Below, piece by piece: positions 1 to 64,000 of a DNA stretch of 64,000 nucleotides. The notes under the pieces were generated by a model that was not told where the DNA came from, did not search any database, and saw nothing but the letters and a program-made list of their open reading frames with translations. Within the stretch, counting starts at the first letter, position 1. Every line of letters starts with the position of its first letter. A program made the translations under genes and the position numbers. The stretch is taken from the NCBI RefSeq assembly GCF_019212185.1, contig NZ_CP078138.1:1780501-1844500 (forward strand). Reading direction: 5' to 3'. This DNA comes from Pseudomonas fluorescens (GTDB lineage: Bacteria > Pseudomonadota > Gammaproteobacteria > Pseudomonadales > Pseudomonadaceae).

Positions 1-384
1 AACCTTCGGCGCATCGTTGAGCATTTTCTCCAGCGAGTCCTTGCCCAGGTTGAGCAACTGGCAATGACTCGCCGCCACGCAACTGGCCGAACGCCGTTCG
101 CCGTCGAGCACCGCCATTTCGCCGAACGCGCCTTTGCGCAGGGTGGCGACGGTCACGCGTTGGCCATCGCTGTTGGTTTTCTGCACCGAGACCTGACCGC
201 TGTGGATGATGCACATGAAGCTGCCGGCATCGCCTTCCTGGAAGATTTCTTCGCCGGTGGCAATGCTGCTGATGCTGAAATAACCCGCAGCCGCAGTGAA
301 GTCCGCCGCTTGCAGTTGCGGGAACAGGCCGCAATCCATCAGCCAGTCGCGGATTTCCCGGTTCAGTGAAGTCGGATCAGACAT
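1..384 (-). CDS. Cyclic nucleotide-binding domain protein (partial)
   Basis: The C-terminal end is cut by the left window edge, leaving 128 residues that begin MSDPTSLNREIRDWL. The visible part is a CRP-type nucleotide-binding beta-roll: GEEIFQEGDAG, then FMCIIHSGQVSV, then the phosphate-binding-cassette-like stretch FGEMAVLDGERRSA. No helix-turn-helix or second domain is visible before the cut, so it could be a stand-alone sensor or the N-terminus of a larger regulator. The start is the ATG at 384. The stop of the upstream oligopeptidase B gene lies 5 bases before it on the same strand, so the two are probably co-transcribed. Ligand is unknown. Confidence 0.8.
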   Translation of the reverse strand, partial: MSDPTSLNREIRDWLMDCGLFPQLQAADFTAAAGYFSISSIATGEEIFQEGDAGSFMCIIHSGQVSVQKTNSDGQRVTVATLRKGAFGEMAVLDGERRSASCVAASHCQLLNLGKDSLEKMLNDAPKV

Positions 385-388
385 GGTT

Positions 389-2443
389 TCAGGCGATTCC
401 CAGTTGCTTGAAGACAAAGGCGTATTCCAGGGCCACGTCACGCAAACCCTGATAGCGGCCACTCATGCCGCCATGACCGGCACCCAACTCGGTCTTGAGC
501 AGCAGCAGGTGGTCGTCGGTTTTGGTCACCCGCAGCTTGGCCACCCACTTGGCGGCTTCCCAGTACTGCACGCGGCTGTCGTTATAGCCGGCGATCACCA
601 GGGTCGCTGGATAGGCCTGAGGCGTGACGTTTTCGTAAGGCGCATAGGCCTTGATCCGCGCATAGACCTCGGGTTCCTGGGGGTTGCCCCACTCATCGTA
701 TTCGGTGACGGTCAGCGGCAGGTCCGGGTCGAGCATGGTGTTAAGCACGTCGACGAAGGGCACTTCGGCAATCGCCACGGCGAACAGCTCCGGGCGCTGA
801 TTGAGCACCGCACCGATCAGCAAACCGCCGGCGCTGCCACCGCTGATCGCCAGTTTCGACGATTCGGTGTAGCCCTCAGCGATCAAGTGTTCGGCGCAGG
901 CAATGAAGTCGTTGAAGGTGTTCTGCTTGTGTTCCTGCTTGCCGGCGCGATACCAGGCCTCGCCCAGTTCGCCGCCGCCGCGCACGTGGGCGATGGCAAA
1001 GGCCACGCCGCGCTCGAGCAGGCTCAGGCGCGCGTGGGAGAACCACGGATCAAGGCTTTCGCCATAGGCTCCGTAGCCGTATAGATACAACGGTGTCGGC
1101 TGGCCGAGGTGTTCGCGCTTGACCACCAGGCTGATCGGCACCTGCGTGCCGTCCGGCGCGGTGGCCCACAGGCGCTGGCTGACGTAGGCATCGGCATCGA
1201 ACGGGCCGAGCACCGGAGTTTCTTTCAGTACTTTCTGCTCGCCGCTGGCCAGTTCCAGCTGGCGCACTTGGGCCGGACGATTCAGCGCCTCGTAGCGCAG
1301 GCGGATCTTGTCGCTGACAAATTCCAGACTGTTTTGCACATACAGGCTGTAGGCCGCGTCCGGCAGTTGCACGCGATAGGCCGGCAAGCTCTGAGGATGC
1401 ACTTCGATGATCGGCAAGCCGCCAATGCGCAGGCTCAAGGTCATGGCCGTGGCGTTCAGGGTGACGCCGTCGAGCATCACGCTGTCGCTGTGGGGAATCA
1501 GGTTCTGCCAGTCGCTTTCGGTAGGCACCACGCCGGTGTCGGCGGCCTGGTACAGGGCAAAGTTGATTCCGTCGCGGTTGCTGCGAATAAACCAGCGCCA
1601 CTGGTCATCGAGCTTGCCGTGATCGACCTCGTACTCGTGGTCTTCGACCCGTGGCGCCAGGCAGGTGAAGGCCTGCTGTGGCTGTGATGCGTCGAGAGCC
1701 CAGACTTCGCTGGTGGTCTTGCTGCCAAGCGCCAGCAGCAACTGGCGCTCGGAGCTGGAACGATAGCAATGCAGGAAGAAACGTCCGTCCGGCTCATGGA
1801 ACACCTCCTCGGCGGCGGTGCCGTCCAGGCGATAGCGATACAGCTTGTGCGGGCGATGGGTGTCGTCCAGTTCGGCGAAAAACAGCGTCAGGCTGTCGTT
1901 GGCCCAGGTCATGCTGCCGTCGCAGTCCTCGAAACTCAGTTCGCTGACCTTGCCGTTGGACAGTTCCTTGACGAACAGGGTGTAGATCTCATCGCCACTG
2001 GTGTCGAGGCTGTAGGCCAGGCGCTGGTGGTCGGGGCTGACGCTGAACGCGCCGAGGGAGAAAAATCCGCCGTTGGCCAGGGCGTTGGGGTCGAGCAACA
2101 GCTCTTCGGCACTTTCATCGACCTGCTGGCTGTCGTCGGCCGGGCGCGGGCAACGGTAGTGCCGGGCGTATTCGTCGCCGGCGGTGGTACGCGTGTAATA
2201 CAGATACGGGCCCCAAGGGGAGGGCAGCGACAGGTCGGTCTCGAGGATCCGGCCCTTGATTTCGTTGAACAGGTTTTCCCGCAGCTCGGCCTGGTCGGCA
2301 AGCATGGCTTCCTGGTAGGCATTTTCTGCCTTGAGGTAATCGAGCACCGGCGCCGTGTCCCGTTCCTGCAGCCAGGCGTACGGGTCATCGCCGGCGGCCT
2401 GGCGGGCAATCGGGGCGCTGGGGACGTGGGCGGACTGGGGCAT
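389..2443 (-). CDS. ptrB: Oligopeptidase B, S9 prolyl oligopeptidase family
   Basis: A cytoplasmic serine peptidase of 684 residues that in this family cleaves short peptides after Arg or Lys. The N-terminal half is a beta-propeller-type region beginning with [10 protein letters not shown]; the C-terminal half is an alpha/beta-hydrolase domain. The catalytic triad is readable: Ser537 in SGGSAGG, Asp622 in GYNDSRV and His657 in GAGHGG. There is no signal peptide. An in-frame ATG 12 codons upstream (2479) would give a 696-residue protein; the downstream ATG (MPQSAHVP) is preferred because GAGAGC lies just before it, but the evidence is modest. It is divergent from the small membrane protein gene at 2553 and followed closely by the nucleotide-binding protein gene. 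Confidence 0.93.
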
Positions 2444-2552
2444 GGGCAGCTCTCGGCAAGGATGCAAAAAAGGCTTCACGGACGGCGGGGCAGCCTGATC
2501 GGTGAAAAGCCGTTATCATAAGCGCCTCTTTGCCTGCCATGCCATGGACACC

Positions 2553-3041
2553 ATGACCGAGAACGACTATCTGATCGCCTGGGGCCTTTACGCCTTTGCC
2601 GCTTTGGGCTGCCTGCTGGTGTGGATGCGCATGACCCGCTGGATGTGGCGCTACCTGCGCGAGCCGCTGCGGGTGATCGTCGCCGTGCTGCTGTTCAGCC
2701 CGACCATCATCGACCCGGTGAAGGAAAAATTCGCCCCGGCCATCGCCATCACCGCCCTCGACCTGCTGTTCAAGGTCGGCAACAACGCCTGGCGGGCGAT
2801 TTCCGACCTGTTCATGTACGGCATCATCGCCCTGGGCCTGTACCTGGTGTTCGTGGCGATCCGCCTGCCGATCGAGCGCGCCGCCAATGCCCGTCGACAA
2901 CAGGCCGCCGCTGCCCAGGCCGCCGCCCGTGCCGCTGATATCGAGGATGACCAGCCCTTCGGTGGTGCCGGCGATGACCGTTACGGTCGTCCACCGGTGC
3001 CGAGCAACCCCCAGCGTTCGCGTGTCGAACCCCGTCTCTGA
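2553..3041 (+). CDS. Small conserved membrane protein of unknown function
   Basis: A protein of about 162 residues starting MTENDYLIAWGLYAF. Two hydrophobic segments near the N-terminus (YLIAWGLYAFAALGCLLVW and LREPLRVIVAVLLFSP) and a third around LFMYGIIALGLYLVFVAI suggest three membrane spans. The tail is charged and Ala/Gln/Asp-rich (RRQQAAAAQAAARAADIEDD) and probably cytoplasmic. Upstream in-frame ATGs at 2544 and 2502 are possible starts. It precedes the YafJ-like gene by about 30 bases, and the run 2553-4401 (this gene, the amidotransferase, the DUF2937 gene) looks like one operon. I recognise it only as a conserved Pseudomonas hypothetical; no enzymatic motif is visible. Confidence 0.8.
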   Translation: MTENDYLIAWGLYAFAALGCLLVWMRMTRWMWRYLREPLRVIVAVLLFSPTIIDPVKEKFAPAIAITALDLLFKVGNNAWRAISDLFMYGIIALGLYLVFVAIRLPIERAANARRQQAAAAQAAARAADIEDDQPFGGAGDDRYGRPPVPSNPQRSRVEPRL

Positions 3042-3070
3042 CCGTCCTGCATTGATCCGAGAGTTCTGCC

Positions 3071-3847
3071 ATGTGTGAGTTATTGGGCATGAGCGCCAAT
3101 GTCCCGACCGATATCGTCTTCAGCTTCACCGGGCTGATGCAGCGTGGCGGGCGCACCGGTCCGCATCGCGATGGCTGGGGCATCGGCTTCTACGAGGGGC
3201 GCGGCTTGCGCCTGTTTCAGGACCCGGCGGCCAGCTGCGATTCGCAAGTCGCGCAACTGGTGCAACGGTATCCGATCAAAAGCGAAGTGGTGATCGGCCA
3301 CATTCGCCAGGCCAACGTCGGCAAGGTCTGCCTGTCTAACACCCACCCGTTCGTCCGTGAACTTTGGGGTCGCAACTGGTGTTTCGCGCACAACGGCCAA
3401 TTGGCGGATTTCCAGCCCACGGCCAGCTTCTACCGGCCGGTGGGCGACACCGACAGCGAAGCGGCGTTTTGCGATCTGCTGAACCGGGTCCGCGAGGCTT
3501 TCCCGGAGCCGGTGGAGATTGAGCAACTGTTGCCTATCCTGGTAGAGGCTTGCGCCGAATACCGCAGCAAAGGCGTGTTCAATTGCCTGTTGAGCGATGG
3601 CGACTGGCTGTTCTGCTATTGCTCGACCAAGCTGGCGCAGATCACCCGGCGCGCACCCTTCGGTCCGGCGCGCTTGAAGGATGTCGATGTGATCGTCGAC
3701 TTCCAGGCCGAGACCACGCCCAACGACGTGGTGACGGTGATCGCCACCGAGCCGTTGACCGAAAACGAAACCTGGACGCGCTACGAGCCGGGCCAATGGA
3801 GCCTGTGGCGGCGCGGTGAATGCGTCAGCCACGGCCAGACCGAATAG
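3071..3847 (+). CDS. Class II glutamine amidotransferase, YafJ-like
   Basis: A 258-residue protein beginning MCELLGMSAN, so Cys2 becomes the N-terminal nucleophile after methionine removal, as in Ntn-type class II glutamine amidotransferases. Supporting blocks are DGWGIGFYEG, GHIRQANVG, NTHPF and FAHNGQL, which match the glutaminase fold and its Asn/Gly oxyanion residues. No synthetase or sugar-isomerase domain follows, so the acceptor of the released ammonia is unknown. The family is usually annotated YafJ/DUF4442-independent amidotransferase and its physiological role in Pseudomonas is not settled. The next gene begins 11 bases after its stop. Confidence 0.9.
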   Translation: MCELLGMSANVPTDIVFSFTGLMQRGGRTGPHRDGWGIGFYEGRGLRLFQDPAASCDSQVAQLVQRYPIKSEVVIGHIRQANVGKVCLSNTHPFVRELWGRNWCFAHNGQLADFQPTASFYRPVGDTDSEAAFCDLLNRVREAFPEPVEIEQLLPILVEACAEYRSKGVFNCLLSDGDWLFCYCSTKLAQITRRAPFGPARLKDVDVIVDFQAETTPNDVVTVIATEPLTENETWTRYEPGQWSLWRRGECVSHGQTE

Positions 3848-3858
3848 GGAAACTCGCG

Positions 3859-4401
3859 ATGCTGCTCAGTTATTTGCGTCTGGTGCTGTTTGCCGTCGGT
3901 CTGTTGGTGGGCGTTCAGGTGCCGGGGTTCATCAACGACTACACCAAGCGTGTCGAAGCCCATCTGATCGAGGCGCAGACCAGCCTGCGCGGCTTCCAGG
4001 GCACCGCCGAGCAATTCTTCAAGGGCGACCTGCAAGCGCTGGTGGCTCATTACCGCGCCAGCGAAGACCCGATATTTCGCAGCGATGCCGACAGCCTGAA
4101 CACCCTGCTGGTGCGCCAGGTGGCCTTGGACAAACAGTTCCAGGCCATGCAGGGCCCGTGGTACATCCGCTTCCTGCAGGTGGTGCTGGCCGCCGATCCG
4201 GACATCCGCAAGGAAACCTGGAACGGCTACAGCTACCAGTTGCTGCTGACCCCCGAAGCCATGGGCTGGGGCCTGGGCGGAGCGATGTTGCTGTCGTTCG
4301 GCCTGGAGTGCCTGTTCCGCCTGATCGACTGGGTGGTGCTGGGCGGCAAGCGCCTGCGCCAGAGCCGGCCGATCGAAGAGCGCGACTTGCGCGGTCTGTA
4401 A
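3859..4401 (+). CDS. DUF2937 family membrane protein
   Basis: A 180-residue protein starting MLLSYLRLVLFAVGLLVGVQVPG. A first membrane helix at the N-terminus and a second at about residues 140-160 (MGWGLGGAMLLSFGLECLFRL) bracket a soluble, mostly helical middle region. This layout and the opening motif match DUF2937. AGGGA at 3846-3850 is a good ribosome-binding site for the ATG at 3859; the longer frame starting at 3820 has none. Function is unknown. The gene is convergent with the LysR gene ending at 4417. Confidence 0.85.
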   Translation: MLLSYLRLVLFAVGLLVGVQVPGFINDYTKRVEAHLIEAQTSLRGFQGTAEQFFKGDLQALVAHYRASEDPIFRSDADSLNTLLVRQVALDKQFQAMQGPWYIRFLQVVLAADPDIRKETWNGYSYQLLLTPEAMGWGLGGAMLLSFGLECLFRLIDWVVLGGKRLRQSRPIEERDLRGL

Positions 4402-4416
4402 CCCGCGTCCAGCCGT

Positions 4417-5334
4417 TCAGGGTTTGGCGAGGACAATATAGTCTTCGCCGACCTTGCGTCCGTAGTCCTGCAGCACCTGTTGGCACAGCTCGACAATCTC
4501 CTCGACCCACTCCGCCCCCACCCGCCATGACACCACCACCTGCAGGTTGGGCGGACGCTGGGCGATGTCCAGCAGCACCAGTTCGCCCCGCGCCAGTTCC
4601 TCGCTGACCAGCGCCGGTGGCAGTGCGCCGATGCCGAAACCGTCACGCAGCAGGCGGGTGATCGCCGACACCGAGTTCACGCAGTTGAGTCGTGGCGTGA
4701 GCACGCCGTTGGCCTGCATCAGGCTGAGGACTTCCTGGTGCGGGTGGGAGTTTTTCGAGTAGGTGATGATCCGCTCCCGGGCCAGTTCGGCGAGGTCGGC
4801 GTAGTCGCGGTTGTAGATCGACTGGCTGGCGACGATCCAGCCGATCGGGTGACTGGCCAGTTCCAGGCTGCGGACGTTTTCCTGTCGCAGCAGGTCGGTC
4901 TGCAGGGCCAGGTCGAGAAACCCTTTTTGCAGCTGATCGCAGAGGTTGAGCGAGGTGTCCGCCACCAGCTCGATTTCCAGCAGCGGGTAGTGATCGGTGA
5001 TCTGCGCCACCAACGGACTGAGCCAGGTGTGAATCACCGTGTCCATTACCCCGATGCGGATCCGACCGGCCTTGCTCGAACGGGTTTCCAGCGACTGCTT
5101 GAGCGCCTGCATGGTGTCGAGCATGCGCTCGGCATAGTCGAGCACCTTGAGCCCTTCGGGGGTCAGTTTCACGCCCCGCGAATCGCGCAAGAACAGCTTC
5201 ACCCCGAGCTCGCCTTCGAGCACCGCGATGCGGCTGGAAATCGAAGCCTGGGTGGTGAAGAGCTTGTCGGCGGTCAGGCGGAAACTTTTCAACCGGGCGA
5301 CCCAGACGAAGGTTTCGAGGAACTTGAGGTTCAT
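4417..5334 (-). CDS. LysR-family regulator, probably of the 5-oxoproline operon
   Basis: A 305-residue LysR-type protein. The N-terminal winged helix (LKSFRLTADKLFTTQASISSR) is followed by the family's linker helix and a periplasmic-binding-like effector domain. It is divergent from the MFS–pxpABC operon across the 142-base gap 5335-5476. LysR genes often control the divergent operon, so regulation of 5-oxoproline uptake and cleavage is the likely role; this is inference from position. The effector is unknown. Length and domain pattern are complete, with no sign of decay. Confidence 0.9.
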   Translation of the reverse strand: MNLKFLETFVWVARLKSFRLTADKLFTTQASISSRIAVLEGELGVKLFLRDSRGVKLTPEGLKVLDYAERMLDTMQALKQSLETRSSKAGRIRIGVMDTVIHTWLSPLVAQITDHYPLLEIELVADTSLNLCDQLQKGFLDLALQTDLLRQENVRSLELASHPIGWIVASQSIYNRDYADLAELARERIITYSKNSHPHQEVLSLMQANGVLTPRLNCVNSVSAITRLLRDGFGIGALPPALVSEELARGELVLLDIAQRPPNLQVVVSWRVGAEWVEEIVELCQQVLQDYGRKVGEDYIVLAKP

Positions 5335-5476
5335 GTGATCAACTTTTTCTTATGCCTTGGCGCGGGTTTTATTAGTTGGACGGGCAGGGCGGTGCCATCG
5401 AAAAATGTGCCAGGACCCACGATATGCGTCGTAGCGGTCCAGAACAATACCAATAAAAAATCTGCGGAGAATCGCC
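5335..5476. promoter_or_regulatory. Divergent promoter region, LysR / MFS–pxpABC
   Basis: This 142-base gap must carry both start sites. It is richer in A/T near the LysR start (AACTTTTTCTTATG) and near the MFS start (AATACCAATAAAAAATC) than the flanking coding DNA. GGAG at 5465-5468 serves the MFS ATG at 5477. I could not settle on a single T-N11-A LysR site by eye. Confidence 0.5.
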
Positions 5477-6769
5477 ATGAGTGCGCCCGACACGACCGAC
5501 GCCATCCAGCCCGCGGTTGGCAGCCGCCCCGGTCCCTTTGACTGGTATCGCAATATCAACCAGCAAGAGCGCCGGACCTTCTGGAGCTGCAAGATCGGCT
5601 ACGGCCTGGATGGCATGGACACCCAGATGCTCAGCTTCGTGGTGCCAACCCTGATCGCCATGTGGGGCATCACCACCGGTGAAGCCGGCTTGATCCACAC
5701 CAGCACCTTGATCGCCTCGGCCATCGGCGGCTGGGTCGCCGGCATTCTCTCGGACCGCATCGGCCGCGTGCGCACCCTGCAACTGACCGTGCTGTGGTTT
5801 GCCTTCTTCACCTTCCTCTGCGGCTTCGCCCAGAACTACGAACAACTGCTGATTGCGCGGACCCTGATGGGCTTCGGCTTCGGTGGCGAGTGGACCGCCG
5901 GCGCCGTGCTGATCGGCGAAGTGATCCGCGCCAAGGACCGTGGCAAGGCGGTGGGCATGGTGCAGTCGGGCTGGGCGCTGGGTTGGGGACTGACGGCGAT
6001 TCTGTATGCCGTGCTGTTTTCCCTGCTGCCACCGGAGGACGCCTGGCGCGCGCTGTTCCTGTTGGGCATCGTGCCGGCGATTTTTGTGATCTTCGTCCGT
6101 CGCCTGGTCAAGGACCCGGAGATCTACCGCGAAGCCAAGGCCAAACAGGAACCGAGCAACCCATCGAAGTTCTACGAGATCTTCGCCCCCGGCATGCTCA
6201 GCACCACTATTCGCGCCTCGTTGCTGACCACCGGCGCCCTCGGCGGTTACTACGCGATCACCTCCTGGTTGCCGACCTTCCTGAAAAACGAACGCGGCTT
6301 GAGCGTGCTGGGCACGGGCGGCTACCTGGCGATGGTGATCGTCGGTTCTTATGTCGGCTACGTGATCAGCGCCTACTTGACCGACCTGCTGGGGCGCAAA
6401 AAGAACTTCATCTTGTTCGCGGTGGGCTCGTTCGCCATCGTCCTGCTCTACACCCAACTGCCGGTGAGCAATGGCGTGATGCTGTGGCTGGGCTTTCCTC
6501 TGGGGTTCTTTGCCTCGGGGATCTTCAGTGGCATGGGTGCGTTTCTGACCGAGCTGTTCCCGACGCGGATTCGCGGCTCGGGCCAAGGCTTCTGCTACAA
6601 CGTCGGCCGGGCGTTGGCGGCACTGTTCCCGTTGCTGATCGGCCTGTTGAGCCAGAAGGTGCCATTGAGTGTAGGGATTGGCGCGTTTGCCGCGGTGTCC
6701 TACGGCGTGGTGATTCTCGCCGCCCTGAGCCTGCCGGAAACCCGTGGCAAGCAACTCGACGCGCAGTAG
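5477..6769 (+). CDS. MFS transporter, aromatic/organic acid type
   Basis: A 430-residue 12-helix major facilitator protein. The first loop carries GWVAGILSDRIGRVR, matching the family A-motif, and there is a second related motif at SAYLTDLLGRKKN. The opening KIGYGLDGMDTQMLSF resembles sialate/aromatic-acid:proton symporters, where the Asp in helix 1 takes part in proton coupling. It is the first gene of the plus-strand run ending with pxpABC, so 5-oxoproline or a related acid is the most likely substrate, by context only. The inner membrane is the site of action. Confidence 0.88.
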   Translation: MSAPDTTDAIQPAVGSRPGPFDWYRNINQQERRTFWSCKIGYGLDGMDTQMLSFVVPTLIAMWGITTGEAGLIHTSTLIASAIGGWVAGILSDRIGRVRTLQLTVLWFAFFTFLCGFAQNYEQLLIARTLMGFGFGGEWTAGAVLIGEVIRAKDRGKAVGMVQSGWALGWGLTAILYAVLFSLLPPEDAWRALFLLGIVPAIFVIFVRRLVKDPEIYREAKAKQEPSNPSKFYEIFAPGMLSTTIRASLLTTGALGGYYAITSWLPTFLKNERGLSVLGTGGYLAMVIVGSYVGYVISAYLTDLLGRKKNFILFAVGSFAIVLLYTQLPVSNGVMLWLGFPLGFFASGIFSGMGAFLTELFPTRIRGSGQGFCYNVGRALAALFPLLIGLLSQKVPLSVGIGAFAAVSYGVVILAALSLPETRGKQLDAQ

Positions 6770-6825
6770 CTGTTAGTCTGCGAGATCTTCGGGCCACACA
6801 ATAAAAATTCACAGGAGCACTCAAC

Positions 6826-7578
6826 GTGAGCCGCCTGTTATTGAACTGCGACATTGGCGAGAGCTTTGGCAACTGGACCATGGGTCTGGATGCCGAGGTG
6901 ATGCCGTTCATCGATTGCGCCAACATCGCCTGCGGGTTCCATGCCGGCGACCCGAGCACCATGCGCAAGACCGTTGCCCTGGCACTCAGCCACGGCGTGC
7001 AGATCGGCGCCCATCCGGCTTATCAGGATTTGCAGGGCTTCGGTCGGCGTTCGATGGCCTACAGCGCCGAGGAAATCCGCGACCTGCTGCATTATCAGAT
7101 CGGCGCGCTGGATGGCATTTGCCGGGCGCAGGGCGCTCGGGTGAGCTACGTCAAACCCCACGGCGCGCTGTACAACGACATGATGGCCAACCCGGCGCAG
7201 CTGCGCGCAGTGATCCAGGCGGTGGCCGCCTATGACCCGCAACTGCCGCTGATGCTGATGGCCACCCGTGACAACAGCGCGGCCCAGGCACTGGGCGATG
7301 AGTACGGCGTGACGCTGTGGTTCGAAGCTTTCGCCGACCGTGCCTATGACGCCGCTGGCCGCCTGGTGTCGCGCAACCTGCCCGGCGCCGTGCATCACGA
7401 CCCCGCCACTATCGTCGCCCAGGCCCTGACCATTGCTTGTGGCGGTGAGCTGGTCGCCAGCGATGGCAGCGCTTTGCAGTTGCACGCCAACACGCTTTGC
7501 GTACACGGCGATAACGCCAGTTCGGTGGCGGCCGTGCAGCGCATCCGCGAAGCCTTGAAGCAGCAGGATGCCTCATGA
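6826..7578 (+). CDS. pxpA: 5-oxoprolinase subunit A (LamB/YcsF family)
   Basis: A 250-residue LamB/YcsF protein. It begins [13 protein letters not shown] and has the family blocks [33 protein letters not shown] and EAFADRAYD. With PxpB and PxpC it forms the ATP-dependent enzyme that opens 5-oxoproline (pyroglutamate) to glutamate in the cytoplasm, a repair reaction for a spontaneous glutamine product. An AGGAG at about 6813 serves the start. Its stop overlaps the pxpB start by 4 bases (ATGA), which implies coupled translation. Confidence 0.95.
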
Positions 7579-8279
7579 AGCCACGGATTGAAGTGGTGGC
7601 CCTCGATTGCCTGATGGTGCGTCTGTTCGATGAAATTGCTGAAAGCAACATGCCGTGGATGCTCGCGGCCGGCGCTCGACTGCGTGAATCATTTGCCGGG
7701 CACTTGATCGATCTGGTGCCGTCCTACACCACGTTGATGGTTCATTACGATCTGCTGGCGCTGAATCCGATGCAGGCGCGGGAGTTGATCGGCCAAGCGC
7801 TGGAAGGGCTGCACGCTGATGCCCAGGCCCGAGGGCGCCGGCATGTACTGCCGGTCTGGTATGACCCGAGTGTCGGGCCTGAACTTCACTTGCTGGCGCA
7901 ACGCAGCGGCCTCAGTGTCGACGAAGTGATTGCCCGCCACAGCGGCCGCGAGTACCAGGTATTCGCCCTGGGTTTTGCGCCGGGTTTTGCCTTTATGGGG
8001 CTGGTGGAAGAAGCGCTGGCCGCGCCACGCCTTGATACTCCCCGCAAGCGCGTGGCGGCGGGCAGCGTGGGCATTGCCGAGCGGCAGACGGCGGCTTATC
8101 CGTTGGTCTCGCCCGGTGGCTGGAATCTTATAGGGCGTACCCCAGCGAAACTGTTCGACCGCACGCGGGACGGCTACAGCCTGCTGCAACCCGGCGACAG
8201 CGTGCGCTATGAGGCAGTCAGCCGCGCCGAGTTCATGCGCCTGGGCGGCGACGACACACCTTTGGAGGTATCGACATGA
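7575..8279 (+). CDS. pxpB: 5-oxoprolinase subunit B (KipI-like)
   Basis: A 234-residue KipI/Allophanate-hydrolase-subunit-1-like protein. The conserved block [15 protein letters not shown] and the later [14 protein letters not shown] and [16 protein letters not shown] are characteristic. In Bacillus the relatives KipI/KipA were first named for kinase inhibition, but the PxpABC complex is now known as 5-oxoprolinase. The gene overlaps pxpA at its start and pxpC at its end by 4 bases each, so the three subunits are likely made in step. No key block appears missing. Confidence 0.95.
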
Positions 8280-9199
8280 GCCGCTTAAGCGTTGAGGCCA
8301 GCACCGCGCTGTGCCTGTTGCAGGACGGCGGACGCTTTGGCGTGCGGCACCTGGGCGTGACCCAGGGCGGCGCGGCGGACTGGTTGTCGATGGCCTGGGC
8401 CAACAACCTGCTGGGCAATCCGTCGGGAGCGGCGGTGATTGAAGTGACCCTCGGCGGCCTGACCCTCGAAGCGCGTGACGATTGTTGCCTGGCCCTGACC
8501 GGTGCCGATCTTGGCGCGTTGCTTGACGGCCAGCCGTTGATGCCGTGGCGCAGCTTTATTGTGCGCAAGGGCCAACGCCTGCAGTTCAGCCAGCCACGCC
8601 TCGGTGTGCGCGCCTACTTGGCAGCGCCCGGCGGCTTCAATGCGCCAGCGGTGTTGGGCAGTTGCGCGACGGTGGTGCGCGAAGAACTGGGCGGCCTGGA
8701 CGGCATGGGTCGACCCTTGGCCCGTGGTGCCGAGCTGAGTTATTCGGGGACTGCGCCGAGCCTGCGCGAAGTGCCAGAGGCGCTACGCCCGGACTTCAGC
8801 GACACGCAAGGGCTGGACCTGGTGTTGGGCGCGCAACATGGCGAATTCAGCGGGCAAAGCCTGTTCGACGCCTTCAACAGCACCTGGACCCTGGACAGCC
8901 GCGCCGACCGCATGGGCATCCGCCTGCTGGGTCCGGCCTTGCAGTACCAGGGCAAACCGATGATCTCCGAAGGCATCCCCTTAGGTGCCGTGCAAGTACC
9001 TCCGGACGGCCAGCCGATCGTACTGCTCAACGATCGCCAGACCATCGGCGGCTATCCGCGCTTGGGCGCGCTGACCCCACTGTCCCTGGCCCGCCTGGCG
9101 CAATGCCAATCGGGACAAAGGGTGCGTCTGGCGCCGGTGTTGCAGGATACGGCGCATCGGCAGCATGTGGAGTATTTGCAGCGGTTGGGCCGGCGCTAA
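8276..9199 (+). CDS. pxpC: 5-oxoprolinase subunit C (KipA-like)
   Basis: A 307-residue protein of the biotin-dependent carboxyltransferase-like/KipA family. It opens with LQDGGRFGVRHLGVTQGGA, and contains LGVRAYLAAPGGF and the C-terminal DRQTIGGYPRLGAL, all typical of PxpC and of allophanate hydrolase subunit 2. It is the last gene of the MFS–pxpABC run. The absence of urea-carboxylase or allophanate genes nearby, and the adjacent pxpA, favour 5-oxoprolinase over urea amidolyase. REP repeats begin soon after the stop. Confidence 0.95.
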   Translation: MSRLSVEASTALCLLQDGGRFGVRHLGVTQGGAADWLSMAWANNLLGNPSGAAVIEVTLGGLTLEARDDCCLALTGADLGALLDGQPLMPWRSFIVRKGQRLQFSQPRLGVRAYLAAPGGFNAPAVLGSCATVVREELGGLDGMGRPLARGAELSYSGTAPSLREVPEALRPDFSDTQGLDLVLGAQHGEFSGQSLFDAFNSTWTLDSRADRMGIRLLGPALQYQGKPMISEGIPLGAVQVPPDGQPIVLLNDRQTIGGYPRLGALTPLSLARLAQCQSGQRVRLAPVLQDTAHRQHVEYLQRLGRR

Positions 9200-9235
9200 A
9201 ATCGCGGCGGTGCCACTGTTCCACAATGGGCCTGG

Positions 9236-9426
9236 GTGGATGCTGATCTTGTGGTCCACCAGAAACCCTGTAGGAGCCAGCCTGCTGGCGATGGCGGTGT
9301 ATCAGTCGACATCGATGTTGACTGAACAACCCTCATCGCTGGCAGGCCAGCTCCCACAGTGGACTGAGCTCAACTGATCTTTTGGTCCACCAGAAAACCC
9401 TGTGGGAGCCAGCCTGCTGGCGATGG
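9236..9426. repeat. REP cluster, left boundary of the peptidase-E islet
   Basis: Three REP units. The first (9268-9294, CTGTAGGAGCCAGCCTGCTG…) pairs with an inverted, slightly diverged copy at 9334-9359; a third unit lies at about 9399-9426. The flank of the first (GATCTTGTGGTCCACCAGAA) recurs before the third, at about 9376, and again at 10508. The repeated unit 9236-9295 matches 10500-10560 with about three mismatches. Confidence 0.85.
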
Positions 9427-9470
9427 GGCCGGCACATTCAATCGCTGCAGCGCCTGACACTCCGCCATCA

Positions 9471-9620
9471 CTAGTCCGCCAACGAGAGGCTGGCCCGCAC
9501 CTTGGTGACCAGCTTTCTGACCTTCAGCCTTTGTATCGACCGGAGAAAGTCGTTGGCCGCGCCGAGCTGTCGATTGCTTGCTAGAGCTTGGCGTAATGAC
9601 TGGGCAACTGCGGCGTACGA
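9471..9620 (-). pseudogene. Possible C-terminal remnant of an unrecognised gene
   Basis: An open frame without a start codon, bounded by stops, encodes 49 residues ending RASLSLAD and including SLRQALASNRQLGAANDFLR. It reads like a genuine helical protein tail (charged and hydrophobic residues alternate sensibly) rather than a random frame. No upstream part is present; the peptidase-E-like gene begins at once on the same strand. It may be the 3' end of a gene disrupted when the islet formed. I do not recognise the family, and chance openness in GC-rich DNA is possible. Confidence 0.3.
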
Positions 9621-9637
9621 TTACGGCAACGCTCCGA

Positions 9638-10312
9638 TCACAACCGCGTTACGTGGGGCTGTTGCACGGTGATTGCGTAACCGCTGCAAGTGGCGTTATT
9701 GCGGAGGGTTTTGTGATAACTACCATTTTTGAAGTGCAACGCGATGCCGTCATCGACGGCGTAGGCAGGATTAATCTGATGGTTGCAGATTAGTTCGACA
9801 AAGGAAGTCTCTCGCCCCTCTTCTGAATTGAAATGCGGACACAGCGCGCCGCGGAGCAAGCCCAGTCCATGGACCAACGCGAACGCACCACCAGAATCCG
9901 AGTGGCCGAAATCGAACCAGCATATGGCGCCAGCGCTGACGCCACTTAGAATCTTGCCCTGGTCCCTGGCTTCTTTCAAAAGGGCGATAACACCGAACTC
10001 CCGCCACACCGCCAACATCGCGCGGGTATTACCACCGGCGACGTAAATGACGTCGGCCTTCTCGAACATCGAAGAAATTTTCTGCGCGTGGGGGAAGGGT
10101 GGGGTGAAGAGTGCAAGTGCAGTGACCTTACAGCCTGCCCCTGCATACTTGCTTTTGAAGTCTGAGATCTTCAGCGGGTCATCGCCGTTGGCAGTGGGGA
10201 TGTAGAGGACTACGGGCGCCTTTTTTCCGGTTAACGAAATGATGTATTCATCAATCGGCGTCATGCACTTCACATCGTTATCGGACTCACCGCCTATAAC
10301 AATGATATTCAT
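9638..10312 (-). CDS. Peptidase E-like S51 family protein
   Basis: A 224-residue protein starting MNIIVIGGESDND. The nucleophile elbow LSGVSAGAICW supplies the catalytic Ser, and VAGGNTRAMLAVW is the conserved GGNT block of dipeptidase E and cyanophycinase relatives; a later CPHFNSEEGR carries the conserved His. The family hydrolyses Asp-X dipeptides or related isoaspartyl bonds in the cytoplasm. The ATG at 10312 is preferred over 10321 because the core strand starts there. Third-position use is visibly less GC-rich than in neighbouring genes, and REP-containing direct repeats flank it, which suggests separate acquisition. The exact substrate is open. Confidence 0.8.
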   Translation of the reverse strand: MNIIVIGGESDNDVKCMTPIDEYIISLTGKKAPVVLYIPTANGDDPLKISDFKSKYAGAGCKVTALALFTPPFPHAQKISSMFEKADVIYVAGGNTRAMLAVWREFGVIALLKEARDQGKILSGVSAGAICWFDFGHSDSGGAFALVHGLGLLRGALCPHFNSEEGRETSFVELICNHQINPAYAVDDGIALHFKNGSYHKTLRNNATCSGYAITVQQPHVTRL

Positions 10313-10465
10313 ATCCGGCATGCGCTCAACCCCGTTATTTTAAAGGCCAAGGCAATACTATTCGCCGATGTTGATGGTTTGTTAAGTCAGTGTGATCCCG
10401 TGTTTGAAGTAAATTTTCCAATTGTTCTGAGGGGGGATTCCTACAAGGTAGGCAAGGTTTATAAA

Positions 10466-10560
10466 AAGCATCGCTGGCAGGCTCCCACAAGGGATCTGCG
10501 GTGGATGCCGATCTTGTGGTCGACCAGAACCCCTGTAGGAGCCAGCCTGCTGGCGATGGC
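10466..10560. repeat. REP pair, right boundary of the peptidase-E islet
   Basis: An inverted, shortened unit at about 10468-10493 (CATCGCTGGCAGGCTCCCAC) faces a full unit at 10533-10559. The segment 10500-10560 is a direct repeat of 9236-9295. The rest of the gap 10322-10465 is A/T-richer than average and has no gene that I can support. Confidence 0.85.
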
Positions 10561-10568
10561 TGCGCCGC

Positions 10569-11747
10569 TTACTTGGACAAAAACCGCATCCCTTCCTCCA
10601 ACCCGCGCAAGGTCAGGGGGAACATCTGGTCTTCGATCAGATCGCGGACGATGCCGGTCGAGGAGGTGTAGTTCCAGGTGTCTTTCGGGTAGGGGTTGAT
10701 CCAGATGAGCTTCTTGTATTTCTCCATGAAGCGCTGCATCCAGACATAGCCGGGTTCTTCGTTCCAGTGCTCGACGCTGCCGCCGGCCTGGGTGATTTCG
10801 TAGGGGGCCATGGCGGCGTCGCCGACGAAGATCACTTTGTAGTCGGCGCCGTACTTGTGCAGCAGGTCCATGGTCGAGGTGCGCTCTGAGCCGCGACGCA
10901 TATTGTTCTTCCACACCGATTCATAAATGAAGTTGTGGAAGTAGAAGTACTCCAGGTGCTTGAACTCGGTCTTGCAGGCCGAGAACAACTCCTCGCAGAT
11001 CTTCACGTGGGCGTCCATCGAGCCGCCGATGTCGAACAGCAGCAGCAACTTGATGGTGTTGCGCCGCTCCGGGCGCATCTGGATGTTCAGCAGGCCGGCA
11101 TCGCGGGCGGTGTGGTCGATGGTGCCGTCGATGTCCAGCTCTTCCGCCGCGCCCTGGCGAGCGAATTTGCGCAGGCGACGCAGGGCCACCTTGATGTTGC
11201 GCGTGCCCAGTTCGACCTGGTCATCGAGGTTCTTGTACTCGCGCTGATCCCAGACCTTGACCGCCTTGCCCTGGCGCTTGCCGGCATCGCCGACGCGAAT
11301 GCCTTCCGGGTTGAAACCGCCGGAGCCGAACGGGCTGGTGCCGCCGGTGCCGATCCACTTGTTGCCGCCGGCGTGGCGTTCTTTCTGTTCTTCGAGACGC
11401 TTCTTGAACTCTTCGATCAGCTTGTCGAGGCCGCCGAGGGACTGGATCTGCGCCCGCTCTTCATCCGTCAGCGAGCGCTCGAATTCCTTGCGCAACCAGT
11501 CTTCGGGAATTAATGCCTGCAGGTGATCGTCGAGTTTTTCCAGGCCGTTGAAGTACGCGCCGAACGCCCGGTCGAACTTGTCGTAATGCCGCTCATCCTT
11601 GACCAGAATCGCCCGCGACAAGTAATAGAACTCGTCCATGTCGGCGAAGGTCACGCGCTGTTTCAACGCGTTGATCAGGTCCAGCAGCTCGCGCACCGAG
11701 ACTGGCACCTTGGCGGCGCGCATTTCATTGAACAGGTTGAGCAACAT
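10569..11747 (-). CDS. VWA domain protein, CoxE-like
   Basis: A 392-residue protein whose C-terminal half is a von Willebrand A domain. The metal-site motif reads LLLLFDIGGSMDAH, the DxGGS form common in CoxE-type proteins, and VIFVGDAAMAPYE is the later Asp-containing loop. The N-terminal half is helical and charged. It lies 12 bases downstream of the MoxR ATPase gene on the same strand. MoxR–VWA pairs act as chaperone-like modules that insert cofactors or remodel targets; the target here is not known. There is no signal peptide, so it is cytoplasmic. Confidence 0.88.
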   Translation of the reverse strand: MLLNLFNEMRAAKVPVSVRELLDLINALKQRVTFADMDEFYYLSRAILVKDERHYDKFDRAFGAYFNGLEKLDDHLQALIPEDWLRKEFERSLTDEERAQIQSLGGLDKLIEEFKKRLEEQKERHAGGNKWIGTGGTSPFGSGGFNPEGIRVGDAGKRQGKAVKVWDQREYKNLDDQVELGTRNIKVALRRLRKFARQGAAEELDIDGTIDHTARDAGLLNIQMRPERRNTIKLLLLFDIGGSMDAHVKICEELFSACKTEFKHLEYFYFHNFIYESVWKNNMRRGSERTSTMDLLHKYGADYKVIFVGDAAMAPYEITQAGGSVEHWNEEPGYVWMQRFMEKYKKLIWINPYPKDTWNYTSSTGIVRDLIEDQMFPLTLRGLEEGMRFLSK

Positions 11748-11759
11748 GGCATCAGTCTC

Positions 11760-12605
11760 TTAACGGGTGCCGCGACGGCTCATGAACGCCAGGCGCTCGA
11801 GCAGTTGCACGTCCTGTTCGTTTTTCACCAGGGCACCGGCCAGCGGCGGAATGGCCTTGGTCGGGTCGCGCTCGCGCAGCACCGCTTCGCCGATGTTGTC
11901 GGCCATCAGCAGCTTCAGCCAGTCGACCAATTCCGAGGTCGAAGGTTTTTTCTTCAGGCCGGGCACCTTGCGCACGTCGAAGAACACATCCAGCGCTTCG
12001 CTGACCAGGTCTTTCTTGATGTCCGGGTAGTGCACGTCGACGATCTTTTGCAGGGTCGGGCGGTCCGGAAAGGCGATGTAGTGGAAGAAGCAGCGGCGCA
12101 GGAAGGCGTCCGGCAGCTCTTTCTCGTTGTTGGAAGTAATGATGATGATCGGGCGCTGCTTGGCCTTGATGGTCTCGTCGATTTCGTAGACGTAGAACTC
12201 CATTTTGTCGAGTTCTTGCAGCAGGTCGTTGGGGAACTCGATGTCGGCCTTGTCGATTTCGTCGATCAGCAGGATCACCCGCTCCTCGGACTCGAAGGCC
12301 TCCCACAGCTTGCCTTTTTTCAAGTAGTTGCGGATGTCATGCACCTTGTCCACGCCCAGTTGCGAGTCGCGCAGACGGCTCACCGCGTCATACTCGTACA
12401 AGCCCTGGTGGGCCTTGGTGGTGGACTTGATGTGCCAGGTGATCAGGCGGGCGCCAAAGGATTCGGCCAGTTGCTCGGCGAGCATGGTCTTGCCGGTGCC
12501 CGGCTCGCCCTTGACCAGCAACGGCCGCTCCAGGGTGATGGCGGCGTTGACAGCCAGCTTCAGGTCATCGGTGGCGACGTACGCGCGGGTGCCTTCGAAC
12601 TTCAT
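11760..12605 (-). CDS. MoxR-family AAA+ ATPase
   Basis: A 281-residue AAA+ protein starting MKFEGTRAYV. Walker A is GEPGTGKTML near residue 33-42, Walker B is VILLIDEIDKAD, and sensor 1 is PIIIITSNNEKELPDAFLRR. GAGGAA lies 8 bases before the ATG at 12605, which favours that start over the one at 12656. It precedes the VWA gene in a two-gene operon. It probably couples ATP hydrolysis to the action of the VWA partner on an unknown client. All ATPase motifs look intact. Confidence 0.92.
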   Translation of the reverse strand: MKFEGTRAYVATDDLKLAVNAAITLERPLLVKGEPGTGKTMLAEQLAESFGARLITWHIKSTTKAHQGLYEYDAVSRLRDSQLGVDKVHDIRNYLKKGKLWEAFESEERVILLIDEIDKADIEFPNDLLQELDKMEFYVYEIDETIKAKQRPIIIITSNNEKELPDAFLRRCFFHYIAFPDRPTLQKIVDVHYPDIKKDLVSEALDVFFDVRKVPGLKKKPSTSELVDWLKLLMADNIGEAVLRERDPTKAIPPLAGALVKNEQDVQLLERLAFMSRRGTR

Positions 12606-12747
12606 CGGTAATTCCTCGAACGGTAACGCCGACCTGCGCCGGGCAGGGCGGGACAAGTAAATGCAATAGCCGACTATAACGCGGCGCCTGGTCGAGTGGG
12701 AACGCAGACGGCTTATTCAGTCTCTGAATGGAGCGTCACATGATGAC

Positions 12748-13821
12748 TCAGTCAGGCGTCGGCTTGGGCTGCTCGTAGCGGGCGTTAAAGGCCTGGATGA
12801 AACCGTTGCGCAGGATCTGCAGAAAAGCCTGAAAGGCGCTGACCTCCTGGTTGTGCACGCTGCCACTGAGTTCGACGCGGGTGGCAAACTGGTTTTTCGG
12901 CTGGTTCTTCAGCAGATTTTCGCTGGTGCCCACCAGCGCCTCCCAGACCGAGCGGAAGATGCTTTTCTTCTCGTTCTGCACGTCCTGTTGCCAGTTGAAC
13001 ACCTCGACATCGCGCAGCAATGGCTTGATGTAACCCTTGAGCTGGCCTTTGTTGGCCTGGGCCTCGATCACCACATCGCCGTGGCCGGCATTGAAGTCGA
13101 ACTTGCCGTAGGCGGAGGCGAAGTCATTGAGGCGCTTGAGTTCGATGTCCTTGACCCGCAGGCGGAATTCGAACTCCTCGAAATTGCTCAGCGGGTCAAA
13201 GGTCGCGGTGCTTTCCAGCGGCGCATGCCCCAGCAGTTGCGCCTTGCCCTCGAAGCGCGCGTCGCGCCGGCCCTTGAGGTCGACCACGTTGGTCAGGTTA
13301 TAGAGGCTGGCGTTGACCTGGGTGGCCTGCATATTCACCGGTGGCTTGGAGTTGAAGTTGTGGAAGCTGATTTTGCCGTCGTTGATACGCACTTCATCAA
13401 GGGTGATCGGCAGCAACTTGCTCAACTGCGCGCGCCAGTCGGTGCCCTGACCGGTCTGCGACGACGCTTTGTTACCGCCGTCGACGAAATTCAGCTCCGG
13501 GTTGACGAATTGTGCACGCGCCACCACGGCGTGGTCGTACCACAGCGAATGCCAACTGACGGCGAGCTCGATCAGCGGCGCCTTGAGGAACGGCACCGGT
13601 ACTTTGCCCTGGACCTTGACGATCTGCAGCCCGTTGATCCGGTAGGCGCCACGCCACCACGCCAAGTCAACGTCGGTAATCTGGCCGCGATAGTCGCCCA
13701 TGTCGGCGAGTTTGTCGTTCAGGTAGTCGCGCACCAGGTAGGGCAGGGCAATGTGCAGGGTCACCAGCAAGAGCACGATGGCAGCCAGCGTCCAGAGCGG
13801 CCAGCGGTATCGACGTTTCAT
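12748..13821 (-). CDS. DUF748 family envelope protein
   Basis: A 357-residue protein with an N-terminal membrane helix ([22 protein letters not shown]) followed by a large domain with the DUF748/AsmA-like features [20 protein letters not shown] and [20 protein letters not shown]. These proteins are anchored in the inner membrane with the bulk in the periplasm. AsmA relatives are linked to lipid transport across the envelope, but the function of this shorter form is unknown. It is divergent from cysK and upstream, on the same strand, of the MoxR–VWA pair with a gap of about 140 bases. Confidence 0.85.
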
Positions 13822-13948
13822 GGCGTCTCCCTCGGGAATGTCTAAAACGGTGGACTACACGCCGGCGCAGACGTTCGTCCCGACTGGACGCACAGGAGTG
13901 CGAGGCATACCCTTGGACGCTTCTTCAACGCTGTACAAGGACCCAGCC

Positions 13949-14923
13949 ATGAGCCGTATTTTTGCTGACAACGCCCACTCCATCGGCAATACGCCGCTGG
14001 TGCAGATCAACCGCATCGCGCCGCGTGGCGTGACCATCCTGGCCAAGACCGAGGGGCGCAACCCGGGTTACTCGGTGAAGTGCCGGATCGGCGCGAACAT
14101 GATCTGGGACGCTGAAAGCAGCGGCAAACTCAAGCCGGGCATGACCATTGTCGAACCGACCTCGGGCAACACCGGTATCGGTCTGGCCTTCGTCGCGGCA
14201 GCGCGTGGCTACAAGCTGATGCTGACCATGCCGGCCTCGATGAGCATCGAACGGCGCAAGGTCCTCAAGGCGCTGGGCGCAGAACTGGTTCTGACTGAAC
14301 CGGCCAAGGGCATGAAGGGCGCGATCGACAAGGCCGCGCAAATCCTCGCCAGCGATCCGTCGCGCTACTTTATGCCGCAACAGTTCGAGAACCCGGCCAA
14401 CCCGGCCATTCACGAGAAAACCACCGGTCCGGAAATCTGGAACGATACCGACGGCGCGGTGGATGTACTGGTGGCCGGCGTGGGCACCGGCGGTACCATT
14501 TCCGGCGTCTCGCGTTATATCAAGTTGACCCAGGGCAAGCCGATTCTGTCGGTTGCAGTGGAACCTGTGGCTTCGCCAGTGATCAGTCAATTTATGGCCA
14601 ATGAGGAAATCAAGCCGAGCCCGCACAAGATCCAAGGCATCGGTGCCGGGTTCGTGCCGAAGAACCTTGATGTGGCGATGGTCGATCGGGTGGAACTGGT
14701 CAGTGACGACGAATCCAAAGCCATGGCCCTGCGCCTGATGCAGGAAGAAGGCATTCTCTGCGGGATTTCTTCCGGCGCAGCGATGGCCGTGGCGGTACGT
14801 CTGGCCGAGACCCCGGAAATGCAGGGCAAGACCATTGTGGTGATCCTGCCGGACTCGGGTGAGCGCTACCTGTCGAGCATGTTGTTCAGTGACCTGTTCA
14901 CCGAGCAGGAGAATCAGCAGTAA
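13949..14923 (+). CDS. cysK: Cysteine synthase A (O-acetylserine sulfhydrylase)
   Basis: A 324-residue PLP enzyme that makes cysteine from O-acetylserine and sulfide in the cytoplasm. Lys44 in [11 protein letters not shown] is the PLP-binding lysine; the substrate loop [10 protein letters not shown] and the phosphate-binding [10 protein letters not shown] follow, then the C-terminal [11 protein letters not shown]. The start is the ATG at 13949, with an AAGGA 8 bases upstream. The frame runs open to 13751 but that stretch overlaps the promoter area of the divergent DUF748 gene. CysK is favoured over CysM by length and by the motifs seen, though sequence alone does not exclude the alternative. 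Confidence 0.93.
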
Positions 14924-14969
14924 TCCAAGGTTGATGGGTTTGGGGGTGGCGTCAGCAGGCGTTCAGCAG

Positions 14970-14990
14970 GCTTGTGTTAACAAGCTTTTT
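14970..14990 (+). terminator. Intrinsic terminator after cysK
   Basis: GCTTGT, loop GTTA, ACAAGC, then five T. It lies 47 bases after the cysK stop. The stem is short, so strength is uncertain. Confidence 0.6.
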
Positions 14991-15119
14991 GTTGCGCAGC
15001 CCTCAATACTGAATGTACAGATGTGCGGTTTATCTTTCGGCTACTAATGTGGATTATGGCCGCCTGCCACGTCGGGTAAATGGCGATGCGCAGTGAAGTT
15101 TTTTCTCAAGGAGTGTTGC

Positions 15120-16058
15120 ATGAGCTTTTCTTTTGCCGCCAAGGCCTCACTGTTGCTGCTGTTTATCGGCAGCACGCTTTATGTGCACTTGCGTGGCAAG
15201 GCGCGGTTGCCGGTGCTTCGGCAATTCGTCAACCACTCGGCGTTGTTCGCCCCCTATAACGCGCTGATGTACCTGTTTTCCGCAGTGCCGTCCAAGCCGT
15301 ACCTGGACCGCAGCAAGTTTCCCGAACTGGACGTCCTCAAGGACAACTGGCAGGTCATTCGCGAAGAGGCCATGCACCTGTTCGACGAGGGCTATATTCG
15401 CGCCGCCGAAAAAAACAACGACGCCGGCTTCGGTTCGTTCTTCAAGAAGGGCTGGAAGCGTTTCTACCTGAAGTGGTACGACAAGGCCCTGCCATCGGCC
15501 GAGACCCTGTGCCCGCGCACGGTCGAACTGGTCAACAGCATTCCCAATGTCAAAGGCGCAATGTTCGCCCTATTGCCCGGCGGCAGCCACCTCAACCCGC
15601 ACCGTGACCCCTTCGCGGGCTCCCTGCGTTATCACCTGGGATTGTCGACGCCGAACTCGGATGACTGCCGGATCTTTGTCGACGGTCAGGAATACGCCTG
15701 GCGCGATGGCGAAGACGTGATGTTCGACGAAACCTACGTGCACTGGGTCAAGAACGAAACCGAGCAGACCCGGGTGATCCTGTTCTGCGACATTGAGCGG
15801 CCCCTGAGCAATCGCCTGATGACTCGCCTCAATCGCTGGGTCAGCGGCCTGCTGGGACGCGCCACCGCGCCGCAGAACCTGGACGATGAGCGCGTCGGCG
15901 GAATCAACCGGGCCTATGCCTGGAGCAAGAACTCCAGCGACAAGTTCAGCGCCGCGTTCAAACAATGGAAACGCCGCAATCCCAAGCTCTACCGCGTCCT
16001 GCGCCCGGTGTTGGCGGTGGTGGTGTTGACGGTGTTGGGGTATTGGTTGTTTGGGTAA
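15120..16058 (+). CDS. lpxO: Aspartyl/asparaginyl beta-hydroxylase family, LpxO-like
   Basis: A 312-residue protein. An N-terminal hydrophobic helix (ASLLLLFIGSTLYVHL) and another at the C-terminus (VLAVVVLTVLGYWLFG) bracket an Fe(II)/2-oxoglutarate dioxygenase domain. Iron ligands are visible in HLNPHRDPF and in the later ETYVHWVKN, and R in LRYHLGLSTP fits 2-oxoglutarate binding. This layout matches LpxO, which 2-hydroxylates acyl chains of lipid A at the inner membrane. AAGGAG 6 bases before the ATG at 15120 decides the start. Pseudomonads may have more than one LpxO-like gene, so the exact acyl chain is not predictable. Confidence 0.78.
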   Translation: MSFSFAAKASLLLLFIGSTLYVHLRGKARLPVLRQFVNHSALFAPYNALMYLFSAVPSKPYLDRSKFPELDVLKDNWQVIREEAMHLFDEGYIRAAEKNNDAGFGSFFKKGWKRFYLKWYDKALPSAETLCPRTVELVNSIPNVKGAMFALLPGGSHLNPHRDPFAGSLRYHLGLSTPNSDDCRIFVDGQEYAWRDGEDVMFDETYVHWVKNETEQTRVILFCDIERPLSNRLMTRLNRWVSGLLGRATAPQNLDDERVGGINRAYAWSKNSSDKFSAAFKQWKRRNPKLYRVLRPVLAVVVLTVLGYWLFG

Positions 16059-16124
16059 AAGCCCCAGCTCCTACAAGTAGGGTGGTGAGCACCAAGCCCA
16101 TTTCAATAGCACCCATCGCAATCA
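16059..16124. other. Intergenic stretch with a REP half-unit
   Basis: The segment 16064-16080 (AGCCCCAGCTCCTACAAG) is a REP half-unit without its inverted partner. I see nothing else in this part of the 396-base gap; the promoter and leader ORF that fill the rest are listed separately. Confidence 0.5.
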
Positions 16125-16161
16125 TTGCAAAACCTATCCAGCGCTGGTTATAGTCAGCGCT
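16125..16161 (+). promoter_or_regulatory. Sigma-70 promoter with dyad operator over the -10
   Basis: TTGCAA (16125-16130), an 18-base spacer and TATAGT (16149-16154) form a good sigma-70 promoter. The -10 sits inside a perfect inverted repeat: AGCGCTG (16140-16146), 8 bases, CAGCGCT (16155-16161). A repressor bound there would block the promoter. The predicted transcript would enter the leader ORF at 16193 and then the DMT gene. Confidence 0.55.
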
Positions 16162-16192
16162 CTTGTATCCACCCTCATCAAAAGATCAGCCC

Positions 16193-16357
16193 ATGCCAGC
16201 ATCCCCTCTCAACGCGGTAGTCGATTCAGCGGTCAACGCTGGCGTCGTGCCGTGCGGGAATCAGCAGCCTGCGCAGATCAGTCACTACCCCCCTCCTGTC
16301 AGTCGCACTCCAGTGTGCGCGGTGGTGTCCCCACCGGGTGTTGGCGTCTCGGGCTGA
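16193..16357 (+). CDS. Candidate leader peptide, Pro/Val-rich
   Basis: A 54-residue open frame starting MPASPLNAVVDSAVNAG. It contains PPP at residues 33-35 and PP at 47-48, features that slow ribosomes, and ends GVGVSG. It begins about 32 bases after the predicted transcription start and ends 97 bases before the DMT transporter gene. A short dyad (ATCAGC…GCTGAT) follows the stop at 16356-16376. No strong Shine-Dalgarno is visible, so translation is unproven. A regulatory leader that senses translation is the working idea; a non-coding leader is the alternative. Confidence 0.4.
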   Translation: MPASPLNAVVDSAVNAGVVPCGNQQPAQISHYPPPVSRTPVCAVVSPPGVGVSG

Positions 16358-16454
16358 TCAGCGCTCCTTGCTGATTCCTGTGCCTGCCTGAACCAAAAAA
16401 ACTGAATTTCAGCTACGGCTGAGTTGGCTTATTGCCTGATGACAGGTGGTTTTC

Positions 16455-17318
16455 ATGTTGCACATTTCGAAAAAATCCGCGCTTGCGGCGGCCTCTACGA
16501 GCCTGTTCGTTTTGCTCTGGAGCAGTGGGGCGATCTTCTCCAAGTGGGGCCTGGCCCACGCTTCGCCCTTTGCCTTTCTGTTGATCCGCTTCGCCATCGC
16601 CCTGTGCGGCCTGGTGCTGTTGGTGCCGTTGCTCAAACTCAAGTTGCCTCGAGGACGCAAGCCGATGCTCTATGCGGCGGCGACCGGCCTGGTGCTGCTG
16701 GGCGCTTATCAGATCTTTTATCTGCTGGCGCTGGACCTCAAGGTCACCCCGGGGGTCATGGCGACGATCATGGGGGTCCAACCGATCCTCACCGTGGTGC
16801 TGATGGAGCGTCAGCGTTCCTGGAGTCGGATGTTCGGCCTGGCGCTGGGTCTGGCCGGGTTGATCATGGTGGTGTACCAGAGCATCGGCCTGGCCGGTAT
16901 GTCCCTGGCCGGGATGTTGTTCGGGTTGCTGGCGCTGCTGAGCATGACCGCCGGTTCGATCATGCAGAAAAACATCACCCGCGATCCCCTTGGCACGCTG
17001 CCGGTGCAGTACCTGGCCGGGCTGTTGCTATGCGGGGTGTTCGTGCCGTTCCAGCCATTCCACTTCGAGCACAGCGCAGGGTTTTTCCTGCCGGTGTTGT
17101 GGATGGGCCTGGTGGTGTCGGTGGGGGCGACCCTGCTGTTGTACCGGCTGATCGCTCGCGGCAATCTGGTCAATGTCACCAGCCTGTTCTATCTGGTGCC
17201 GGCGGTGACGGCGGTGATGGACTACCTGATCTTCGGCAATCGCCTGGCGCTGTTGAGCCTGTTGGGCATGGCGCTGATTATCGTCGGTTTGGTGTTTGTG
17301 TTCCGTAGACCGAGCTGA
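16455..17318 (+). CDS. DMT-superfamily transporter (EamA)
   Basis: A 287-residue inner-membrane protein with about ten helices in two EamA repeats, beginning MLHISKKSALAAAS. The first repeat includes LFVLLWSSGAIFSKWGLAH and the second ends LLGMALIIVGLVFVFRRPS. AGGTGG about 8 bases before the ATG at 16455 supports this start; a GTG at 16446 is possible. EamA proteins mostly export amino acids or other small metabolites, but the substrate cannot be read from sequence. It follows the candidate promoter and leader ORF and is convergent with the LysR gene ending at 17337. Confidence 0.88.
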   Translation: MLHISKKSALAAASTSLFVLLWSSGAIFSKWGLAHASPFAFLLIRFAIALCGLVLLVPLLKLKLPRGRKPMLYAAATGLVLLGAYQIFYLLALDLKVTPGVMATIMGVQPILTVVLMERQRSWSRMFGLALGLAGLIMVVYQSIGLAGMSLAGMLFGLLALLSMTAGSIMQKNITRDPLGTLPVQYLAGLLLCGVFVPFQPFHFEHSAGFFLPVLWMGLVVSVGATLLLYRLIARGNLVNVTSLFYLVPAVTAVMDYLIFGNRLALLSLLGMALIIVGLVFVFRRPS

Positions 17319-17336
17319 GGCTGGCCGGGCCCGGTT

Positions 17337-18281
17337 TCAGGCCGGGCTCGTCCCATGCTCGGCGCGTACCGAATTCATGAAGGCCTGCATGGCCGAGGAC
17401 TGGATGCGGTGGCGCCGGGTGATGAGGCCGAACGGTGGCAGGCGGGCTTCGAATTTGATGGGCAACACTGCCAGCAAATCGCGGCCGGCGTAGTCTTCGA
17501 CCACCGACACCGGGGTGACGCCGAGCATGTCGGTCTGCTGGATCAGCGACAACAGGGTCATGATCGAGGTGGTTTCGACGATGCTGCTGGGGATGTCGAC
17601 CCGGGCATTGTGGAATACCTGGTTGATGATCGAACGCATCGGGCTGGGTTGCTGTTGCAGGACCCAGGTCATGTTTTGCAGTTCGGCCCAACTCAGGTGC
17701 GTGGCTTGCGCCAGCGGATTCTGCGCACCGGCGATGACGCACAAGGCTTCCTCGCCGAGGCTGTCGAAGAGCAATTCTTCGGCCCGTGCCCCGGCGGGAA
17801 TCCGACCCAGCACGATGTCCAGTTGGTCCTGCAGCAGGGCCTGCACCAGCACGTCGCTGGTGTCGACCTGGATGCTCATGGACAGCCGTGGATGGCTTTG
17901 CTTCAAAGTGGCGATGGTGCGGGTCAGCAGGCCCGAGGCCAGGGCCGGGATCGCCCCCACCGCGACTCGTCCGAGGTTGCCCGACTCCAGCGCCACCAAT
18001 TCTTCTCGCATACCGCTGAGTTCGGCGAAGACCATGCGCGCGTAGTAGATCACCGTCTCGCCGAACGGCGTAGCACGCATGCCCCGCGGCAGGCGTTCGA
18101 ACAGCTCGACGCCGAGCAGATCCTCGGCTTCGTGAAGCATCTTGGTGGCGGCCGGCTGGGTCATGCCGATATGGTCGGCAGCGCGGCGCAAAGAACCGAA
18201 CTCCTGCAGGGCCAGCATCAGGCGCAGTTGACGCAGGCGCAGGCGACTGTGGATCACGTTGGCATCAGGAATTCGGGTCAT
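17337..18281 (-). CDS. LysR-family regulator beside the tct genes
   Basis: A 314-residue LysR-type regulator starting MTRIPDANVIHSRLRLRQL. The helix-turn-helix reads FGSLRRAADHIGMTQPAATKML and the effector domain includes RVAVGAIPALASGLL and LDIVLGRIPAG. The DNA-binding region resembles the GbpR/CbL-like LysR branch that often controls sugar-acid or aromatic genes. It lies 70 bases downstream of tctA on the same strand and is probably the last gene of the tctC-tctB-tctA run, so it may regulate the transporter and the divergent catabolic genes. The effector is unknown. Confidence 0.88.
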   Translation of the reverse strand: MTRIPDANVIHSRLRLRQLRLMLALQEFGSLRRAADHIGMTQPAATKMLHEAEDLLGVELFERLPRGMRATPFGETVIYYARMVFAELSGMREELVALESGNLGRVAVGAIPALASGLLTRTIATLKQSHPRLSMSIQVDTSDVLVQALLQDQLDIVLGRIPAGARAEELLFDSLGEEALCVIAGAQNPLAQATHLSWAELQNMTWVLQQQPSPMRSIINQVFHNARVDIPSSIVETTSIMTLLSLIQQTDMLGVTPVSVVEDYAGRDLLAVLPIKFEARLPPFGLITRRHRIQSSAMQAFMNSVRAEHGTSPA

Positions 18282-18350
18282 GGGCCGTGCTCGCAGAAAA
18301 GACTGCGGCAAGCCTGACAACAAATGCCAGGCGTTGCCAGTCTTGCGGTG

Positions 18351-19883
18351 TCACAGCGCCGATTTAGTGCGCTTGGCCACGTGCGCTTTACGCAAGCCGA
18401 GGACGCTCTGCAGCGCTTTGGAAATCAGCGGCCAGAACAGCATCAGCAGGGCGGCGGTAGTCAGGCTGCCGACCAGCGGATTGGACCAGAAGATCCCCAG
18501 TTGCCCGTCGGAAAACAGCATCGACTGGCGGAACGCATCCTCGGCCTTGTCTCCCAGCACGGCGGCCAGCACCAGCGGGGCGATCGGGTAGCCAAGCTTC
18601 TTGAACAGGTAGCCGAGTGCGCCGAAGCCCAGCATCAACACCACGTCGAAGAACGAGTTGTGCACCGAGTAGGCGCCAATGGCGCAGACCATGATGATAA
18701 TCGGCGCGATGATCGAGAATGGGATGCGCAGGATCGAGGCGAACAGCGGCACTGTGGCCAACACCACCAGCAGGCTGACCACGTTACCCAGGTACATGCT
18801 GGCAATCAGGCCCCAGACAAAATCGTGTTGCTCGACGAACAGCGTCGGCCCCGGGTGCAGGCCCCAGATCATCAGGCCACCGAGCATTACCGCGGCGGTC
18901 GCCGAACCGGGAATACCGAGGGTCAGCATCGGCAGCAGGGCGCTGGTCCCTGCGGCGTGGTCGGCGGTTTCCGGGGCAATCACGCCTTCGAGTTCGCCCT
19001 TGCCGAAGTTGTCGCGGTTCTTCGAGAAACGCCGCGCCAGGCTGTAACTCATGAACGAAGCGGCGGTGGGGCCACCCGGCGTAATGCCCATCCAGCAACC
19101 CACCAGGGTACTGCGCAGGATGGTCCACCAATAGCGCGGCAGGCGCGCCCAGGTGCGCAGGATTACCATCGGCGTGATGCGTGCATGTTCGCCACGGAAC
19201 ACCAGGCCTTCTTCCACGGTGCAGAGGATTTCGCCGATGCCGAACAGGCCGATCACCGCCACCTCGAAACTGATGCCGGTCATCAGCATTGGCTGGTCGA
19301 AGGTCAGGCGCAGGTTGCCGGAAACGGTGTCCATGCCGACGGCAGCCATGGCGAAGCCGATCATCATGGCCACCACGGTTTTCAGTGGCGGATTCTTGCT
19401 CATGCCAATAAAGGTGCAGAACGCCAAAAGGTACACCGCGAAGAACTCCGGAGAACTGAAGGACATGGCGAACTCGGCGATCCGGGTCGACAGGAAGGTC
19501 AGTAGCAACACCCCCGCCAGCGCACCGATCAACGCCGAACTGAAAGCGGCAGTGAGGGCTTCGGCGGCACGACCTTCGCGGGCCATCGGGTAGCCGTCGA
19601 AGGTGGTCGCCACCGATGAGGGCTCGCCGGGTATGTTGAACAGGATCGAGGTGATCGAACCGCCGAACAACGCCCCCCAGTACATGCACGACAACAGAAT
19701 GATCGCCGACACCGGCGACATGGTGAAGGTCAGTGGCAGCAACAGTGCCACGCCATTGGGGGCGCCGAGACCGGGCAACACGCCGACCAGGATGCCCAGC
19801 AGCACGCCGACCACCATAAGGCCGATGTGGCCCGGGGTGAGGATCAGGTTCATGCCTTGCAGCAGGGAATCGAACTCGCTCAT
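18351..19883 (-). CDS. tctA: Tripartite tricarboxylate transporter, large permease TctA
   Basis: A 510-residue membrane protein beginning MSEFDSLLQGMNLILTPGHI, with about 11-12 helices. The family blocks LVGVLPGLGAPNGVALLLP and GITPGGPTAASFMSY, and GIPGSATAAVMLGGLMIWG are present. It is the large permease of the TTT system, which works with TctB and the periplasmic TctC to import carboxylates using an ion gradient. The ATG at 19883 overlaps the tctB stop by 4 bases, giving the usual coupling and fixing the start. Substrate probably belongs to the neighbouring sugar-acid pathway. Confidence 0.93.
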   Translation of the reverse strand: MSEFDSLLQGMNLILTPGHIGLMVVGVLLGILVGVLPGLGAPNGVALLLPLTFTMSPVSAIILLSCMYWGALFGGSITSILFNIPGEPSSVATTFDGYPMAREGRAAEALTAAFSSALIGALAGVLLLTFLSTRIAEFAMSFSSPEFFAVYLLAFCTFIGMSKNPPLKTVVAMMIGFAMAAVGMDTVSGNLRLTFDQPMLMTGISFEVAVIGLFGIGEILCTVEEGLVFRGEHARITPMVILRTWARLPRYWWTILRSTLVGCWMGITPGGPTAASFMSYSLARRFSKNRDNFGKGELEGVIAPETADHAAGTSALLPMLTLGIPGSATAAVMLGGLMIWGLHPGPTLFVEQHDFVWGLIASMYLGNVVSLLVVLATVPLFASILRIPFSIIAPIIIMVCAIGAYSVHNSFFDVVLMLGFGALGYLFKKLGYPIAPLVLAAVLGDKAEDAFRQSMLFSDGQLGIFWSNPLVGSLTTAALLMLFWPLISKALQSVLGLRKAHVAKRTKSAL

Positions 19884-20413
19884 TTGAAATTTCTCCCGGC
19901 CAGGGCAATCCAGTCGCCCATGGGGCCGGCATCCAGCGGCACCTTGAACCACAATGCGAAAATCAGGTAGCTGGCCAGCACCGCGCCGAGCGACACGCTG
20001 CCAATCACCCATTTGCCGTAGGGTTTGACGCGAACCTTATCGCGCCACATGAACCAGGCGATGAAGCACGCCGAGGCCAGATAGATGCCGGTGAACGGCA
20101 TGGCGAAGACAAACAGGGCAATAGGCACGAACACCGACAGCACTTGCTTGAACGCGCTGCGGCTGACGAATGCCACGCTTAGCGCCTGCCAGCGCACGCG
20201 GGTCAGTACCGCATTGGCGACGCTGGCGGCGGTCAGCAACAGGCCAATGTAGAACGGGAAGTAGCCGGGCTCAGGGCCGGCGTCGCCCCAGCCGATACCC
20301 TGTTCGACGCTGCCGAACATCACGACCACGCCAATCAGTGCGGTGAAAACGGCCAGGCCAAGCTCGACCCAGCGAGTGCCGACCAGCGACGATGAATCCG
20401 AAGAATGGGACAT
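19880..20413 (-). CDS. tctB: Tripartite tricarboxylate transporter, small permease TctB
   Basis: A 177-residue membrane protein with four predicted helices, the normal size for TctB. It has the typical early WVELGLAVFTALIGVVVMFGS and the loop GPEPGYFPFYIGLLL, a GxxPGxFP-type motif of the family. It partners TctA in the inner membrane. It overlaps tctA by 4 bases and follows tctC after about 60 bases. Confidence 0.92.
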   Translation of the reverse strand: MSHSSDSSSLVGTRWVELGLAVFTALIGVVVMFGSVEQGIGWGDAGPEPGYFPFYIGLLLTAASVANAVLTRVRWQALSVAFVSRSAFKQVLSVFVPIALFVFAMPFTGIYLASACFIAWFMWRDKVRVKPYGKWVIGSVSLGAVLASYLIFALWFKVPLDAGPMGDWIALAGRNFK

Positions 20414-20473
20414 GCAAACACCTCCAACGGGTGACGGTCATGCGCTGCGCGGCAGGGCACGACCGTGGATCAC

Positions 20474-21487
20474 TCAGTTACGCAGCCAGCCGGCCTCTTT
20501 GAACACCGGGGTGACGCGGGCGGTGTCTTTCTCGATATAGGCGGTCAATGGCTCACCTTCGAGGAAGGTCGGCACCAGTGCGTTTTGCGTGATGTAGGCC
20601 TTGAACTCGGGGGTTTGCGTAACTTTGCGCATCAGTTCGACATAAAACGCCTGCTGTTCGGCGGTGACTTCGCCGGGCATGAACACGGTGCGCGGGAAGC
20701 GATATTGATCGATGCCCAAGCCTTGCTCGTGGCATGTCGGGATGTCGGCCCAGGCTTTGCCACCGGCGACTTTCTCGGTGTAGCCCATGCGCTCCTTGCT
20801 GAACACACAGAGCGGTTCGACCTGGTCGCCGCGCCATTGGCTGATGCTTTCGGCGGGGTTGTTGACGTTCGCGGCGATGTGCTTGCCGGCCAGTTGAGTC
20901 GCGGCTTCGCTGCCGCTCTTGAACGGGATGTACACCAGTTTGCTGTTGTTGGTCTGGTTCAGCAGCAGGGTCAGGGTCTGGTCGACGTCCTTGGACTGGC
21001 TGCCACCCATGCGCAGTTTTGAAGGATCGCTTTTCACCGCTTCATAGAAGCCCTTGGCATCGCTCCATGGCGCGCCCTTGTAGCTCCAGAGAATGAAATC
21101 GTCCTCGGCGAGAGCGGCCACCGGGGTCAGTTCCTGCCATTGATAGCCGAGCTTGGAGACCAGCGGCAGCAAGTAGATGTTATTGGTGCCGATCACCAGT
21201 TTGTCGGGGTCGCCCTTGGCCATTTTCAGGTCGAGGAAGGCTTCGGCACCGTTGCCGCCGCCCTTGTTCAGGACAATGGTGTTGACGTCGAGGAACTTGT
21301 GGGTGGTGATGATCGACTGGATCAACCGCCCCAACTGGTCAGTGCCGCCACCGGGGCCGCCGGCGACGACGATTTCCACGTTTTTGTCCGGTTGCCAGGC
21401 GTGGGCGAGGGTGGGAAGAGCACCGGCGCACAGCAGGGTGCAACCGAGCAACAGGCGTGACGTGCGACGAACGAACGTTGTGCGCAT
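20474..21487 (-). CDS. tctC: Tripartite tricarboxylate transporter, substrate-binding TctC
   Basis: A 337-residue protein with a signal peptide (RRTSRLLLGCTLLCAGALPTL, likely cut after AHA at residue 30) followed by the Bug/TctC fold. The family's early VVAGGPGGGTDQLGR loop, which holds the substrate carboxylate, is intact, as is MGGSQSKDVDQTL. It binds the substrate in the periplasm and delivers it to TctAB. First gene of the tctCBA-lysR run; GAGG 8 bases before the ATG supports the start. Bug proteins bind diverse carboxylates, so the ligand is unknown. Confidence 0.93.
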   Translation of the reverse strand: MRTTFVRRTSRLLLGCTLLCAGALPTLAHAWQPDKNVEIVVAGGPGGGTDQLGRLIQSIITTHKFLDVNTIVLNKGGGNGAEAFLDLKMAKGDPDKLVIGTNNIYLLPLVSKLGYQWQELTPVAALAEDDFILWSYKGAPWSDAKGFYEAVKSDPSKLRMGGSQSKDVDQTLTLLLNQTNNSKLVYIPFKSGSEAATQLAGKHIAANVNNPAESISQWRGDQVEPLCVFSKERMGYTEKVAGGKAWADIPTCHEQGLGIDQYRFPRTVFMPGEVTAEQQAFYVELMRKVTQTPEFKAYITQNALVPTFLEGEPLTAYIEKDTARVTPVFKEAGWLRN

Positions 21488-21868
21488 GGAGAATGCCTCT
21501 TTCTTGTAGTTGTTATGAGTGGCTTGTCAGTGGCCAGGAGCCGCAAGCCTGGCCCGAGTGTGGGAACGAGCGCCGCCCACGTCTACTCAAAACAATACAT
21601 ACACCGATAGCCTGGAGTTATCGGTCGCCCGGAGGGGGAGCGCCGCAGAGCGCCAAGAGTGGTGGGGCAGACACATTTTGTTGGACAGTCGCAAGGTTCC
21701 CGGCGCGCTGAAAGGCTGACGAAAGTCCGGCATGCCATAACCTGAGGGTATCGCCGTATTTCAAGTTTTGATTAGACGGTTATCGGTAAGCCTTCGATAG
21801 TGCTCATCAGGCGTAACTGACAACGGTGGCGCCCAGCGCTCACAACAATAATAAAAGAGGTACGCACC
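21488..21868. promoter_or_regulatory. Divergent control region tctC / MFS carrier, with two dyads
   Basis: The gap has no gene that I can support. It holds a perfect dyad ACCGATA-N9-TATCGGT (21603-21625) and a second, opposite one TATCG-N9-CGATA (21781-21799); both contain TTATCGGT in the same orientation, 162 bases apart. Such paired sites fit a LysR-type regulator with recognition and activation sites, or another dimeric regulator. The assignment to the nearby LysR protein is inference. Confidence 0.5.
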
Positions 21869-23203
21869 ATGGCTCGTCCCAGTGCATCCCTGCACCTGCC
21901 TGACGCAGATGCCGCAACCCCGTCAGCGTTTACGCCCAGCACGGCGCGCGCCAGCAGCGTGCGCTGGCGGATTTTCGCGATCATCTTTGCCCTGACCATG
22001 GTCAACCTGATCGACCGTGTGTCGCTGTCCATCGCCATGCCCACCATCGCCGAAGAATTCTCGCTGTCGCCGAGCATGCAGGGGCTGATCCTCAGCAGTT
22101 TCTTCTGGGCCTACGCGCTGTTGCAGATTCCCGGTGGCTGGTTGATCGACCGCTTCGGACCGCACAAGGTCATCAGTTGGTCGACCGGCTTGTGGGGCAC
22201 CTTCCAGGTGTTGGCGGCCTTTGCCACCGGCGGGCTGTCATTGCTGTTCGCCCGGGTGGCCCTGGGCGCGGCCGAGGCGCCGTTGTTTCCCTCCGGCGGC
22301 AAACTGATTTCCCTGTGGCTGGCACCCAGCGAACGCAGCCGCGGCGCGGTACTGATGGACAGTGGCAGTCCATTGGGCGTGGCGCTGGGCGGGCTGATCA
22401 TTGCCTACCTGATTGCTTCCCTGGATTCCTGGCGGCTGGCATTCGTGATTGCCGGGATTGCCACCCTGGTACTGGCCTGGCTGGCGCGTCGCTACCTGCG
22501 TGACGACCCGGCCAGCCACGCCCAGGTCAATGCCGCGGAGCTGGACAAGATCAATGCCGGGCGCGCTACACCGGCGGCAGAAGCAGCGCGGGCACCGGTC
22601 AAGGGCCTGGGGATTGCCGCCCGTTCCCTGAGTGGTCTGCTGATTGGCCGCGCCAGTTGGGCGATGGTCTACTTCGGCCTGCTGACCTGGGGCCCGAGTT
22701 ACCTGGCACAGGCTCGCGGTTTCGATATCAAGGGCATTGGCGCGGCGACATTCGTGATTTTTGTCTGCGGCGCGCTGGGCTCGCTGACCGGTGGGTTTCT
22801 CTGCGATGGGCTGATCCGCAAGGGCGTTAGCCGCGGTGTGGCGGTCAAGAGCCTGCTGGCGTTTTCCGGGCTGGTGGCGCTGGGCGCGTTCCTTTTGCTG
22901 CCGACCCTGAGCAACCCGTTTGCCGCCGTCGCGTTACTGGCCATGACCGCGTTTTTCCTGATGTGGGGCAGCCTCTACTGGAGTTTCCCAGCGCTACTCG
23001 CGGCACCGGCGCGGGTCGGGCTGATTGGCGGGGTCATGAACATGGCCGGCAGCACCGGCGGTATCGCGGTGCCGATCCTGGTGGGGGTGATCCTGCAACT
23101 GTCCGGTGGTTTTGCGCCGGTACTGGGGTTCTTCGCGGCGTGCTCGGCGATCTTTGTCTTCGCCACTCTGTTCATCAGCCTTGACGAGGTGCGCCATGCC
23201 TGA
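21869..23203 (+). CDS. MFS transporter (anion:cation symporter type)
   Basis: A 444-residue 12-helix carrier. After a 33-residue hydrophilic N-terminus the first helix carries LTMVNLIDRVSLSIAMPTI, followed by PGGWLIDRFGPHKVISW, the typical A-motif region of the ACS family that includes glucarate, galactonate and tartrate carriers. SLYWSFPALLA and GGVMNMAGSTGG fit the same family. It probably imports an organic acid for the enzymes encoded next. Its stop overlaps the amidohydrolase start by 8 bases, so they share a transcript. Divergent from tctC. Confidence 0.88.
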   Translation: MARPSASLHLPDADAATPSAFTPSTARASSVRWRIFAIIFALTMVNLIDRVSLSIAMPTIAEEFSLSPSMQGLILSSFFWAYALLQIPGGWLIDRFGPHKVISWSTGLWGTFQVLAAFATGGLSLLFARVALGAAEAPLFPSGGKLISLWLAPSERSRGAVLMDSGSPLGVALGGLIIAYLIASLDSWRLAFVIAGIATLVLAWLARRYLRDDPASHAQVNAAELDKINAGRATPAAEAARAPVKGLGIAARSLSGLLIGRASWAMVYFGLLTWGPSYLAQARGFDIKGIGAATFVIFVCGALGSLTGGFLCDGLIRKGVSRGVAVKSLLAFSGLVALGAFLLLPTLSNPFAAVALLAMTAFFLMWGSLYWSFPALLAAPARVGLIGGVMNMAGSTGGIAVPILVGVILQLSGGFAPVLGFFAACSAIFVFATLFISLDEVRHA

Positions 23204-24164
23204 GCAATCCACCAGCCTGTGGGACGGTCCGATCATTGACGCCCATCATCACTTCTGGGACCCCTCGATCAACCACCACCCGTGGCTCACGCCGCAGGCC
23301 AACATTGCCTTTCGCTACGGCGACTACAGCGCGATCAAGCGGCGCTATTTTCCCGAGGACTACTTCGCCGATGCAGCCCCGCACCGGGTGGTGCAGACCG
23401 TGTACGTCGAGACCGAATGGGATCCCACCGACCCGATTGGCGAGACCCGTTTCGTCGAGCAACTGGCCGCCCGCTACGGCGTGCCCAATGCCGTCGTCGC
23501 GCAAGCCTGGCTCGACCATCCAGACGCCATCGCTCTGCTCAGCGAACAGGCATCGTTCCCCTGCGTGCGCAGTGTCCGACACAAACCTGGCGGGCCGTCG
23601 ACGCCGCAGCAGGTGGGCCAGTCGCGCAGCCTGATGAGTGATGAGCACTGGCGTCGCAGCTATGCCGCGCTCGAAGGGCTGGGCCTGCATTTCGACTTGC
23701 AGACACCCTGGTGGAACCTGCTGGAAGCCGAGCACCTGGCGCGGGATTTTCCCGCAACCACGCTGATCCTCAACCACGCCGGCCTGCCCAGCGATCGCAG
23801 CGAGCACGGCTTGCAGGCCTGGCACCGGGCAATGTCGAGCCTGGCGCAATGGCCGAACGTGCAGGTGAAGATTTCCGGCTTGGGGCAGGGCGGCAAACCC
23901 TGGCGCGTCGAGGACAACGCCTGGATCGTCAACGAGGTGATCGCCATGTTCGGCGCCGAACGTGCGATGTTTGCCAGCAACTTTCCGGTGGACAGCCTGT
24001 GCGGCTCATTCGACGGCATCTACAGCGGTTTCAAACACATCGTGCGTGATCGGTCAGCGAGCGATCAGCAGCACTTGTTCTACAGCAATGCGCAGCGTGT
24101 CTACCGCTGTGAATCCAACGCCATTGACCTGACACGGCCCGAACCACTGAGGAGTGAAGCATGA
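23196..24164 (+). CDS. Amidohydrolase family protein (lactonase-like)
   Basis: A 322-residue TIM-barrel hydrolase starting MPEQSTSLWDGPIIDAHHHFWDP. The DAHHHFWDP motif is the amidohydrolase-2 signature shared with 2-pyrone-4,6-dicarboxylate hydrolase, L-rhamnono/L-fucono-lactonases and galactarolactone enzymes. Further blocks are TLILNHAGLP and VKISGLGQ, and the last Asp-containing strand FASNFPVDSL. It probably opens a lactone of the sugar acid used by the cluster, but this is context-based. It overlaps the MFS gene by 8 bases and the PdxA-like gene by 4 bases, so all three are tightly coupled. Confidence 0.85.
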   Translation: MPEQSTSLWDGPIIDAHHHFWDPSINHHPWLTPQANIAFRYGDYSAIKRRYFPEDYFADAAPHRVVQTVYVETEWDPTDPIGETRFVEQLAARYGVPNAVVAQAWLDHPDAIALLSEQASFPCVRSVRHKPGGPSTPQQVGQSRSLMSDEHWRRSYAALEGLGLHFDLQTPWWNLLEAEHLARDFPATTLILNHAGLPSDRSEHGLQAWHRAMSSLAQWPNVQVKISGLGQGGKPWRVEDNAWIVNEVIAMFGAERAMFASNFPVDSLCGSFDGIYSGFKHIVRDRSASDQQHLFYSNAQRVYRCESNAIDLTRPEPLRSEA

Positions 24165-25165
24165 GTAAATCGACCATTGCCATGGTCCTGGGCGACCCCG
24201 CCGGGATCGGTCCGGAATTGATCGCCCGGCTGCTGGCCGACGCGCAAGTGCGCGGTCAGGCCAATGTGATCCTGATTGCCGACGAGGCCGAGATGCGCCG
24301 AGGTATGCGCATCGCCGGGGTCGAGTTTCCCTATCGGCGCATCGACGCGCTGGAGCAGATGTCGTTCACCGATGACACACCGCTGTTCTATGATTTTCGC
24401 GGTGCGGCGGTGGGCGAGTTTCCGCGCAGTGAGGCCAGTGTGATCGGCGGCCGCTACAGCCTCGATACCCTGGAAGTGGCGCTGCGCCTGACCCAGGCCG
24501 GGACCACCGATGCGGTGCTGTTCGGGCCGTTGAACAAGACGTCGCTGCACATGGCCGGCATGGCTCACAACGACGAGCTGCATTGGTTTGCCGAGCTGCT
24601 GGATTTCCATGGGCCGTTCTGCGAGTTCAATGTGCTGGACAATCTCTGGACCTCGCGCGTGACTTCCCACGTCGCCCTCTCCGAGGTGCCGGGCATGCTC
24701 AGTCAGGAGCGCGTGCTGGAAGCCATCCAACTGATCGACACCGCGCTCAAGCGCAACGGTCTGCAACGCCCGCGCATCGGCGTGTGCGGACTCAACCCGC
24801 ACAATGGTGACAACGGCTCCTTCGGCCGTGAGGAACTGGACATCATCGGCCCGGCGGTGAAAACGGCACAGGCCCTGGGCATTGCCGCCGACGGTCCTTA
24901 TCCCGGCGACACGATCTTTCTCAAGGTCCAGGGCGATGCCAGTGCCTTCGACGCGGTGGTGACCATGTACCACGATCAGGGCCAGATCGCGATCAAACTG
25001 ATGGGCTTCTCCCGTGGAGTGACCGTGCAGGGCGGCTTGCCGATACCGATCACCACCCCGGCCCATGGCACCGCCTTCGACATCTCCGGCCAGGGCAAGG
25101 CCAACCCCGGTGCAATCCGCCAGGCCTTTGAAATCGCCTGTCGAATGGGTGCCCATCGGCACTGA
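24161..25165 (+). CDS. PdxA-family dehydrogenase (PdxA2-like)
   Basis: A 334-residue protein of the 4-hydroxythreonine-4-phosphate dehydrogenase family. The three family metal ligands are visible as His in VTSHVALSEV, His in CGLNPHNGDNGSFGREE and His in YHDQGQIAIK, and the N-terminus has MVLGDPAGIGPEL. Biosynthetic pdxA in Pseudomonas normally sits with ksgA/surA, so this copy in a catabolic cluster is more likely a PdxA2-type enzyme, which in related clusters oxidises a four-carbon acid-sugar phosphate. The DUF1537 kinase that usually accompanies PdxA2 is absent here. It overlaps the amidohydrolase gene by 4 bases. Confidence 0.85.
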   Translation: MSKSTIAMVLGDPAGIGPELIARLLADAQVRGQANVILIADEAEMRRGMRIAGVEFPYRRIDALEQMSFTDDTPLFYDFRGAAVGEFPRSEASVIGGRYSLDTLEVALRLTQAGTTDAVLFGPLNKTSLHMAGMAHNDELHWFAELLDFHGPFCEFNVLDNLWTSRVTSHVALSEVPGMLSQERVLEAIQLIDTALKRNGLQRPRIGVCGLNPHNGDNGSFGREELDIIGPAVKTAQALGIAADGPYPGDTIFLKVQGDASAFDAVVTMYHDQGQIAIKLMGFSRGVTVQGGLPIPITTPAHGTAFDISGQGKANPGAIRQAFEIACRMGAHRH

Positions 25166-25193
25166 TCGCCGAACCTCGAAAAGCATAAACCCT

Positions 25194-25280
25194 GTGGGAG
25201 CGGGCTTGCCCGCGATTGCGCTCTGTCAGTCGATAGTGTTGTCGACTGACGCAGCCTGATCGCGGGCAAGCCTGCTCCCA
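25194..25280. repeat. REP doublet (REPIN)
   Basis: TGGGAGCGGGCTTGCCCGCG… at 25195-25216 pairs with an inverted copy at 25259-25280, with one mismatch in 22. An inner dyad GTCAGTCGA/TCGACTGAC lies in the loop. It sits between the PdxA-like gene and the second MFS gene. The rest of the 352-base gap (25281-25517) holds presumed promoter DNA for the MFS gene and no ORF that I can support. Confidence 0.9.
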
Positions 25281-25517
25281 TTTTTTTCGCATCAAGTGAT
25301 AACCCGATGTGAAAAGTAACCCCCTGTTCCTATCACTCCTGGTTATCGCCGGATACGCATAAGTGATTATTCGCTGTCGTCTGGTCTGGCTAAAGTCGCT
25401 GCATCGCCAGAGCCGGGATTGCCCTTACCACCCCCTCTCGACTCATGCGAAAAACAACGACAAAAAGCCCGCCTTGTTCTTCCGCAAGGCATATACCGGC
25501 AGTTAAGGAACACGCTT

Positions 25518-26843
25518 ATGACCCGTCCAGATTCCGTCCAGGCACTCGCCAGCGCCATTTCCAAAAGTCGGCTGCGCTTGCTGCCCTTCCTGATCCTGAT
25601 GTACATCCTGGCGTTCATCGACCGCTCCAACGTCGGCTTTGCCAAGGCTGCCTTGCAGGCCGATACCGGTCTGGGCGATGCGGCGTTTGCCTTCGGTGCG
25701 AGCATTTTCTTCATCGGCTATGCGTTCTTCGAAGTGCCGAGCAATTACATGCTGCACCGTCTCGGCGCCAAGGTCTGGCTGTGCCGCATCATGGTCACCT
25801 GGGGCCTGGTGTCGGCGGCCATGATGTTCGCCCACAACGCCGAAACCTTCTACGTCCTGCGCTTCTTGCTGGGCGTCGCGGAAGCTGGTTTCTTCCCGGG
25901 CATCATCCTTTACCTCACCTATTGGTTCCCGGCTCAGAGCCGTGGCCAGGCGCTCGGCCTGTTCTACTTCGGCCTGCCGCTGGCGCTGGTATTGGGCAGC
26001 CCGCTGTCTGGCTGGCTGCTGGAGTTCCACGGGGTGTTTGGCCTGACCAACTGGCAGTGGCTGTTCGTGGTCGAAGGCCTGATGGCTTCCGTAGTTGGCA
26101 TCGCGGCCTACTTCTATCTGGTCAATCGTCCGGCGGAGGCGAGCTGGCTGAGCGCCGACGAGAAGCAGGCGTTGCAAACGGCGCTGGCCGATGAAGACGC
26201 GCAGAAAAAAGACAGCAGCCCTCATGGTTTCCTCAGTGCGCTGCGCAACCCTCGGGTGCTGCAGTTCTGTGTGGCCTACTTCACGATCCAGATGAGCGTG
26301 TACGGCGTGGTGTTCTACCTGCCGACCCGGATTGCCGGCCTGCTCGATGGTCACGTCGGTCTTAACGTTGGCCTGATCACTGCGATTCCGTGGATCTGCG
26401 CCCTGGTGGTCACCCGCATCGTCACCCGCTACGCCGATCGGAGTGGCCAGCACCGGCGCCTGGCGGTGTGCATGTTGACCATGGCGGCGTTGGGTATTGC
26501 CACTTCGGCACTGGGCAGCAGCATGGTCCCGGTCGTCCTCGCGTTCTGCTTCGCCGCCGCTGGATTCGTCGCCGTGCAACCACTGTTTTGGACCATTCCC
26601 ACCAGCTACCTCAGTGGTGCTGCCGCGGCCGGCGGTATCGCCCTGATCAACTCGATTGGCAACCTCGGCGGCTTCGTCGCGCCGAACCTGAAAACCGTTA
26701 TGGAAAACCAGTTCGCCGATCCGCGTGCCGGCATGTTCGCCCTGGCACTGGTAGGCATTCTCGGCGCCATCCTGCTGTCGCGTCTTCGCACCACTCATAC
26801 ACCCGCGTCCCCTTCGCAGCTCACACCGGCTCAGGTCGGCTGA
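25518..26843 (+). CDS. MFS transporter, sugar-acid type
   Basis: A 441-residue 12-helix carrier of the ACS group. After the short N-terminus the first helix reads LILMYILAFIDRSNVGFAKAAL, the characteristic opening of bacterial 4-hydroxyphenylacetate, phthalate and tartrate-type carriers, followed by FEVPSNYMLHRLGAKVWL. AAGGAA 8 bases before the ATG at 25518 fixes the start; the longer frame to 25419 lacks one. It is followed within 33 bases by the dehydratase gene and probably supplies its sugar acid. Confidence 0.88.
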   Translation: MTRPDSVQALASAISKSRLRLLPFLILMYILAFIDRSNVGFAKAALQADTGLGDAAFAFGASIFFIGYAFFEVPSNYMLHRLGAKVWLCRIMVTWGLVSAAMMFAHNAETFYVLRFLLGVAEAGFFPGIILYLTYWFPAQSRGQALGLFYFGLPLALVLGSPLSGWLLEFHGVFGLTNWQWLFVVEGLMASVVGIAAYFYLVNRPAEASWLSADEKQALQTALADEDAQKKDSSPHGFLSALRNPRVLQFCVAYFTIQMSVYGVVFYLPTRIAGLLDGHVGLNVGLITAIPWICALVVTRIVTRYADRSGQHRRLAVCMLTMAALGIATSALGSSMVPVVLAFCFAAAGFVAVQPLFWTIPTSYLSGAAAAGGIALINSIGNLGGFVAPNLKTVMENQFADPRAGMFALALVGILGAILLSRLRTTHTPASPSQLTPAQVG

Positions 26844-26876
26844 TCATTTATCCCGTATTGGCAAGGAACTGAATTC

Positions 26877-28052
26877 ATGAAAATCAAAGCGATCCGTACC
26901 CGTGTCTTCGAATGGAAAGGCAAGGTCGTGCCACCGCAAGCGCATTTCTGCACCAACGCCAGCGACATCCTGTTCGAGCGTGGCGATGCCATGGGCTCCT
27001 TCCGTTTCCACGGCTGGCTGGTGGTGGAAGTCGAGACAGACAGCGGCATCGTTGGCATCGGTAACTGCGCCCTGGCGCCGCGTGTGGCCAAGGAAATCAT
27101 CGACACCTACCTGGCCCCGATCGCCATCGGCGAAGACCCGTTCGACAACGAGTACATCTGGCAGAAGATGTACCGTCAAAGCCATGCCTGGGGTCGCAAG
27201 GGCATTGGCATGGCGGCGATCTCGGCGATCGATATCGCGATCTGGGACATCATGGGCAAGGCGGTGAATAAGCCGGTATTCAAGCTGCTCGGCGGACGCA
27301 CCAAGGAAAAGATCTGGACCTACGCCTCCAAGCTCTACGCCAACGACAACCTCGACCTGTTCCTGGAAGAAGCCCAGGGCTATCTGAACCAGGGTTTCAC
27401 GGCGCTGAAAATGCGCTTCGGCTACGGCCCGAAAGACGGCCCGGCAGGCATGCGCAAGAACATCGAACAGGTGCGCGCCCTGCGTAAGCTGGCCGGGCCG
27501 GACGTCGACATCATGCTCGAATGCTACATGGGCTGGACCCTGGAATACGCACGCCGGATGCTGCCGAAACTCGCCGAATTCGAACCGCGCTGGCTCGAAG
27601 AACCAGTGATCGCCGACGACATCGAGGGTTATATCGAGCTGAAGAAGATGGGCATCATGCCGATCTCCGGCGGCGAGCACGAATTCACCTCCTACGGCTT
27701 CAAGGACCTGCTGGAGCGTCGTGCTGTCGACGTGATTCAGTACGACACCAACCGGGTCGGCGGCATCACCGCGGCGCGCAAGATCAACGCCATGGCGGAA
27801 GCCTGGTCGGTGCCGGTGATCCCTCACGCCGGGCAGATGCACAACTATCACCTGACCATGTCCACCACCGCTTCGCCGATGGCCGAGTTCTTTCCGGTGT
27901 TCGACGTCGAGGTCGGCAACGAACTCTTCTATTACGTGTTCAAGGGCGAGCCGCAGCCGGTCAACGGTTACATCCAGCTCGACGACAACAAACCGGGCCT
28001 GGGCCTGGAAATCTCCGATGAATACCTGAGCGACTTCAACATCATCGAATGA
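26877..28052 (+). CDS. Enolase-superfamily sugar-acid dehydratase
   Basis: A 391-residue member of the mandelate racemase/muconate lactonising group, closest by eye to L-rhamnonate-dehydratase-like enzymes. Metal ligands are E215 (MLECYMG), E241 (WLEEP) and E267 (SGGEHEF); K178-x-R180 (LKMRFGYGP) lies at the end of the second strand and the acid-base pair is D290 (QYDTNRVGG) and H317 (PHAGQMHNY). Such enzymes dehydrate an acid sugar to its 2-keto-3-deoxy derivative. Followed by AraD1-type and semialdehyde-dehydrogenase genes, the product is probably a 2-keto-3-deoxypentonate. L-lyxonate, known to be handled this way in P. aeruginosa, is one candidate; L-arabinonate or D-xylonate cannot be excluded. 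Confidence 0.85.
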
Positions 28053-28105
28053 TCTTGCGGCGCCGCTTTCGGGCGGCGCTGACCACGACTTACTGGAGGG
28101 CCGAC

Positions 28106-29101
28106 ATGCGCCTGATTCAATTCGAAAATAGTGCCGGCGAACGCCAGGTCGGCCTCGTCGACGGCAACCGGGTTCAGGTACTCAACAACACCCGCAGCAC
28201 CCGTGAACTGGCACTCGCGGCCATCCGCGCGCAACGCAGCCTGCAGGACGAGGTTGCGCGGCGGGGCACCGAGCCCGGGCCGGACTATGCGCAGTTGCTG
28301 CGTGACGGCCAGGTCTTGCCACCGCTCGACCATGAGGACCCGGCCCACTGCCTGATCAGCGGCACTGGCCTGACGCACCTGGGCAGCGCTTCGGCGCGAG
28401 ACAAGATGCACCAGCAGGAAGGCGCGGTCGAAGCCGGCATGACTGACACCATGCGCATCTTCAAATGGGGCCTGGAAGGCGGTAAGCCGGCGGCCGGCCA
28501 AGTCGGTGCGCAACCGGAGTGGTTCTACAAGGGCGACGGCAGCATTGTCGTGCGTCCGGGGGCGGACTTCCCGGTGCCGCCGTTCGCCGAGGATGCCGGT
28601 GAAGAGCCGGAGCTGACCGGCCTGTACGTGATCGGCGACGACGGTCTGCCGTATCGCCTCGGCTATGCCCTGGGCAATGAGTTCTCCGATCACGTCATGG
28701 AACGCCGCAACTACCTGTATCTCGCCCATTCGAAACTGCGGTACTGCGCCTACGGTCCGGAACTGCGGGTCGGCGAGTTGCCTCGGCACCTGGCAGGCAC
28801 CAGTCGCATTACCCGCAATGGCGAAGTGTTGTGGGAGAAAGAGTTTCTCAGTGGCGAGGACAACATGTGCCACAGCCTGGCCAACCTCGAATACCACCAC
28901 TTCAAGTACGCGCAGTTCCTGCGGCCGGGGGATGTCCATGTGCATTACTTCGGCACCGCTACCCTGTCGTTCGCCGACGGGGTCAGAACCCAGCCCGGCG
29001 ATCGCTTCCTGGTCAGCCTCGATGCCTTCGGCGCGCCGCTGGAAAACGGTATCGGTGAAAGCGCTCAGCCGCTGGCCATCGGTCAGGTGCGCGCACTCTG
29101 A
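28106..29101 (+). CDS. 2-keto-3-deoxypentonate dehydratase, AraD1/GguC-like (FAH fold)
   Basis: A 331-residue protein of the fumarylacetoacetate-hydrolase superfamily. The opening MRLIQFENSAGERQVGLVDG and the block STRELALAAIRAQRSLQDEV fit the AraD1/GguC group, and metal-binding acids are expected in EEPELTGLYV and in LGYALGNEFSDH. In the non-phosphorylative pentose route this enzyme dehydrates 2-keto-3-deoxy-L-arabonate (or a related epimer) to 2-oxoglutarate semialdehyde. GGAGGG 5 bases before the ATG at 28106 sets the start. It lies between the dehydratase gene and the semialdehyde-dehydrogenase gene, exactly where the reaction order predicts. Confidence 0.87.
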   Translation: MRLIQFENSAGERQVGLVDGNRVQVLNNTRSTRELALAAIRAQRSLQDEVARRGTEPGPDYAQLLRDGQVLPPLDHEDPAHCLISGTGLTHLGSASARDKMHQQEGAVEAGMTDTMRIFKWGLEGGKPAAGQVGAQPEWFYKGDGSIVVRPGADFPVPPFAEDAGEEPELTGLYVIGDDGLPYRLGYALGNEFSDHVMERRNYLYLAHSKLRYCAYGPELRVGELPRHLAGTSRITRNGEVLWEKEFLSGEDNMCHSLANLEYHHFKYAQFLRPGDVHVHYFGTATLSFADGVRTQPGDRFLVSLDAFGAPLENGIGESAQPLAIGQVRAL

Positions 29102-29143
29102 GTCTTCAACTTCCGGCGCCTGGCGCCGGCCAAGGAATCTGTC

Positions 29144-30724
29144 ATGACCTCGCAACTGGGACACAACTACATCGGCGGCCGACGCAGCGGCGAAGGCAAC
29201 GTGCGCCTGCAAAGCCTCGACGCCAGCACCGGCGAGCCGTTACCGGGCGACTTCCACCAGGCCAGTGCCAATGAAGTGGATGCCGCGGCTCGGGCTGCGG
29301 CTGCCGCGTACCCGCTGTACCGCAACCTGAGCGCGGAGCGCCGCGCACAATTTCTCGATGCAATTGCCGATGAGATCGATGCCCTGGGCGATGAATTCGT
29401 TGCCACCGTGTGCCGCGAGACCGCCTTGCCGGCTGCACGCATCCAGGGGGAACGGGGCCGCACCAGTGGCCAGATGCGCCTGTTCGCCAAGGTCTTGCGC
29501 AGGGGCGACTTTTACGGCGCGCGCATCGATCGTGCGCTGCCGGAGCGTCAGCCGTTGCCGCGTCCGGACCTACGGCAGTACCGCATCGCGCTCGGCCCGG
29601 TGGCGGTGTTCGGCGCGAGTAACTTCCCGCTGGCGTTTTCGACCGCCGGCGGCGATACCGCCTCGGCCCTGGCGGCAGGTTGCCCGGTGGTGTTCAAGGC
29701 CCACAGCGGACACATGGCGACTGCCGAGTGGGTGGCAGATGCGATTATCCGCGCCGCTGAGCGCTGCGACATGCCGGCCGGCGTGTTCAATATGATCTAC
29801 GGCGGGGGCGTCGGTGAGTGGCTGGTCAAGCATCCGGCGATTCAGGCCGTCGGTTTCACCGGATCGCTCAAGGGGGGCAATGCCCTGGGCCAGATGGCGG
29901 CGAGCCGGGCGCAACCGATCCCGGTGTTCGCTGAAATGTCGAGCATCAACCCGGTGTTCCTGTTGCCCGAGGCGCTCCAGGTGCGTGGCGAGCAGATTGC
30001 CGCGCAATTGGCCGGTTCAGTGACCCTGGGCTGCGGCCAGTTCTGTACCAATCCAGGGCTGATTATCGGCCTGCGTTCCCCACAGTTCAGCGCGTTCCTC
30101 CAACAGTTCAGCGCCAACATGCAGCAACAGCCGGCGCAGACCATGCTCAATGCCGGCGCACTGGACAGCTATCGCCATGGCCTTGGCGAGTTGCACGGCC
30201 ATCCCGGCCTGACGCATCTGGCGGGCCAGCCGCAACAGGGCAGCCAGGCCCAGCCGCAACTGTTCAAGGCGGACGTGAGCCTGCTGCTCAATGGCGAAGC
30301 GCTGTTGCAGGAAGAGGTCTTTGGCCCTGCCACCATCGTCATCGAAGTTGAAGACGCAACGCAGTTGGCTGCTGCCTTGCAGGGTTTGCGCGGGCAATTG
30401 ACCGCGACCTTGATTGGCGAAGCCGAAGAGTTGTTGGCGTACCGTTGGCTCGCTGAGTCGTTGCAGGAGAAGGTCGGCCGGATCCTGCTCAATGGCTACC
30501 CAACCGGCGTCGAAGTCTGCGAGGCGATGGTCCATGGTGGACCTTATCCGGCCACTTCGGATGCACGCGGGACATCGGTCGGGACCCTGGCCATCGAGCG
30601 CTTCCTGCGTCCGGTGTGTTTCCAGAACTACCCGGATGCCTTACTGCCTGAAGCCCTGCAAAACGCCAATCCGCTGGGGATTCGGCGCCTGGTGGATGGC
30701 GAGATGAGTGAGCAGGCCTGGTGA
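29144..30724 (+). CDS. 2-oxoglutarate semialdehyde dehydrogenase
   Basis: A 526-residue NAD(P)-dependent aldehyde dehydrogenase. Catalytic Cys301 is in GQFCTNPG and Glu264 in VFAEMSSINP; the coenzyme motif GPVAVFGASNFP is at 151-162 and GFTGSLKGG at 237-245. This long form (about 525 residues with the HSGHMATAEWVADAI helix) is typical of 2-oxoglutarate semialdehyde dehydrogenases in pentose and sugar-diacid clusters. It would complete the route to 2-oxoglutarate. It is the last gene of the plus-strand catabolic run; the convergent DMT gene ends 10 bases later. Confidence 0.9.
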   Translation: MTSQLGHNYIGGRRSGEGNVRLQSLDASTGEPLPGDFHQASANEVDAAARAAAAAYPLYRNLSAERRAQFLDAIADEIDALGDEFVATVCRETALPAARIQGERGRTSGQMRLFAKVLRRGDFYGARIDRALPERQPLPRPDLRQYRIALGPVAVFGASNFPLAFSTAGGDTASALAAGCPVVFKAHSGHMATAEWVADAIIRAAERCDMPAGVFNMIYGGGVGEWLVKHPAIQAVGFTGSLKGGNALGQMAASRAQPIPVFAEMSSINPVFLLPEALQVRGEQIAAQLAGSVTLGCGQFCTNPGLIIGLRSPQFSAFLQQFSANMQQQPAQTMLNAGALDSYRHGLGELHGHPGLTHLAGQPQQGSQAQPQLFKADVSLLLNGEALLQEEVFGPATIVIEVEDATQLAAALQGLRGQLTATLIGEAEELLAYRWLAESLQEKVGRILLNGYPTGVEVCEAMVHGGPYPATSDARGTSVGTLAIERFLRPVCFQNYPDALLPEALQNANPLGIRRLVDGEMSEQAW

Positions 30725-30734
30725 GCCCGGCGAT

Positions 30735-31631
30735 TCAGGGACGAATCGCCCTCCGCGCCGGACGCAACACCAGCCACAACGCTGCGCCGATCAACACCCC
30801 GCCATACAGATGCGCCAGCGACAGTGGCTCGCCGAGAAACAGCGCGCCCCACAGCACGCCGAACGGCGGGATCATGAAGGTCACAGTCATCGATTTGACT
30901 GGGCCGATGGCGCTCAGCAGGCGGAAGTAAAGGATGTAGGCAAACGCCGTGCAGCCCAGGCCCAGTCCCAGCAACGACAGCCAGACCTGCCAGCCACCCC
31001 AGCTGGCGGGCGGCTGAATGATGGCGCTGTAGGTGAACAACGGCAGCAGCAACAAGGTGGCGCCGAGCATGCTGCCCAGGGCCGAGAGGCGGCTGTCGAG
31101 ACCGCCTTGCTGGTCGAGCCAGCGCCGTGCGAGGAAGCCGGCAAAGCCATAGCAGGTGGTCGCCAGCAGGCAGGCGAGGGCACCCATCAACAGTTCTGCG
31201 TCGAAGGCCACCGTCCCGGCACGGGTGAGGATCGCCACGCCAAACAGGCCGAGAGCGAGCCCGGCGAGTTTCGACAGGCTCAGCCGCTCATGGAAAAACA
31301 GGCCACCGATCAGTACACCCATCAATGGGGTGGTCGCGTTGAAGATTGCCGAGTAACCGGCGGGCAGCACCTGGGCGGCCACTGAATACATGGTCGCGGG
31401 TATCCCCGAGTTGATCACCCCGAGCAACAGCACGGTTTTGAACTTGCCGCGAAAATCCCACGAGGTGCGCATCAGCACCAGGATCACCAGCAGGCCGCCG
31501 GCGGCAATCGACACCCGGAAGAACGCGGTGGGAATAGTGCCAATCTCCGGAGCGACGATGCGCATGAACAGAAAGCTCGCGCCCCAGATGGCGGCAAGCG
31601 ACAACAAACGCAGAATATCGACGGGGTTCAC
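30735..31631 (-). CDS. DMT-superfamily transporter (EamA)
   Basis: A 298-residue inner-membrane protein with about ten helices and the two EamA repeats, opening DILRLLSLAAIWGASFLFMRI. The second repeat includes LGCTAFAYILYFRLLSAIGPVKS, a conserved stretch of drug/metabolite exporters. The substrate is unknown. The gene is convergent with the semialdehyde dehydrogenase gene (10-base gap) and divergent from aceK, with about 130 bases between the two starts. Nothing suggests it belongs to the catabolic operon. Confidence 0.88.
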   Translation of the reverse strand: MNPVDILRLLSLAAIWGASFLFMRIVAPEIGTIPTAFFRVSIAAGGLLVILVLMRTSWDFRGKFKTVLLLGVINSGIPATMYSVAAQVLPAGYSAIFNATTPLMGVLIGGLFFHERLSLSKLAGLALGLFGVAILTRAGTVAFDAELLMGALACLLATTCYGFAGFLARRWLDQQGGLDSRLSALGSMLGATLLLLPLFTYSAIIQPPASWGGWQVWLSLLGLGLGCTAFAYILYFRLLSAIGPVKSMTVTFMIPPFGVLWGALFLGEPLSLAHLYGGVLIGAALWLVLRPARRAIRP

Positions 31632-31761
31632 AGCGCGTTCCTTCCTTAATCAGCGCGCCAGTGTCGCCGTCCGTCCCGGTCAAGGCAATGGTTGCGTTGC
31701 GTAACAATTGACCTCTAAGCTCAGCCTCCAACGACAAGAATCTTCCCGCAGAGGTCTTCCC

Positions 31762-33480
31762 ATGCCGCAGCCCTGGCCCGCCGCCGACATCGCCCGTATG
31801 GTCCTCGACGGTTTCGACGACTACCGCGAGCATTTCCGCCAGATCACCGATGGCGCCCGCGCGCGCTTCGAACAGGCGCAGTGGCAGGAAACCCAGGTCG
31901 CCTCGGCGGCGAGGATCAACCTCTACGAAGAAAAAGTCAGTGAAACCGTGGGTCGGCTGCGCATCGCCTTCGACGAGCAGACCCTGGATGTCAGCTGCTG
32001 GCCGCTGGTCAAAAGCGCATACATCAGCCTGATCGACCTGCGCTTCGACGATGAGCTGTCCGAGACCTGGTACAACTCGATTTTCTGCGGCCTGTTCAGC
32101 CACGACCTGATCAGCGACGGCTGCATGTTCATCCACACCACCCGCCCGAGCCTGCGCCGGGCGCGGGCGGCGCAGACTCGCACCTACAAGCCGCAAGGCC
32201 AGTTGCCGGGGATGCTCGCGAGCATCTTTGCCGACTTCCGTTTCAGCGAAGACTACGCGGACCTGGCCGGTGACCTGCGCCGGCTCGAAGCGCAACTGCG
32301 CGAGAACCTGCCGGACTGGGTTTGCAAGGACCCGAACCTGGCGGTCGAACTGTTTTCCTCGGTGCTGTACCGCAACAAGGGCGCCTACCTGGTGGGGCGC
32401 ATTTACACCGCCGACGAGCAATGGCCGCTGGTGATCCCGCTGCTGCACCGCGAGGGCCGGGGGATCCAGATCGATGCGTTGATCACCGACGAAGCCGAAG
32501 TGTCGATCATCTTCTCCTTCACCCGTTCGTATTTCATGGTGGATGTGCCGGTGCCCGCCGAGTTCATCGGTTTCCTGCGGCGGATCCTGCCGGGCAAGCA
32601 CATCGCCGAGCTGTACACCTCGATCGGCTTTTACAAACACGGCAAGTCGGAGTTCTACCGCGCGCTGATCAACCACCTGGCCAACACCGACGACCCGTTC
32701 ATCATGGCCCCCGGCGTGCGCGGCATGGTCATGAGCGTGTTTACCCTGCCGGGCTTCAATACCGTGTTCAAGATCATTAAGGACCGCTTCTCGCCGTCGA
32801 AAAACGTCGACCGCGCCACGGTGATCGAGAAGTACCGATTGGTGAAAAGCGTCGACCGGGTCGGGCGCATGGCCGATACCCAGGAATTCGCCGACTTCCG
32901 TTTTCCACTGAGCAAGTTCGACCCAGCCTGCCTTGCCGAACTGCTGGAAGTGGCGCCGTCGACCGTGGCCGTCGAAGGCGACACGGTGCTGATCCGCCAC
33001 TGTTGGACCGAACGGCGGATGACGCCGCTGAACCTATACCTGGAAAACGCCAACGACGCCCAGGTGCATGAGGCGCTGGAAGACTACGGGCTGGCGATCA
33101 AGCAACTGGCAGCGGCGAACATTTTTCCCGGCGACATGCTGCTGAAAAACTTCGGCGTCACCCGCCATGGTCGTGTGGTGTTCTACGACTACGACGAGAT
33201 CTGCTTCCTCACCGAAGCCAACTTCCGCCACATTCCTGAACCGCGTACCCCAGAGGACGAAATGGCCTCCGAGCCCTGGTATTCGATTGGCCCGCTGGAT
33301 GTGTTTCCCGAGGAGTTCCCGCCGTTTCTGTTCGCCGATGCCGGGCAGCGCAAGTTGTTTGATCAACTGCATGGCGAGTTGTACAACGCCGATTACTGGA
33401 AGAGCCTGCAGGAGGCGATTCGGGCGGGGAAGGTGATTGATGTGTTTCCGTATCGGCGCAAGGGGCTGGACAACGAATAG
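31762..33480 (+). CDS. aceK: Isocitrate dehydrogenase kinase/phosphatase
   Basis: A 572-residue AceK, close to the usual length of about 570-580. It both inactivates isocitrate dehydrogenase by phosphorylation and reactivates it, setting flux between the TCA cycle and the glyoxylate shunt. AceK-type blocks are [41 protein letters not shown] and the ATP-pocket-like [18 protein letters not shown] near the C-terminus. GAGGT 6 bases before the ATG at 31762 fixes the start; the frame is open further upstream from a TTG. It stands alone, with a REP palindrome just after the stop. Confidence 0.96.
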
Positions 33481-33495
33481 TCGTCCATCCGACAC

Positions 33496-33537
33496 GATCC
33501 CTTGTAGGAGCCGGCAAGCCGGCTCCTACAAGGGATC
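33496..33537. repeat. REP palindrome, possible aceK terminator
   Basis: Perfect 20-base arms (GATCCCTTGTAGGAGCCGGC and its complement) with a 2-base loop. It lies 16 bases after aceK and could form a strong RNA hairpin, but no T-run follows. Confidence 0.9.
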
Positions 33538-33603
33538 TCGTTCACCCTGTAAATCTGCGACAATCGCCGACCTGCGCCACTAGACGACTGAATTGCGTAC
33601 CCG

Positions 33604-36600
33604 ATGACCGACGAATCGCCCTCCATCGACAAACTGCTGAAAAACCTCGATCACGCCATGCTCGCCGACCGCCACCGGCTGCGGCGGCAGTTGCTTGAGC
33701 TGCGCAAGAAACCCGATGAGGCCAAGCTGGCCCAATGGGTGGCGCGGATGCAGGCGTCCTGTGATCAGGTGCTGGCGCGTAAAGCCAGCCTGCCGCTGAT
33801 CCGTTACGACGACAGCCTGCCGATCGCGGCCAAGCGTGACGAGATCAAGAAGGCGCTGGAACAGCATCAGGTGCTGATCATCGCCGGCGAAACCGGTTCT
33901 GGTAAAACCACCCAGTTGCCGAAAATCTGCCTGGAAATCGGTCGCGGCCAACACGGCCTGATTGGCCACACCCAGCCACGCCGAATTGCCGCGCGCAGCG
34001 TTGCCAGCCGGGTTGCCGAAGAGTTGGCCACGCCGCTGGGGGCACTGGTCGGCTATCAGGTGCGGTTCGAGGACCAGAGCGACGCCAACACCCTGATCAA
34101 ACTGATGACCGACGGCATCCTGCTGGCGGAAACCCAGAACGACCGCTACCTCGAGCGCTACGACACGATCATCGTCGACGAAGCCCACGAGCGCAGCCTC
34201 AACATCGACTTTCTGCTGGGCTACCTGAAAACCCTGCTGCCACGGCGTCCCGACCTGAAGGTGATCATCACCTCGGCGACCATCGACCTGGAGCGCTTCT
34301 CCAAGCACTTCGACGATGCGCCGATTGTCGAGGTCTCCGGCCGGACCTTCCCGGTGGACACCTGGTATCGCCCGCTGACCCTGGAGCAGGACGAGGAGGG
34401 CAACCGCGTCGAGGACGACTTGACGGTGGATCAGGCGATTCTCGCCGCCCTCGACGAAATCGCCGCCCATGAGCGCAGCGAGCGCCGCAGCCCCGGTGAC
34501 GTGCTGGTGTTCCTGCCCGGCGAGCGCGAGATTCGCGACGCCGCCGACCTGTTGCGCAAGGCCCAGCTCAAGCACACTGAAATCCTGCCGTTGTACGCGC
34601 GCCTGTCACCGGCCGAACAGCAGCGGATTTTCCAGTCGCACCCTGGACGGCGCGTGGTGCTGGCAACCAACGTCGCGGAAACCTCGCTGACCGTGCCGGG
34701 CATTCGCTACGTGATCGACAGCGGCACCGCGCGCATCAGTCGCTACAGCTACCGGGCCAAGGTCCAGCGCTTGCCGATCGAAGCCATTTCCCAGGCCAGC
34801 GCCAACCAGCGCAAGGGCCGTTGCGGACGGGTCGAGCCGGGGATCTGCATTCGCTTGTACAGCGAAGAAGACTTTATTGGCCGCCCGGAATTTACCGATC
34901 CGGAAATCCTGCGTACCAACCTGGCGGCGGTGATCCTGCAGATGCTCCATCTGCGACTGGGTGAAATTACCGACTTCCCGTTTATCGAGCCGCCGGACGG
35001 CAAGGCCATCAGCGACGGCTTCAACCTGCTGCAAGAGCTGTCGGCGGTGGACCGCAACAGCCAGCTGACGCCGCTCGGTCGGCAGTTGGCGCGCTTGCCA
35101 GTCGACCCGCGCATGGGCCGCATGCTGCTCGAAGCGGCCAAGCTCGGCAGCCTCCAGGAAGTGCTGATCGTCGCCAGTGCGATGTCGATCCAGGACCCTC
35201 GGGAACGTCCACCGGAACGCCAGCAAGCCGCCGATCAGGCCCACGCGCAATGGAAAGACGTCGACTCTGATTTCGCCGCGCTGGTCAATCTGTGGCGGGG
35301 TTTCGAGGAGCAGCGCCAGGCGTTGACCGCCAGCCCGCTGCGCAACTGGTGCCGGAAACATTTCCTCAATTACCTGCGCCTGCGCGAGTGGCGTGACTCC
35401 CATCGCCAGTTGAGCCTGATCTGCCGCGACATGCAGCTGAGCCTGAATAAAGAGCCGGCGGATTACCCGAAACTGCACAAGGCGGTATTGGTGGGGCTGC
35501 TCAGCCAGATCGGGCAGAAGACCGAGGACGGCGACTACCTCGGTGCGCGTCAGCGACGCTTCTGGATTCACCCGTCATCGGGCCTGGGCAAGAAGCGCCC
35601 GCAGTGGCTGATGACCGCCGAACTGGTGGAAACCACCAAGCTCTACGCGCGCATGGTGGCGAAGATCGATGCCGACTGGATCGAGCCGCTGGCCGGGCAC
35701 CTGATCAAGAAAAATCACTTCGAACCGCATTGGGAGAAGAAGCGCGGGCAGGTGGTGGCCTACGAGCAGATCACCTTGTTCGGGCTGATCGTGGTCGGGC
35801 GTCGGCCGGTGCATTACGGTCCGGTCGACCCGGTGGTGTCCCGTGAGCTATTTATCCGTGAAGCGCTGGTGCGCGGCGAAATCCAGTCCCGGGCCAAGTG
35901 CCTGACCGCCAATGCACAGTTGCTCGAGCAGCTCGATGAGCTGGAGGCCAAGGCCCGCCGTCGCGACATTCTTGCCGACGAAGAAACCCTGTTCGCCTTC
36001 TACGACGCGCGGCTGCCGGCGGAGATTCACCAGACCGCGACGTTCGACAGTTGGTACAAGGTCAACAGCCAGAAGAATCCGCAGTTGCTGATCATGCGCG
36101 AAGAGGATGTGCTGGCCCGTGAAGCCAGTGAAATCACTGCGCAGCATTACCCGGACACCTTGCACATCGGTGATCTGGAATTGGCCCTGAGTTACCACTT
36201 CGAACCCAATCATCCGCGGGACGGCGTAACGCTACGAGTGCCGGCGCCGTTGTTGCCGATGCTGCCACCGGAGCGCCTGGAATGGCTGGTGCCGGGAGTG
36301 ATCGAGGCCAAGTGCATTGCCCTGGTGCGTAACCTGCCCAAGGCACTGCGCAAGAACTTCGTGCCGGTGCCGGACTTCGTCAAGGCCGCCCTGCAGCGCA
36401 TGACCTTCGCCGAGGGCTCGCTGCCCCAGGCGCTGGGCCGTGAGTTGTTGCGCATGACCGGTGCTCGGGTCAGCGATGAAGCCTGGAGTGAGGCCGCGCA
36501 GCAGGTTGAAAACCACCTGCGGATGAACCTGGAAATCGTCGACGCTCAGGGCAAGTTCCTCGGTGAAGGCCGTGATCTGGCCGAGCTCACGGCGCGTTTT

Positions 36601-37515
36601 GCCGAAGCCAGCCAGGCTGCATTGGCGGTGCCGCAAACCGCGAAAAGCCAGGAGCCGGTGCAGCCGAAAGCCTTCGCCGCCGTCGCCGAGAAAACCCAAC
36701 AGAAAATCGCCGGGCTGTCGATGACAGTGTATCCGGCACTGGTGGAAGAGGCGGGGACGGTCAAGGAGGGGCGCTTCTCAACGCCGGCCGAAGCCGAGTT
36801 TCAGCATCGTCGGGCCTTGCAGCGCTTGTTGCTGCAACAGCTGGCGGAGCCGGCGAAGTTTCTCCGGGGCAAGTTGCCGGGCCTGACCGAGCTGGGCTTG
36901 TTGTACCGCGATCTGGGCCGAGTCGATGCGTTGGTCGAAGACATCCTGCTGGCCAGCCTCGACAGCTGCATTCTCGACGGCGAAGACCCATTGCCCCGCG
37001 ATGGTGCCGGGTTGGCTTCGCTGGCCGAGCGCAAGCGCGGTGCCTGGACCGAGCACGCCGAGCGGGTGGCGAAGCTGACCCTGGAAATCCTCAAGCTCTG
37101 GCACGGTCTGCAAAAACGCTTCAAGGGCAAGATCGATCTGGCGCAAGCCGTGGCCCTCAATGACATCAAGCAGCAACTCAGCCATCTGGTATACCCGGGC
37201 TTTGTCCGCGAGACGCCGATGCAATGGCTCAAGGAACTGCCACGGTATTTGAAGGCGGTCGAGCAACGTTTCGAGAAAATCGGTGCCCAGGTCCAGCGCG
37301 ACCGGGTGTGGAGCGGCGAATTGTCTGGCCTGTGGACGCAATACCAGACCCGCGCCAACAAACATGCCCAAGAAGGCAAGCGCGATCCGCAGCTGGAGCT
37401 GTATCGCTGGTGGCTGGAGGAATACCGGGTGTCGCTGTTCGCCCAGCAGTTGGGGACCAAGGTGCCGATCTCGGACAAGCGTCTGAATAAGCAGTGGGCG
37501 CAGGTAGAGCCGTAA
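33604..37515 (+). CDS. hrpA: ATP-dependent RNA helicase HrpA
   Basis: A 1303-residue DEAH-box helicase of normal HrpA length. Walker A GETGSGKTTQ, the DEAH motif VDEAHERSL, SAT motif ITSATIDLERF and helicase-C motifs RVVLATNVAETSL and SANQRKGRCGRVEPG are all present. An HA2/oligonucleotide-binding region follows, then the long DUF3418 C-terminal domain (about residues 660-1290) that distinguishes HrpA. HrpA is a cytoplasmic helicase that in E. coli rescues stalled or collided ribosomes. No clear Shine-Dalgarno precedes the ATG at 33604, so the exact start is less certain than the gene. Confidence 0.95.
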   Translation: MTDESPSIDKLLKNLDHAMLADRHRLRRQLLELRKKPDEAKLAQWVARMQASCDQVLARKASLPLIRYDDSLPIAAKRDEIKKALEQHQVLIIAGETGSGKTTQLPKICLEIGRGQHGLIGHTQPRRIAARSVASRVAEELATPLGALVGYQVRFEDQSDANTLIKLMTDGILLAETQNDRYLERYDTIIVDEAHERSLNIDFLLGYLKTLLPRRPDLKVIITSATIDLERFSKHFDDAPIVEVSGRTFPVDTWYRPLTLEQDEEGNRVEDDLTVDQAILAALDEIAAHERSERRSPGDVLVFLPGEREIRDAADLLRKAQLKHTEILPLYARLSPAEQQRIFQSHPGRRVVLATNVAETSLTVPGIRYVIDSGTARISRYSYRAKVQRLPIEAISQASANQRKGRCGRVEPGICIRLYSEEDFIGRPEFTDPEILRTNLAAVILQMLHLRLGEITDFPFIEPPDGKAISDGFNLLQELSAVDRNSQLTPLGRQLARLPVDPRMGRMLLEAAKLGSLQEVLIVASAMSIQDPRERPPERQQAADQAHAQWKDVDSDFAALVNLWRGFEEQRQALTASPLRNWCRKHFLNYLRLREWRDSHRQLSLICRDMQLSLNKEPADYPKLHKAVLVGLLSQIGQKTEDGDYLGARQRRFWIHPSSGLGKKRPQWLMTAELVETTKLYARMVAKIDADWIEPLAGHLIKKNHFEPHWEKKRGQVVAYEQITLFGLIVVGRRPVHYGPVDPVVSRELFIREALVRGEIQSRAKCLTANAQLLEQLDELEAKARRRDILADEETLFAFYDARLPAEIHQTATFDSWYKVNSQKNPQLLIMREEDVLAREASEITAQHYPDTLHIGDLELALSYHFEPNHPRDGVTLRVPAPLLPMLPPERLEWLVPGVIEAKCIALVRNLPKALRKNFVPVPDFVKAALQRMTFAEGSLPQALGRELLRMTGARVSDEAWSEAAQQVENHLRMNLEIVDAQGKFLGEGRDLAELTARFAEASQAALAVPQTAKSQEPVQPKAFAAVAEKTQQKIAGLSMTVYPALVEEAGTVKEGRFSTPAEAEFQHRRALQRLLLQQLAEPAKFLRGKLPGLTELGLLYRDLGRVDALVEDILLASLDSCILDGEDPLPRDGAGLASLAERKRGAWTEHAERVAKLTLEILKLWHGLQKRFKGKIDLAQAVALNDIKQQLSHLVYPGFVRETPMQWLKELPRYLKAVEQRFEKIGAQVQRDRVWSGELSGLWTQYQTRANKHAQEGKRDPQLELYRWWLEEYRVSLFAQQLGTKVPISDKRLNKQWAQVEP

Positions 37516-37534
37516 AGCCAAGGCTTGCGCAATA

Positions 37535-37628
37535 CCTGTAGGAGCGAGCCTGCTCGCGATGGGGCCCTTTGATTCAGCATTAATGTTGATTGATAGATCG
37601 CCATCGCGAGCAGGCTCGCTCCTACAGG
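37535..37628. repeat. REP doublet (REPIN) after hrpA
   Basis: Perfect 28-base inverted arms (37535-37562 and 37601-37628; core GTAGGAGCGAGCCTGCTCGC). It lies 20 bases past the hrpA stop. The remaining 228 bases before the FabH-like gene contain no gene that I can support. Confidence 0.93.
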
Positions 37629-37856
37629 GGGCGTGGTGGCTTCCAGGCGGTGTTATCCAGCAAACCACGCCAACTCCCGCGCTTTATGGCAAACTTCGCC
37701 ACCATAAATGCCGTTTTCGCGACCCAGAGCCTGCGCTCGGGTCGAAACGCGGAATAAAGCGACGCCCCGGTCTGCGTCCCTGGATGGGCTTGGACCCTTT
37801 ACGTGTTGGTACGTCGGTGCCAATACTTTCTGCCTGAACAGATTAGAGAAGCGACC

Positions 37857-38978
37857 ATGCATAACGTCGTCATCAGCGGCACCGGCCTGTACACCCCGGC
37901 CAACAGCATCTCCAACGAAGAGCTGGTGCAGTCTTTCAATACCTACGTCGCGCAGTTCAATGCCGACAACGCCGAGGCCATCGCCCGTGGTGAAGTCGAG
38001 GCGCTGACCGAATCCAGTGCGGCGTTCATCGAAAAAGCTTCCGGGATCAAGAGCCGCTTCGTCATGGACAAAGAAGGCATCCTCGACCCGACGCGCATGG
38101 CGCCGCGCCTGCCGGAGCGTTCCAACGACGAATGGTCTGTGCTCTGCCAGATGGCCGTCGGCGCTGCCGAACAGGCCCTGCAACGCGCCGGCAAGACGGC
38201 TGCGGACATCGACGGGGTGATCGTCGCCTGCTCCAACCTGCAACGCGCCTACCCGGCCATTGCCATCGAAGTCCAGGAGGCCATGGGCATCCAGGGTTTC
38301 GGTTTCGACATGAACGTCGCCTGTTCCTCGGCCACCTTCGGCATCCAGGCCGCCGCCAACAGCGTGCAACTGGGCCAGGCCCGGGCGATCCTGATGGTCA
38401 ACCCGGAAGTCTGCACCGGCCACCTGAACTTTCGTGACCGTGACAGCCACTTCATCTTCGGCGACGCCGCCACGGCGGTCATCATCGAGCGCGCCGACCT
38501 GGCGACGTCCGCGTACCAGTTCGACGTGGTCAGCACCAAGCTGCTGACCAAGTTCTCCAACAACATCCGCAACAACTTCGGCTTCCTCAACCGTGCGGCG
38601 GAAGAGGGCATCGGTGCTCGCGACAAGTTGTTCGTGCAGGAAGGGCGCAAGGTGTTCCGTGACGTCTGCCCGATGGTTGCAGAACTGGTTGGCGCCCACC
38701 TGGAAGAAAACAGCCTGAATGTCAGCGACGTGAAACGCTTCTGGCTGCACCAGGCCAACCTGAGCATGAACCACCTGATCGTCAAGAAACTGCTGGGTCG
38801 CGAAGCCAGCGAAGAAGAAGCGCCGGTGATCCTCGACACCTACGCCAACACCAGCTCGGCCGGTTCGGTGATTGCCTTCCACAAATACCAGGACGACCTG
38901 CCGGCCGGTTCTCTGGCGGTGCTCAGCTCGTTTGGCGCTGGGTATTCGATTGGTAGTGTGATTTTGCGCAAGCGTTGA
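37857..38978 (+). CDS. Beta-ketoacyl-ACP synthase III-like (FabH family)
   Basis: A 373-residue thiolase-fold protein. The catalytic triad typical of KAS III is complete: Cys156 (NVACSSATFG), His298 (WLHQANLSMN) and Asn331 (TYANTSSAGS). It is longer than canonical FabH (about 317 residues), with an inserted N-terminal region (about 28-65). It resembles the P. aeruginosa PA3286-type synthase that uses medium-chain acyl-CoA to feed fatty-acid synthesis; that is from memory and not tested here. It is a stand-alone gene with no fab neighbours. GAAGCGACC precedes the ATG; an in-frame GTG upstream at 37803 is less likely. Confidence 0.87.
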   Translation: MHNVVISGTGLYTPANSISNEELVQSFNTYVAQFNADNAEAIARGEVEALTESSAAFIEKASGIKSRFVMDKEGILDPTRMAPRLPERSNDEWSVLCQMAVGAAEQALQRAGKTAADIDGVIVACSNLQRAYPAIAIEVQEAMGIQGFGFDMNVACSSATFGIQAAANSVQLGQARAILMVNPEVCTGHLNFRDRDSHFIFGDAATAVIIERADLATSAYQFDVVSTKLLTKFSNNIRNNFGFLNRAAEEGIGARDKLFVQEGRKVFRDVCPMVAELVGAHLEENSLNVSDVKRFWLHQANLSMNHLIVKKLLGREASEEEAPVILDTYANTSSAGSVIAFHKYQDDLPAGSLAVLSSFGAGYSIGSVILRKR

Positions 38979-38990
38979 TCGACTTGCCGG

Positions 38991-39079
38991 GGCTGTCTTC
39001 GCTTGCGACGTGCCAGCGAAGACAGCCTCCAATCATTTAGCGCCATTGCGGACGTCTTCGCTGGCAAACCAGCTCCTAC
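38991..39079. repeat. REP-like hairpins after the FabH-like gene
   Basis: GGCTGTCTTCGCT (38991-39003) and AGCGAAGACAGCC (39015-39027) form a perfect 13-base stem, followed at 39055-39079 by a separate REP half-unit (CTTCGCTGGCAAACCAGCTC). They fill part of the 325-base gap before the porin gene; the rest (39080-39303) holds its promoter area. Confidence 0.7.
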
Positions 39080-39178
39080 GATTCCTCTGACACCCCGTAA
39101 AACCCCTCTATCTAGCCCCTCCCAGCCCATCCCCCGACGCGTAGCAGATTTATTTCGAATCGAAGTAAAAAAGTTCCG

Positions 39179-39196
39179 TTGTCATCAAATCTTTAT
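39179..39196 (+). promoter_or_regulatory. Weak candidate Pho box upstream of the OprP-like gene
   Basis: TTGTCAT, four bases, TCTTTAT. The first half-site matches the PhoB consensus CTGTCAT in 6 of 7 positions and the second only in about 3 of 7. It is about 110 bases before the gene. Its match to the OprP phosphate-porin call makes it worth noting, but the site may be fortuitous. Confidence 0.3.
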
Positions 39197-39303
39197 CTAA
39201 TGGCAACTTGCCTGCAATACCCCCTCGCCAAGATTCCCTCCCAACACAAGCGGGCCTGAACCGCGTGTTTCAGCTTAAGACCACCAATTAGGGGAACTCT
39301 TCG

Positions 39304-40647
39304 ATGATCCGTAAGCACTTCGCCGGTTTTGCTGCCAGCGCACTGGCCATGGCAGTGACCGCCCAGGCTTTCGCAGGCACCGTCACATCCGATGGCGCCG
39401 ATATCGTAGTCAAGACCAAGGGCGGCCTTGAGGTCGCAACCACCGATAAAGAATTCAGCTTCAAGCTCGGCGGTCGTCTGCAGGCTGACTACAGCCAGTT
39501 CGACGGCATCTACACCAAGAACGGGGACACGGCAGACGCAGCTTACTTCCGTCGTGCGTTCCTCGAGTTGTCCGGCGTGCTCTACACCGACTGGGCCTAC
39601 ACCATCAACTACGATTTCTCGCACAACACCGGCGACTCCGATAACGGCTACTTCGATGAAGCGTCGCTGGCCTACAACGGGTTCAAACCGGTATCGATCA
39701 AAGTCGGTCGTTTCGACCCGGATTTCGGCCTGGAAAAAGCCACCAGCTCCAAGTGGGTCACCGCGCCTGAGCGCAACATGGCCTACGACATGGTCGACTG
39801 GGCCAACGGCCACCAGAACGGCCTGGGCCTGCAAGCCTCGAGCACCTTCGCCGAGTCGTTCTACGCCTCCGCCGGCGTGTTCAGCAAGGACACCGACGAC
39901 ACCGACGGCAACAGCGTCAAGCAGGTCAACGGTCGCTTCGTCTTCGCCCCGATGCACGAAGCTGGCAACGTGCTGCACTTCGGTGTGAACGTCGCTTCCC
40001 GTGACGTTTCCGACACCACCTTCGACTCCCGCTACCGCACCCGTATGGGCATGCGCGGCGTGGAAACCCTGGGCGGCAACGATGCCGGCACCAACGGCAA
40101 CCGTCCGGTACTGGGTGGCAACTCGGCATCGCCGGCCGGTTCCTATGACACCGACACCGCGTTCGGCCTGGAAGCCGCCTTCGCCATGGGCCCGGCGTCG
40201 ATCCAGGGTGAATACATCACCCGCAAGACCAAGGCTGACGACAACGCGTTCGACGACATCAAGGGTCACGGCTTCTATGTCCAGGGCGCCTATACCCTGA
40301 CCGGCGAATCCCGTGGCTACAAGGTCGGCAAATTTGACGCGATCAAGCCGCAGAACAAGTCGATCGGCGCGTGGGAAGTGTTCTATCGCTACGACAGCCT
40401 GACTGTCGAAGACGACAACATCACCGCTCCGACCCTGACCCGTGACGTCGGCGATGCCGAAGCCAAGGTGCACACCCTGGGCGTCAACTGGTACGCCAAC
40501 GAAGCGGTGAAGATTTCCGCCGCCTACCTGAACGCCAAGACCGAAAAAGTCACCAACGCCACCGCAGCCAGTGGCGGCACCCCGGCCCAGCGTACCGGCG
40601 ACGACAGCGGCGACGGTTTCGTGGTTCGCGCGCAATACGTGTTCTAA
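39304..40647 (+). CDS. Phosphate-selective porin O/P family protein
   Basis: A 447-residue outer-membrane beta-barrel with a signal peptide ([21 protein letters not shown], cut after about residue 24). The mature part has [33 protein letters not shown] and the repeated [11 protein letters not shown] strand pattern, and it ends in Phe (VVRAQYVF), as outer-membrane barrels do. It would form a 16-strand trimeric channel for phosphate or polyphosphate in OprP/OprO relatives. Whether it is phosphate-selective is not known. Stand-alone gene with its own terminator. Confidence 0.9.
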
Positions 40648-40705
40648 AACGCAGTAACCCGTTGCAAGAGCTCTTTCTTCATCCGTTAAAGCTCCTTTCG
40701 TTTCA

Positions 40706-40729
40706 CCCCGCCTCGGCGGGGTTTTTTTT
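40706..40729 (+). terminator. Intrinsic terminator of the OprP-like gene
   Basis: CCCCGCC, loop TC, GGCGGGG, then eight T. A strong rho-independent terminator 59 bases after the porin stop. Confidence 0.93.
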
Positions 40730-40795
40730 ATTTCGGCAAGCGTCAGGGATGGGCGATACTCGGCGGGTCTTGAGGTTGCACCCGCGGGGAACAGC

Positions 40796-41920
40796 ATGCC
40801 GTTACACGTTTTGGACAGTTTGTCCGCCATTGCCGCGCACGAGTGGGATGCCCTGGTGCCCGACTCGCAACCGTTCCTGCGCCATGCCTTCCTCAGCGCC
40901 CTGGAAGACAGTGGCAGCCTCGCTGCCCACAGCGGCTGGCAGCCGGAGCACCTGCTGCACATCGAAGACGGCCGCCTGTTGGCGGCATTGCCCAGCTACC
41001 GAAAATGGCATTCCTACGGCGAGTACGTGTTCGACCATGGCTGGGCTGACGCCTGCGAGCGGGCCGGCATTGTCTACTACCCAAAGTTGCTCAGCGCCGT
41101 GCCGTTCAGTCCGGTCAGTGGACCGCGTTTGCTGGCCGCAAGTATCGAGAACGGTTTTGAACTGCTCAATAGCCTGCCCGGATACCTGGAGATCGAAGAG
41201 CTTTCCAGTGCCCATATCAACTTCACCGACCCCTTCACCGATGCCGCGCTGGCTGGGCAAGCCGGTTGGCTGCAACGCATTGGCTGCCAATATCACTGGC
41301 AGAACCGTGGCTATCGGGACTTCCAGGACTTTCTCGACGCCCTCAGTTCGCGCAAGCGCAAACAGATGCGCAAGGAGCGCGAGCAGGTGGCGGGGCAGGG
41401 CATCGAGTTCGAGTGGCTGAGCGGTGAGCAACTGGATCAGGCGCAGTGGGATTTCGTCTATGCCTGCTACGCCAATACCTATGCGGTGCGTCGGCAGTCA
41501 CCCTATCTGACGCGGGAGTTTTTCAGCCTGCTGGCCGAGCGCATGCCAGAGGCGATTCGTGTGGTGCTGGCTCGCCAGGGCACGCGGCCGGTGGCCATGG
41601 CGTTCAGCCTGGTGGGCGGTGACAGCTTCTATGGGCGTTATTGGGGTTGCCTGGCGGAGTTCGATCGGCTGCATTTCGAGACCTGTTTTTATCAGGGCAT
41701 GGATTATGCGATCGCTCATGGTTTCCAACGCTTCGACGCTGGCGCCCAAGGCGAGCACAAACTGATTCGCGGTTTCGAACCGGTGATCACTCATTCTTGG
41801 CATTACCTGCGCCATCCCGGGCTGAAAGCGGCGGTCAGCGACTTTTTGCAGCGTGAGCGCGAGGGCGTGTTGGGTTATGCGCAGGAAGCGAGGAACGCCT
41901 TGCCTTATCGGCAAGGCTGA
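40796..41920 (+). CDS. FemAB/GNAT-like acyltransferase family protein
   Basis: A 374-residue protein starting MPLHVLDSLSAIAAHEW. The C-terminal half has a GNAT-like fold with VFVYACYANTYAV-type and GRYWGCLAEFDRLHFETCFYQ blocks, as in the DUF482/FemAB-like group of predicted N-acyltransferases. The N-terminal half has DALVPDSQPFLRHAFLSALE, which is also typical. Members are annotated as peptidoglycan-bridge-type or GNAT proteins but few have known substrates. It follows the porin terminator and is convergent with aqpZ (15-base gap). Confidence 0.8.
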   Translation: MPLHVLDSLSAIAAHEWDALVPDSQPFLRHAFLSALEDSGSLAAHSGWQPEHLLHIEDGRLLAALPSYRKWHSYGEYVFDHGWADACERAGIVYYPKLLSAVPFSPVSGPRLLAASIENGFELLNSLPGYLEIEELSSAHINFTDPFTDAALAGQAGWLQRIGCQYHWQNRGYRDFQDFLDALSSRKRKQMRKEREQVAGQGIEFEWLSGEQLDQAQWDFVYACYANTYAVRRQSPYLTREFFSLLAERMPEAIRVVLARQGTRPVAMAFSLVGGDSFYGRYWGCLAEFDRLHFETCFYQGMDYAIAHGFQRFDAGAQGEHKLIRGFEPVITHSWHYLRHPGLKAAVSDFLQREREGVLGYAQEARNALPYRQG

Positions 41921-41935
41921 TCCCCATACTGCAAT

Positions 41936-42634
41936 TCAGTCGGACTCTTTGCCCAACCAGCGATACAGCACGCCACCGACCACTGCGCCGAGCAGGGGTG
42001 CGACCCAGAATAGCCACAACTGCTGGATCGCCCAGCCGCCGACAATCAGCGCCGGCCCGGTGCTGCGCGCCGGGTTGACCGAGGTGTTGGTGACGGGAAT
42101 CGAGATCAGGTGAATCAGGGTCAGCGCCAGGCCAATGGCAATCGGTGCAAAGCCGGCCGGGGCGCGTTTGTCGGTGGCACCGAGGATGATCAGGATGAAC
42201 ATCGCGGTCATCACCAGTTCGGTGACAAAGCCCGAAGCCATCGAGTAACCGCCGGGGGAGTGATCGCCATAGCCGTTCGACGCCAGGCCGCTGGCCAATT
42301 CGAAACCGGGCTTGCCGCTGGCAATGAAGTACAGCAGGGCTGCGGCAATGACCCCGCCGAGCACCTGGGCAATGATGTAGGCCGGTAGCTCACTGGCCGG
42401 AAAGCGCCCCCCGACCACCAGTCCCAACGACACCGCCGGGTTCAGGTGACAGCCGGAAATATGGCCGATGGCAAAGGCCATGGTCAGCACCGTCAAGCCA
42501 AATGCCAGGGCGACCCCCAGTAGGCCGATTCCCACCTCCGGAAACGCGGCCGCCAGCACCGCGCTACCGCAACCACCCAACACCAGCCAGAACGTACCTA
42601 CCAACTCTGTAGCCGAACGTTTTAACAGAGACAT
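41936..42634 (-). CDS. aqpZ: Aquaporin Z
   Basis: A 232-residue six-helix MIP channel. Both half-helix motifs are present: HLNPAVSLG and [11 protein letters not shown], where the Arg after the second NPA is the selectivity-filter arginine. AqpZ-type residues and its short length favour water over glycerol, since glycerol facilitators carry longer loops. The inner membrane is the site. The stop is 15 bases from the convergent GNAT-like gene. A REP element lies about 100 bases upstream of its start. Confidence 0.92.
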
Positions 42635-42731
42635 TTGAGAGTACCCTTTCGAGTTAACGCTGCCGTGTGCCTGCGTAGATGTACTACAGAACCATCTCCA
42701 GAACCTGTGCTGCTTTCAGCCAATACGATGA

Positions 42732-42765
42732 TTGTGTAGGAGCGAGCAGGCTCGCTCCTACACAA
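42732..42765. repeat. REP palindrome between aqpZ and the ABC exporter gene
   Basis: Arms TTGTGTAGGAGCGAG (42732-42746) and its complement CTCGCTCCTACACAA (42751-42765) around a 4-base loop. Confidence 0.9.
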
Positions 42766-42823
42766 GCCTCCACTGAAAACATTGTGCTGAGTACAGCAGG
42801 CTTTTTGCGAAATTCCACTCGCA

Positions 42824-42861
42824 CAAAAAAACGCCAGAGCCCCTGTGTCCGGGCTCTGGCG
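42824..42861 (-). terminator. Intrinsic terminator of the ABC exporter gene
   Basis: Read on the minus strand, an 11-base stem CGCCAGAGCCC…GGGCTCTGGCG is followed by seven T (42825-42831 on the plus strand are A). Placed 25 bases after the stop at 42886. Confidence 0.92.
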
Positions 42862-42885
42862 CTTGATGGCGGGGCGCGTGCGGGG

Positions 42886-44718
42886 TCAGTCGATGCCGAC
42901 GAACCCGCCTGTCTGATGCTGCCACAGTCGCGCATACAAGCCGCCGTGGGCCAGCAGTTCGGCATGGGTGCCGCTTTCGGCGATCCGTCCGTGCTCCAGC
43001 ACCACCAGCCGGTCCATGCGCGCAATGGTCGACAGGCGGTGGGCGATGGCGATCACGGTCTTGCCTTGCATCAGGGTTTCCAGGCTTTCCTGGATCGCTG
43101 CTTCGACTTCCGAATCCAGCGCCGAGGTCGCTTCGTCCATGATCAGGATCGGCGCGTCCTTGAGCAGCACCCGGGCAATCGCGATGCGTTGCCGCTGGCC
43201 GCCGGAGAGTTTCACCCCGCGCTCACCGACATGGGCATCGAAACCGGTTCGGCCTTCGGCGTCCGACAGCTGCGGGATGAACTCATCGGCACGGGCTTTG
43301 TGTACCGCTTCCCAGAGTTCGGCGTCGCTGGCGTCGGGTTTGCCGTACAGCAGGTTGTCGCGGATCGAGCGGTGCAGCAGTGAAGTGTCCTGAGTGATCA
43401 TGCCGATGCGTTCGCGCAGGCTTTCCTGGGCGACGTGGGCAATGTTCTGGCCGTCGATCAGAATCTGCCCTTCCTGCACGTCGTACAGGCGCAGTAGCAG
43501 ATTCACCAGGGTCGATTTGCCGGCGCCGGACGGACCGATCAAGCCAATCTTTTCGCCGGGCTTGATGGTCAGGTTGAGGTCGCTGATGACCCCGCTGCGC
43601 TTGCCGTAATGGAAGGCCACGTGTTCGAAACGTACCTCGCCACGGCTGACTTCCAGACGCGGTGCCGCTTCGTGGTCGGTGACGCTGATGGGCTGGGCGA
43701 TGGTCTGCAGGCCGTCCTGAACCATTCCGATATTTTCGAAGATGCCGTTGACCACCCACATGATCCAGCCCGACATGTTGACGATGCGGATCACCAGGCC
43801 GGTGGCCAGGGCAATCGCCCCCACCGAGATCAGCGACTGGGTCCACAGCCACAGCGCCAGGCCGGTGGTGCCGACGATCAGCAGGCCGTTCATGCTGGTG
43901 ATGACCACGTCCATGCTGGTGACCACGCGCCCGGCCAGCTGGGATTTCTCGGTCTGCTCGGCAATCGCTTCGCGGGCGTACTGCTGCTCGAAGTTGGTAT
44001 GGGCGAACAGCTTGAGGGTGGTGATGTTGGTGTAGCCGTCGACGATCCGCCCCATCAGTTTCGAGCGGGCATCGGAGGACACCACCGAGCGTTCCTTGAC
44101 CCGGGGTACGAAGTAGCAGAGGGCGGCGATGTAGGCGGCGATCCAGCTCAGCAGCGGGATCATCAGGCGCCAGTCGGCCTCGGCGAACAGCACCAGCGAG
44201 CTGATCGCGTAGATCAGCACATGCCATAGCGCGTCCACCGCCTGCACGGCGGAGTCGCGCAGGGAGTTGCCGGTCTGCATGATGCGTTGGGCGATGCGTC
44301 CGGCGAAATCGTTCTGGAAGAAATTCAGGCTCTGCTTGAGCACGTAGCTGTGGTTCTGCCAGCGGATCAGGCTGGTCATGCCCGGGCTCAGGGTCTGGTG
44401 CACCAGCAGGTCATGCAGGCCGACGAACACCGGGCGCAAGATCAGCGCCACCACCGCCATCCACGCCAGCTCCCAGCCATGCTGCGCGAAAAAATCCGGA
44501 TTGGGTGTGCCCTGGGCGAGGTCGATGATCCGGCTCAGGTAACTGAACAGCGCCACTTCGACCAGTGCGGCGAACAGGCCGACCACCAGCAACGCGACGA
44601 AACTCGGCCAGACCTGGCGCAGGTAGTAAATATAGAAAGGCAGGACCCGATTCGGCGGGGCCGCCGTCGGGGCTTCACGGAAAATATCGATGAGTCGTTC
44701 GAAGCGGCGATAAAGCAT
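42886..44718 (-). CDS. ABC exporter, fused permease and ATPase
   Basis: A 610-residue half-transporter. Six helices occupy about residues 30-350, followed by the ATPase: Walker A GPSGAGKSTL, signature LSGGQRQR, Walker B ILIMDEATSALDSE and switch His in AIAHRLSTI. The membrane domain opens FYIYYLRQVWPSFVALLVVGLF. It is likely an inner-membrane lipid or multidrug exporter of the MsbA/MDR group acting as a homodimer; the cargo is unknown. There is no second half nearby, consistent with a homodimer. Confidence 0.92.
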   Translation of the reverse strand: MLYRRFERLIDIFREAPTAAPPNRVLPFYIYYLRQVWPSFVALLVVGLFAALVEVALFSYLSRIIDLAQGTPNPDFFAQHGWELAWMAVVALILRPVFVGLHDLLVHQTLSPGMTSLIRWQNHSYVLKQSLNFFQNDFAGRIAQRIMQTGNSLRDSAVQAVDALWHVLIYAISSLVLFAEADWRLMIPLLSWIAAYIAALCYFVPRVKERSVVSSDARSKLMGRIVDGYTNITTLKLFAHTNFEQQYAREAIAEQTEKSQLAGRVVTSMDVVITSMNGLLIVGTTGLALWLWTQSLISVGAIALATGLVIRIVNMSGWIMWVVNGIFENIGMVQDGLQTIAQPISVTDHEAAPRLEVSRGEVRFEHVAFHYGKRSGVISDLNLTIKPGEKIGLIGPSGAGKSTLVNLLLRLYDVQEGQILIDGQNIAHVAQESLRERIGMITQDTSLLHRSIRDNLLYGKPDASDAELWEAVHKARADEFIPQLSDAEGRTGFDAHVGERGVKLSGGQRQRIAIARVLLKDAPILIMDEATSALDSEVEAAIQESLETLMQGKTVIAIAHRLSTIARMDRLVVLEHGRIAESGTHAELLAHGGLYARLWQHQTGGFVGID

Positions 44719-44807
44719 CAGTCTAACGCCCGCGTGCGGGCTCTCCTTGTCATTGATGCGAGCGGCGCGATCAACCCGTCGCTGCCGCTCAGGACGCCTG
44801 GTACAGC

Positions 44808-45371
44808 TTAGTTGATGCGCTTGGCGGACTTGATGATGACTGGGTCAACCGGCACGTTCTGCATGCCTTGTTTGGTGGTGGTTTGCGAGTTGACGATGAC
44901 GTCGACCACGTCCATGCCCTTGACCACTTTGGCGAACACCGCATAACCGGCATCACGACCCGGGTTCAGGAAATCATTGTCGGCGACGTTGATGAAGAAT
45001 TGGCTGGTGGCCGAGTTCGGATCGGAAGTACGGGCCATCGACAGCGTGCCACGGACGTTATGCAGGCCGTTGCTGGCTTCGTTCTTGATCGGGTCCCTGG
45101 TGTCTTTCTGCGACATCTGCTGGGTGAAGCCACCCCCCTGGACCATGAATCCCGGGATCACCCGGTGGAAAATGGTGTTGGTGTAGAAGCCGCTGTCGAC
45201 GTACTCAAGGAAGTTCTTGGTACTGATCGGTGCCTTGACCGGATCCAGTTCGATTTCGATCTGGCCGTTGGTGGTGTCGATCAGTACGTGGGGTGCCTTG
45301 GCCGGTTCGGCGGCCATCAGGTTGGCGGCGAACAGCACGGAGCCGGCCACAAGGGCGATTTTTTTCAGCAT
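44808..45371 (-). CDS. ppiA: Periplasmic peptidyl-prolyl cis-trans isomerase A
   Basis: A 187-residue cyclophilin with a signal peptide ([20 protein letters not shown], cut near residue 20-21). The active-site blocks are [13 protein letters not shown], which holds the catalytic Arg, and [14 protein letters not shown]. The fold from [16 protein letters not shown] to the C-terminal [13 protein letters not shown] is intact. It catalyses cis-trans isomerisation of Xaa-Pro bonds in the periplasm. It lies 4 bases downstream of the alpha/beta-hydrolase gene on the same strand, so the two share a transcript. Confidence 0.94.
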
Positions 45372-45374
45372 GGG

Positions 45375-46178
45375 TCAGTGATCCTGGTTGGGTGTGTCAA
45401 CGGTGGTTAAAAATTCGAGCAAGGTCTGGTTGAAGCGTTGCGGCTGGTCCAGTGGGGTGGCGTGACGGGAGTTCTCGATCACCACCAGCCGCGCATCGGG
45501 CAGCAGTTTGACATAGGCCTCTTTCAGCGCCACCGGCGTGTAGTCGCGGTCGGCGCTAATGATCAGGGTTGGACAGGTGACTTTCGCCAGTCGTTCCTGA
45601 ACGCCCCAGCCAACAATGGCATTGAAGCTGGCGAGATAAGCACGTTTGTCGTTTTTTGCCCAGCGTTCGGCCATTTTCTGCCGCAGCTCGGCTTGATCCG
45701 GATGGGGGAACAGTTTGCCGCCGAGGGCCTTGCCGATAGCGCCGAGGCTGAGCACATGCATCAGGCTCCAGCGCTTGAACCACTGCCAATAGTCGTCAAC
45801 CGTGCGCAGCTTGACCTGCGGCCCGCTGTTGACGATGGTCAGGCTCTTGAGCAGGGGCGGTTGATCCACCGCCAACTGGAAACCGATCATCCCGCCCATG
45901 GACAGCCCCACCAGATGGGCCGGACCGAGGTTCAGGTGTTCGATCAGGGCCACCAGGTCGGCGCTGAAACCGGCAATGCTGTAGCGCTCTCGGGGTTTGT
46001 CGGAGCGGCCGTGACCGCGCACGTCGGGAACGATCACACGGTAGTGCGCCGACAACTCGGCAATCTGTTTTTCCCAATCGAGGGTGCTTGACCCCAGGCC
46101 GTGGATCAGCAGCAGCGGGGTGCCGTGGCCGTATTCCTCGTAATGCAGGGTGCAACCTTCATGCTCGAAATAGGCCAC
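45375..46178 (-). CDS. Alpha/beta hydrolase
   Basis: A 267-residue hydrolase starting MAYFEHEGCTLHYEEYG. The oxyanion block LIHGLGSSTLDWEKQ, the nucleophile elbow HLVGLSMGGMIGF (Ser in GLSMGG), Asp in ISADRDYTPV and His in ENSRHATPLDQP complete the family triad. It resembles 3-oxoadipate enol-lactonase and other small esterases, but no aromatic-catabolic genes lie here, so the substrate is open. It starts 15 bases from the end of the LysR gene upstream on the same strand. Confidence 0.9.
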   Translation of the reverse strand: MAYFEHEGCTLHYEEYGHGTPLLLIHGLGSSTLDWEKQIAELSAHYRVIVPDVRGHGRSDKPRERYSIAGFSADLVALIEHLNLGPAHLVGLSMGGMIGFQLAVDQPPLLKSLTIVNSGPQVKLRTVDDYWQWFKRWSLMHVLSLGAIGKALGGKLFPHPDQAELRQKMAERWAKNDKRAYLASFNAIVGWGVQERLAKVTCPTLIISADRDYTPVALKEAYVKLLPDARLVVIENSRHATPLDQPQRFNQTLLEFLTTVDTPNQDH

Positions 46179-46192
46179 GGTGCAATTCCTTG

Positions 46193-47116
46193 TCAGGCTT
46201 GTTCGGGGGCGGCGAACGGGGCGTCCAGCGGTGCGGTGTCGAAAGTGCGAAGCAGCTCGATGAGAATCTGCGTGGCCGGGCCCAGGGGTTTGTCCTTGTT
46301 CGAGTAAAGATAGAAGCTGGGATTGCGACTGCCACCCTGATCCAGTGGCAGCGGCTTGAGCACGCCTTCTTTCAATTCGCGCTCGATCATGTGCCGTGGC
46401 AGCCAGGCAAAGCCCAGGCCGCTGCCGACGAAGGTCGCGGCGGTGGCCAGGCTGCCGACGGTCCAGCGTTGCTCGGCGCCGAGCCAGCCGACGTCGCGTG
46501 GCTGCTGACGGCCGGAGTCGCGGATCACCACTTGCAACTGGCTTTCCAGGTCCTGGAAATTCAATTCGCGATTGAGCCGGTGCAACGCGTGTTCAGGATG
46601 GGCGACCGCGACGAACTCGACGTCGCTGAGTTCCGCGCCCAGGTAGCCGGGGATGCTGAAACTGCTGATGGCCAGGTCCGCCACCCCTTCGTGCAGTACC
46701 TCTTCGACCCCGGACAGCACTTCCTCGCGCAGGCGCACCCTGCAGCCACGGCTCTGCGGCATGAAGGCGGTGAGGGCGCGGACCAGGCGGGCGCTGGGGT
46801 AGGCGGCGTCGACCACCAGACGCACCTCAGCCTCCCAACCCTGTTCCATATGGTGCGCCAGATCTTCCAACTGGCTGGCTTGTTTGACCAGTTGACGCGA
46901 GCGCCGCAGTAGCACGCCACCGGCTTCGGTCAGCACCGCCTTGCGCCCGTCGATGCGCAACAGCGGCACGCCAAGTTGGTCCTGCATGCGCGCCACGGTG
47001 TAGCTCACCGACGATTGCGAGCGGTGCAGTGCCTCGGCGGCCTGAGCGAAACCGCCATGGTCGACCACGGCTTGCAGCGTGCGCCATTGATCAAGGGTCA
47101 CGCGGGGCGCTTTCAT
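46193..47116 (-). CDS. LysR-family regulator
   Basis: A 307-residue LysR-type protein beginning MKAPRVTLDQWRTLQAVVDH. The helix-turn-helix is FAQAAEALHRSQSSVSYTVARM. GAGGAG lies just before the ATG at 47116; a longer frame starts at 47152 but overlaps the neighbouring gene's leader. It is divergent from the small secreted protein gene (47166), with only 49 bases between the two starts, so one shared control region is likely. The effector is unknown. On its own strand the alpha/beta hydrolase and ppiA follow, so a tail of shared transcription is possible. Confidence 0.88.
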   Translation of the reverse strand: MKAPRVTLDQWRTLQAVVDHGGFAQAAEALHRSQSSVSYTVARMQDQLGVPLLRIDGRKAVLTEAGGVLLRRSRQLVKQASQLEDLAHHMEQGWEAEVRLVVDAAYPSARLVRALTAFMPQSRGCRVRLREEVLSGVEEVLHEGVADLAISSFSIPGYLGAELSDVEFVAVAHPEHALHRLNRELNFQDLESQLQVVIRDSGRQQPRDVGWLGAEQRWTVGSLATAATFVGSGLGFAWLPRHMIERELKEGVLKPLPLDQGGSRNPSFYLYSNKDKPLGPATQILIELLRTFDTAPLDAPFAAPEQA

Positions 47117-47165
47117 GAGGGGCTCCTCTTGTCCTAAGCTGGCGCCTCCCATTGGAGGCTGCCGA

Positions 47166-47480
47166 ATGAAAAAAATCTGTTGTCTGGTCCTGGCGATCTT
47201 GCCGTTGAGTGCGTTTGCCTATCCCATCGATGTCGAAAAGCAGCTTAACGGCCTGAAAATCGACTACACCACCTACGCCACCGACTACGACATGGGTTCG
47301 ATCACCCTGAGCAACTATGGGGACAAGGCCGCCGACTGCAAGGTGGTCTTTCGCAACGGCCCGGAATCACCGCGCACCCGACGAGTCAGCCTGGAACCGG
47401 GGAAAAACGCCGAGCTGTCGGCCAAGTTCAGTCGCAAGATCATCAAGCTGTACCTGACGGTGAACTGCAGTCCGAAATGA
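47166..47480 (+). CDS. Small secreted protein of unknown function
   Basis: A 104-residue protein with a clear signal peptide (KKICCLVLAILPLSAFA, cut after residue 19). The mature 85 residues include DYTTYATDYDMGSITLSNYGD and a Cys pair (ADCKVV, VNCSPK) that could form a periplasmic disulfide. I recall similar Pseudomonas proteins only as hypothetical. The ATG at 47166 is followed directly by the signal sequence, which fixes the start. It is divergent from a LysR gene by 49 bases. Confidence 0.82.
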   Translation: MKKICCLVLAILPLSAFAYPIDVEKQLNGLKIDYTTYATDYDMGSITLSNYGDKAADCKVVFRNGPESPRTRRVSLEPGKNAELSAKFSRKIIKLYLTVNCSPK

Positions 47481-47629
47481 GTTCAAGCGGAGCGCGTCGT
47501 TGAGCCTGCTTCGCTTATAAACGAATTTCTTGATGGGTTATAGCAGTTATTTGCGCTTTTTCATCGATATGACTCTGTTTAATCTTCACTCCATCGACTT
47601 ACCGCATTCACCGATGGAGCTTACAAGCC

Positions 47630-48229
47630 ATGTCCCGTGTTCTGATCATCGAAAGCAGCGCCCGCCAGCAAGACTCGGTCTCTCGTCAACTGACCCAGAC
47701 CTTCATCGCCCAATGGCAAGCCGCGCACCCCGCCGACCAGATCACCGTGCGTGACTTGGCCACCCAGCCGGTGCCGCACCTCGATGCTAACCTGTTGGGC
47801 GGCTGGATGAAGCCTGCCGAGCAGCGCACCGAGATCGAACAGGCTTCGCTGGAACGTTCCAACCTGCTGACTGACGAACTGCTCGCCGCCGACGTGCTGG
47901 TGATGGCCGCGCCGATGTACAACTTCGCGATCCCCAGCACCCTTAAAGCCTGGCTCGACCACGTGCTGCGTGCCGGTGTGACCTTCAAGTACACCGCAAC
48001 CGGCCCGCAAGGCCTGCTCAGCGGCAAGCGTGCCTACGTCCTGACCGCTCGAGGCGGCATCTACGCCGGCAGCAACAGCGACCACCAGGAACCGTACCTG
48101 CGTCAGGTCATGGGCTTCATCGGCATCCACGACGTGACCTTCATCCATGCCGAAGGCCTGAACCTGGGCGGCGACTTCCACGAAAAAGGCCTGAATCAGG
48201 CCAACGCCCAGCTGTCCCAGGTGGCTTGA
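47630..48229 (+). CDS. azoR: FMN-dependent NADH-azoreductase
   Basis: A 199-residue flavodoxin-like enzyme. It opens MSRVLIIESSARQQDSVSR, the FMN-phosphate loop, and contains the conserved MAAPMYNFAIPSTLKAWLDHV and LTARGGIY blocks. These enzymes reduce azo bonds and quinones using NADH in the cytoplasm, probably protecting against quinone stress. The ATG follows AGCTTACAAGCC with only a weak ribosome-binding site. It ends before a strong terminator, so it is a single-gene transcript, and it does not belong obviously with the upstream secreted-protein gene. Confidence 0.93.
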   Translation: MSRVLIIESSARQQDSVSRQLTQTFIAQWQAAHPADQITVRDLATQPVPHLDANLLGGWMKPAEQRTEIEQASLERSNLLTDELLAADVLVMAAPMYNFAIPSTLKAWLDHVLRAGVTFKYTATGPQGLLSGKRAYVLTARGGIYAGSNSDHQEPYLRQVMGFIGIHDVTFIHAEGLNLGGDFHEKGLNQANAQLSQVA

Positions 48230-48336
48230 TATGTTAATCGCCAGATAATCCCTGGATGGTCTAGTGATCTGGCGCACCCCTTCAAGGTTCCACGCGCATC
48301 GAACCTCCCTTTGCACTTGTTGCTCCTGAGTGCTCT

Positions 48337-48375
48337 AGCCCGATTGCACGCTTTAGCGAGATCGGGCTTTTTTTT
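48337..48375 (+). terminator. Intrinsic terminator after azoR
   Basis: AGCCCGAT…ATCGGGCT with eight T (48368-48375). The loop of about 16 bases is large, but stem and T-run are convincing. Confidence 0.85.
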
Positions 48376-48408
48376 GCCTCGATTTTTGTCAGTGACCATG
48401 CCTCCTTT

Positions 48409-48641
48409 GTAGGAGCCAGCCTGCTGGCGATAGCGGTGGATCAGCCAGCAAATGTATCGACTGGGCTGGCCCCATCGCGAGCAGGCTCGCTCCCACATAG
48501 TTTTTGCGGTGCGCACAATTTCTCTGAGTGATCCGGATCCCCGTGGGAGCTAGCCCTGCTAGCGATGGTCGTCAACGATGACGTGGGCTGTCTGAATAGT
48601 CGCGGTGTCCTGGCGTTTTTCGCTGGCAAGCCAGCTCCTAC
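48409..48641. repeat. Two REP doublets in a 479-base gap
   Basis: First pair: GTAGGAGCCAGCCTGCTGGC at 48409 and an inverted unit ending 48496. Second: GTGGGAGCTAGCCCTGCTAG at 48543 and an inverted unit ending 48641. The rest of the gap 48230-48708 holds only the azoR terminator. Confidence 0.88.
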
Positions 48642-48708
48642 AGAGGACGTGACCTCGCGATCAAGGGCAAAACCCGTTATCGTCGCCGCCATCGAAAATG
48701 AGGCGAAT

Positions 48709-49572
48709 ATGGGCTATCTACTTGTTGTCACGCTGATCCAGGCGTTTTCCTTCAGTTTGATCGGCGAATACCTTGCGGGTCATGTCGACAGTTACTTCGC
48801 GGTGCTGGTGCGGGTGCTGCTGGCCGGGTTGGTGTTCATCCCACTGACCCGCTGGCGCTCGGTGGAGCCTTCGTTCATGCGCGGCATGCTGGTGATCGGC
48901 GCCCTGCAGTTCGGCGTGACCTACGTCTGCCTGTACCTGAGCTTCCGCGTACTGACAGTGCCGGAAGTGCTGTTGTTCACCATCCTCACCCCGCTGCACG
49001 TGACCCTGATCGAAGACGCGCTGAACCGCCGCTTCAATCCCTGGGCCCTGGTCGCGGCTTTGGTAGCCGTGCTCGGCGCCGCGGTGATCCGCTACGACCG
49101 CATCAGCCCCGACTTCCTGATGGGCTTTTTGCTGCTGCAACTGGCCAACTTCACCTACGCCGCCGGGCAAGTCATGTACAAGCACCTGGTCGCCCGCCAC
49201 CCCAGCGACCTGCCGCATTACCGACGCTTCGGCTACTTCTACCTCGGCGCCTTGCTGGTGGTGTTGCCGGCGTTCCTGCTGTTCGGCAAAAGCAACTTCC
49301 TCCCCGAAGCGCCGCTGCAATGGGCCGTGCTGCTGTTCCTCGGCCTGGTCTCGACGGCACTCGGCCTGTACTGGTGGAACAAAGGCGCCTGCCTGGTCAA
49401 CGGCGGCACCCTGGCGGTGATGAACAACCTGCATGTGCCGGTGGGGCTGTTGTTGAACCTGCTGATCTGGAACGAGCATGAAGAGCTCGGGCGGTTATTG
49501 TTGGGAGGCTTGGTGATTATCGGTGCGGTGTGGATCAGTCGGTTGGGCGTGCGCCGAAAATCCCTGGCGTAA
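48709..49572 (+). CDS. DMT-superfamily transporter (EamA)
   Basis: A 287-residue inner-membrane protein starting MGYLLVVTLIQAFSFSLIGEY. It has about ten helices in two repeats and the second repeat includes YWWNKGACLVNGGTLAVMNN, a feature of the carboxylate/amino-acid group of DMT carriers. GAGG lies 7 bases before the ATG at 48709; the longer frame from 48565 has a REP-derived reading and is not used. Substrate unknown. Isolated between the REP-filled gap and the PheRS-like gene. Confidence 0.87.
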   Translation: MGYLLVVTLIQAFSFSLIGEYLAGHVDSYFAVLVRVLLAGLVFIPLTRWRSVEPSFMRGMLVIGALQFGVTYVCLYLSFRVLTVPEVLLFTILTPLHVTLIEDALNRRFNPWALVAALVAVLGAAVIRYDRISPDFLMGFLLLQLANFTYAAGQVMYKHLVARHPSDLPHYRRFGYFYLGALLVVLPAFLLFGKSNFLPEAPLQWAVLLFLGLVSTALGLYWWNKGACLVNGGTLAVMNNLHVPVGLLLNLLIWNEHEELGRLLLGGLVIIGAVWISRLGVRRKSLA

Positions 49573-49642
49573 GAGGGCTCTGTAGTCCTGTTCTGAAAAT
49601 TCAAACCGGCCGCTTTATCGGTTGTAGTGCCCAAAATGTATA

Positions 49643-49703
49643 CGTAGGTTTGGCCTCATGAGGGTTGGCAATTTGTCAGGTCTGCACATGAGGAAAACCT
49701 ACG
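49643..49703 (+). promoter_or_regulatory. Inverted repeat covering the PheRS-like gene's ribosome site
   Basis: CGTAGGTTTGGCCTCATG (49643-49660) pairs with CATGAGGAAAACCTACG (49687-49703): a 7-base and an 8-9-base stem separated by a small bulge, with a 26-base loop. The right arm includes the Shine-Dalgarno GAGGA and ends 1 base before the ATG. If transcription starts upstream, the mRNA hairpin would hide the ribosome site; as DNA it could be an operator. Confidence 0.6.
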
Positions 49704-49704
49704 A

Positions 49705-50853
49705 ATGCATGCGTCGAAAACCTGCCTGGCAACTCCCGCCGTCCAACAGGCCCTATCGCAGATTGACCTGACCAAGCCTTCTTCCCCCGATCACGCCATT
49801 CGGCTGTTGCTCACGCAAATCCTCGACGGGCTCGCCAGCAAAGGCTGGCCGACTGCGCAAATCCAGACCGGCCCACGAATCGTCTCCGCCCAGGAGAACT
49901 ATAGGCTACTGGGCTACGACCCGGCTGAAATCACCCTGGGCAGCGAACACACCCGTTGGGTCGATGAGTGTTCGTTGCTGCGCACCCAGACCACCAGTCA
50001 GATTCCGGCGGCACTGCAGCGGGCGGCCGAGCAGCGTCGAGCGGGTGAAACCGTTCTGCTGGCGGCGCCCGGGATTACGTTCCGGCGTGACAGTCGCGAT
50101 CGGTGGCATTGCGCCGAACCCCATCAGATGGACATCTGGGTCCTGGGCGAGCCGGAACTGGCGACGCGTGAGCACTTGCTGCGGCTGGTCGGCGACATTC
50201 TCCAATTGGCGGTGCCTGACGCTGCCTGGGTCCATAGCGATAGCCCGCACCATTACACCGAGGGTGGAATCGAAATCAATGTGCTCAACGATGGGCAACC
50301 GGTGGAGGTGCTGGAGTGCGGCTGCATCGCGAAGTCGTTGTTGCAACGGTTGCAGATCGATCCCGCCCGCCATGGCGGACTGGCCCTGGGCATGGGGCTG
50401 GATCGCCTGACCATGTTACGCAAAGGCATCCCTGACATTCGTTTGCTGCGCGACACCAACGAGCGAGTGCAAGCACAGATGCATGACCTGCTGCCCTGGC
50501 GCGCGGTTTCACGGTTGCCGTCGATTACCCGGGACATATCCCTGGCGGTCACCCCGGGGCAAAGCGAGGAACTATTGACGGAAAAAATGCTACTGGCGGC
50601 TGGAGAGTGTTCAGGCTGGATCGAAGAGATGCAGATAATCGGGCGCTGGGGCGAAGCGCAACTTCCTGTGCAGGCCATCGAGCGATTGGGGTTGTTGCCG
50701 GGCCAGGAAAACCTCTTGCTGCGGGTGGTTCTGCGCGATTGTTCCCGCTCGATCACCGCCGCTGAGGCCAATGCGGTGTACCAGCGGATTCAAACCGCAC
50801 TGCATGAGGGGGCGCCCGGGGCTGGCTACAAGATGGACCTTCATCAGGGTTAG
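49705..50853 (+). CDS. Single-chain phenylalanyl-tRNA synthetase-like protein
   Basis: A 382-residue class II synthetase-like protein. Blocks shared with PheS are SLLRTQTTSQIP (near 90), the motif-2-like FRRDSRDRWHCAEPHQM (126-142), the TEGGIEINV and VEVLECGCI strands, and motif 3 GLALGMGLDRLTMLRKGIPD (225-244). Unlike PheS it has a C-terminal anticodon-binding FDX-ACB domain (about 263-382; PSITRDISLAVTPG), which in bacteria normally belongs to PheT. The layout is that of mitochondrial PheRS. No pheT or regular pheST operon is in this window. Function (tRNA charging, resistance or a biosynthetic role) is unknown. Confidence 0.85.
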   Translation: MHASKTCLATPAVQQALSQIDLTKPSSPDHAIRLLLTQILDGLASKGWPTAQIQTGPRIVSAQENYRLLGYDPAEITLGSEHTRWVDECSLLRTQTTSQIPAALQRAAEQRRAGETVLLAAPGITFRRDSRDRWHCAEPHQMDIWVLGEPELATREHLLRLVGDILQLAVPDAAWVHSDSPHHYTEGGIEINVLNDGQPVEVLECGCIAKSLLQRLQIDPARHGGLALGMGLDRLTMLRKGIPDIRLLRDTNERVQAQMHDLLPWRAVSRLPSITRDISLAVTPGQSEELLTEKMLLAAGECSGWIEEMQIIGRWGEAQLPVQAIERLGLLPGQENLLLRVVLRDCSRSITAAEANAVYQRIQTALHEGAPGAGYKMDLHQG

Positions 50854-50872
50854 CACCTTTGCGCAAAGGTGC
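50853..50872. other. Perfect palindrome overlapping the PheRS-like stop
   Basis: GCACCTTTGCGCAAAGGTGC is a perfect 20-base palindrome whose first base is the last base of the stop codon. No T-run follows. It could be a hairpin or a protein-binding site. Confidence 0.6.
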
Positions 50873-50964
50873 CGGGGGAGGGAGGCGCGACGCTCGTCCT
50901 CAACCAAAGCGCCGCGTTTTTCCAAGGGGGCCATCTTGCATTGCTTCGCGGTGATGCAGCCTGA

Positions 50965-52263
50965 TCAGCCCGTGTGCTTCTCCAACTGCGCTACAGAGCT
51001 GGCCCCCAGCACCGCCGGCAGAATCCCGGCGCGCAGATCATTACCGCTCGGCTGCTGATACAAGCTCAAGCCAAACTCCGGCAGCACCGCCAGCAGATAA
51101 TCGAAAATATCGCCCTGAATACGTTCGTAATCGGCCCAGGCGGTGGTTCGGGTGAAGCAGTAGATTTCCAGCGGGATGCCCTGGGCGGTGGTCTGCATCT
51201 GGCGGACCATGCAGGTCATGTTCGGCTGGATTTCCGGGTGGCTCTTCAGGTAGGCCAGGGCATAGGCGCGGAAGGTGCCGATGTTGGTCATGCGCCGGCG
51301 GTTGGCGGACATTGCCGCGACATTGCCCTGGGCCTCGTTCCAGGCCTTGAGCTCGGCTTGTTTGCGGCCCATGTAGTCGGTGAGCAGGCGCACCTGGGTC
51401 AGGCGCTGCTCTTCGTCATCGGTGATGAAACGCACGCCGCTGGCATCGATAAACAGGCTGCGCTTGATCCGCCGACCACCGGAGGCCTGCATGCCGCGCC
51501 AGTTCTTGAAGGATTCGGACATCAGGCGCCAGGTGGGGATCGAGACGATGGTCTTGTCGAAATTCTGCACTTTGACCGTGTGCAGGGTGATGTCGACCAC
51601 GTCGCCATCGGCACCGACTTGTGGCATTTCGATCCAGTCGCCGACCCGCAGCATGTCGTTGCTGGTCAGTTGTACGCTGGCGACGAAGGACAGCAGGGTG
51701 TCCTTGTAGACCAACAGAATCACCGCCGACATGGCGCCGAGACCGGACAGCAGTAATAGCGGCGAACGGTCGATCAGGGTGGCGACGATGATGATCGCGC
51801 CAAACACGAACAACACCATCTTCGCCAGCTGCACGTAGCCCTTGATCGAGCGGGTGCGCGCGTGTTCGGTGCGGGCATAGATGTCGAGCAGGGCGCTGAG
51901 CAGGGCGCTGATGGCCAGCGTCAGGAACAGGATGGTGAACGCCAGGGCGAGATTGTCGAGGAAGTTCAGGGTGATTTTGTTCAGTTCGGGAATCAGGTTC
52001 AGGCCGAACTGCACCACCAGCGATGGCGTCATCTGTGCCAGGCGATGGAAGACTTTGTTGTGCAACAGGTCATTGACCCAGTGCAGGGTCGGCTGCCGGC
52101 CAAGTAACTTGACGCCTTGCAGGATCAGGTAGCGCGCCACTCGTCCAACGATCAGTGCCACCGCCAGCAAGGCCAGCAGGGCCAGGGCGGAGTACAGACG
52201 CGGGTGCTGCTCCAGGGTTGTCCAGAGTTCCTGGGTGTTGAGCCAAAGCTGTTTGAGATCCAT
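50965..52263 (-). CDS. MscS-family mechanosensitive channel
   Basis: A 432-residue protein. Three to five N-terminal helices span about 20-200, then the MscS pore-lining helix and beta domain (GLGAMSAVILLVYKDTLLSFVAS; GDWIEMPQVGADGDVVDITLHTVKVQNFDKTIVSIP). The length matches YbdG/MscM-type small-conductance channels, not the 286-residue MscS. It opens under membrane tension in the inner membrane to release solutes in osmotic downshock. It is divergent from the DEAD-box gene and tail-to-tail with the PheRS-like gene, 111 bases apart. Confidence 0.92.
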   Translation of the reverse strand: MDLKQLWLNTQELWTTLEQHPRLYSALALLALLAVALIVGRVARYLILQGVKLLGRQPTLHWVNDLLHNKVFHRLAQMTPSLVVQFGLNLIPELNKITLNFLDNLALAFTILFLTLAISALLSALLDIYARTEHARTRSIKGYVQLAKMVLFVFGAIIIVATLIDRSPLLLLSGLGAMSAVILLVYKDTLLSFVASVQLTSNDMLRVGDWIEMPQVGADGDVVDITLHTVKVQNFDKTIVSIPTWRLMSESFKNWRGMQASGGRRIKRSLFIDASGVRFITDDEEQRLTQVRLLTDYMGRKQAELKAWNEAQGNVAAMSANRRRMTNIGTFRAYALAYLKSHPEIQPNMTCMVRQMQTTAQGIPLEIYCFTRTTAWADYERIQGDIFDYLLAVLPEFGLSLYQQPSGNDLRAGILPAVLGASSVAQLEKHTG

Positions 52264-52364
52264 AAGCTAAAACGATTCTTCTATAGGGCAGGGCGGGCTC
52301 GATTAGAGCATTTACGGGCTGACAGGTCAGGTCCTGGGTCAAGTCTGCGAAGAAAATACCCAGT

Positions 52365-52386
52365 CTTTGTGTCCGTTTGCACAAAG
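52365..52386. other. Short dyad in the MscS/DEAD-box divergent gap
   Basis: CTTTGTG, 8 bases, CACAAAG. It lies 72 bases before the helicase GTG start within the 194-base gap 52264-52457; I see no other feature there. Possible operator or 5'-UTR hairpin. Confidence 0.35.
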
Positions 52387-52457
52387 AAACTCGGCCTGAG
52401 CGCTCGAAATTGTTACCCTATGCAGCTGATTTTTTGTATTTCCTCGAGGTAGCACCC

Positions 52458-53804
52458 GTGTTTTCCCAATTCGCCCTGCACGAACGCCTGCTCAAAGCCG
52501 TGGCCGAGCTTAAATTTGTCGAGCCAACGCCAGTGCAAGCAGCGGCTATCCCGCTGGCGCTGCAAGGGCGTGACCTGCGGGTGACGGCGCAAACCGGTAG
52601 CGGTAAGACCGCTGCATTCGTCCTGCCGATCCTCAATCGCCTGATCGGTCCGGCGAAGATCCGCGTCAGCATCAAGACCCTGATCCTGTTGCCGACCCGC
52701 GAGCTGGCCCAGCAGACTCTGAAGGAAGTCGAGCGCTTTTCGCAGTTCACTTTCATCAAGTCCGGCCTGATCACTGGCGGCGAAGACTTCAAGGTCCAGG
52801 CCGCGATGCTGCGCAAGGTGCCGGACATCCTGATCGGCACGCCGGGGCGGATGATCGAGCAACTGAACGCCGGTAATCTCGACCTGAAAGAAGTTGAAGT
52901 GCTGGTGCTGGACGAAGCCGACCGCATGCTCGACATGGGCTTTGCCGAAGACGTCCAGCGTCTGGTTGACGAATGCCCGAACCGTCAGCAAACCATGCTG
53001 TTCTCCGCCACCACCGGTGGTTCGGGCCTGCGCGAGATGATCGCCAAGGTGCTGAACAACCCCGAGCACCTGCAGCTCAACGCGGTCAGCCAACTGAACG
53101 ACACTACGCGTCAGCAGATCATCACTGCCGACCATAACCAGCACAAAGAGCAGATCGTCAACTGGCTGCTGGCCAACGAGACCTACCAGAAGGCCATCGT
53201 CTTCACCAACACCCGAGCCATGGCTGACCGCATCTACGGTCGCCTGGTGGCGCAGGAATACAAGGCGTTCGTGCTGCATGGCGAGAAAGACCAGAAGGAT
53301 CGCAAACTGGCGATCGATCGCCTGAAGCAGGGCGGGGTGAAAATCCTCGTTGCCACCGACGTTGCCGCCCGCGGCCTGGACGTCGACGGCCTGGACCTGG
53401 TGATCAACTTCGACATGCCACGCAGCGGCGACGAGTACGTACACCGTATCGGTCGTACCGGGCGTGCCGGCAACGATGGCCTGGCGATCTCGCTGATCTG
53501 CCACGGCGACTGGAACCTGATGTCGAGCATCGAGCGCTACCTCAAGCAGAGCTTCGAGCGCCGCACCATCAAGGAAGTCAAAGGCACCTATGGCGGACCG
53601 AAAAAGGTCAAGGCTTCGGGTAAAGCCGTTGGCGTGAAGAAGAAAAAGACCGACGCCAAGGGTGACAAGAAGAAGTCAGTGGCCAAGACCCCAACCAAGC
53701 GCAAGAGCGCCAACCGGCCGAAGGCCGAGGCTCCGTCGCTGGTCAGCAATGACGGCATGGCGCCGCTCAAGCGTCGTAAGCCGGAAGCGCCAGCGGCTGA
53801 GTAA
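52458..53804 (+). CDS. DEAD-box RNA helicase
   Basis: A 448-residue DEAD-box helicase. Q-motif region VEPTPVQAAAIP, Walker A AQTGSGKTAA, DEAD in VLDEADRMLDMGF, SAT in LFSATTGGSG, and motifs Va-VI ATDVAARGLDVDG and HRIGRTGRAGN are all present. The last 60 residues are a Lys-rich tail (KKVKASGKAVGVKKKKTDA) that probably binds RNA. SrmB- or RhlE-like, most likely acting in ribosome assembly or mRNA turnover; the exact member is not decided. The GTG at 52458 with GAGGT upstream is the start; the frame extends to 52377 without support. Confidence 0.93.
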   Translation: MFSQFALHERLLKAVAELKFVEPTPVQAAAIPLALQGRDLRVTAQTGSGKTAAFVLPILNRLIGPAKIRVSIKTLILLPTRELAQQTLKEVERFSQFTFIKSGLITGGEDFKVQAAMLRKVPDILIGTPGRMIEQLNAGNLDLKEVEVLVLDEADRMLDMGFAEDVQRLVDECPNRQQTMLFSATTGGSGLREMIAKVLNNPEHLQLNAVSQLNDTTRQQIITADHNQHKEQIVNWLLANETYQKAIVFTNTRAMADRIYGRLVAQEYKAFVLHGEKDQKDRKLAIDRLKQGGVKILVATDVAARGLDVDGLDLVINFDMPRSGDEYVHRIGRTGRAGNDGLAISLICHGDWNLMSSIERYLKQSFERRTIKEVKGTYGGPKKVKASGKAVGVKKKKTDAKGDKKKSVAKTPTKRKSANRPKAEAPSLVSNDGMAPLKRRKPEAPAAE

Positions 53805-53817
53805 ACCTCTTCGCAAT

Positions 53818-53846
53818 TTGTAGGAGCAGCCCGGCTGCTCCTACAA
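53818..53846. repeat. REP palindrome after the DEAD-box gene
   Basis: Perfect 13-base arms TTGTAGGAGCAGC/GCTGCTCCTACAA with a 3-base loop, between two convergent genes. It may terminate transcripts from both sides. Confidence 0.85.
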
Positions 53847-53858
53847 TGATCTCGACGA

Positions 53859-54134
53859 TCAACCCTCGGCCTTCTGCTCCGCCGCATCCAGCTCCTTGAG
53901 CCGCTGATCGATCAACTGGCACTTGTCCGGCAGATCTGCCGCCGCAGTACCCAGGTCCATCTTCTGCAATTCCTCATTCATTTCCTTGGCCTTCACCGGA
54001 TTCTGTTCGGTGAGCTTGGCGACCCGTTGCGCCAGTTCTTCACGTTTGCCGGTGGCTTCCTCCGGCGTGCAAGCCCAGGCGGGCAGGGTGCTGCACAGGG
54101 TGGCGACGAGGGTCAGTTTCAATAGGCTGTTCAT
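53859..54134 (-). CDS. Small secreted protein of unknown function
   Basis: A 91-residue protein starting MNSLLKLTLVATLCSTLPAWAC, a signal peptide with cleavage likely after WA. The mature part is charged and helical (EEATGKREELAQRVAKLTEQN; EMNEELQKMDLG) with two Cys (ACTPEE, DKCQLID). Coiled-coil-like spacing suggests a small periplasmic helical protein. No family recognised. The ATG at 54134 is chosen because the signal sequence begins there; an upstream frame to 54209 overlaps the DUF899 gene. Confidence 0.75.
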   Translation of the reverse strand: MNSLLKLTLVATLCSTLPAWACTPEEATGKREELAQRVAKLTEQNPVKAKEMNEELQKMDLGTAAADLPDKCQLIDQRLKELDAAEQKAEG

Positions 54135-54190
54135 GGGCGTGGCCTCGGTTGGCGGAGTTAACCGGTTGAGGGCCACAGACGCACAATAGT

Positions 54191-54925
54191 TCAGCCGGAG
54201 TGACAGCAACTGCCAGCAGCCTTTTCCTCATAACGGTCGTGATGGCGCACCCATTCCATGATCTGGTCCTCGTTACGCCCCTTGGGCATCAGGTCGAGGT
54301 AGTTATAGGTGCCCACCAGCAAGTCCAGGCCACGGGCGTAAGTGGAGTAGGTGTGGAAAAACTCGCCGGCTTGATTGCGATAAAACACGCTGAGGCCGGG
54401 GAGTTCCTGCTCGGCGTCGTCGGTTTTTTCGTAGTTGTAGGTCGCGGTGCCAGCCGCAACGTCTTCGGCTCGGGCGGTGACGCCAAAGTCATAGTTGAAG
54501 TCGCAACCTTCTGACGATACCCATTCAAATTTCCAGCCCATGCGCCGCTTGAACGTCTGGAACTCGGCGAATGGCGCGTGGGAAACCGCCACCAGCGCCA
54601 CGTCGTGATGGGCCAGGTGCTGGTTGGCGCCGTCGATGTGGTCCGACAGAAACGAGCAGCCTGGGCAGCCTTCGTCCCAGCCAACGGCGAACATGAAATG
54701 GTAAATGATCAGCTGGCTGCGTCCGCCGAACAGGTCGGCCAGCTTCAATTCGCCGTTGGCGCCCTGGAAATGGTAGTCCTTGTCGATTTTCACCCAGGGC
54801 AGGGCGCGGCGCTCGGCGCTGAGCTTGTCGCGCTCGCGGGTGAAGGCTTTTTCGTGGGCCAGGTGTCGGCGGCGGGCGACGAGCCATTCTTCGCGCGACA
54901 CCACCGGATGATTGTCGATCTGCAT
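54191..54925 (-). CDS. DUF899 family thioredoxin-like protein
   Basis: A 244-residue protein beginning MQIDNHPVVSREEWL. The family feature PWVKIDKDYHFQGANGELKLADLFGGRSQLIIYHFMF is followed by GWDEGCPGCSFLSDHIDG, a CPxC thioredoxin-type motif (CPGCS), and the C-terminal YLDLMPKGRNEDQIMEWVRHHDRY. DUF899 proteins are assumed to be redox-active. AGGAG 9 bases before the ATG at 54925 fixes the start. It is followed by the small secreted protein gene on the same strand with a gap of about 57 bases. Confidence 0.87.
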   Translation of the reverse strand: MQIDNHPVVSREEWLVARRRHLAHEKAFTRERDKLSAERRALPWVKIDKDYHFQGANGELKLADLFGGRSQLIIYHFMFAVGWDEGCPGCSFLSDHIDGANQHLAHHDVALVAVSHAPFAEFQTFKRRMGWKFEWVSSEGCDFNYDFGVTARAEDVAAGTATYNYEKTDDAEQELPGLSVFYRNQAGEFFHTYSTYARGLDLLVGTYNYLDLMPKGRNEDQIMEWVRHHDRYEEKAAGSCCHSG

Positions 54926-55103
54926 GTGCTGTTCTCCTGCGTGCGTGGAGTGTGCTCTTACAGACACTAGTCGTGCGGCACGTCTGATCTTCGACATACC
55001 GCTGGTCAGTGCATGACCTCATCCCGGCTGAACGACAGCACGAAGCCAGGGGTCACACCTTGGGTAGACCCTCTCATTTGCAGGCTTTGGAGGTTGAATC
55101 AGG

Positions 55104-55499
55104 ATGACTACTTATTACGACTGGGATTTGATCGAACGGCTGTTGCACGAAGTGCAGAACGGTGCCGGACACAGCTTTACTCCGCGTCCTTACGCCGAGC
55201 AACACGCGGCGGACAAGGCGGCGCAGGGTGAACCGACCGGCAATCTGGACGAGCTGAAAGTGACCGCTACGGAATACGAAAAACTGCTGCTGGATCGGGG
55301 CTATATCGAGTCGCGTCCGGAGGATCAGGGCGGTAACGGCGAGAACTTCATTCTGACGGCGCTCGGTTCGCGCCTGTTGTCGCTGATCGATAGCAGCATC
55401 CCGGGAAACGATCATCCGCGCCAGGTGCTGGATGAGCAGGCCGATGGGTTGGACCCGATAACCTTTGAAGAGGTCGCGGCCAAGGCGCAGATTGCCTGA
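55104..55499 (+). CDS. DUF2513-like small protein
   Basis: A 131-residue protein starting MTTYYDWDLIERLLHEVQNG. The blocks WDLIERLLHEVQNG, then LKVTATEYEKLLLDRGYIES, then ENFILTALGSRLLSLIDS look like the winged-helix-type layout of DUF2513 (LI-L-EIE-G, Y-LLI-GLI, LT-G--FLD). This suggests a DNA-binding or partner-binding fold but no function. The start is followed by an AT-rich upstream with CAGGATG. It is convergent with the DUF6279 gene (4-base gap). Confidence 0.7.
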   Translation: MTTYYDWDLIERLLHEVQNGAGHSFTPRPYAEQHAADKAAQGEPTGNLDELKVTATEYEKLLLDRGYIESRPEDQGGNGENFILTALGSRLLSLIDSSIPGNDHPRQVLDEQADGLDPITFEEVAAKAQIA

Positions 55500-55502
55500 G
55501 AC

Positions 55503-56372
55503 TTACGACGCTCGGGCAGTTTTCAGGCACTTGAGACTTTCGAAGTTACTGCGCAGCTTGTCGATCTTCTGCAGTACGCGCTGGCGCTGGTCGGCGCTGC
55601 TGTCGGCCATCAGGTCGACGATCAGGTTGCGAGCCTGTGCCTCGGTGTCGCTGAACGCCTGACGGTAGGCTGGGGTCCACAGGCTTTCGCGGTCCACCAG
55701 CAGGGTTTCGATACGCTTGCCGAAGTCGGGCGCCTGGCGTTGGGCCATGGCGGCGCTGAATTGTGACTGCCAGTGCGCGCGGTTGGCGATCCACTGCTGG
55801 TTCTGCTCGCCGAGCGCCGTGGACCAGGCCGTCACTCGCTGTTCCTGCGTTTGATTCAGCGCCCCCAGCCAATCGCGCAGGCGCTTGTCCATGCGCTCGG
55901 CCCGTTGTTTGACCTGCTGCGCCAGCGGCGGTTTCAGGTATTTGTCCTGGCGTTCGCGCAAGTCCTTGGCGAAGGCCTGATTCATCTCGCTCACCTGTTG
56001 ATCGCTCATGCCTTGCAGCAGCTGGACGGCGGATGGGGTGATTTGCCGCGCGCTGACGGCGATTGCCTGCCGCGCTTCAGCGGTCCGGGCTTGCAAGGCG
56101 GCATCGTCGACCTGATTGTTGGCGACCATCTGTTGCAGGCGGTCGAGCCAGTCGAGGTAGCCGGGCAACTGGGTGCTGCAATGCCAACTGAGGTGTTGCT
56201 GGAGGCGCTGGTCGAGCCAGTCCTTTTGCTCGCTGTTCATGTCCAGGTAGTCGTTGAGCGTCCACGGAATGATCACATCGAGGTTGCGATAGGCCAGGTC
56301 GACGCGGTTACAGGCCGTCAGCGCAAGGCTGAGGATCAGGGTCAGGCTCAGGTGATACAACCAGCGCGACAT
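55503..56372 (-). CDS. DUF6279 family lipoprotein
   Basis: A 289-residue protein with a lipoprotein signal: YHLSLTLILSLALTACNRVD, lipobox LTAC. The mature part is helical: YRNLDVIIPWTLNDYLDMNS, then DWLDQRLQQHLSWHCSTQLP, which match DUF6279. It is anchored to a membrane, probably facing the periplasm. Function is unknown. It is one of two envelope proteins here, following the TorF-like porin gene by 65 bases on the same strand. Confidence 0.85.
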   Translation of the reverse strand: MSRWLYHLSLTLILSLALTACNRVDLAYRNLDVIIPWTLNDYLDMNSEQKDWLDQRLQQHLSWHCSTQLPGYLDWLDRLQQMVANNQVDDAALQARTAEARQAIAVSARQITPSAVQLLQGMSDQQVSEMNQAFAKDLRERQDKYLKPPLAQQVKQRAERMDKRLRDWLGALNQTQEQRVTAWSTALGEQNQQWIANRAHWQSQFSAAMAQRQAPDFGKRIETLLVDRESLWTPAYRQAFSDTEAQARNLIVDLMADSSADQRQRVLQKIDKLRSNFESLKCLKTARAS

Positions 56373-56437
56373 GGGCGAGTCCTTGCGTAGACGGTGTCTG
56401 CCATCTGAACGCGGAAACTGCCCGGCAGTTCAGCTTG

Positions 56438-57154
56438 TCAGTAGAACGAGCGCTCGGCGCGGAAGGTCAGCGAGCCATCACATTGGCTGTTATGCCCGGA
56501 ATAGGCGCTGCACCCGTTGCCGCTGAGGTTGGAGTCACTGTAGATCAGGTTCAGGTCGATGCCCATCCACGGCCGCGAGACCTTGACCGACCAATCATTG
56601 AAACTGGACACATAGCCGCCGTCGGTGATTGCCGCCGGGGTGTTCAGGCGATAGGTGGTGTATTTGACGCTGAGGCCGACGCCGAACGGCTCGTTGCCGC
56701 TGAGATTGGCGAACAGGGTGCTGTTCTGACGGTCCGGATCGAGGCTGAAGGCGGCGCCGAAGCGACTGCCGAGCAAGGTCAGGCCGGCAAAGAACTCCTG
56801 GCTGTCGAGGGTCTCCAGCTGCGGGTAGCTGTAGTGGATCATGCCCACTTCGTAGCCGAGGGTCTGGTCGAAGGGGCGCTTGAAACCGAGGTAGGAATCG
56901 ACTTCCAGATTGCTGTCAGGCGACAGGCCCATGCTCGGCGCCCACTGTCCGGCGTACCAACCGCTGTCGTGACTGAGGTCCAGGCCGCCATGGAAGGAGC
57001 CGCTGCTCGAAGGTTTGACCAGGCCCTGGGCCATGCTGCGACTGGGGCTGGTGCCCAGCTTGAGGTCGTAGTCGCCCAGTTCGCGCTGGAAGATTTGCCC
57101 TTGGGCGGCAGTGCAGGCTAGCAGGCTGATCAGCGCAATTGTCAGTTTGAGCAT
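56438..57154 (-). CDS. TorF family putative porin
   Basis: A 238-residue outer-membrane-type protein with a signal peptide (KLTIALISLLACTAAQGQ, cut near residue 20). Beta-strand pattern GGLDLSHDSGWYAGQWAPSM, then VDSYLGFKRPFDQTLGYEVG, and C-terminal FRAERSFY ending in an aromatic residue, fit the TorF/gcw_chp family. Two Cys (NGCSAYSG, SQCDGS) may pair. Transport role is presumed from the family only. It is upstream of the DUF6279 gene on the same strand. Confidence 0.85.
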   Translation of the reverse strand: MLKLTIALISLLACTAAQGQIFQRELGDYDLKLGTSPSRSMAQGLVKPSSSGSFHGGLDLSHDSGWYAGQWAPSMGLSPDSNLEVDSYLGFKRPFDQTLGYEVGMIHYSYPQLETLDSQEFFAGLTLLGSRFGAAFSLDPDRQNSTLFANLSGNEPFGVGLSVKYTTYRLNTPAAITDGGYVSSFNDWSVKVSRPWMGIDLNLIYSDSNLSGNGCSAYSGHNSQCDGSLTFRAERSFY

Positions 57155-57247
57155 GCGGGGAAGTTCAGGCGCGGAGTTCGCGGGAGGTGTCCAGTCCTGG
57201 CGCTTTGATGCTCAAAGCGCTTGGGGACCAGGGTGTTGCGGGGGGTA

Positions 57248-57436
57248 TTACTTTTTGCCCAGGGTAATCTGTTTGGACGGGGCGAACGTCTGGCCGCTGA
57301 CGCCTTTGGCAATTTGCTGGATCTCGCCGCCGGACTTGAGGAACGCAGCAATCTGGTCGTTGATCGATTCGCTGGTTTCAACGGCTGGAGCTGGCTTTGC
57401 TTTGCTGGTGGATGCTTTTACGCGCATGGCGGCCAT
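57248..57436 (-). CDS. Small basic protein of unknown function
   Basis: A 62-residue protein MAAMRVKASTSKAKPAP… with a Lys/Ala/Pro-rich tail at the N-terminus and a compact C-terminal part (INDQIAAFLKSGGEIQQIAKGVSGQ). I recall similar short Pseudomonas proteins described as putative DNA-binding, without function. Alternative start at M4 (57427). It stands alone between the TorF-like gene and a promoter-rich gap. Confidence 0.65.
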   Translation of the reverse strand: MAAMRVKASTSKAKPAPAVETSESINDQIAAFLKSGGEIQQIAKGVSGQTFAPSKQITLGKK

Positions 57437-57774
57437 TAACCTGTAGAAAATTAATTTGGCCAGCTATCGTACATGAAATGCTTGACAATTGCTTGGTAAA
57501 TATCTCTCTGTTTATCTTTAACCACGGCCTGGGTATTTTTTCCCATCTTTCGGAATTCGACCTAAGCTACTGTTTTAATTAAGAACCTCGGTATCGACCA
57601 AGGTGGTGACCGCCGTAGTGAGGGGGCCGCTGGTGCTGCAAACGGCCTGACGAGCGGGACGCCGGTCATGGTGAAACCCGCAAAATTCGCGCCTTGCAGC
57701 GGAAAATCCGCAGTCACCCAACGGCGGCAGCAAAAACGGGTAGAATGCCGCCCACGCAATGAGGGTATTTGGAA
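57437..57774. other. 338-base gap before the CvfB-like gene
   Basis: The first half (57437-57600) is A/T-rich for this genome. I see no ORF. A possible -10 TAGAAT (57741-57746) lies 28 bases before the CvfB ATG, without a clear -35. A TTGACA at 57482-57487 lacks a well-spaced -10. Confidence 0.4.
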
Positions 57775-58611
57775 ATGGCTTTAGTCGGGCGCTACAACAG
57801 TTTGCAAGTGGTTAAACACACTAACTTCGGTTTATATCTGGACGGTGGTGCGGATGGCGAAATTCTTTTGCCCAACCGCTATATCCCGAAAGATATTCCC
57901 AGTGAAGATGAAGATTGGCTGAACGTATTTGTTTATCTCGACAGCACTGACAAACTCATCGCAACTACTGAAAAACCGAAAGTTCAAGTCGGTGAATTTG
58001 CCAGTTTGAAAGTTGTTGAAGTCAACAGCATCGGTGTGTTCCTCGACTGGGGCCTGCCGAAGGACCTGCTGCTGCCGTTCTCCGAAGAAAAGCGCCAGAT
58101 GGCCGCCGGTGAATACTGCGTGGTGCACGTCTACCTCGACAAGCACACCCGCCGTATCACCGCGACCACGCGCCTGGATCGCTACCTGGACAAAACCCCG
58201 CACAGCTACAAGCCAGGCCAGGAAGTCGACTTGCTGGTGGCCGAAGCGACCGACATGGGTTTCAAGGCGATCATCAACAACAAGCACTGGGGTTTGATTC
58301 ACAAGAACGAAATCTTCAAGTTCATGCGCGCCGGCAAACAAGAGAAGGGCTTCATCAAGGAAGTGCGCGCCGACGGCAAGATCAGCCTGAGCCTGCAGCC
58401 GGTTGGCGAAGAAGCGGCCACCAGCCTGAACTCGAAGATTCTCGCCAAGTTGCGCGACAACAACGGCACCCTGGCGGTCAGCGACAAGAGCGATCCGGCG
58501 TTGATCAGCAGCCTGTTCGGCGTCAGCAAGGGCAACTTCAAGAAGGCCATCGGCGCGTTGTACAAGAACGGCCAGATTGTCATTCATGCCGATCGCATCG
58601 AACTGAGTTGA
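57775..58611 (+). CDS. S1-domain RNA-binding protein, CvfB/YitL-like
   Basis: A 278-residue protein with three S1-like beta-barrel regions and a C-terminal winged helix. Blocks are VGRYNSLQVVKHTNFGLYLDG, KVQVGEFASLKVVEVNSIGVFLDWGLPKDLLLP, DLLVAEATDMGFKAIINNKHW and the helix SSLFGVSKGNFKKAIGALYKNGQIV. This matches CvfB, known in Staphylococcus as an RNA-binding virulence regulator. Its role in pseudomonads is unknown. The ATG at 57775 has GAGGG 9 bases upstream. Codon use is normal. Confidence 0.9.
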   Translation: MALVGRYNSLQVVKHTNFGLYLDGGADGEILLPNRYIPKDIPSEDEDWLNVFVYLDSTDKLIATTEKPKVQVGEFASLKVVEVNSIGVFLDWGLPKDLLLPFSEEKRQMAAGEYCVVHVYLDKHTRRITATTRLDRYLDKTPHSYKPGQEVDLLVAEATDMGFKAIINNKHWGLIHKNEIFKFMRAGKQEKGFIKEVRADGKISLSLQPVGEEAATSLNSKILAKLRDNNGTLAVSDKSDPALISSLFGVSKGNFKKAIGALYKNGQIVIHADRIELS

Positions 58612-58619
58612 TTGCTTTT

Positions 58620-58653
58620 CGCCCCGGCCGAGTGCCGGGACGTTGGTTTTTTT
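58620..58653 (+). terminator. Intrinsic terminator of the CvfB-like gene
   Basis: CCCGGC, loop CGAGT, GCCGGG, then a 7-base T-run at 58647-58653. The T-run begins seven bases after the stem, so efficiency is uncertain. Confidence 0.7.
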
Positions 58654-58696
58654 GCTGATTGAATGTCCTGTCGTTCTCTGTCCGCGAGGTTTCCTG

Positions 58697-59629
58697 ATGA
58701 TCGCCACTCGGCGCAGCGTCGATGGTTTTGCTTTGCAAATCATGGTGGGTCTGTGCCTGGTCTGGGGCATCCAGCAGGTGATGATCAAGTGGGCGGCGGC
58801 GGACATCGCTCCGGTGATGCAGGCCGCCGGACGCTCCGGCATCTCTGCGCTGCTGGTCGGGCTGTTGATCTGCTGGAAGGGTGGCTGGACCCAGGTTGGC
58901 ACCACCTGGCGCGGCGGCTTGCTCGCGGGCGCGCTGTTCGGCCTGGAATTCCTGTTTATCTCCGAAGGCCTGCAACTGACCACCGCCGCGCACATGTCGG
59001 TGTTCCTCTATACCGCGCCGATTTTCACCGCGCTGGGGGTGCACTGGTTGCTGCCCAGCGAGCGACTGCGGGCGGTGCAATGGCTGGGCATCCTGCTGGC
59101 CTTCATCGGCATCGGCGTCGCATTTGCCGGCGGCGTGTCGTGGGACAACCTGGACCGGCGCATGCTGCTCGGCGATGCCCTCGGCGTACTGGCTGGCGCG
59201 GCATGGGGGGCTACCACGGTGGTGGTGCGTGCATCGCGGCTGTCGGAAGCGCCGGTGACCCTGACCTTGTTCTATCAGCTGATCGTCGGTTTTGTCGGCC
59301 TGCTGCTGATTGCGATCTTCAGTGGCCAGGTGTCCCATGTCAGCCTGACCCCGGTGGCAATCGGCAGCGTGCTGTTCCAGGGATTGGTGGTGTCCTTTAT
59401 CAGCTATCTGGTGTGGTTCTGGTTACTGAGACGCTACCTTGCGGCGAACCTCGCGGTGTTCTCGTTCATGACGCCGCTGTTCGGCGTGACCTTCGGCGTG
59501 TTGCTGCTGGGCGAAGAACTGACCCTGAACTTCATCATCGGCGCCGTGCTGGTGTTGCTCGGCATCACCTTTGTCAGCGCTGAACAGTGGGTTCGCCGGC
59601 GTTTGCGCACACTGCTGGGGCAGCGCTGA
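58697..59629 (+). CDS. DMT-superfamily transporter (EamA)
   Basis: A 310-residue inner-membrane protein with about ten helices and both EamA repeats, beginning MIATRRSVDGFALQIMVG. The first repeat includes LCLVWGIQQVMIKWAAADIAP; the second contains LVVSFISYLVWFWLLRRYL. GAGGT 7 bases before the ATG at 58697 decides the start. It is convergent with the YbfB-type gene, and the two coding regions overlap by 56 bases (59574-59629). Substrate unknown. Confidence 0.88.
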   Translation: MIATRRSVDGFALQIMVGLCLVWGIQQVMIKWAAADIAPVMQAAGRSGISALLVGLLICWKGGWTQVGTTWRGGLLAGALFGLEFLFISEGLQLTTAAHMSVFLYTAPIFTALGVHWLLPSERLRAVQWLGILLAFIGIGVAFAGGVSWDNLDRRMLLGDALGVLAGAAWGATTVVVRASRLSEAPVTLTLFYQLIVGFVGLLLIAIFSGQVSHVSLTPVAIGSVLFQGLVVSFISYLVWFWLLRRYLAANLAVFSFMTPLFGVTFGVLLLGEELTLNFIIGAVLVLLGITFVSAEQWVRRRLRTLLGQR

Positions 59630-60755
59630 ACGGACCCAGCAATAACCCGCCGGCCAGTATCAGGCCGCTGCCCGCCACCAGCAGCGCCGGCTGCAAACCT
59701 CCACTGAAATGGCTGCTGACTGCCGCCAGCAATGGCCCGCTGAGCTGACCCAGGGCGAAGCAGGCGGTCAACAGGCCGGCGTTGCGTTGGGTCGCCGCGG
59801 GGGCCAACTCTCGCGAGCGCTGCATCACCAGTTGCATGCAGGCCAGAAACGGCGTGCCGCAGAGCAGCACACCCAGCGCCAGACCGAAACCGCTACCCAG
59901 CAGGCAGGCAAATACACCGGCGGCCTGCAACCACAAGGTGGCGATCAACCACCGGCGTGACGAGTCCGGCCCAGGCCGACGCAAGCTCACCAACACCACG
60001 CCAAGTGCTGCCGCCAGACCAAAGCACGGCCAGAACAGGTCGGCCTGCCACAGGCCATGAAACCGTGCGCTGGCCATCTGCGAGAGAAAAGTCGCCGGGA
60101 TGATGTAGCCCAATCCGTACAACGCGTAGGTCCAGCCCAGGCGGGCGATGCCAGCGTTGCTTGACCCGTTCGCGGGTTGGGTGGCGCTTGCACTCGGTGA
60201 GGGTTGCGGCAGAAAAGGCAGGATCAGCATGAGCATCAACAGGCCGACCGCCGCGTAGATCAACCACAGGACAGCAGAACTCTGCTGCAGCAGGTTGGCG
60301 CCGAGTGCCAGCAGCCCGGTGAGAAAAATCCCCAGTCCGGGTCCGGCAAATACCAGCGCGCCCAAGCGTGGCCGATTAGCGGCCACGGCCAGTGGCTGAC
60401 TCAGCGTGGTAATCATCACCAGCACCCAGGCACTGGCCACGCCAGTGCCAAAGCGCAGCAGCAGATGGGCCCAGAAACCGTTGGCGCAGAACGAAGCCAG
60501 GGTCAGCAACACGCACAGCCACAGCCCGCCGAGCAGGCGGCGCTTCACCTGGGCGGGACGACGGGCGAACATCGCGTCCAGGGCGCCGATGAAATACCCC
60601 AGGTAGTTGGCGGCGGCAATCAGGCCGGCGGCCGTCAGGTCGATCTGGCCTTCGCTGAGCAAATGCGGCAGTTGCGGGGTGAGGGCGAAGCGGCCAATGC
60701 CCATGGCCATCATCAAGGCGATAAAACAGGCGGACAAGCGAACGAAGGGCGTCAT
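59574..60755 (-). CDS. YbfB/YjiJ family MFS transporter
   Basis: A 393-residue 12-helix carrier starting MTPFVRLSACFIALMMAMG. Helix 1 carries GIGRFALTPQLPHLLSEG, the signature opening of YbfB/YjiJ proteins, and the loop LGYFIGALDAMFARRPAQVKRR takes the A-motif position. AGGAAA 9 bases before the ATG at 60755 sets the start. It is divergent from the LysR gene (103-base gap), which probably regulates it. Substrate unknown. Its 3' end overlaps the DMT gene by 56 bases. Confidence 0.87.
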   Translation of the reverse strand: MTPFVRLSACFIALMMAMGIGRFALTPQLPHLLSEGQIDLTAAGLIAAANYLGYFIGALDAMFARRPAQVKRRLLGGLWLCVLLTLASFCANGFWAHLLLRFGTGVASAWVLVMITTLSQPLAVAANRPRLGALVFAGPGLGIFLTGLLALGANLLQQSSAVLWLIYAAVGLLMLMLILPFLPQPSPSASATQPANGSSNAGIARLGWTYALYGLGYIIPATFLSQMASARFHGLWQADLFWPCFGLAAALGVVLVSLRRPGPDSSRRWLIATLWLQAAGVFACLLGSGFGLALGVLLCGTPFLACMQLVMQRSRELAPAATQRNAGLLTACFALGQLSGPLLAAVSSHFSGGLQPALLVAGSGLILAGGLLLGPFSAAPAVCANAGEPTVQR

Positions 60756-60858
60756 GGTCAGATTTCCTGCAAGGAGCAATGACCGTCAGGCTAGGACTGA
60801 TTGACTTTCTTTAAAATTGAATAATAGTGAGTAACTTGTTCAGTTTTGGAGAATTGCT

Positions 60859-61794
60859 GTGGAGCTGAGTCAACTGCGGATTTTTCGTGCGGTCGCCGAA
60901 GAAGGTTCGATCACGCGCGCCGCCGAGCGTCTGCATCGGGTGCCTTCCAATTTGTCGACCCGGCTCAAGCAGTTGGAAGAGCAACTGGGCGTCGAGTTGT
61001 TCTTGCGCGAGCGACAACGCTTGCAGCTTTCTCCTGCCGGAAAAGTGCTGCTGGACTACAGCGCTAGGCTATTCGCCCTGCATGACGAGGCCGAGGCCGC
61101 GGTGCAGGGTGGTCAGCCGGCGGGCAATTTTGTCCTCGGCACCATGTACAGCACCGCCGCGATTCAATTGCCACCGTTGCTGGCGCGTTATCACCGCAGC
61201 TACCCGGCGGTGAACCTGCAGGTGCAGTCGGCGCCCAGTGGCGAGTTGCTTGAAGGCTTGCTCAGCGGGCGCCTCGACGCCGCACTGGTGGACGGTCCGT
61301 TGCAGTTGGCGGGGCTCGACGGTGTGCCGTTGTGCGACGAGAAACTGGTGCTGATCAGCGAGGCCGATCACCCACCGGTGCGCAGTGCGCTGGATGTGCA
61401 GGGGAGGGCGGTGTTTACGTTTCGCCAGGGCTGTTCCTATCGCATGCGCCTGGAGGCCTGGTTCGCGCATTCCCACGCGGCCATGGGCCGGGCGATGGAA
61501 ATCGAGTCCTATCAGGGCATGCTGGCCTGTGTGATAGCCGGTTCCGGGGTGGCGCTGATGTCCGAGTCGATGCTGGCGAGCTTGCCGGGACGCGAGAGTG
61601 TGGCGGTCCATCCCCTGGCTGAACCGTTCGCCAGTACCGCCACCTGGCTGATGTGGCGCAAAGGCATGGTTGGCGCCAACCTGACGGCGTGGATTCAACT
61701 GCAGCGCGACGCCGACGTTACGGGCCGGACCGACGGCCTTGATTCAGATCAATCCGGTAACAGATCTTTGCGTACTGAGGCGAGCATTGCGTAG
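60859..61794 (+). CDS. LysR-family regulator
   Basis: A 311-residue LysR-type protein starting with GTG (MELSQLRIFRAVAEEGSI). The helix-turn-helix is SITRAAERLHRVPSNLSTRLKQ. The effector domain contains NFVLGTMYSTAAIQLPPLLA and LDAALVDGPL. GGAGAA 8 bases upstream supports the GTG. It is divergent from the YbfB-type gene and likely controls it. The last 20 codons contain an Anr-type box (61739-61752) for the downstream small gene. Confidence 0.88.
   Translation: MELSQLRIFRAVAEEGSITRAAERLHRVPSNLSTRLKQLEEQLGVELFLRERQRLQLSPAGKVLLDYSARLFALHDEAEAAVQGGQPAGNFVLGTMYSTAAIQLPPLLARYHRSYPAVNLQVQSAPSGELLEGLLSGRLDAALVDGPLQLAGLDGVPLCDEKLVLISEADHPPVRSALDVQGRAVFTFRQGCSYRMRLEAWFAHSHAAMGRAMEIESYQGMLACVIAGSGVALMSESMLASLPGRESVAVHPLAEPFASTATWLMWRKGMVGANLTAWIQLQRDADVTGRTDGLDSDQSGNRSLRTEASIA
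61739..61752 (+). promoter_or_regulatory. Anr/FNR box
   Basis: TTGATTCAGATCAA, a perfect TTGAT-N4-ATCAA site, sits inside the 3' end of the LysR gene and 118 bases before the PA1414-like ATG. A site centred about 41.5 bases before the start of transcription would put that start near 61787. This is the normal architecture of an oxygen-limited, Anr-activated promoter. Confidence 0.75.
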
Positions 61795-61869
61795 GAGATA
61801 GGACTACTATCTGTATGAAGCGTCTTCTTATGAGCCCGGTCGCTCGGCATTACCCTGAAGGGGGGCACC
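61787..61869 (+). ncRNA. Candidate SicX-type leader/sRNA region
   Basis: This is the predicted 5' leader of the PA1414-like gene. In P. aeruginosa the sRNA SicX is produced from the leader region of PA1414 under low oxygen. Here the leader has a small hairpin AGATAG-N5-CTATCT (61796-61812) and a GC-rich segment before AAGGGGGG. Homology to SicX was not aligned; the call rests on the neighbour gene and the Anr box. Confidence 0.4.
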
Positions 61870-61998
61870 ATGAAAGAGAAATTGCAAAACTGGCTCCATG
61901 ACCTCGGTGTCGCGCTTGGTTTGATTGAACCGCCGCTGCAGCCGGTGCCGATTCGCACCGATGATGAGCAACGTCGACGCCAGCAGCGCCGCCGCTAA
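61870..61998 (+). CDS. PA1414 family small protein
   Basis: A 42-residue protein starting MKEKLQNWLHDLGVALGLIE and ending with an Arg-rich tail (DDEQRRRQQRRR). A putative amphipathic helix at residues 1-20 precedes the Pro-rich middle. AAGGGGGG just before the ATG is a strong ribosome site. It matches the PA1414 family, a conserved small protein whose transcript is highly induced at low oxygen in P. aeruginosa. Function of the peptide is unknown. It is too short for most gene finders. Confidence 0.85.
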   Translation: MKEKLQNWLHDLGVALGLIEPPLQPVPIRTDDEQRRRQQRRR

Positions 61999-62015
61999 GC
62001 ACTTTCCAGCAGGCG

Positions 62016-62050
62016 AAAAAAAACGGGTGCAGCAACCGACGCTGCACCCG
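62016..62050 (-). terminator. Intrinsic terminator of the symporter gene
   Basis: On the minus strand CGGGTGCAGC…GCTGCACCCG (10-base stem, 7-base loop) runs into eight T. It ends the symporter transcript and also separates it from the PA1414-like gene. Confidence 0.93.
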
Positions 62051-62082
62051 CCGAAGAAAGTAAGACGGCGTCTGACTCTAAA

Positions 62083-63462
62083 TCAGATCGCGCTGGCCGC
62101 AATGGCCGGGCGACGCGACGCCAGACTCACCACGACGAAGCTCACCAGGCCAACCGCCAGGCTGTAGTAGATCGGCGTATTCGCATCCAACCCATCCTTG
62201 AACATGAACACCAGCGCGGTGACAAAGCCCAGGCCCATGCTGGCGATGGCGCCGGCGGTGGTTGCGCGTTTCCAGAAGATTGCACCGATCAGCGGGATCA
62301 GCATGCCGCCCACCAACAGGTTGTAGGCCAGGGTCAGGGCGCTGATCACGTCGTTCACCACCAGGGCGATGCCCAGTACGGCGATGCCGGTCAGTGCGGT
62401 GAACAGGCGGTTGATTTTCAGGCTCGACGGTTTGCCGCCGCGCAGTTTCGGCAGCAGGTCTTCGGTCAGGGTGGTGGCAGCCGCCAACAGGCCGGCGCTG
62501 GCGGTGGACATCATGGCGGCCAGGGCTGCGGCGATCACCAGGCCACGAATACCGTCAGGCAGAGACAATTTGACGATGGCGGCGAAGGCGTTGTTGACGT
62601 TGTCCAGATCGGGAATCAGCACATGGGCGGCCATGCCGATCAGGGCGCAGGCCAGGCCGTAAAGGATGCAGTAGAAGCCAGCCAGGGTACCTGCGTACTG
62701 GGCGACCTTGGGTGTGCGCACGGTGAATACGCGCTGCCAGATGTCCTGGCCGATCAGGATGCCGAAGAAGTAGATCATGAAGTAGGTGATGATCGTGTCC
62801 CAGCCGATCGTGGTGAAGCTGAAGTTCGACGCCGGCAGTTTGCTCACCAGCTCATCCCAGCCTCCGACGCGGTACAGGCAGATTGGCAACAGGATAAACA
62901 TCAGGCCAACGGTCTTGATCACGAACTGGACGATGTCGGTCAGGGTCAGTGACCACATGCCGCCAATGGCCGAATAGACCACCACCACGCCACCACCGAG
63001 CAATACCGAGATCCAGAACGGCAGGCCGAACAGCACTTGCAGCACGGTGCCGATTGCCAGGATCGAGGTCACGCCGATCATCAGCGCGTACGCCAGCATG
63101 ATCACCGCGCTCGCCGAGCGGGCCATCGGGTTGTAGCGTTTTTCCAGGACCTGAGTAACGGTGTAGATCTTCAGCTTCAGCAGCGGCTTGGCGAGGAACA
63201 GGTTCAGCGCGACGATCCCGCAACCCAGCGCGGCGCACAGCCAGAAACCGGAGATGCCATGCACATAGCCCAGGCGTACGGTGCCGACGGTGGACGCGCC
63301 GCCGAGGACGGTGGCGGCCATGGTGCCCATGTACAGGCTTGGCCCGAGGTTGCGACCGGCCACCAGGAAGTCTTCGTTGGTCTTGGCTTTGCGCATGCCG
63401 TAGTAGCCGAGTAGCAGCATTGCGGCGGCGTAGATGAGTACGACGAATAAATCTAAAGCCAT
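62083..63462 (-). CDS. Sodium:solute symporter (SSS family)
   Basis: A 459-residue inner-membrane protein with about 13 helices. It begins MALDLFVVLIYAAAMLLLGYYG and has the family loop KTNEDFLVAGRNLGPSLYMG and, later, LVIAAALAAMMSTASAGLLAAATTLTEDL, a sodium-site region with the conserved MSTASAG-like stretch. In P. aeruginosa the neighbour set symporter plus NCS1 transporter (PA1418-PA1419 type) adjoins 4-guanidinobutyrase, so a guanidino or amine substrate is possible. Substrate not determined. Confidence 0.9.
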   Translation of the reverse strand: MALDLFVVLIYAAAMLLLGYYGMRKAKTNEDFLVAGRNLGPSLYMGTMAATVLGGASTVGTVRLGYVHGISGFWLCAALGCGIVALNLFLAKPLLKLKIYTVTQVLEKRYNPMARSASAVIMLAYALMIGVTSILAIGTVLQVLFGLPFWISVLLGGGVVVVYSAIGGMWSLTLTDIVQFVIKTVGLMFILLPICLYRVGGWDELVSKLPASNFSFTTIGWDTIITYFMIYFFGILIGQDIWQRVFTVRTPKVAQYAGTLAGFYCILYGLACALIGMAAHVLIPDLDNVNNAFAAIVKLSLPDGIRGLVIAAALAAMMSTASAGLLAAATTLTEDLLPKLRGGKPSSLKINRLFTALTGIAVLGIALVVNDVISALTLAYNLLVGGMLIPLIGAIFWKRATTAGAIASMGLGFVTALVFMFKDGLDANTPIYYSLAVGLVSFVVVSLASRRPAIAASAI

Positions 63463-63528
63463 GATGGCGTGTCTCCGATTGTCTTTTTTATGGTGAAACC
63501 AAAGCGATTTTGTGGGTGCTGCTTTTTT

Positions 63529-63615
63529 GTAGGAGCGAGCCTGCTCGCGATTGCGATTGGCTTGTCACATCAAGGTTGAATGTGCCGCCGTCATCGCGAG
63601 CAGGCTCGCTCCTAC
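63529..63615. repeat. REP doublet (REPIN)
   Basis: Perfect 23-base inverted arms (core GTAGGAGCGAGCCTGCTCGC; 63529-63551 and 63593-63615) between the NCS1 and symporter genes. Confidence 0.93.
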
Positions 63616-63619
63616 AGGG

Positions 63620-64000
63620 TCATGCCATCTGGCGCATGACCGGTGTTGCCGTGCTCTTGCTGCGTGAATCCTTGGGCCCGTAGACACTGGCCGATTCCGG
63701 GAACAGGCTGAGCAACGCCAGGTACACCAGCGAGGCCAACCCCAGGGTCACTGGCAGGCTGATGTCGATGCCGCCCGCCAGCTCGCCGAGTACGCCGACG
63801 AATTGCCCCGGCAGGTTGACGAAACACAGGCCGACCAGTGCGCTGGGGATCCAGGCCCCGAGACCGCGCCAGTTCCAGCCGTGGCTGAACCAGTAGCGAC
63901 CGCCTTGTTCGCCGCGGGTGAACACTTGCAGGTCATCCGGGCAGTAGAAGCCGCGGCGCTTGAGCAGGCCGATGATCATGATCACCATCCACGGGGTGGT
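63620..64000 (-). CDS. NCS1-family nucleobase/cation transporter (partial)
   Basis: The C-terminal 126 residues of a transporter whose start lies beyond the right edge; the frame is open to base 64000. The tail includes MIIGLLKRRGFYCPDDLQVFTR, then RYWFSHGWNWRGLGAWIPSA, then GGIDISLPVTLGLASLVYLAL, which match the last helices of the NCS1 family (Cod/Fur/allantoin/hydantoin carriers). It would import a nucleobase-like or hydantoin-like compound. Transcribed toward the symporter gene on the same strand, with a REP doublet between. Confidence 0.85.
   Translation of the reverse strand, partial: TTPWMVIMIIGLLKRRGFYCPDDLQVFTRGEQGGRYWFSHGWNWRGLGAWIPSALVGLCFVNLPGQFVGVLGELAGGIDISLPVTLGLASLVYLALLSLFPESASVYGPKDSRSKSTATPVMRQMA

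What the first reader, a model, noticed from the sequence alone, without database searches (positions are those of the whole stretch)
49705..50853. Mitochondrial-type single-chain PheRS-like gene in a bacterial chromosome
The protein joins a PheS-like catalytic core (LLRTQTT, FRRDSRDRWH, motif 3 LGMGLDRLTM) to an FDX-ACB domain in one chain of 382 residues. Bacteria normally use PheS2PheT2 with FDX-ACB on PheT. The protein lacks PheS's N-terminal coiled coil and all of PheT's editing domains. It could be a spare synthetase that resists a PheRS inhibitor, a tRNA-dependent biosynthetic enzyme or a regulatory paralogue.
Basis: partly seen in the sequence, partly recalled or inferred. Interest (0 to 1): 0.75.

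Follow-up and report, generated by a model that had tools for sequence, protein, structure and literature searches.

The report
Spare PheRS from lost peptide cassette
This bacterium carries a spare, compact relative of the enzyme that loads phenylalanine onto tRNA; in many sister strains the same gene sits back to back with genes for a small processed peptide, which suggests that it protects the maker against its own peptide poison and was left behind here after the peptide genes were lost.

Summary
The gene is real: 382 aa, PheS-like core plus FDX-ACB in one chain. It belongs to NCBIfam NF051887, 'PheS-related mystery ligase SrmL' (435 bits, cut-off 300), a named family without known function. 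The genome also has a normal PheS and PheT.

Two links point to a function. (1) In 24 of 50 other Pseudomonas srmL loci the gene lies head to head with a ~33-aa precursor-like peptide gene (core NFGWAPLAW) and a homologue of CgnB, the dimetal peptide-binding protein of crocagin (RiPP) biosynthesis. (2) In huge-phage contigs srmL lies in tRNA arrays; in one it is flanked by the only two tRNA-Phe genes of 31 tRNAs.

In 199 Pseudomonas genomes this CgnB type (7) and the precursor (8) occur only with srmL; srmL occurs without an intact CgnB-like gene in 9 of 16 and stays under purifying selection. That fits an immunity gene better than a tailoring enzyme. Best reading: an inhibitor-resistant spare PheRS; the window copy is an orphan lacking 1.3 kb found in a same-site relative. 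No activity is tested; the Phe pocket is remodelled; structure prediction never ran.

The parts
49705..50853 (+). srmL, 382 aa, single-chain PheS-like + FDX-ACB protein
49792..50478 (+). class II (PheS-like) catalytic domain, residues 30-258
   Evidence: Pfam tRNA-synt_2d; residue check
50509..50808 (+). FDX-ACB domain, residues 269-368 (sub-cut-off Pfam match)
   Evidence: family conservation
49579..49640 (+). srmL upstream block (TCTGTAGTCC..TTCTGAAAAT..GTTGTAG) shared with cassette-bearing relatives; end approximate
49557..49578 (.). junction: 22 bp here where same-site relative L001 has 1305 bp with the CgnB-like and precursor genes
48703..49572 (+). left flank: EamA-type transporter gene (site marker, not part of the cassette)
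   Evidence: TIGR00950 243 bits; shared with L001
50965..52263 (-). right flank: MscS-like gene (site marker; name by eye, no NCBIfam match)

Best explanation
SrmL is a compact single-chain PheRS-type enzyme that works as a spare, inhibitor-resistant PheRS. In Pseudomonas it is the immunity half of a small divergent cassette: precursor peptide gene plus CgnB-like gene on one strand, srmL on the other. The peptide (core F-x-W-x-P-L-x-W) is bound and modified by the CgnB-like dimetal protein, is matured by unknown steps, and blocks the housekeeping PheRS; SrmL keeps charging tRNA-Phe. When the peptide genes are lost, srmL survives as a resistance gene, as in the window; elsewhere it travels without them on plasmids and in huge phages. 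Shown by sequence: the cassette, its co-occurrence pattern, purifying selection on srmL and on the precursor, kept catalytic motifs, the link to tRNA-Phe in phages, the missing 1.3 kb at the window site. Inferred: charging of tRNA-Phe with Phe; that the peptide is modified; that its target is PheRS; that SrmL resists it.
For: Motif and ATP-site residues R127, D129, D132, H135, H140, Q141, G206, G231, R234 are kept in 18 of 18 SrmL aligned with 30 PheS. Phage contig L104: of 31 tRNA genes in 32 kb the only two tRNA-Phe(GAA) are the immediate neighbours of srmL; L105: 40 tRNAs, one of two tRNA-Phe about 120 bp upstream of srmL; L103: srmL among SerRS, TrpRS-like, HisRS-like and GlyRS-like genes and 28 tRNAs. 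Cassette: CgnB-like full length in 24 of 50 loci, precursor in all 24, 20 sites among 52 loci. CgnB homology: PDB 6zsv E 4.8e-22; 6zsv is CgnB (PMC10070186, passages read). Precursor core median dN/dS 0.04 over 223 pairs. Draws of 199 Pseudomonas genomes not based on srmL: precursor pattern in 8, CgnB-like of this type in 7 plus one broken copy, all 8 genomes with srmL; srmL without an intact CgnB-like gene in 9 of 16. Orphan srmL: median dN/dS 0.104 (12 pairs) against 0.078 with cassette (21 pairs); 20 losses of the CgnB-like gene by the script against 1 split srmL of 50. Cellular genomes probed: PheT over cut-off in 9 of 9, PheS over cut-off in 7 of 8 and in two pieces in the eighth. Precedent: ObaO, a second ThrRS, gives obafluorin self-resistance in P. 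fluorescens (PMC11252418, passages read).
Against: No activity, product or inhibition has been shown. The Phe pocket differs family-wide from bacterial PheS (F248->H 17/18, F250->Y 17/18, S254->G 18/18, G282->E 17/18, F206->P 18/18, E210->D 18/18), so another amino acid is possible. No further gene conserved across sites (exporter, protease, oxygenase) was seen in the flanks, so how the peptide would mature and leave is unexplained. The Pseudomonas clade sits on a long stem (2.41), so its function may differ from that of the phage members. Counts on the 50 loci are ascertained on srmL; only searches are not. Eight more distant CgnB-like genes in the 199 genomes have no srmL. Two of five phage records show no tRNA array near srmL. 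Orphan dN/dS is slightly higher than with cassette, and one orphan lineage (L047, L048) has lost pocket and motif residues.
Confidence: 0.52

Rival explanations
1. SrmL is a tailoring enzyme of the peptide: it activates an amino acid (or a carboxylate of the precursor) as an adenylate and joins it to the peptide, with or without tRNA, in step with the CgnB-like protein.
For: Physical linkage to precursor and CgnB-like gene in 24 of 50 loci; this CgnB type and the precursor occur only with srmL in 199 genomes; remodelled amino-acid pocket; the cassette is otherwise short of modifying enzymes.
Against: srmL often outlives the precursor and stays under purifying selection; no CgnB-like gene or precursor motif near the srmL genes fetched from phages, plasmids, Cyanobacteria or Falkowbacteria, though these share the same pocket residues; FDX-ACB half kept.
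Confidence: 0.2
2. SrmL is an accessory synthetase with its own role, not tied to the peptide: a back-up PheRS for stress, or a synthetase for another amino acid on tRNA-Phe or a related tRNA; the cassette link in Pseudomonas is a chance of gene mobility.
For: Most lineages have it without the cassette; orphans are kept; phage copies lie among tRNA and synthetase genes; pocket changed.
Against: The head-to-head unit recurs at many sites (20 sites among 52 loci) with all 24 full CgnB-like genes having the precursor, and the peptide genes were never found without srmL in 199 genomes.
Confidence: 0.17
3. The unit is an intracellular addiction module: the peptide acts inside the cell that makes it and SrmL is the antidote; no exported antibiotic is involved.
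For: No exporter conserved across sites; several chromosomal sites; peptide genes depend on srmL and not the reverse.
Against: Frequent loss of the peptide half with survival of the host lineage fits either view; a CgnB homologue points to natural-product biosynthesis (PMC10070186, passages read).
Confidence: 0.08
4. The window copy is a functionless remnant of a lost cassette.
For: No precursor or CgnB-like gene anywhere in the genome; peptide half missing at the site.
Against: Full ORF, motifs and upstream block kept; orphans as a group have dN/dS about 0.1; window against L001 dN 0.127, dS 1.85, the latter near saturation.
Confidence: 0.03

Closest known systems
NCBIfam NF051887 'PheS-related mystery ligase SrmL'
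   Same: Same family: 435 bits over a 300-bit cut-off, nearly full profile length.
   Different: The model's name gives no function; the precursor/CgnB cassette, the tRNA-Phe link in phages and the orphan state are found here.
Mitochondrial PheRS (FARS2; TIGR00469)
   Same: Catalytic core and FDX-ACB in one chain, no editing domains; profile matches to 5mgh and 3cmq over the core and the start of the FDX-ACB.
   Different: 80 bits against a 258-bit cut-off; the FPFT loop seen in 5mgh is H-x-Y-T in SrmL.
Bacterial PheS (TIGR00468)
   Same: Core aligned with E. coli PheS, E about 3e-18.
   Different: No N-terminal coiled-coil region, own FDX-ACB, 75 bits against 237.
CgnB/CgnE of crocagin biosynthesis (PMC10070186; 6zsv, 6zsu)
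   Same: Concerns the partner gene in relatives: homology over profile positions 79-302 of 307, all six CgnB metal ligands invariant in 10 of 10 rows, short basic-leader precursor next door.
   Different: Single copy; core F.W.PL.W with a variable tail rather than ..YW; paired with a PheRS-like gene, which the main text of the paper does not name ('synthetase' 0 times; supplement not seen).
ObaO, second ThrRS of obafluorin producers (PMC11252418)
   Same: Extra synthetase used for self-resistance in Pseudomonas fluorescens (passages read).
   Different: ObaO keeps the substrate residues of ThrRS; SrmL differs in layout from the housekeeping PheRS and has a changed pocket; its resistance is not shown.

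Membership tests
NF051887 SrmL | score over curated cut-off, full length | tested here: met
   435 vs 300 bits, profile 3-349 of 349
TIGR00468 PheS | score over curated cut-off | tested here: not met
   74.8 vs 237.45 bits
TIGR00469 mitochondrial PheRS | score over curated cut-off | tested here: not met
   80.1 vs 258.35 bits
PheRS as an enzyme | class II motif 2 and 3 residues | tested here: met
   R127, D129, H135, G231, R234 in 18 of 18
PheRS as an enzyme | Phe side-chain pocket as in bacterial PheS | tested here: not met
   F248->H, F250->Y, G282->E (17/18 each), F206->P (18/18). The 30 PheS were picked by a pattern that demands the FPF/FTF loop, but all 30 loci passed it. That archaeal/eukaryotic PheRS differ here too is recalled, not tested.
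PheRS as an enzyme | charges tRNA-Phe with Phe | not testable with these tools
   only indirect: tRNA-Phe neighbours in phages
CgnB/CgnE family (partner gene in relatives) | homology over most of the length and intact dimetal site | tested here: met
   ligands E161, E253, E276, H282, H293, D295 invariant in 10 rows, matching the paper's E161, E252, E274, H280, H291, D293 with a numbering offset of 8 worked out by hand on the alignment
RiPP cassette | short conserved precursor gene beside a modifying or peptide-binding protein | tested here: met
   28 of 50 loci, 24 of 24 with a full CgnB-like gene; core dN/dS 0.04. Not present in the window.
RiPP cassette | modified product | not testable with these tools
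   no chemistry available
Self-resistance synthetase (ObaO-like) | second copy besides the housekeeping enzyme, linked to biosynthetic genes | tested here: met
   PheT in 9 of 9 cellular genomes probed; linkage in 24 of 50 loci. In the window itself the linkage is absent.
Self-resistance synthetase (ObaO-like) | confers resistance to the product | not testable with these tools
   needs product and bench test

The most novel reading that the evidence does not exclude
Pseudomonads carry a mobile three-gene antibiotic cassette of a new kind: a ribosomal peptide, processed by a lone CgnB-like dimetal protein, that inhibits phenylalanyl-tRNA synthetase, with a single-chain resistant PheRS as immunity. 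The same kind of resistant PheRS circulates without the peptide genes on plasmids beside resistance genes in other phyla and in huge phages, which use it as their own PheRS.
Probability: 0.4. Interest if true: 0.9.

Novelty: new variant of a known kind. Interest (0 to 1): 0.74.

Why it matters
It gives a testable function to a family that NCBI names only as a 'mystery ligase', points to a peptide that may hit PheRS (no paper with PheRS, RiPP and self-resistance together; four listings, none about such a case by title; open-access papers only), supplies 24 intact cassettes to express, and shows a compact one-chain PheRS-like enzyme in bacteria and huge phages. It also shows how an orphan gene without a local clue can be read from its relatives: the decisive neighbours are missing in the window.

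Tried and rejected
Decayed remnant: not favoured for the window copy; intact ORF, upstream block kept, orphans as a group at dN/dS about 0.1. One lineage (L047, L048) has lost the H/Y pocket and the first Gly of motif 3, and L044 has a split frame.

Link to the window neighbours (EamA transporter, azoreductase, LysR, MscS): rejected; of the 58 loci compared only L001 and the fragment L058 share them (L040 shares a DUF899 gene). Link to the Falkowbacteria radical SAM and amidohydrolase-like genes: seen in the two Falkowbacteria loci only. Known defence system: no PADLOC match for three proteins. RNA element at 48500-51200: no Rfam match. PHROG 19793 matches but has no function. CgnB-like genes of the second type were looked at for a precursor and srmL: srmL absent in the genomes, no precursor pattern, no convincing small ORF in L115/L116. 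A Phe-rich leader peptide before srmL was looked at by eye in the output and not pursued.

Limits of counts. Dropped from alignments and trees: L057 and L058 (contig-end fragments), L100, L044; L054 (near copy of L052) is in none of them. dN/dS used the 99 of 1225 srmL pairs with dS 0.05-1.0; 86 fall in the printed classes, the other 13 are fragment/orphan pairs. The site count is single linkage on flank DNA; L040 joins the window group although it lacks EamA, so the number may be higher. The 20 losses assume the cassette is ancestral, and count L047 and L048 apart because the root was placed between them. L021 has only 1.2 kb upstream of srmL, so absence there is less sure. The precursor DNA pattern fits the common core and would miss the L039 and L041 forms. 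The genome-contig scan is pattern-based and finds close relatives best.

Full report
What is there. The ORF at 49705-50853 (+) encodes 382 aa. It matches tRNA-synt_2d (79.4 bits) and, weakly, FDX-ACB (25.7 bits, under the Pfam cut-off of 31.1), and it is a clear member of NCBIfam NF051887, 'PheS-related mystery ligase SrmL' (435 bits, cut-off 300). It falls far below the cut-offs of PheS and mitochondrial PheRS. Best solved relatives are bacterial PheS chains, then mitochondrial PheRS. The genome keeps a normal PheS and PheT about 0.53 Mb away. A search for the word SrmL in open-access papers gave 27 papers; the 20 listed are on other meanings of the letters by title.

Distribution. srmL is rare and scattered: 16 of 199 Pseudomonas genomes (E <= 1e-60), 11 of 95 relatives over the family cut-off, the own genome included, only the own genome in a draw of 299 from its phylum, 1 of 292 in the phylum of Scytonema and 2 of 286 in the phylum of a Falkowbacterium, the centre genome included each time. 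A scan of one genome for each of 84,980 species with the window protein gave 58 loci: 51 Pseudomonas (L001-L050 and the fragment L058), 5 Cyanobacteria, 2 Falkowbacteria. It also lies on plasmids of Glutamicibacter (beside Cmx efflux and a predicted tet(33)), of Azotobacter (near transposases) and, incomplete, of Corynebacterium diphtheriae (between predicted erm(X) and tet), in a 635-kb phage record and in 4 viral contigs of 181-578 kb. In a tree of 62 proteins the 50 Pseudomonas rows (49 loci and the window) form one clade (100/100) on a long stem of 2.41.

The cassette. In relatives of the window gene a second gene lies head to head with srmL, 399-477 bp away in the 17 loci printed. It has no significant Pfam match (5 copies scanned) or NCBIfam match (4 copies), but a profile of ten copies finds CgnB (6zsv, E 4.8e-22) and CgnE (6zsu, E 4.6e-11) of crocagin biosynthesis (what the entries are comes from PMC10070186, of which I read passages and section 9). 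Mapping the HMMER alignment onto the paper's numbering (offset 8, by hand), the CgnB metal ligands E161, E252, E274, H280, H291, D293 correspond to E161, E253, E276, H282, H293, D295 of the partner, all invariant in ten of ten rows. Between the two lies a third, tiny gene on the partner's strand, with AGGA within 15 bases before the start in 26 of 28 copies, encoding about 33 aa such as MKKKKIIKEKLNRITSGPDNFGWAPLAWAHTGE. Two divergent copies end right after the motif (..GFTWPPLSWP..GFSWPPLAWA). Over 18 core codons, 28 copies show 2891 synonymous and 1090 non-synonymous pairwise codon differences, median dN/dS 0.04 over 223 pairs; F, both W, one P and L are fixed. So it is a real peptide gene with the looks of a RiPP precursor: mostly basic leader, conserved aromatic core. 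No further gene conserved across sites was seen in the flanks.

Counts. Of the 50 Pseudomonas loci L001-L050, the CgnB-like gene is full length in 24, a fragment in 8 and absent in 18; srmL is split in 1. The precursor is present in 28: all 24 with a full CgnB-like gene and 4 with a broken one; in none of the 18 without. The loci, with L119 and the window (52 in all), fall into 20 sites, 8 of which hold both intact and damaged cassettes. These counts start from srmL. Two searches do not: in 199 Pseudomonas genomes the CgnB-like profile hits 16, of which 7 are of this type (514-558 bits) and one is a broken copy; all 8 have srmL; the other 8 are more distant (99-345 bits) and have none. The precursor DNA pattern hits exactly those 8 genomes, once each, with no hit for the reversed control pattern and none in the own genome. 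srmL without an intact CgnB-like gene: 9 of 16. So in this sample the peptide genes depend on srmL, not the reverse. None of the srmL loci fetched from phages, plasmids, Cyanobacteria or Falkowbacteria shows a CgnB-like gene in its flanks.

The window copy. At the same site (EamA-srmL-MscS) L001 has the full cassette. Homology between the two ends at window 49556 and resumes at 49579; L001 holds 1305 bp there, the window 22 bp. The window keeps the upstream block of srmL and its genome has no CgnB-like match at E <= 1e-5 and no precursor pattern. With the cassette taken as ancestral, the srmL tree needs 20 losses of the full CgnB-like gene, 19 if L047/L048 count once. Orphan srmL copies stay under purifying selection: median dN/dS 0.104 (12 pairs) against 0.078 with cassette (21 pairs) and 0.090 between the two (32 pairs). 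A slight relaxation is visible; decay is not, except in L047/L048 and L044.

Does it act as a PheRS? For: ATP and motif residues are kept in 18 of 18, and the anticodon-domain half is conserved. In phage contig L104 srmL is flanked on both sides by tRNA-Phe(GAA), the only two among 31 tRNA genes in 32 kb (1 in 465 by my arithmetic if labels were random); in L105 one of two tRNA-Phe among 40 tRNAs is about 120 bp upstream, with one tRNA-Val between; in L103 srmL lies among SerRS (440 bits), TrpRS-like, HisRS-like and GlyRS-like genes with 28 tRNAs, its two tRNA-Phe 7.8 kb away. L101 (17 kb) and L102 (13 kb) show no tRNA array. The five phage records have no other PheS match above 17 bits and no PheT match outside the srmL region. 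Against: the Phe pocket is remodelled in the family (F248->H, F250->Y, G282->E in 17 of 18; S254->G, F206->P, M205->E, E210->D in 18 of 18; numbering of the genome's own PheS). I recall that archaeal and eukaryotic cytosolic PheRS also differ at the FPF loop; this was not tested. As the pocket is the same in phage members beside tRNA-Phe, Phe remains the likeliest substrate.

Mechanism. A second copy of a housekeeping target beside peptide genes, needed by them but not needing them, kept when they are lost, and found elsewhere without them, is the pattern of self-resistance. ObaO, a second ThrRS, is the proven case in P. fluorescens (PMC11252418, passages read); microcin C shows that a ribosomal peptide can hit a synthetase (PMC7136475, passages read). 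I therefore propose that the mature peptide inhibits PheRS and that SrmL is the resistant spare. Target, chemistry, export and resistance are inferences. The main rival, a tailoring role, must explain why srmL outlives the precursor so often.

Novelty. The family name exists; CgnB and CgnE homologues in about 100 genomes, Gammaproteobacteria included, and candidate precursors near single copies were reported in PMC10070186 (section 9 read; supplement not seen). The pairing with a PheRS-like gene is not in the main text of that paper ('synthetase' 0 times), and my searches found no paper with PheRS, RiPP and self-resistance together (0), only that paper for CgnB with precursor peptide and tRNA, and four listings for PheRS with natural product, gene cluster and resistance gene, none on such a case by title. 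The library holds only open-access papers.

Noticed in passing
L151 (G447), - strand 6115-6228 and 5054-5959: Another kind of Pseudomonas locus: a small basic peptide ORF ending in ..LENAYW shortly before a distant CgnB-like gene, close to the crocagin pattern (core ..YW); no srmL in that genome.
   Followed up: partly
L115, L116, L146-L149: A second CgnB-like type (336-345 bits to profile A3) beside proline iminopeptidase-like genes (and a D-aminoacyl-tRNA deacylase-like gene where seen; names by eye), without precursor pattern or srmL.
   Followed up: partly
L047 and L048, 6001-7143: Divergent srmL homologue (53% identity) with the H/Y pocket lost and the first Gly of motif 3 changed; decaying or changed in function.
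   Followed up: partly
L051 106-2194, L055 3646-5719: In both Falkowbacteria loci srmL is divergent from a radical SAM/SPASM gene and an amidohydrolase-like gene; a conserved pair of unknown role.
   Followed up: partly
L103 1511-5980 and 12229-13029: Huge-phage block with a full SerRS and short TrpRS-like (240 aa), HisRS-like (211 aa) and GlyRS-like (266 aa) genes near srmL and many tRNAs.
   Followed up: partly
L100 11585-12229: Incomplete srmL on a Corynebacterium diphtheriae plasmid between erm(X) and a tetracycline efflux gene; described only.
   Followed up: no
L114 7932-10627: Thermus thermophilus plasmid gene distantly like the CgnB-like partner (24.9% identity) followed by an ABC transporter pair.
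   Followed up: no
L102 1862-2237: Permuted-type tmRNA gene in a 181-kb viral contig that also carries srmL.
   Followed up: no
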